Below the pieces are notes generated by a model, which saw only the letters and a program-made list of their open reading frames with translations, had not been told where the DNA came from and did no database searches. A program made the translations under genes and the position numbers. Below are positions 1 to 35,519 of a DNA stretch of 35,519 bases, in pieces. This DNA is from Candidatus Babelota bacterium (GTDB lineage: Bacteria > Babelota > Babeliae > Babelales > Chromulinivoraceae), in the NCBI GenBank assembly GCA_026389025.1, contig JAPLIQ010000014.1, forward strand, positions 1 through 35,519, in the 5' to 3' direction. Within the stretch, counting starts at the first letter, position 1. Every line of letters starts with the position of its first letter.

Positions 1-7777: not shown

Positions 7778-8128
7778 TTAAATTAGACCTTTTTCTGCTT
7801 TTTCCTGACAATTCAAACAACGGCGAGCGTTTGGGTTGAATTTTAAGCGGTTTTCAGAAATGCGCTCATGACACTCTTGGCAAGAGCCGTACGTTCCTGC
7901 ATCAATAGAAGCAAGTGCCGCAATAATATTTGTATATTCAGAGTATTCAGTATCTTGCAAAGACTGGCGCAGTGATTCCATTGTTAACGTCACAACCTGA
8001 TCACCATCATCTTGCGACAATCCATCAACCATTTTTTCATTGGATAGATTTTGCAATTCTTTTTCAATTTCAAGCTTACGAGATACAAGATCTTGCTTGA
8101 TTTTTTCGAGTTCTAATTTAGTTACCAT
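7778..8128 (-). CDS. DksA/TraR-type C4 zinc-finger protein
   Basis: The 116-residue protein has an N-terminal coiled-coil hairpin (about residues 1-75) and a C4 zinc finger with CQEC, 17 residues, then CLNC. This is the TraR/DksA layout. DksA and TraR bind RNA polymerase through the secondary channel and, for DksA, work with ppGpp. The coiled-coil segment has DGLSQDDGDQVVTL, close to the form seen in short DksA-like proteins. It overlaps the 3' end of tadA by 11 bases, so it is probably translationally coupled. Whether it acts like DksA or like a general zinc-finger regulator is not decided by sequence. Confidence 0.85.
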   Translation of the reverse strand: MVTKLELEKIKQDLVSRKLEIEKELQNLSNEKMVDGLSQDDGDQVVTLTMESLRQSLQDTEYSEYTNIIAALASIDAGTYGSCQECHERISENRLKFNPNARRCLNCQEKAEKGLI

Positions 8129-8579
8129 TCTTCTTATTCCTTTTTTTTTGAAAAAATAATCGTAAAATATCTTTGGACTTTTCGTAGTTCATACATTCAA
8201 TTTTAGTTCCAAGATTTTTATAAATGCCCAACTGAATGCCTTGATCAAGAGGTATACCATACTTAGTAGACAAGACACCATAGACAACACGAGAAACTCT
8301 TGAAAGATAGATCGCACCAAGACACATTAAGCAGGGTTGCAGCGTAACATATAAAGTTGTCGACGACAATCGCCAATTCATATTTCTTTTTGTAATCTTT
8401 TGAAGTACAGAAATTTCTGCATGAGCCAATTGTGTCTGTTTTTTTTCCACTTGATTGTATCCACGAGCGAGCACGACACCATGTTTATCCACCAAAACAG
8501 CGCCTATCGGAACTTCGTTGATTGCCATAGCCTTACGCGCTTGCTCGTAAGCAAGGTTCATAAAATATAAATCGTTCAT
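8118..8579 (-). CDS. tadA: tRNA-specific adenosine deaminase TadA
   Basis: This 153-residue zinc deaminase converts A34 to inosine in tRNA-Arg(ACG). The zinc ligands are the His of AHAEI, with the catalytic Glu next to it, and the two Cys of LQPCLMCLGAI. The following SRVSRVVYGV and the C-terminal basic helix (LRLFFQKKRNKK) are also typical. The ATG at 8579 has a GGGGAG site upstream. It is the first gene of a minus-strand group with the traR/dksA-like and GNAT-like genes and is divergent from gyrB. Confidence 0.93.
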   Translation of the reverse strand: MNDLYFMNLAYEQARKAMAINEVPIGAVLVDKHGVVLARGYNQVEKKQTQLAHAEISVLQKITKRNMNWRLSSTTLYVTLQPCLMCLGAIYLSRVSRVVYGVLSTKYGIPLDQGIQLGIYKNLGTKIECMNYEKSKDILRLFFQKKRNKKNGN

Positions 8580-8699
8580 TTCAAAAAACTCCCCAAGAAT
8601 AACACTTTATCGACGCGCCAATGAAAAGATTGGAATTTTTTCATTTCTTTACTAAACTTAAAAAGCATGAAAATATTTACTCTATTGTATATGAAATAA

Positions 8700-11297
<2,598 letters not shown>

Positions 11298-11318
11298 TTC
11301 TTAGATTTAAGTAAAATT

Positions 11319-11344
11319 ATAGGGCGCTTTTAAAAGCGCCCTAT
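11319..11344. terminator. Bidirectional terminator after gyrB
   Basis: A perfect 26-base palindrome with GGGCGC / GCGCCC arms and an A/T-rich centre lies between gyrB (plus) and the small exported gene ending at 11366 (minus). Both genes converge on it, so it probably ends both transcripts. Confidence 0.8.
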
Positions 11345-11365
11345 TTCATTTTTATAATTTAAAAA

Positions 11366-11731
11366 TTAAATCGATTCTTCTTCATCGGATTTAGATTTTT
11401 GTTTTTTGCCACAGTAGGATTTATAAGCAAGGTACAAGCCGCCGCTTATAACGATAGCTGTAACAATTGCACGCCTTGATAGATTCATGACAACAGCATA
11501 TTTATTAAGAGAAGCTTTTATCGACATACTATTTAAATCAGCTTCAAACGCTCCTGATATAGAATTATCGGCTGAAAATGGATACGTCGGATACGCCACA
11601 TAAATATCTTTTGTGCCAGTAACGTCATACATTACCCATGATTTTATCATTCCATTAACACCTTCTATATCAATAGAATGACTCATGCTTGAAGCGCCTA
11701 AAATGGCAAAGCACAGTAGTAACTTTTTCAT
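11366..11731 (-). CDS. Small exported membrane-anchored protein, unknown
   Basis: The start is taken at the ATG at 11731, which has GAGGAAA upstream, rather than at an earlier in-frame codon. The 121-residue product has a signal peptide (MKKLLLCFAILGASSMSHS), a short extracytoplasmic region (about residues 20-80), one transmembrane helix (AIVTAIVISGGLYLAYKSY) and a highly charged Lys/Glu tail. The layout matches the neighbour at 11889-12230: signal peptide, short domain, C-terminal anchor and charged tail. Sequence similarity between the two outside that layout is low. I recognise no family. Confidence 0.7.
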   Translation of the reverse strand: MKKLLLCFAILGASSMSHSIDIEGVNGMIKSWVMYDVTGTKDIYVAYPTYPFSADNSISGAFEADLNSMSIKASLNKYAVVMNLSRRAIVTAIVISGGLYLAYKSYCGKKQKSKSDEEESI

Positions 11732-11768
11732 ACAATTTCCTCGATACATATTAATTTTCATATGCTAT

Positions 11769-11796
11769 AGAGTATCACCTAGCCTAGATCCGTCAA
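11769..11796 (-). promoter_or_regulatory. Candidate promoter of the small exported gene 11366-11731
   Basis: On the minus strand TTGACG (11791-11796) and TACTCT (11769-11774) are 16 bases apart, and TGA directly precedes the -10 as an extended element. The GGTGATAC context is almost the same as in the promoter of the neighbouring small exported gene. Confidence 0.5.
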
Positions 11797-11837
11797 CAGA
11801 CCACCAATTTACCGTTAATTTTATAGCGTAAATAATA

Positions 11838-11870
11838 AAATAGGGCACCTTTTAAAGCGCCCTATTTACT
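11838..11870 (-). terminator. Terminator of the small exported gene 11889-12230
   Basis: An imperfect inverted repeat with AAATAGGGC / GCCCTATTT arms lies 19 bases after the stop codon. It resembles the palindrome at 11319-11344 (both contain TAGGGC...GCCCTA) and could be a diverged copy of it. Confidence 0.6.
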
Positions 11871-11888
11871 ATTTAAATCTTGAAAGAA

Positions 11889-12230
11889 TTAAGCTTGTTT
11901 AGCTTGCTCAACTGAGTCTTGATCATCAGCTTTTGGTTCTTGTTTTTTGGTGTCTTTTTTGCAAGCAATACATAATCCACAGCCAATTAGAAATGCACTC
12001 AAAAGAGCTGGTCCCGAAATCTTGGCTTGTCCCATAAACCCAAAACCTTCAACGCGTCCAAATACGCCTTCAGACAAGCTGACTCCGAACACAGCTACAG
12101 GAAGTATGTATTCGCTTCCAATTTCAGCCTCTGCACGAGCATCTACGCCGTGACTGTTAAAACTCGCATTTGCACCTTGTGACGCAAACATCAATCCAAC
12201 ACACAACATTAATTTTTTTGAGATATTCAT
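11889..12230 (-). CDS. Small exported membrane-anchored protein, unknown
   Basis: The 113-residue product starts at an ATG preceded by AGGGAA. It has a signal peptide (MNISKKLMLCVGLMFASQGANA), a Gly-rich short domain (about residues 24-78) and a hydrophobic segment (ALLSAFLIGCGLCIACKK). The charged tail is rich in Lys, Asp and Gln. No family is recognised. It is tandem with a gene of the same architecture, but each has its own promoter and terminator-like hairpin. Confidence 0.7.
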   Translation of the reverse strand: MNISKKLMLCVGLMFASQGANASFNSHGVDARAEAEIGSEYILPVAVFGVSLSEGVFGRVEGFGFMGQAKISGPALLSAFLIGCGLCIACKKDTKKQEPKADDQDSVEQAKQA

Positions 12231-12266
12231 AAAATTCCCTAATCAAAACATTAAACTTATATCTTG

Positions 12267-12296
12267 AGTGTATCACCCCTCTCCCCCACCTGTCAA
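12267..12296 (-). promoter_or_regulatory. Candidate promoter of the small exported gene 11889-12230
   Basis: On the minus strand a perfect -35 TTGACA (12291-12296) is followed after 18 bases by TACACT (12267-12272), with an extended TGA before it. The spacer is unusually G-rich (GGTGGGGGAGAGGGG). Confidence 0.55.
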
Positions 12297-12393
12297 AGAA
12301 CCTAAAGGCAAAAACCCCCTACCCAATTGCGTTTATCCCCACTTTTAGTACCCTTAAAGTAACTAAAAAACTTCACTCTTGTTGGGGGTAAAT

Positions 12394-13266
12394 ATGATGA
12401 ATTTTAAAACTTTATTTTCTACGAGAAAACGCAGTGCAGCCTGCTGGCTTGTTGCGATCCTGAGCACCTTTTTCATCGTTGCTGCAAAATATCAACCAAC
12501 GTCTCTGCAGGTGGTTCCGGCTCAACACAGCCAGTACAAAGCTGTAATTTTTGACCTTGGTGACGTACTTTTTACCACTTCAACATCTGCTAAAGTTACG
12601 ACAATTCTGCCGACTATGTTTAAGAATCCAACGCTTTTTTATCGTTTAATCGGATTTGAAGTCAAACAAGAATTATTTAAATTGCTTGATAAAGTACCTG
12701 CCAAAACAACTGAGCCCATGTACAATGGTGGCAAAAAATTACCTCAAATCATGGTTGACTGGATGACAGGTAGACCAAGCAGCGAAATCAAATTAGAAGT
12801 ATTACGACAGATCAGAAAAAGCCCTCACAGCACAGCTATAAAAAATCTTTTTAGAAGCATTACACGTCTTATGTTTGATCCTGTAACGTTAGCCAATTCT
12901 CAAACACCGATCAAACCAATGGTCGATTTGGTAAAGAAATTGAAAAAGAATGGGTACAAACTGTACGTGCTTTCAAACTGGGAAACTGATTCATTTAAAT
13001 CACTTAAAAAACAACATGCAGAATTATTTAATCTGTTTGATGGAATAATGATTTCAGGTCAAGAAAAAATGGGTAAACCAAGCCCTGAGCTGTACACACG
13101 ACTACTTGAAAAATATAACTTAGACTGCTCGCAGTGCACCTTCATTGATGATGAAGCGTACAACACGCAGTCTGCAGAAAAACTTGGCATCAACTCCATC
13201 GTATGTAAAAATACTTCTTCTGTGTGTAAAGGCCTGATCAACTTAGGGGTTATGGCTCTTAAATGA
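12394..13266 (+). CDS. HAD-superfamily hydrolase with N-terminal membrane segment
   Basis: The start is set at the ATG at 12394, behind a GGGGG site. An upstream in-frame TTG lacks support. The 290-residue protein has an N-terminal hydrophobic helix (about residues 16-31, signal or anchor). A HAD core follows. Motif I is VIFDLGDVLF with the nucleophile at Asp54 and Gly at +2, as in YihX-type HADs. Motif II is LSNW (Ser194), motif III is the Lys of GKPSPELY (Lys228), and motif IV is FIDDEA (Asp252-Asp253). All catalytic positions are intact, so it is probably an active phosphatase-like enzyme placed outside the cytosol. The substrate is unknown. Its stop overlaps the tilS start (ATGA). A degenerate paralogue lies at 18879-19667. 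Confidence 0.8.
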   Translation: MMNFKTLFSTRKRSAACWLVAILSTFFIVAAKYQPTSLQVVPAQHSQYKAVIFDLGDVLFTTSTSAKVTTILPTMFKNPTLFYRLIGFEVKQELFKLLDKVPAKTTEPMYNGGKKLPQIMVDWMTGRPSSEIKLEVLRQIRKSPHSTAIKNLFRSITRLMFDPVTLANSQTPIKPMVDLVKKLKKNGYKLYVLSNWETDSFKSLKKQHAELFNLFDGIMISGQEKMGKPSPELYTRLLEKYNLDCSQCTFIDDEAYNTQSAEKLGINSIVCKNTSSVCKGLINLGVMALK

Positions 13267-14204
13267 TTACGCACGAATCAATCAGCAAAAATATCTCTCA
13301 CAATTCAACCATCATTGTAGGCTTTTCAGGAGGTCCAGACTCAGTCTGCCTCCTACTTTTTTTAAACAATTTAAAACAAAGCCATAATCTTACATTAATC
13401 GCTGCACATCTTGATCACGAGTGGCGTCCAGAGTCAGCTCAAGATGCTGTGTGGTGCATGCAATTTTGCGAGCGACTGAATATTCAATTCATCTCAAAAA
13501 AATCATCCGAGCTCGATTTTATTGCTAAATCCAATGGTTCTAAAGAAGAAGTCGGAAGAAATCTCCGTCGTCATTTTTTTGATCAATGCGTTCAAGCATT
13601 TCAAGCAACACATATCGCCCTTGCGCACCACCAAGACGATCAAATCGAAACATTTTTTATCAGGCTGGCTCGAGGTAGCTCTGTGGCAGGACTGGGCAGC
13701 ATGCGAATACATGACGGCTTGTACGTTCGACCACTTTTACAGATTAAAAAACAAGAGATTTTAGACTATTTAGCTTGCAACAATGTACCGTTTTTAATCG
13801 ACTATACAAACAACGACCTCTGTTTTTTGCGTAATCGTATTCGAAAAAACCTTACTCCAATACTCGATTCCATCGACACACGTATGCAGAGCAACATTAT
13901 TTCTTGCATAGACCACATGCAACACACTGACGATTTTTTAAAACAAATCACGCAGCAAACTTTAGACAGCCTAAAAACTTCTCATGGAATTGATTGCCAA
14001 AAGTTTTTAAATCTTCACGCGGTTTTGCAACACCGAATTTTGCTCAACTTGCTCATTGAACATAAAATTGCTTGCACCCCTAGCACGGCATTGTTTCATG
14101 AAATCATTCGTTTTTTGCGACCTGGCAAGCATAACCAACATCAAATAAACCCGTCACTGACTATCGTCAAACATAAAAATTACTTTTCTTTTAAGCCTCT
14201 GTAG
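13263..14204 (+). CDS. tilS: tRNA(Ile)-lysidine synthase TilS
   Basis: TilS uses ATP and lysine to convert C34 of tRNA-Ile(CAU) to lysidine, so that it reads AUA. The N-type ATP pyrophosphatase P-loop is VGFSGGPDSVCLL near the N-terminus. The family motifs AAHLDHEWRPES, EEVGRNLRRHFF, ALAHHQDDQIETFFIRLARG and YVRPLLQIKKQEI follow in order. At 313 residues it resembles shorter TilS forms, with a reduced C-terminal part. It overlaps the HAD gene stop by four bases (ATGA), which implies translational coupling. Confidence 0.95.
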   Translation: MITHESISKNISHNSTIIVGFSGGPDSVCLLLFLNNLKQSHNLTLIAAHLDHEWRPESAQDAVWCMQFCERLNIQFISKKSSELDFIAKSNGSKEEVGRNLRRHFFDQCVQAFQATHIALAHHQDDQIETFFIRLARGSSVAGLGSMRIHDGLYVRPLLQIKKQEILDYLACNNVPFLIDYTNNDLCFLRNRIRKNLTPILDSIDTRMQSNIISCIDHMQHTDDFLKQITQQTLDSLKTSHGIDCQKFLNLHAVLQHRILLNLLIEHKIACTPSTALFHEIIRFLRPGKHNQHQINPSLTIVKHKNYFSFKPL

Positions 14205-14266
14205 ATTTCTTCTCCTATTTTGAAGTACACTATAAAAAGTTTATTCATGCAATAAAAAGGAGCACT

Positions 14267-15358
14267 TTGAAGGAGCGTAACGAAGAGCATAAAAAAGAAA
14301 CTACTCATCCTATTTTAATATGGATTATAGCTTCAATTCTATTTCACATGTTGCTTACCTTAATAAGCATCGTGCTGCACATCGATGATTATCGCGATAC
14401 AACTACTCGAAAAAAAGATGATCGTTTTGTGATGTCTCAACAAGAAAAAAATTCAGCAACGATGATGCTCGATCAAATCAAAAAACCAACAACACAAAGT
14501 ACAAAAGTTGAAAAAAGCAGTCCGCTCCCAGAAAAACCTATTGAAAAAGAAGTTAAGCCAGAAGATCCAACTTTAATTCATACGTTAATTCCTGGACGAA
14601 AAGGCTTAGATCTACAAAATATCACCGATCAGCTATCAAATGCTGAGGGGCAAAAGCCAGAAAAAATCACTGAGTCAAAACCAGTAGAAGAAAAAAAACC
14701 AATTCCTGCTCCAGAACCTAAGAAAACTCAGGCCCCAAAATTAGAAGAAATTATTGAAAAAAAAGAACAGCCTAAAAAATTAAGTAAAAATGGGTCAAAT
14801 CTCTATGAAGGGCCCCAAGAGGACCCTGTCAAAAAGCAGGATGCTTCAGCTGAGCAAGAACAGGTACAAAAATCAACTGAACAAACATCCCTTGACTCAA
14901 CAGTGGTCCCATCACAAACAAGTCCCATCGATCATTATCAATTTGTTCCAAAGCAAACCATGTCTTTAAAAGACCTCCAGCTTGGATTTAATAAATACCT
15001 CAACAATGTGGGCAATACCGAATGCTTGATTCAACAGGGCAATACTCAAGCCGTACCTGACGGACAAAGCCTAAAAAACATCACCTATAAAAATCAATTT
15101 GCTAAAACCATGATTGGCTCGATCCATGCTCATCCTAAAGCTCGCATCATGCAATATAAAAGAGATAAGCAAATCAGCTTTGTTATCACCATTGATCGCA
15201 AAGGAAAACTCCTTGATTTGCAGGTGACAAAAGAAAGCGGAGACCCTATGATTGATAGTATAATTATAGAATCTCTCAATACCGCAGGACTTTATCCAGC
15301 AGTCCCTAATTTCATTGTAGACGATCCATACGTGCAACAGTGGACTATTTTGTACTAA
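14267..15358 (+). CDS. TonB-like energy transducer
   Basis: The TTG start at 14267 has AAGGAG at good spacing. The 363-residue protein has a cytosolic basic N-terminus, one transmembrane helix (about residues 17-37), and a long Pro/Lys/Glu-rich linker (residues 60-220, with PEKPIEKEVKPEDP and KPIPAPEPKKTQAP) as expected for spanning the periplasm. The C-terminal domain of about 90 residues resembles TonB_C (HPKARIMQYKRDKQISFVI, then a final helix-strand around LYPAVPNF). TonB carries ExbB/ExbD-derived energy to outer-membrane transporters, but no exbB, exbD or receptor gene is in the window. A TolA-like role is an alternative. Confidence 0.7.
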   Translation: MKERNEEHKKETTHPILIWIIASILFHMLLTLISIVLHIDDYRDTTTRKKDDRFVMSQQEKNSATMMLDQIKKPTTQSTKVEKSSPLPEKPIEKEVKPEDPTLIHTLIPGRKGLDLQNITDQLSNAEGQKPEKITESKPVEEKKPIPAPEPKKTQAPKLEEIIEKKEQPKKLSKNGSNLYEGPQEDPVKKQDASAEQEQVQKSTEQTSLDSTVVPSQTSPIDHYQFVPKQTMSLKDLQLGFNKYLNNVGNTECLIQQGNTQAVPDGQSLKNITYKNQFAKTMIGSIHAHPKARIMQYKRDKQISFVITIDRKGKLLDLQVTKESGDPMIDSIIIESLNTAGLYPAVPNFIVDDPYVQQWTILY

Positions 15359-15411
15359 TTTAAAAAAATCCTTGTTTTTTGCTTTGTCAGTAGGGTATTC
15401 TTCTTATATGG

Positions 15412-15690
15412 ATGAAGCGAAAGCAAGTCACCAAAGTTGTAAAAAACTGGAATCGATTTGCAGTTATCATTCTAAAAAAAGGAAGGCGGTATTATTCCCT
15501 AGGCAGTGTAAAAGCTAAGCCAGTTTATAATGCCCCCCTAATTAAAAATATAAAATTGCCCGCAGAATTCGTTCTTCGGGCAGTCTTATTTTATAGAGAT
15601 AATTTGGTCCGATATAATTTTTTGGTATACTATAAAAGTGTACTTGATAAAGGTTATTTTAAACTTCATACTCCAAAAAAATCACTATGA
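15412..15690 (+). CDS. Doubtful small basic protein upstream of dnaJ
   Basis: The frame gives 92 residues, rich in Lys, Tyr, Val and Leu (KRKQVTKVVKNWNRFAVIIL at the start), with no recognised family. For it: the stop overlaps the dnaJ start as ATGA, and dnaJ itself has no clear ribosome site, so coupling would make sense. Against it: the ribosome site is poor, a stable hairpin sits inside it (15557-15582), and a plausible dnaJ promoter lies within its 3' part. I list it because the overlap is suggestive, at low confidence. Confidence 0.35.
   Translation: MKRKQVTKVVKNWNRFAVIILKKGRRYYSLGSVKAKPVYNAPLIKNIKLPAEFVLRAVLFYRDNLVRYNFLVYYKSVLDKGYFKLHTPKKSL
15557..15582 (+). terminator. Hairpin, possible terminator after the tonB-like gene
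   Basis: Eleven-base arms (TGCCCGCAGAA / TTCTTCGGGCA) pair with one mismatch around a TTCG loop and are followed by a T-rich stretch broken by other bases. It could end the tonB-like transcript. It lies inside the doubtful ORF at 15412-15690, so both cannot be taken at face value. Confidence 0.4.
15604..15631 (+). promoter_or_regulatory. Candidate promoter of dnaJ
   Basis: A good -10 TATACT (15626-15631) is preceded after 16 bases by a weak -35 TTGGTC (15604-15609). It would give dnaJ a leader of about 50 bases. No CIRCE-type inverted repeat was seen around it. Confidence 0.4.
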
Positions 15691-16829
15691 GCAAAAAAAA
15701 TTATTATGACATTTTAGGTGTCAGCAAAACAGCAGATCTTGCTGAAATCAAAAAGGCTTATCGTAAACTTGCAATGAAATATCATCCAGATCGAAACCCT
15801 GGCAACAAAGAAGCTGAAGAAATGTTTAAAGAGGCTGCATCAGCCTATGAAATTATTTCAGATGAAAAAAAACGTGCACAGTACGATCAATATGGTCATG
15901 ATGGTTATCAAAATATGCAAAGTGGTGGTGGCCAGCATACAAACATGGATGACATATTTAAAAACTTTGGAGATATGTTTGGTGGCGCTGATTTTGGAGA
16001 TATTTTCGGTCAAGGTGCTCCTCGACGAAAAAAGAGCGGTCCGACTCCGCAAAGAGGTCATGATCTAGCTCAAGAAGTTACCTTAACTCTTAAAGATGCA
16101 TATCTTGGTACAAAAAAAGAAATTTCTTACTACCATGCTTTTGCATGTAGTGAATGCAATCATCAAGGTTTTAAAAACAAAACTGATGTAGTAACATGCG
16201 GCCAATGTAAAGGCGCTGGCCAAGTTAGATATCAACAAGGTTTCTTTGCAGTTTCACAACCGTGTCACGCTTGCCAAGGTCAAGGATACAGCATTAAAAA
16301 TCCTTGCACAAATTGCAAAGGCCAATCAAGAAAACAAGAATTTGAACGATTTTCAGTCACTATTCCTCAAGGAATTTTTGATGGTGCTGAACTGCGCATT
16401 GCTCAAAAAGGTGACGCTGGAATTTACGGCGGTCCAAGCGGAGATTTATTCTTAAGAATTAAAATTACTCCTGATAAAAAATTCCATCGTATCGAAAATG
16501 ATTTAGTAAGTAATTTAATGCTAACGTATCCGCAATTGGTTCTTGGCTGTCAAATTGAAATTGAAAACATTGATGGCACAAAAATATCAGTTAAAGTTCC
16601 AAAAGGTTGCCCTGTCGGCGAAAAAATTATTGTCGCTGGTAAAGGCTTTACCAAATTAAAAGGATTTGGAACTGGCAATTTAATAATCATTACACAATGT
16701 CACATTCCAAAAAAACTAACTGCCGAACAAAAAGAATCTCTTGATACATTTGCTCAACAACTTGGTACTGATGTAACTGATCATCAAGATGGTTTCATTA
16801 GTTCAATTTTCAAAAAATTCTTAGGCTAA
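15687..16829 (+). CDS. dnaJ: Chaperone protein DnaJ
   Basis: DnaJ delivers clients to DnaK and stimulates its ATPase. The J domain (residues 1-70) has the HPDR loop (KYHPDRNPGNK). A Gly/Phe-rich linker follows (about residues 75-115). The zinc domain has four CxxC units: CSECNHQG, CGQCKGAG, CHACQGQG and CTNCKGQS, the last with Ser replacing the usual Gly. The C-terminal client-binding domains follow, with a DLFLRIKITPDKKFHR segment. At 380 residues it is a normal type I DnaJ. dnaK and grpE are not adjacent. Confidence 0.97.
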   Translation: MSKKNYYDILGVSKTADLAEIKKAYRKLAMKYHPDRNPGNKEAEEMFKEAASAYEIISDEKKRAQYDQYGHDGYQNMQSGGGQHTNMDDIFKNFGDMFGGADFGDIFGQGAPRRKKSGPTPQRGHDLAQEVTLTLKDAYLGTKKEISYYHAFACSECNHQGFKNKTDVVTCGQCKGAGQVRYQQGFFAVSQPCHACQGQGYSIKNPCTNCKGQSRKQEFERFSVTIPQGIFDGAELRIAQKGDAGIYGGPSGDLFLRIKITPDKKFHRIENDLVSNLMLTYPQLVLGCQIEIENIDGTKISVKVPKGCPVGEKIIVAGKGFTKLKGFGTGNLIIITQCHIPKKLTAEQKESLDTFAQQLGTDVTDHQDGFISSIFKKFLG

Positions 16830-16851
16830 TTTTTATTATAAAATTCTCAAG

Positions 16852-16884
16852 AAAAAAGGGTCGTGTTTTACACGACCCTTTTTG
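16852..16884. terminator. Bidirectional terminator after dnaJ
   Basis: A perfect stem (GGGTCGTG / CACGACCC, extended by flanking A and T runs) with a TTTTA loop lies between dnaJ (plus) and the converging secreted-protein gene (minus). The A-run and T-run allow termination in both directions. Confidence 0.88.
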
Positions 16885-16898
16885 AATTAAATTCAGTT

Positions 16899-17357
16899 TT
16901 ACTTCCTAGGAGAAGAAGGCTTAGGAGATGGAGTCAGTTTCTCTGGTGTTCCAGCTTTACAATCAGATACTGGCTTCATATCCATTCCATCGAGCGAAGC
17001 TGTTGATGGAGATACGCTGCCACTAAACCTGCCATAATTTGAATCAGGTGAAGCAGCTACAGAAGTAACGATCCCAACAGGAAGGAGATCTCGCATAGAT
17101 GATCCTCTAGATAGTACAGAAGTGTCAAATAGATCATCGCAAGATTTTTGACAACGATTTTTAGGTGATGGCGTTAATTTTTTTGGTGTTCCACCAGTTG
17201 AGCAATCTTGATCTGCAGAAATTTTGGGTTTGGCGAGAGCAGTTACAATTGAAATTTGAACATTATGTTTAGTAAATTGTTCACCGTAACTAGAAACAAT
17301 GAAATCTCCGCTCATGATTCCACATAGAACCAAACTTAACCTAAAACCTCTGTCCAT
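16899..17357 (-). CDS. Secreted Ser/Thr-Pro-rich protein with repeated motif
   Basis: The start is taken at the ATG at 17357, just after an AAGGAG site. The longer frame upstream has no such site. The 152-residue product has a signal-like N-terminus (MDRGFRLSLVLCGIMSGDFI). The rest is low-complexity and probably disordered. A unit is repeated twice: DCSTGGTPKKLTPSPK and DCKAGTPEKLTPSPK. The protein contains TPKK, TPEK and SPRK, which fit the eukaryotic proline-directed kinase pattern S/T-P-x-K. I recognise no family. A host-directed role is conjecture. It is convergent with dnaJ and downstream of the NurA gene. Confidence 0.6.
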   Translation of the reverse strand: MDRGFRLSLVLCGIMSGDFIVSSYGEQFTKHNVQISIVTALAKPKISADQDCSTGGTPKKLTPSPKNRCQKSCDDLFDTSVLSRGSSMRDLLPVGIVTSVAASPDSNYGRFSGSVSPSTASLDGMDMKPVSDCKAGTPEKLTPSPKPSSPRK

Positions 17358-17602
17358 CCCGCTCCTTTTGATAGTAATGAATTTTATTTTTTCAATGACT
17401 TGTGAGAAATCTGTAAACTTATGCAAATAACTATATAAGTAATTTTGAAATAATGCAACGTCGTCCGCGCGATGACGCATGAACAACCTTAACATAAGAA
17501 ATTTCTCAAAAAAAAGACTTTATAAAAAAAGCTCCAAAAATCTTTACCGAAAAAGAAAAAGGTCTTGTGATTTTATTAAGATTGTATTGATTTGCAATTG
17601 AC

Positions 17603-18727
17603 CTACATCGGAACTTGGGCTTTTTTCATACTTTTACAAGAAGACTGATAAGATCCGTCGTACTTTTGAGTCATTTTCTGAATCATGATATAGAAAAATT
17701 CACGATCCATAGCCTTGATCACTGCTTGCTCATGTGCTTCAAACAAACAAACCGGATACCCTTTTCCTTTTTGAGCCTGGTCTAATGCTACGCTGCACAT
17801 AAAATCTACCAGATTTTGGTCACAGGCTATCCATTGTGGAAATTCAAGTCGCACAATTTCAAATCCAACATGCATGTAACAAAAATATGGTTTTAAATGT
17901 TTTGGGTATGCATAGACTACCGGCGATTTACTTTGAAAAACAGTAGACCGTTGTCCTGGTTTTAAAAAATAGGAAGCAACATCCATATCGGTCAAACCAT
18001 CTAAGACGCTTAAACCCTGTACGTTGTTTTCGTCATACTGCGATAAAACTATTTTTAAAACATTCACTAACTCTTTTGCTCGAGGAAAACTAATGTACCC
18101 AGCATGAACAATCTTTTTTTCCGATAACTCATGAAGCTGTTGAAAGTAGCTTTGCAAGAAGTTTTGTTTTTCATCACTGCCTTGCACGTCTACATTTGAA
18201 AAAATAAGTGTTCCGTCAAATAAACAAATAAAAGGAGTCTCGTGCCCATCGTTTAGAAATTTTGTTGATTTTTCAACAGCAGCCTTTAGTTCAAATTCTT
18301 CACGTTGCGAGTTAACAACTTCAGCGGTTTGCGATCCAGAATCACTATCTGAGCTCACGATAACGAGTGGCTGTGAAGACATCTCAACTGAGCTTTTTAC
18401 GCTTCCATAACGTAGCAGAACTGACCCAACATTAATTAAATAACAAGCTGGTCCTTGATGTTTATCGTAATAAATTTGTGACCCATCAACTGCTAAAACT
18501 GCGTATGGCAGTGACACAGATTCAATATTTTTATAAAATCCAATAAGTCCATTCCAACTAGGAACTAGCATTGACCATTTTCTTGATTGTAATTTTTTAC
18601 AGAGCTCTTGATCGTCTTTGATCGAATCCCACACTTGGCGTGCAATATCTTTTTGCCTCGCAAATTTTACACACAAATCTTTACTGACTTTATCAAGTTG
18701 GGCAACTAGTTCTTGATGATTAAGCAT
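17603..18727 (-). CDS. NurA-domain nuclease
   Basis: The 374-residue product matches the NurA family, an Mn-dependent 5'-3' nuclease that works with the HerA helicase in archaeal double-strand break end resection and occurs patchily in bacteria. The diagnostic VDGSQ (Asp81) is followed by FDGTL (Asp171), HAGYISFPRAKELV, RLEFP, and a C-terminal segment YPVCLFEAHEQAVIKAMDRE with His and Asp at expected catalytic positions. Length is within family range. No herA lies in the window. The gene has AAAGG upstream and seems to be transcribed alone. Confidence 0.82.
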   Translation of the reverse strand: MLNHQELVAQLDKVSKDLCVKFARQKDIARQVWDSIKDDQELCKKLQSRKWSMLVPSWNGLIGFYKNIESVSLPYAVLAVDGSQIYYDKHQGPACYLINVGSVLLRYGSVKSSVEMSSQPLVIVSSDSDSGSQTAEVVNSQREEFELKAAVEKSTKFLNDGHETPFICLFDGTLIFSNVDVQGSDEKQNFLQSYFQQLHELSEKKIVHAGYISFPRAKELVNVLKIVLSQYDENNVQGLSVLDGLTDMDVASYFLKPGQRSTVFQSKSPVVYAYPKHLKPYFCYMHVGFEIVRLEFPQWIACDQNLVDFMCSVALDQAQKGKGYPVCLFEAHEQAVIKAMDREFFYIMIQKMTQKYDGSYQSSCKSMKKAQVPM

Positions 18728-18878
18728 GACAAAAAAACCTTTAAAAAAGCTACTTTACGCTGATATACATAGTACGTTTTTTTTGACAGTTTGAAAATGT
18801 AAGCTTAAGGTTATCATTGCAACAATTAAGCTGTATGCTTCTTTTAAGAAAAAATATTAAATATAAAAATGGAAATAT

Positions 18879-19667
18879 ATGAAAAAAACAATCTCTACTA
18901 TTTTTCTTTCGCTTATTTTATCCTCGCAACATCTTAAATCTGAAGCCGTTTCAGCAATTTTTTTTGACATCCAAACAATTTTTCAAATCGATTCAATGCG
19001 CGCATCAAATTATATTGGGAAATTTGATTCTCTTAGATATCTTGCAGAAGTTGGCAATATTCCACGTCAAGAAGATTTATTTAGGCAACTTAAACCTGTC
19101 AAAGCTTTATCAACTCAAATCACTTATAATCAAAACCTAGAAATGCCTTTGATTTTTTCAGATTGGCTTTCTGCAAAGCAAGCACCTTCCAAGGTTGCTG
19201 ATAGCATTCAAAAATATTTTAAGCATAAAAACATTTCTGACATTGAAAAAAAAGTTTTTCTTGCAATCGTCAATATGATGGTTACATCAACCAGCCTAGC
19301 TGATATACAGTACTCTTCATCTAAAATAGAAACTCTCATAGAAAAGTTAAAAAGAAATGGATATAAAATATATCTCGTTGGAAACTCGGCAAACATTTCA
19401 TCATTAAGATCTAAATTCAAAAATATATTTAAACTATTTACCAATGTGTATGTTTCTGGAGAACTACACCTCTTAAAACCGTACAAAGAATTTTATCAAG
19501 CAGTTTTAGAAAGATCAGAAATCAAGCCTCAGCAAGCATTATGGATAGAAACTGAGCAGAAATTTAGCTCAAAAGTCCAACAATTTGGCTACAATGCAAT
19601 TTTATACAGTCATAGCTATCATGAAGATATCATTAGAAATTTACAAAAATTTGGCGTAAGAGCTTAG
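18879..19667 (+). CDS. Exported degenerate HAD-like protein (paralogue of 12394-13266)
   Basis: The 262-residue product has a signal peptide (about residues 1-22) and aligns along its length with the HAD protein at 12394-13266. Examples are EKLKRNGYKIYLVGNS against KKLKKNGYKLYVLSNW, and MPLIFSDWLSAK against LPQIMVDWMTGR. Motif I is FFDIQTIF: the Asp nucleophile (Asp30) is kept, but the Gly at +2 is Gln. The motif II serine is preceded by Asn (GNS). Lys200 is retained. Motif IV is WIETEQ instead of IDDE, so the metal-binding aspartates are lost. It is probably a non-catalytic relative or a decaying copy. The reading frame is intact, which argues for some retained role. Confidence 0.72.
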   Translation: MKKTISTIFLSLILSSQHLKSEAVSAIFFDIQTIFQIDSMRASNYIGKFDSLRYLAEVGNIPRQEDLFRQLKPVKALSTQITYNQNLEMPLIFSDWLSAKQAPSKVADSIQKYFKHKNISDIEKKVFLAIVNMMVTSTSLADIQYSSSKIETLIEKLKRNGYKIYLVGNSANISSLRSKFKNIFKLFTNVYVSGELHLLKPYKEFYQAVLERSEIKPQQALWIETEQKFSSKVQQFGYNAILYSHSYHEDIIRNLQKFGVRA

Positions 19668-19676
19668 TTGACTAGC

Positions 19677-20894
19677 TTAACCAATTATTTTTCTTAAACA
19701 TTGCAGTAAAAACTCAACTTCTTCTTTTGTGTTGTACATAGAAAAGCTCACACGAACCGAAGCGTTGATGCCACAAGCTTGGTGAAACAGTTGCACGCAA
19801 TGATGCCCTGCTCGAACGGCAATGCCAAACTGATCAAGGTACGCAGCAATATCATGTGCGTGGTGTATCTTGGAGTAAAAAGTAACTAAATGTCCATGCT
19901 CATTACCCACACTACTCACAATGACAATATCATCCATATGCCTTAAACCATCAATCAACATTTTTGTCAGCATAGTTTCATGCTCAGCAAGCTCTGCAAA
20001 ATCAATATTGTTTTCGACAAAATCAACAGCCGCACCAAGCCCAATAACTTGTGCAATGTTTGGAGTTCCTGCTTCAAAGTTATAAGGAAACTGTTTAAAT
20101 GTTGAATTTTTTTCTTCAACTGAAAAAACCATACCACCACCAAATGTGCTTACGGTCATTTCAGGTATCATCGATTCTTTTACAAATAAAACACCAACGC
20201 CTGTTGGTCCGAATAATTTATGGCCTGAAAAGGCTAAAAAATCACAGCCAATTTTGGCGATGTCTAAGCGCTGATGAGCCACAGACTGACTTGCATCAAT
20301 CAAAACTTTTGCACCTACTGCGTGAGCCAGTTTGGTGATAGCTGCAACATCATTGCTGCTACCAAAAAGATTAGAGCTGTGGACAATGGCAACCAACTTT
20401 GTTTTTTTTGATAGATGTTTTTTAAACACTTCTACATCAACGACACCTTGCGAGTCGACTGGCATAATGGTGAGCACTAAAGATTTACGTAAGGCTAACT
20501 GCTGCCACGGTAAAAAATTTGAATGATGCTCTACAGCAGAGACTAAAATTTCATCACCCTGTTGCAAGTTATTCTCAGCCCATGAACTTGCAACCAGATT
20601 TATACCTTCTGTCGCGCCTGATGTAAAAATTATTTCTTTGCTGCTTGCGCCAATAAATTGAGCAATTTTATCTCGAGAGGCTTCATATGCTGTCGTTGCT
20701 TTTTCTGCAAAGGTGTAAACGCCTCGACCTACGTTTGCTTTATACGTTGTGTAGTATGAAACAATTCTGTCGACTACGCATTGTGGCATTTGAGCTGTTG
20801 AGGCAGAGTCAAAATAAATAAACGGATACCCGTTAACTTTTTGCTTAAAAATAGGAAATTGTGCTCGCAGTGATTTTAAATCATTTTTTGGCAT
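19677..20894 (-). CDS. sufS: Cysteine desulfurase SufS
   Basis: SufS is a PLP enzyme that takes sulfur from cysteine for Fe-S assembly. The 405-residue protein starts FDSASTAQMP and shows TSGATEGINLVA, VEHHSNFLPWQ, the PLP lysine in FSGHKLFGPTGVGVL, and the catalytic cysteine in RAGHHCVQLFH. These are group II (SufS) features. It overlaps sufD by 19 bases and is the last gene of the suf operon. No sufE or sufU is seen nearby, so the sulfur relay partner is unknown. Confidence 0.95.
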   Translation of the reverse strand: MPKNDLKSLRAQFPIFKQKVNGYPFIYFDSASTAQMPQCVVDRIVSYYTTYKANVGRGVYTFAEKATTAYEASRDKIAQFIGASSKEIIFTSGATEGINLVASSWAENNLQQGDEILVSAVEHHSNFLPWQQLALRKSLVLTIMPVDSQGVVDVEVFKKHLSKKTKLVAIVHSSNLFGSSNDVAAITKLAHAVGAKVLIDASQSVAHQRLDIAKIGCDFLAFSGHKLFGPTGVGVLFVKESMIPEMTVSTFGGGMVFSVEEKNSTFKQFPYNFEAGTPNIAQVIGLGAAVDFVENNIDFAELAEHETMLTKMLIDGLRHMDDIVIVSSVGNEHGHLVTFYSKIHHAHDIAAYLDQFGIAVRAGHHCVQLFHQACGINASVRVSFSMYNTKEEVEFLLQCLRKIIG

Positions 20895-21619
20895 AGTTTC
20901 TCCATTACTTTTTCATCTTCAAAATTTACTACGATCTCTTTAAAAAACGACTCTATTAAAAGCTCATAAGCTTTTGGCTTAGAAAGCCCACGGCTTTGCA
21001 AGTACCAGAGCTGCTCGTCATCAAATTTTCCAATCGCACTTCCATGAGAGCATTGCACATCATGTTGTAAAACTTCAATAGATGGTATGGAAATAACTTT
21101 TGCTTGCTTGCTCAGTAAAATATTTTTATTTTCTTGGGATGCTTCAGTTTTTTTTGCCTGCTCGCCGATAAAAATTAAACCTTCGTATAAAGCCTGAGCT
21201 CTACCTTTAAGCATACCTTTTAGCGCCAATTCACTTTTGGTACGTGGTCCAGTGTGATATTGGAACGTTTTTATGGAAATATTTTGATCACCATCTAAAG
21301 CGTATATCCCTTTGATTGATGCTTGCGCACCATCACCCTGCAGGTACACATAAATCACAACTGAAAGTTTGCAAGACTCGATCAACGATATCAAAAAATC
21401 AAGTTGAGCATTTTTTTCAAGCACAAAATGATACTCAATGGTCGATTGCTCCTCAGAGAAATATTCGTCTTGCACATGAAACGTGCACTGTGAACCCTGC
21501 TCAAGCACAACATCTATTTTTTGAGATGCGCCAGAAATAGCGTGCCTTGCATGCAAAACATCATTTTGAGCTACATTGATTTTTTGCACTGGATCGTAAA
21601 AATTCAATTGATGTGACAT
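20876..21619 (-). CDS. sufD: Fe-S assembly protein SufD, short form
   Basis: SufD pairs with SufB in the SufBC2D scaffold. The 247-residue product keeps the beta-helix core and the C-terminal SufC-binding region. The family segment HDVQCSHGSAIGKFDDEQLW, with the conserved His, and the LQSRGLSKPKAYELLIESFF helix are clear. It is far shorter than typical SufD (about 400-430 residues) because the N-terminal helical part and part of the core are absent. Its start follows the helical-partner stop by eight bases and its end overlaps sufS. Confidence 0.85.
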   Translation of the reverse strand: MSHQLNFYDPVQKINVAQNDVLHARHAISGASQKIDVVLEQGSQCTFHVQDEYFSEEQSTIEYHFVLEKNAQLDFLISLIESCKLSVVIYVYLQGDGAQASIKGIYALDGDQNISIKTFQYHTGPRTKSELALKGMLKGRAQALYEGLIFIGEQAKKTEASQENKNILLSKQAKVISIPSIEVLQHDVQCSHGSAIGKFDDEQLWYLQSRGLSKPKAYELLIESFFKEIVVNFEDEKVMEKLCQKMI

Positions 21620-21627
21620 AAAAATAT

Positions 21628-21969
21628 CTATTTGCCCTGTTGCAGCGCTGCTGCATAATTAAATCGATAAAAATAATTTTCCCACAAGCTGTCGCTTGAG
21701 CCATACTCATTGGCACCGGTAAAATAATCAACCAAGGCTTCACGTATCGTTACAAGCTCTTTTAACGTTCCTGTATTTTTATATTTTGGGTCAGCTATGG
21801 TTAAATCCAGTAATTCCAAAGCCCTTGCAAGAGCTTGCTGACTTAATTCAAGGTCTTCTTTTTTCTTCCATGAAATCGTTAAAGAAACATCACAACCAAC
21901 GTTAGCGAGTTGTTCCATTAAAGTCATTTCAAACCATCGGCCCGCGGCCATTTGTTTATGCACGCTCAT
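21628..21969 (-). CDS. Conserved small helical protein of unknown function
   Basis: The 113-residue product is predicted all-helical, with AAGRWFEMTLMEQLANVG near the N-terminus, SQQALARALELLDLTIADPK in the middle and IREALVDYFTGANEY near the end. I recall similar short uncharacterised proteins in other bacteria but cannot name a function. It overlaps the DUF5674 gene by 14 bases and lies between sufB and sufD. The tight overlap suggests the two products are made together and may bind each other. Confidence 0.72.
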   Translation of the reverse strand: MSVHKQMAAGRWFEMTLMEQLANVGCDVSLTISWKKKEDLELSQQALARALELLDLTIADPKYKNTGTLKELVTIREALVDYFTGANEYGSSDSLWENYFYRFNYAAALQQGK

Positions 21970-22315
21970 TGTAGATCACCAATGTGTTTACTAACTCAGC
22001 AATCTGTTTTTGTATGCCGACATTTTCAACTTTGCGACTTTTATTTCCAGATGATGGACGTACGTTGATCATCGAATCAAATTCAATCCAATGTTCACGT
22101 TTTGCCTTAGAAGGATATAAATTAATACCCCACAAATCTTCTTGCTGTGATTCTAGCTCCATGATGCAATAAAATTCTTCATCGCCATGCATTTCACCAT
22201 CGATAACCATGATTCTTTTTTCTAAATCAACCACAGCTTTTATCATGCCGCCAAACATTTTTGACGCCATTTCTTTTAATTCATCAACCGTAATCGTTTG
22301 ATCTACAACCAACAT
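21956..22315 (-). CDS. DUF5674-family protein
   Basis: The 119-residue product fits the DUF5674 pattern. An N-terminal ITVDELKEMASKMFGGMIKA is followed by VVDLEKRIMVIDGEMHGDEE, then EDLWGINLYP, WIEFDSMINVRPSSGNKSR and a C-terminal helix (QIAELVNTLV). The function of the family is unknown. It lies 55 bases after sufB, inside the suf operon, and overlaps the next gene by 14 bases. A toxin-antitoxin-like pair is possible, but nothing in the sequence shows it. Confidence 0.78.
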   Translation of the reverse strand: MLVVDQTITVDELKEMASKMFGGMIKAVVDLEKRIMVIDGEMHGDEEFYCIMELESQQEDLWGINLYPSKAKREHWIEFDSMINVRPSSGNKSRKVENVGIQKQIAELVNTLVIYNERA

Positions 22316-22370
22316 ATTTGTCCTTTTAATTTAAATTAAATTTTTTATTCATGCTTACTATCCGCAAAAC

Positions 22371-23696
22371 TTATCCTATGGAACCTTCCATCTCAAGCTC
22401 AATGAGTCGATTGATTTCAACAGCATATTCCATCGGAAGCATGCTGACAAAACAATCAATAAACCCATTAACAATCATTGCTTGCGCTTGTTGCGCAGAC
22501 AAACCTTTGCTCATCAAATAAAATAATTGTTCATCACTAATTCTACTCACCGATGCTTCATGACCGATATCAACATTGTCTGATGCAATATCGACCACCG
22601 GATAGGTATCGCTACGAGAAGTTTCATCAAATAAAAGTGCATCACATTGAACACGAGACACAATCCCGCAAAGATTTTTTCCAACTTTTAAAAGTCCGCG
22701 ATAGCTTGAACGTCCACCATCTTTGCTAATCGATTTTGCAACAATGTTTGAGGTAGTATCACTCGCCAAATGAATGATTTTTCCACCAGAATCCTGATGC
22801 TGCCCTTTGCCAGCAACAGCTATGGAAACAATTTGCCCTTTGCTTTTTTCACCCTTAAGCACAATGCATGGATATTTCATAGTTACTTTGCTACCAAAGT
22901 TCCCATCGATCCATTCAACCGTTGAACGCTCATGCGCGTGGGCACGCTTGGTCACTAAGTTGTAAACATTATTTGACCAATTTTGAATGGTCGTATACCT
23001 CACATGAGCATCATTTAAAGCTACAATTTCAACGACAGCGCTATGAAGAGAGCTCGAACGGTAAACTGGCGCGCTGCAACCTTCAACGTAGTGCACAAAG
23101 CTTCCTGGTTCAGCAATGATGAGCGTTCGCTCAAACTGCCCCATGCTTTGCGAATTAATTCTAAAGTAGGCCTGCATTGGCTGATCAACATACACCCCTG
23201 AAGGAATATAGACAAAACTACCACCACTCCACACAGCAGAATTTAATGCTGCAAATTTATTATCGTGCGGAGGAATAATCGTTGAAAAATATTTTTTAAA
23301 AATCTCAGGATGTTCTTTGAGTGCTGATTCAGTATCTAGAAAAACAACACCCTTTTTTTCCCAACGCTGCTTTAAACGTTTGTAAATAACTTCTGATTCA
23401 AATTGAGCACTCACCCCTGCAAGCATTGATCGTTCTGCTTGAGGAACGCCTAATTTTTCAAATGTGTTTTTAATATCGTCGGGAACACGATCCCAGTCAC
23501 GTTCTTTTTCCATGATCGGTTTTACATAAAAAAAGATGTCATCAGTTGACAGACCTGAAAGATCAGCGCCCCAGTTTGGCATAGGCTTTTGCTCAAAAAT
23601 TTCTAAAGATTTTAATCGAAAATCAGTCATCCATCCTGGTTCATTTTTTTGCTCAGAAATCTGTATGACTATTTTTTTATTCAGACCTTTTTGCAT
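22371..23696 (-). CDS. sufB: Fe-S assembly scaffold protein SufB
   Basis: SufB is the main scaffold on which SUF builds clusters. The start at 23696 (441 residues) has GAGAGGG about ten bases upstream. A start at 23705 is too close to it, and an earlier frame start at 23756 lies inside sufC. Family motifs are clear: [46 protein letters not shown]-type signature ([20 protein letters not shown]), [20 protein letters not shown] with the cluster-building Cys, and [20 protein letters not shown]. It overlaps the end of sufC by 20 bases. Confidence 0.95.
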
Positions 23697-24404
23697 ACGA
23701 TCCATACCCTCTCGCTTCAATATCATCCAGGAACTCGCTACCGCCTGTACGAACAATAGATCCGTCGATTAAAACATGGACCACGTCAGGTTTTATAAAT
23801 TCTAAAATTCTTCGATAATGAGTCACGATAAGAAAAGATGCTTGTGGGTTATTGTGCTTGTACCATAAAAGTCCGTTGGCAATCATTTTTAAACCATCCA
23901 CATCCACACCTGAATCGATTTCATCAAGGATGGCAAGCTTAGGCTGCAAAAGCAGCATTTGAAGCAGTTCAAAACGTTTTTTTTCACCACCAGAAAATCC
24001 AACGTTAACAAATCGTGTCAAAATTGTTTCAGGCAAACCAACTACCGCAAGCAGTGGCTTTAAGCGATCTAAAAACTCAGGCATTGTCTCAGTTTTAACT
24101 ATTTCAGTTTTTTTAAGGGCAATTGCAGAAATTTCTTTTAAAAAACTAAGAACAGCAAGACCGCTGATTTCTACCGGATGCTGCAAAGCAAGATACAGAC
24201 CTTTTTGCGCCTTGATGTGAGTTGGACTTCTCCTTGGGCAACATCATACGTTGGATGGCCCATTAAGCTTGAAGCTAGAGAACTTTTTCCAGAACCATTA
24301 GGACCGACAAGCACATGTACCGTGCCGGGCTGAATTTGCAGATTACATTGATTTAAAATTTGAGAGCCATTGATGGCTACAGAAAAATTTTTGATTGATA
24401 ACAT
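23677..24404 (-). pseudogene. sufC: SufC ATPase gene, broken by an out-of-frame deletion
   Basis: SufC is the ABC ATPase of the SufBC2D complex. The N-terminal part (24404 down to about 24220) has MLSIKNFSV and Walker A GPNGSGKSSL, up to GEVQL. The C-terminal part (to 23677) is in another frame: KAQKGLYLALQHPVEISG, holding the Q-loop Gln, then signature VNVGFSGGEKKR, Walker B LAILDEIDSG and H-loop IVTHYRRIL. At 24215-24224 the frame shifts. Compared with E. coli SufC, roughly a dozen residues expected between GEVQL and KAQKG are missing. All motifs are otherwise intact. It is therefore either a very recent knockout or a local assembly error. No initiator with a ribosome site was seen for the second part. 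Confidence 0.85.
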
Positions 24405-24440
24405 TTTTTGCTTTTACAAAAGGTTTAAAACACTATTTTT

Positions 24441-24469
24441 AGTGTACCCTGATCATCAAAAAACATCAA
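24441..24469 (-). promoter_or_regulatory. Candidate promoter of the suf operon
   Basis: On the minus strand TTGATG (24464-24469) and TACACT (24441-24446) are 17 bases apart. A 6-bp inverted repeat (ACACTA / TAGTGT, 24430-24445) overlaps the -10 and the start of the transcript. It may be an operator or only a leader hairpin. Confidence 0.5.
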
Positions 24470-24488
24470 CTTACAGCACCTAAACAAA

Positions 24489-24520
24489 AAAAAGAGTGGC
24501 TCTTAAAAACCACTCTTTTT
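24489..24520 (-). terminator. Terminator of the MshEN-protein operon
   Basis: Arms AAAAAGAGTGG / CCACTCTTTTT pair perfectly around a ten-base loop. The hairpin lies 18 bases after the stop of the MshEN-domain gene on the minus strand. Confidence 0.85.
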
Positions 24521-24537
24521 AAATCAAACTTACAAGA

Positions 24538-25068
24538 TTAAGGCAAATCGATAATATCTGAGTCTTCTTGACCAGTTTCATCAATATCTTCTGTTTGCTC
24601 GTGCGTCTCATATGTTACAATATCTTCATCATAATATTCTTCGATAGCATCAACAATATCGCGCTGGATTCCAGCATACACGTTCACCGTATAGGCAACG
24701 TAGTTACCAAACTCTTCAAGGCCTTGCTCGTCTTCAGGGTTGCTCATCACAACGGTAATCATATCTTCATCAACATCTAAAGGGATAATTCCTTTGTTGA
24801 GTAAGAAATCTTTTGGAAAAAGTAGCAACAATTGATGGTTGAAAAAATGACCCCGCACATCAAAAGGTGGTAGTCCAAAAACTCCCTGCAGAGCTTTGAG
24901 CATAGTTTCACGATCAATGATTCCTTCATCGATTAAAATGTCATCAATTCTTGCCGTAGCGCGACCTTTAAATTCGTTAACAAGAGAGGCAGCTTCAGCT
25001 TCTCCCATTGCACCCTGCTTAACTAATTGATCTGCTAAGCGAGAAACAAACATTTGTTTTTTTTCCAT
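24538..25068 (-). CDS. Stand-alone MshEN (GspE/PilB N-terminal) domain protein
   Basis: The 176-residue product matches the N-terminal domain of type II secretion and type IV pilus ATPases. It shows RIDDILIDEGIIDRETMLKA, then GLPPFDVRGHFF, LLLLFPKDFLLNKGIIPLDV, MITVVMSNPEDE and a C-terminal helix (DIVDAIEEYYDE). MshEN domains bind c-di-GMP in some proteins. There is no ATPase domain here and the tail is acidic and probably disordered. It could be a regulator of a pilus or secretion ATPase encoded elsewhere. It lies nine bases after the small membrane-protein gene, in one operon. Confidence 0.78.
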   Translation of the reverse strand: MEKKQMFVSRLADQLVKQGAMGEAEAASLVNEFKGRATARIDDILIDEGIIDRETMLKALQGVFGLPPFDVRGHFFNHQLLLLFPKDFLLNKGIIPLDVDEDMITVVMSNPEDEQGLEEFGNYVAYTVNVYAGIQRDIVDAIEEYYDEDIVTYETHEQTEDIDETGQEDSDIIDLP

Positions 25069-25077
25069 AATTTTATA

Positions 25078-25446
25078 TTAACCTAATTTAAAACCTAATA
25101 ACATTCCCAGTAAAATAACTACCAGCTCAACTCCATACTCTTTCATTTTTATCATGATTGAATCAAAATCTTGAATGTTATACAGCACTAAAAATGCTTT
25201 AATTTTTTCTTGATGTATCGTAATAAATTGAAAATAATCAAGAGTTAAAAGAACCAAAATCGATGCTACCGTAATCGTTACGATCCATTTGCCGTAGCGC
25301 TTTACAACAACTCCAAGCAAAAATCCTGCCCCAAAACATGAAACATAGGTAATAATGTCACGAGATGAAATATTAATTCTCGTCCAAAAATCCTCAAAGT
25401 AACCTTTTACTATTTGATAAAAACCTTCAGGCTTTGCTACTTCCAC
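25078..25446 (-). CDS. Small membrane protein, possibly FUN14-like
   Basis: The 122-residue product has hydrophobic segments at about 30-48 (YVSCFGAGFLLGVVVKRYG), 52-74 (WIVTITVASILVLLTLDYF) and 105-122 (VELVVILLGMLLGFKLG). The GAGFLLGVVVKRYGK pattern, followed by a second helix and a hydrophilic loop starting with FITIHQEKI, resembles FUN14-domain proteins. I give this only as a possibility. It is the first gene of a two-gene minus-strand unit with the MshEN protein. Confidence 0.6.
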   Translation of the reverse strand: MEVAKPEGFYQIVKGYFEDFWTRINISSRDIITYVSCFGAGFLLGVVVKRYGKWIVTITVASILVLLTLDYFQFITIHQEKIKAFLVLYNIQDFDSIMIKMKEYGVELVVILLGMLLGFKLG

Positions 25447-25543
25447 TTTTTTATTCCTTTCTTTGGACGCTTAAAAAAAATATTTCTGTTTTAGATTGTT
25501 AGTATAAAAAAATTTATCACAACAATCCAAGAAAAATTACACA

Positions 25544-25584
25544 ACAAAAAAAGATAGGCTCTAATTTCTTAGAGCCTATCTTTT
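25544..25584 (-). terminator. Terminator of the HU gene
   Basis: An 11-bp perfect stem (GATAGGCTCTA / TAGAGCCTATC) with a six-base loop is bordered by A-runs and T-runs. It lies nine bases after the HU stop codon. Confidence 0.88.
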
Positions 25585-25592
25585 AAGTTAGT

Positions 25593-25865
25593 TTATCCAA
25601 CTAAGCTTTTTAAAGCTTTGCCTGGTCTAAATTTCGGAACATTTTTTGCAGGAATTTGCATTTTTTTGCCAGTTGCTGGGTTTACACCAACGCGGCTTTT
25701 ACGTTTCATAGTTACAAACGTACCAAAGCCAGTTAGTGAAACTGTTTTGCTTTGTTTTAATGCTGTGCCAACAGAAACAACAAATGCTTCAAGTGCGCTT
25801 TTGCAAGCAGCTCTAGGAAGTTTGCTTACTTTTGCCATGCTTTCAATCAATTCTGCTTTATTCAT
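25593..25865 (-). CDS. DNA-binding protein HU
   Basis: This 90-residue nucleoid protein bends DNA as a dimer. The HU pattern is complete: MNKAELIESMAKVS helices, then VSLTGFGTFVTMKRKSR, and GVNPATGKKMQIPAKNVPKFRPGKALK with the DNA-intercalating Pro in the beta-arm. It is a single-gene unit with its own promoter and terminator. The alpha or beta type is not distinguishable, so the symbol is left blank. Confidence 0.96.
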   Translation of the reverse strand: MNKAELIESMAKVSKLPRAACKSALEAFVVSVGTALKQSKTVSLTGFGTFVTMKRKSRVGVNPATGKKMQIPAKNVPKFRPGKALKSLVG

Positions 25866-25918
25866 TACAATATCCTTAATTTTTTATCCAGCTAAGGGAA
25901 AAAACTCGTACAAGGGCT

Positions 25919-25946
25919 AATCTAATATTACCAAATGATTTGTCAA
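25919..25946 (-). promoter_or_regulatory. Candidate promoter of the HU gene
   Basis: On the minus strand a perfect -35 TTGACA (25941-25946) is followed after 16 bases by TAGATT (25919-25924). The expected leader is about 45 bases. Confidence 0.55.
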
Positions 25947-25972
25947 GATTTCTTTAAGGCGGATAAAAAGTT

Positions 25973-35519: not shown

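Follow-up and report, generated by a model that had tools for sequence, protein, structure and literature searches.

We describe a pair of small overlapping genes, encoding a DUF5674 protein and a helical partner, that lies between sufB and sufD in a bacterium of the phylum Dependentiae (the home phylum hereafter). The pairing is real, widespread and near-obligate. As the best reading of the data we tentatively favour a nomadic, near-obligately paired module that resembles a toxin-antitoxin system and is unrelated to Fe-S assembly. It looks like a travelling two-gene module that landed at the suf locus by chance.

Two genes between sufB and sufD

The window (the whole stretch of DNA analysed, 35,519 nucleotides) comes from a genome assembly of 905 kb. 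On the minus strand the gene order is sufC (with a broken frame), sufB, DUF5674, partner, sufD, sufS. The features used below are as follows:

21956..22315, minus strand: DUF5674 (PF18924) gene, the first of the pair; 119 aa, ATG start, predicted alpha+beta
21628..21969, minus strand: partner gene; 113 aa, ATG start; encodes a predicted helical bundle from a family that Pfam does not cover
22316..22370, minus strand: A+T-rich spacer of 55 nt that separates DUF5674 from the stop codon of sufB and contains AAAAGGAC ahead of the ATG
22371..23756, minus strand: sufB (flank, outside the module); TIGR01980, 682 bits; exact start uncertain
20876..21619, minus strand: sufD (flank); TIGR01981, 193 bits, under the curated cut-off of 222
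19677..20894, minus strand: sufS (flank); TIGR01979, 491 bits

The first-pass annotation had placed two same-strand genes with a 14-base overlap between sufB and sufD, and both the coordinates and the profile matches of the flanks agree with this: the reading frames share 14 nt (21956-21969), and sufD starts 8 nt past the partner stop on the same strand. The first protein belongs to the DUF5674 family, scoring 93.4 bits against PF18924 (1.1e-26; cut-off 27), with residues 3-111 aligned to positions 2-108 of the 109 in the profile; it is thus above the Pfam curated cut-off across the full domain. The partner has no worthwhile match in Pfam, NCBIfam, PHROGs, PADLOC or PDB.

Both genes are unlikely products of chance, since homologues of both proteins are conserved across tens of genomes, the gene order is kept, and dN/dS values of 0.04-0.15 for both genes (four close pairs where both were computable) point to purifying selection. 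An artefact or chance reading frames can therefore be ruled out. No natural fusion of DUF5674 with its partner was found among 113 and 124 ORFs.

Two observations concern the upstream part of the operon. The only sufC match of the genome (23677-24404, minus strand) is spread over two frames. Relative to the intact copy in a related genome (G030), it lacks approximately eight codons near 24186-24220 and goes out of frame there; the break may be genuine or stem from misassembly. Upstream of sufC, a hairpin with a stem of 14 pairs and a run of T after it (24489-24520, minus strand) is likely a terminator; the MshEN-domain gene at 24538-25068 would then be separate from suf.

Pairing across genomes

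Of the intact DUF5674 ORFs in the home phylum, all 30 are immediately followed by the partner. Scanning 84,980 species genomes brought up at least 565 loci with DUF5674. Among the best 80 of these, which are the closest relatives and hence a biased sample (some 25 named phyla according to record titles), the partner is present in 80 of 80: directly downstream in 78, at 883 nt in one, and reversed with an overlap of approximately 17 nt in another. Less biased is the sample of Patescibacteria, where 60 loci were read and 59 hold an intact DUF5674; a small ORF occupies the partner position in each of the 59 (34 of the same family, 25 divergent). Similarly, on cyanobacterial plasmids an ORF of approximately 118 aa follows ten out of ten sampled DUF5674 genes, with an overlap of 1-20 nt in nine. 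Overall, 69 of 111 pairs share a 4-nt overlap.

Profile comparisons indicate that the partners of the divergent and cyanobacterial groups are probably distant homologues of the one in the window. Their profile-profile score against the partner family is 29.0 over approximately 69 columns, compared to at most 13.1 for 40 column-shuffled nulls, and the A3-profile scores of the divergent partners exceed those of control ORFs (p = 6e-13). A motif occurs in 22 of the 25 divergent partners against 3 of 396 controls; as it was picked post hoc and the controls include non-genes, this count is supportive only.

Both genes are also inherited together: the correlation between DUF5674 and partner distances is 0.43, whereas the null does not exceed 0.17; this is a sign of co-transmission and not of binding. 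The partner evolves faster (median identity of 50% against 58% for DUF5674). Absence from other genomes, which the first-pass annotation would have taken as a sign of incidental adjacency, is not what was found: the pairing is present widely. That it had escaped description also holds for the searched full texts (open-licence only, which leaves room for a description in a preprint or subscription journal), none of which mentions DUF5674 or PF18924.

Distribution and mobility

The genomes with DUF5674 number 31 of 101 in Dependentiae, 71 of 287 in Patescibacteria, 66 of 145 in Omnitrophota and 3 of 198 in Bacteroidota (phylum names of these four samples being inferred from the record of the centre genome). 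In three phyla this amounts to approximately 25-46% of the sampled species. As a rule there is one copy per genome.

The mobility of the pair is apparent from several sources. When the 25 phylum labels are mapped onto a tree built from 73 pairs, 35 changes are needed (minimum 24, shuffled mean 41); the labels come from record titles, in which metagenome bins may be misnamed, so that the number of phyla is somewhat inflated. Neighbouring genes are close to random: among 553 of them at 110 loci the biggest common family has 8 members, and the recurring families are mainly housekeeping ones. Furthermore, DUF5674 occurs on 30 plasmid records, all cyanobacterial, of which 23 are conjugative or mobilizable. 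The near-obligate adjacency, the many phyla, the random neighbours and the plasmid copies all favour the earlier suggestion of a small mobile unit that settled at this position.

Pairs on plasmids of Nostoc, Anabaena and Calothrix (L121-L130) in some cases adjoin a DpdE, N-6 DNA methylase or DUF1998 gene, or transposases. In one Bacteroidota genome (L271 3085-6614) two pairs face each other across a gene of 529 aa, with one DUF5674 broken; this arrangement could be a composite mobile element.

A viral origin was considered and rejected: DUF5674 is absent from 50,697 phage records, and one pattern, run against 2.9 million viral contigs, gave no match. Target-site duplications and recombination sites were sought at the insertion as well; only short, chance-like repeats surround the pair.

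The sufB/sufD junction in relatives

A function in Fe-S cluster assembly, as hinted at by the position in the suf operon, would agree with the orientation of the pair, which lies on the same strand 8 nt ahead of sufD and is probably co-transcribed with suf. Nevertheless we regard it as highly improbable. Although sufB was detected in 86 of the 101 home-phylum genomes, the pair is found beside it in the source genome only; the other home-phylum genomes that carry the pair always have it away from suf, and the number of other sampled genomes in which suf genes flank it is zero. In a member of the same genus (G028) it is located on the same contig, approximately 11 kb from the suf junction. Conversely, six genomes (G013, G014, G016, G057, G064 and G087) carry the pair or the partner while no sufB was detected. 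No conserved suf linkage was found that would make the pair a SUF component.

The junction itself is informative. In G030, whose SufB is 85% identical, sufB and sufD directly abut or overlap: the site is empty, and the spacer is missing there. In five further relatives (G024, G025, G027, G028 and G029; loci L081 and L102-L105) it is filled by differing, unrelated genes, some on the opposite strand. Insertions between sufB and sufD are thus tolerated in this bacterial family, and a functional link to Fe-S assembly need not be assumed. On the basis of these empty and otherwise filled junctions we reject the link that the first-pass annotation had offered as one of two options; the place of the pair in the suf operon is incidental.

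Regarding the genes at this junction in the five relatives, one encodes ankyrin-like repeats and several products are probably secreted.

Structure and conserved residues

The AF2 model of the partner is a high-confidence bundle of five helices (7-14, 17-36, 40-58, 67-84 and 93-110) with a pLDDT of 91.4 and a pTM of 0.84, which bears out its initial description as helical. Two positions deviate in the protein of the window: R30 is replaced by L and R74 by T, residues conserved in 70 of 70 and 68 of 70 others, respectively.

The DUF5674 model (AF2) is alpha+beta with only fair confidence (pLDDT 78.6), and its fold has no match among PDB or viral structures. An alignment of 70 sequences shows twelve invariant residues (K26, D30, D45, E47, W62, N65, S81, N84, R86, P87, N91 and R94), all retained by the protein in the window; their invariance suggests an active or binding site. 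The most conserved stretch, from N84-x-R-P to R94, has a pLDDT near 50, and in the model it would fit a loop that becomes ordered upon binding of a partner or substrate.

Neither protein matches an HTH, RHH or AbrB domain, the DNA-binding domains looked for as a type II characteristic. Sequence profiles reveal no similarity of either protein to a known toxin or antitoxin, nor is there a fold match, and neither matches a PADLOC model of a known anti-phage system. Known toxin-antitoxin, HEPN-MNT, defence and phage families were thus all discarded as candidates after searches of Pfam, NCBIfam, PHROGs, PADLOC and PDB.

Solo and broken copies

A partner is missing beside three divergent DUF5674 genes of Omnitrophota, two of which (in two genomes) directly follow glmS while the third precedes dnaJ:

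L286, 2505-2921: partnerless omnitrophotal DUF5674 gene
L289, 2207-2590: partnerless omnitrophotal DUF5674 gene
L288, 2536-2880: partnerless omnitrophotal DUF5674 gene

They are possibly a domesticated form, and because of them the rule that DUF5674 never occurs without its partner was dropped as an absolute. Intact partner-only copies are fairly common, being found in several other home-phylum genomes and in 8 of 287 Patescibacteria. Broken DUF5674 genes occur in G012, G057 and G093, and an intact partner adjoins them in the first two. Toxins or antitoxins that occur on their own are frequent among known toxin-antitoxin systems (PMC2701414). Still, the DUF5674-only and partner-only loci weigh against a simple toxin-antitoxin system and hint at roles outside one.

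At one locus (L282 2041-2951, minus strand) a partner gene without DUF5674 overlaps an upstream alpha/beta-hydrolase-like gene by 4 nt. Judging from this locus, the helical partner may team with other proteins too.

Comparison with known systems

HEPN-MNT systems combine a small helical protein and a small alpha+beta protein in a bicistron, as does the DUF5674 pair. However, gene order and motifs differ, and unlike in HEPN-MNT (type VII toxin-antitoxin, PMC11586414) Pfam gives no HEPN match for the partner and no nucleotidyltransferase match for DUF5674. Several features are shared with type II toxin-antitoxin systems (Makarova et al. 2009, PMC2701414): two small proteins (113-119 aa) in a putative operon of overlapping genes (14 nt here, mostly 4 nt elsewhere), a sporadic distribution with horizontal transfer, carriage on plasmids, and solo relatives. 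Against a toxin-antitoxin nature, and unlike type II, the pair has no DNA-binding domain, was not found in phages and is mostly present in one copy per genome instead of several.

The nearest precedent for resolving such a pair is TumE-TumA, found by the same kind of reasoning, where DUF6516 and its neighbouring partner turned out to be toxin and antitoxin (PMC10584680). In both cases a DUF protein that is small, alpha+beta and without relatives in the PDB occurs in a conserved two-gene layout with a small, diverse partner. On the other hand, TumE is mostly downstream of its antitoxin whereas DUF5674 comes first, and one TumA partner is a RelB-like antitoxin whereas no DUF5674 partner is a known antitoxin (PMC10584680); no sequence relation between the two pairs was found.

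The closest solved fold to the partner is that of FliS, the flagellin export chaperone, an up-down helical bundle of the same size (Foldseek, TM 0.51-0.55). The match reaches E = 0.5 at best with 11-18% identity and no sequence match, which does not place the partner in this family. In addition there is no flagellar context: the neighbour is DUF5674, not flagellin.

Interpretation

A toxin-antitoxin-like module is what would be expected from the small size, the overlapping cistrons, the near-obligate pairing, the conserved first protein with a faster partner, the patchiness, the plasmids and the decay of DUF5674 beside an intact partner. Some of these features can be read differently. The two proteins could form a cooperative, non-toxic pair that spreads for a conditional benefit, with DUF5674 acting as a regulator or enzyme and served by the helical bundle as its dedicated chaperone or small subunit, FliS-like in its outline. 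The invariant polar residues of DUF5674, the usual single copy per genome and the DUF5674-only genes by glmS and dnaJ all suit this explanation, and overlapping cistrons fit a stoichiometric complex equally well. It would also draw on the fold match to FliS (TM 0.55), but with E = 0.5 that match is not significant, and helical bundles resemble many things. Given that patchiness (close relatives without the pair), random neighbours and plasmids are unusual for a metabolic complex, we consider a cooperative pair rather unlikely, though it deserves to be kept in mind.

We find it more doubtful still that the pair serves in anti-phage or anti-plasmid defence and is not an addiction module. It is mobile, patchy and carried on conjugative plasmids, and the proximity of some cyanobacterial copies to a DpdE, N-6 DNA methylase or DUF1998 gene would agree with defence. 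This has to be set against the lack of a PADLOC model match, neighbours that at 110 loci are chiefly housekeeping genes instead of defence islands, and an occurrence mostly in small-genome lineages.

Returning to the toxin-antitoxin-like module, the data show that the two genes are paired and mobile, and such a nature of the pair is plausible: the two proteins would bind physically, one being toxic and the other neutralising it. The module would move between bacterial phyla as a unit and enter permissive, often intra-operonic sites, the sufB/sufD junction being one such site in the source lineage. DUF5674, which is slow-evolving and alpha+beta with invariant polar residues, would act as the effector, perhaps as an enzyme acting on RNA or nucleotides. 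The faster-evolving helical bundle, produced from the overlapping second cistron, would bind DUF5674 and restrain it, possibly through ordering of the N84-x-R-P...N91..R94 loop, which has low confidence when DUF5674 is predicted alone.

Implications

Summarizing, we propose, with somewhat less than even confidence, that DUF5674 and its fast-diverging helical partner are a new cross-phylum mobile conflict module (toxin-antitoxin or defence) whose effector fold is unsolved, present in roughly a quarter to half of the species of Patescibacteria, Dependentiae and Omnitrophota and overlooked as it is rare in cultured model bacteria. If true, a large share of uncultured small-genome bacteria would have in common an undescribed travelling gene pair, made up of an effector without a known fold and a partner without a family name, and the pairing would allow a cheap and direct test. 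It would also offer a first clue to the function of hypothetical proteins numbering several hundred or more, and would caution against deducing what such a unit does from the operon that happens to host it.
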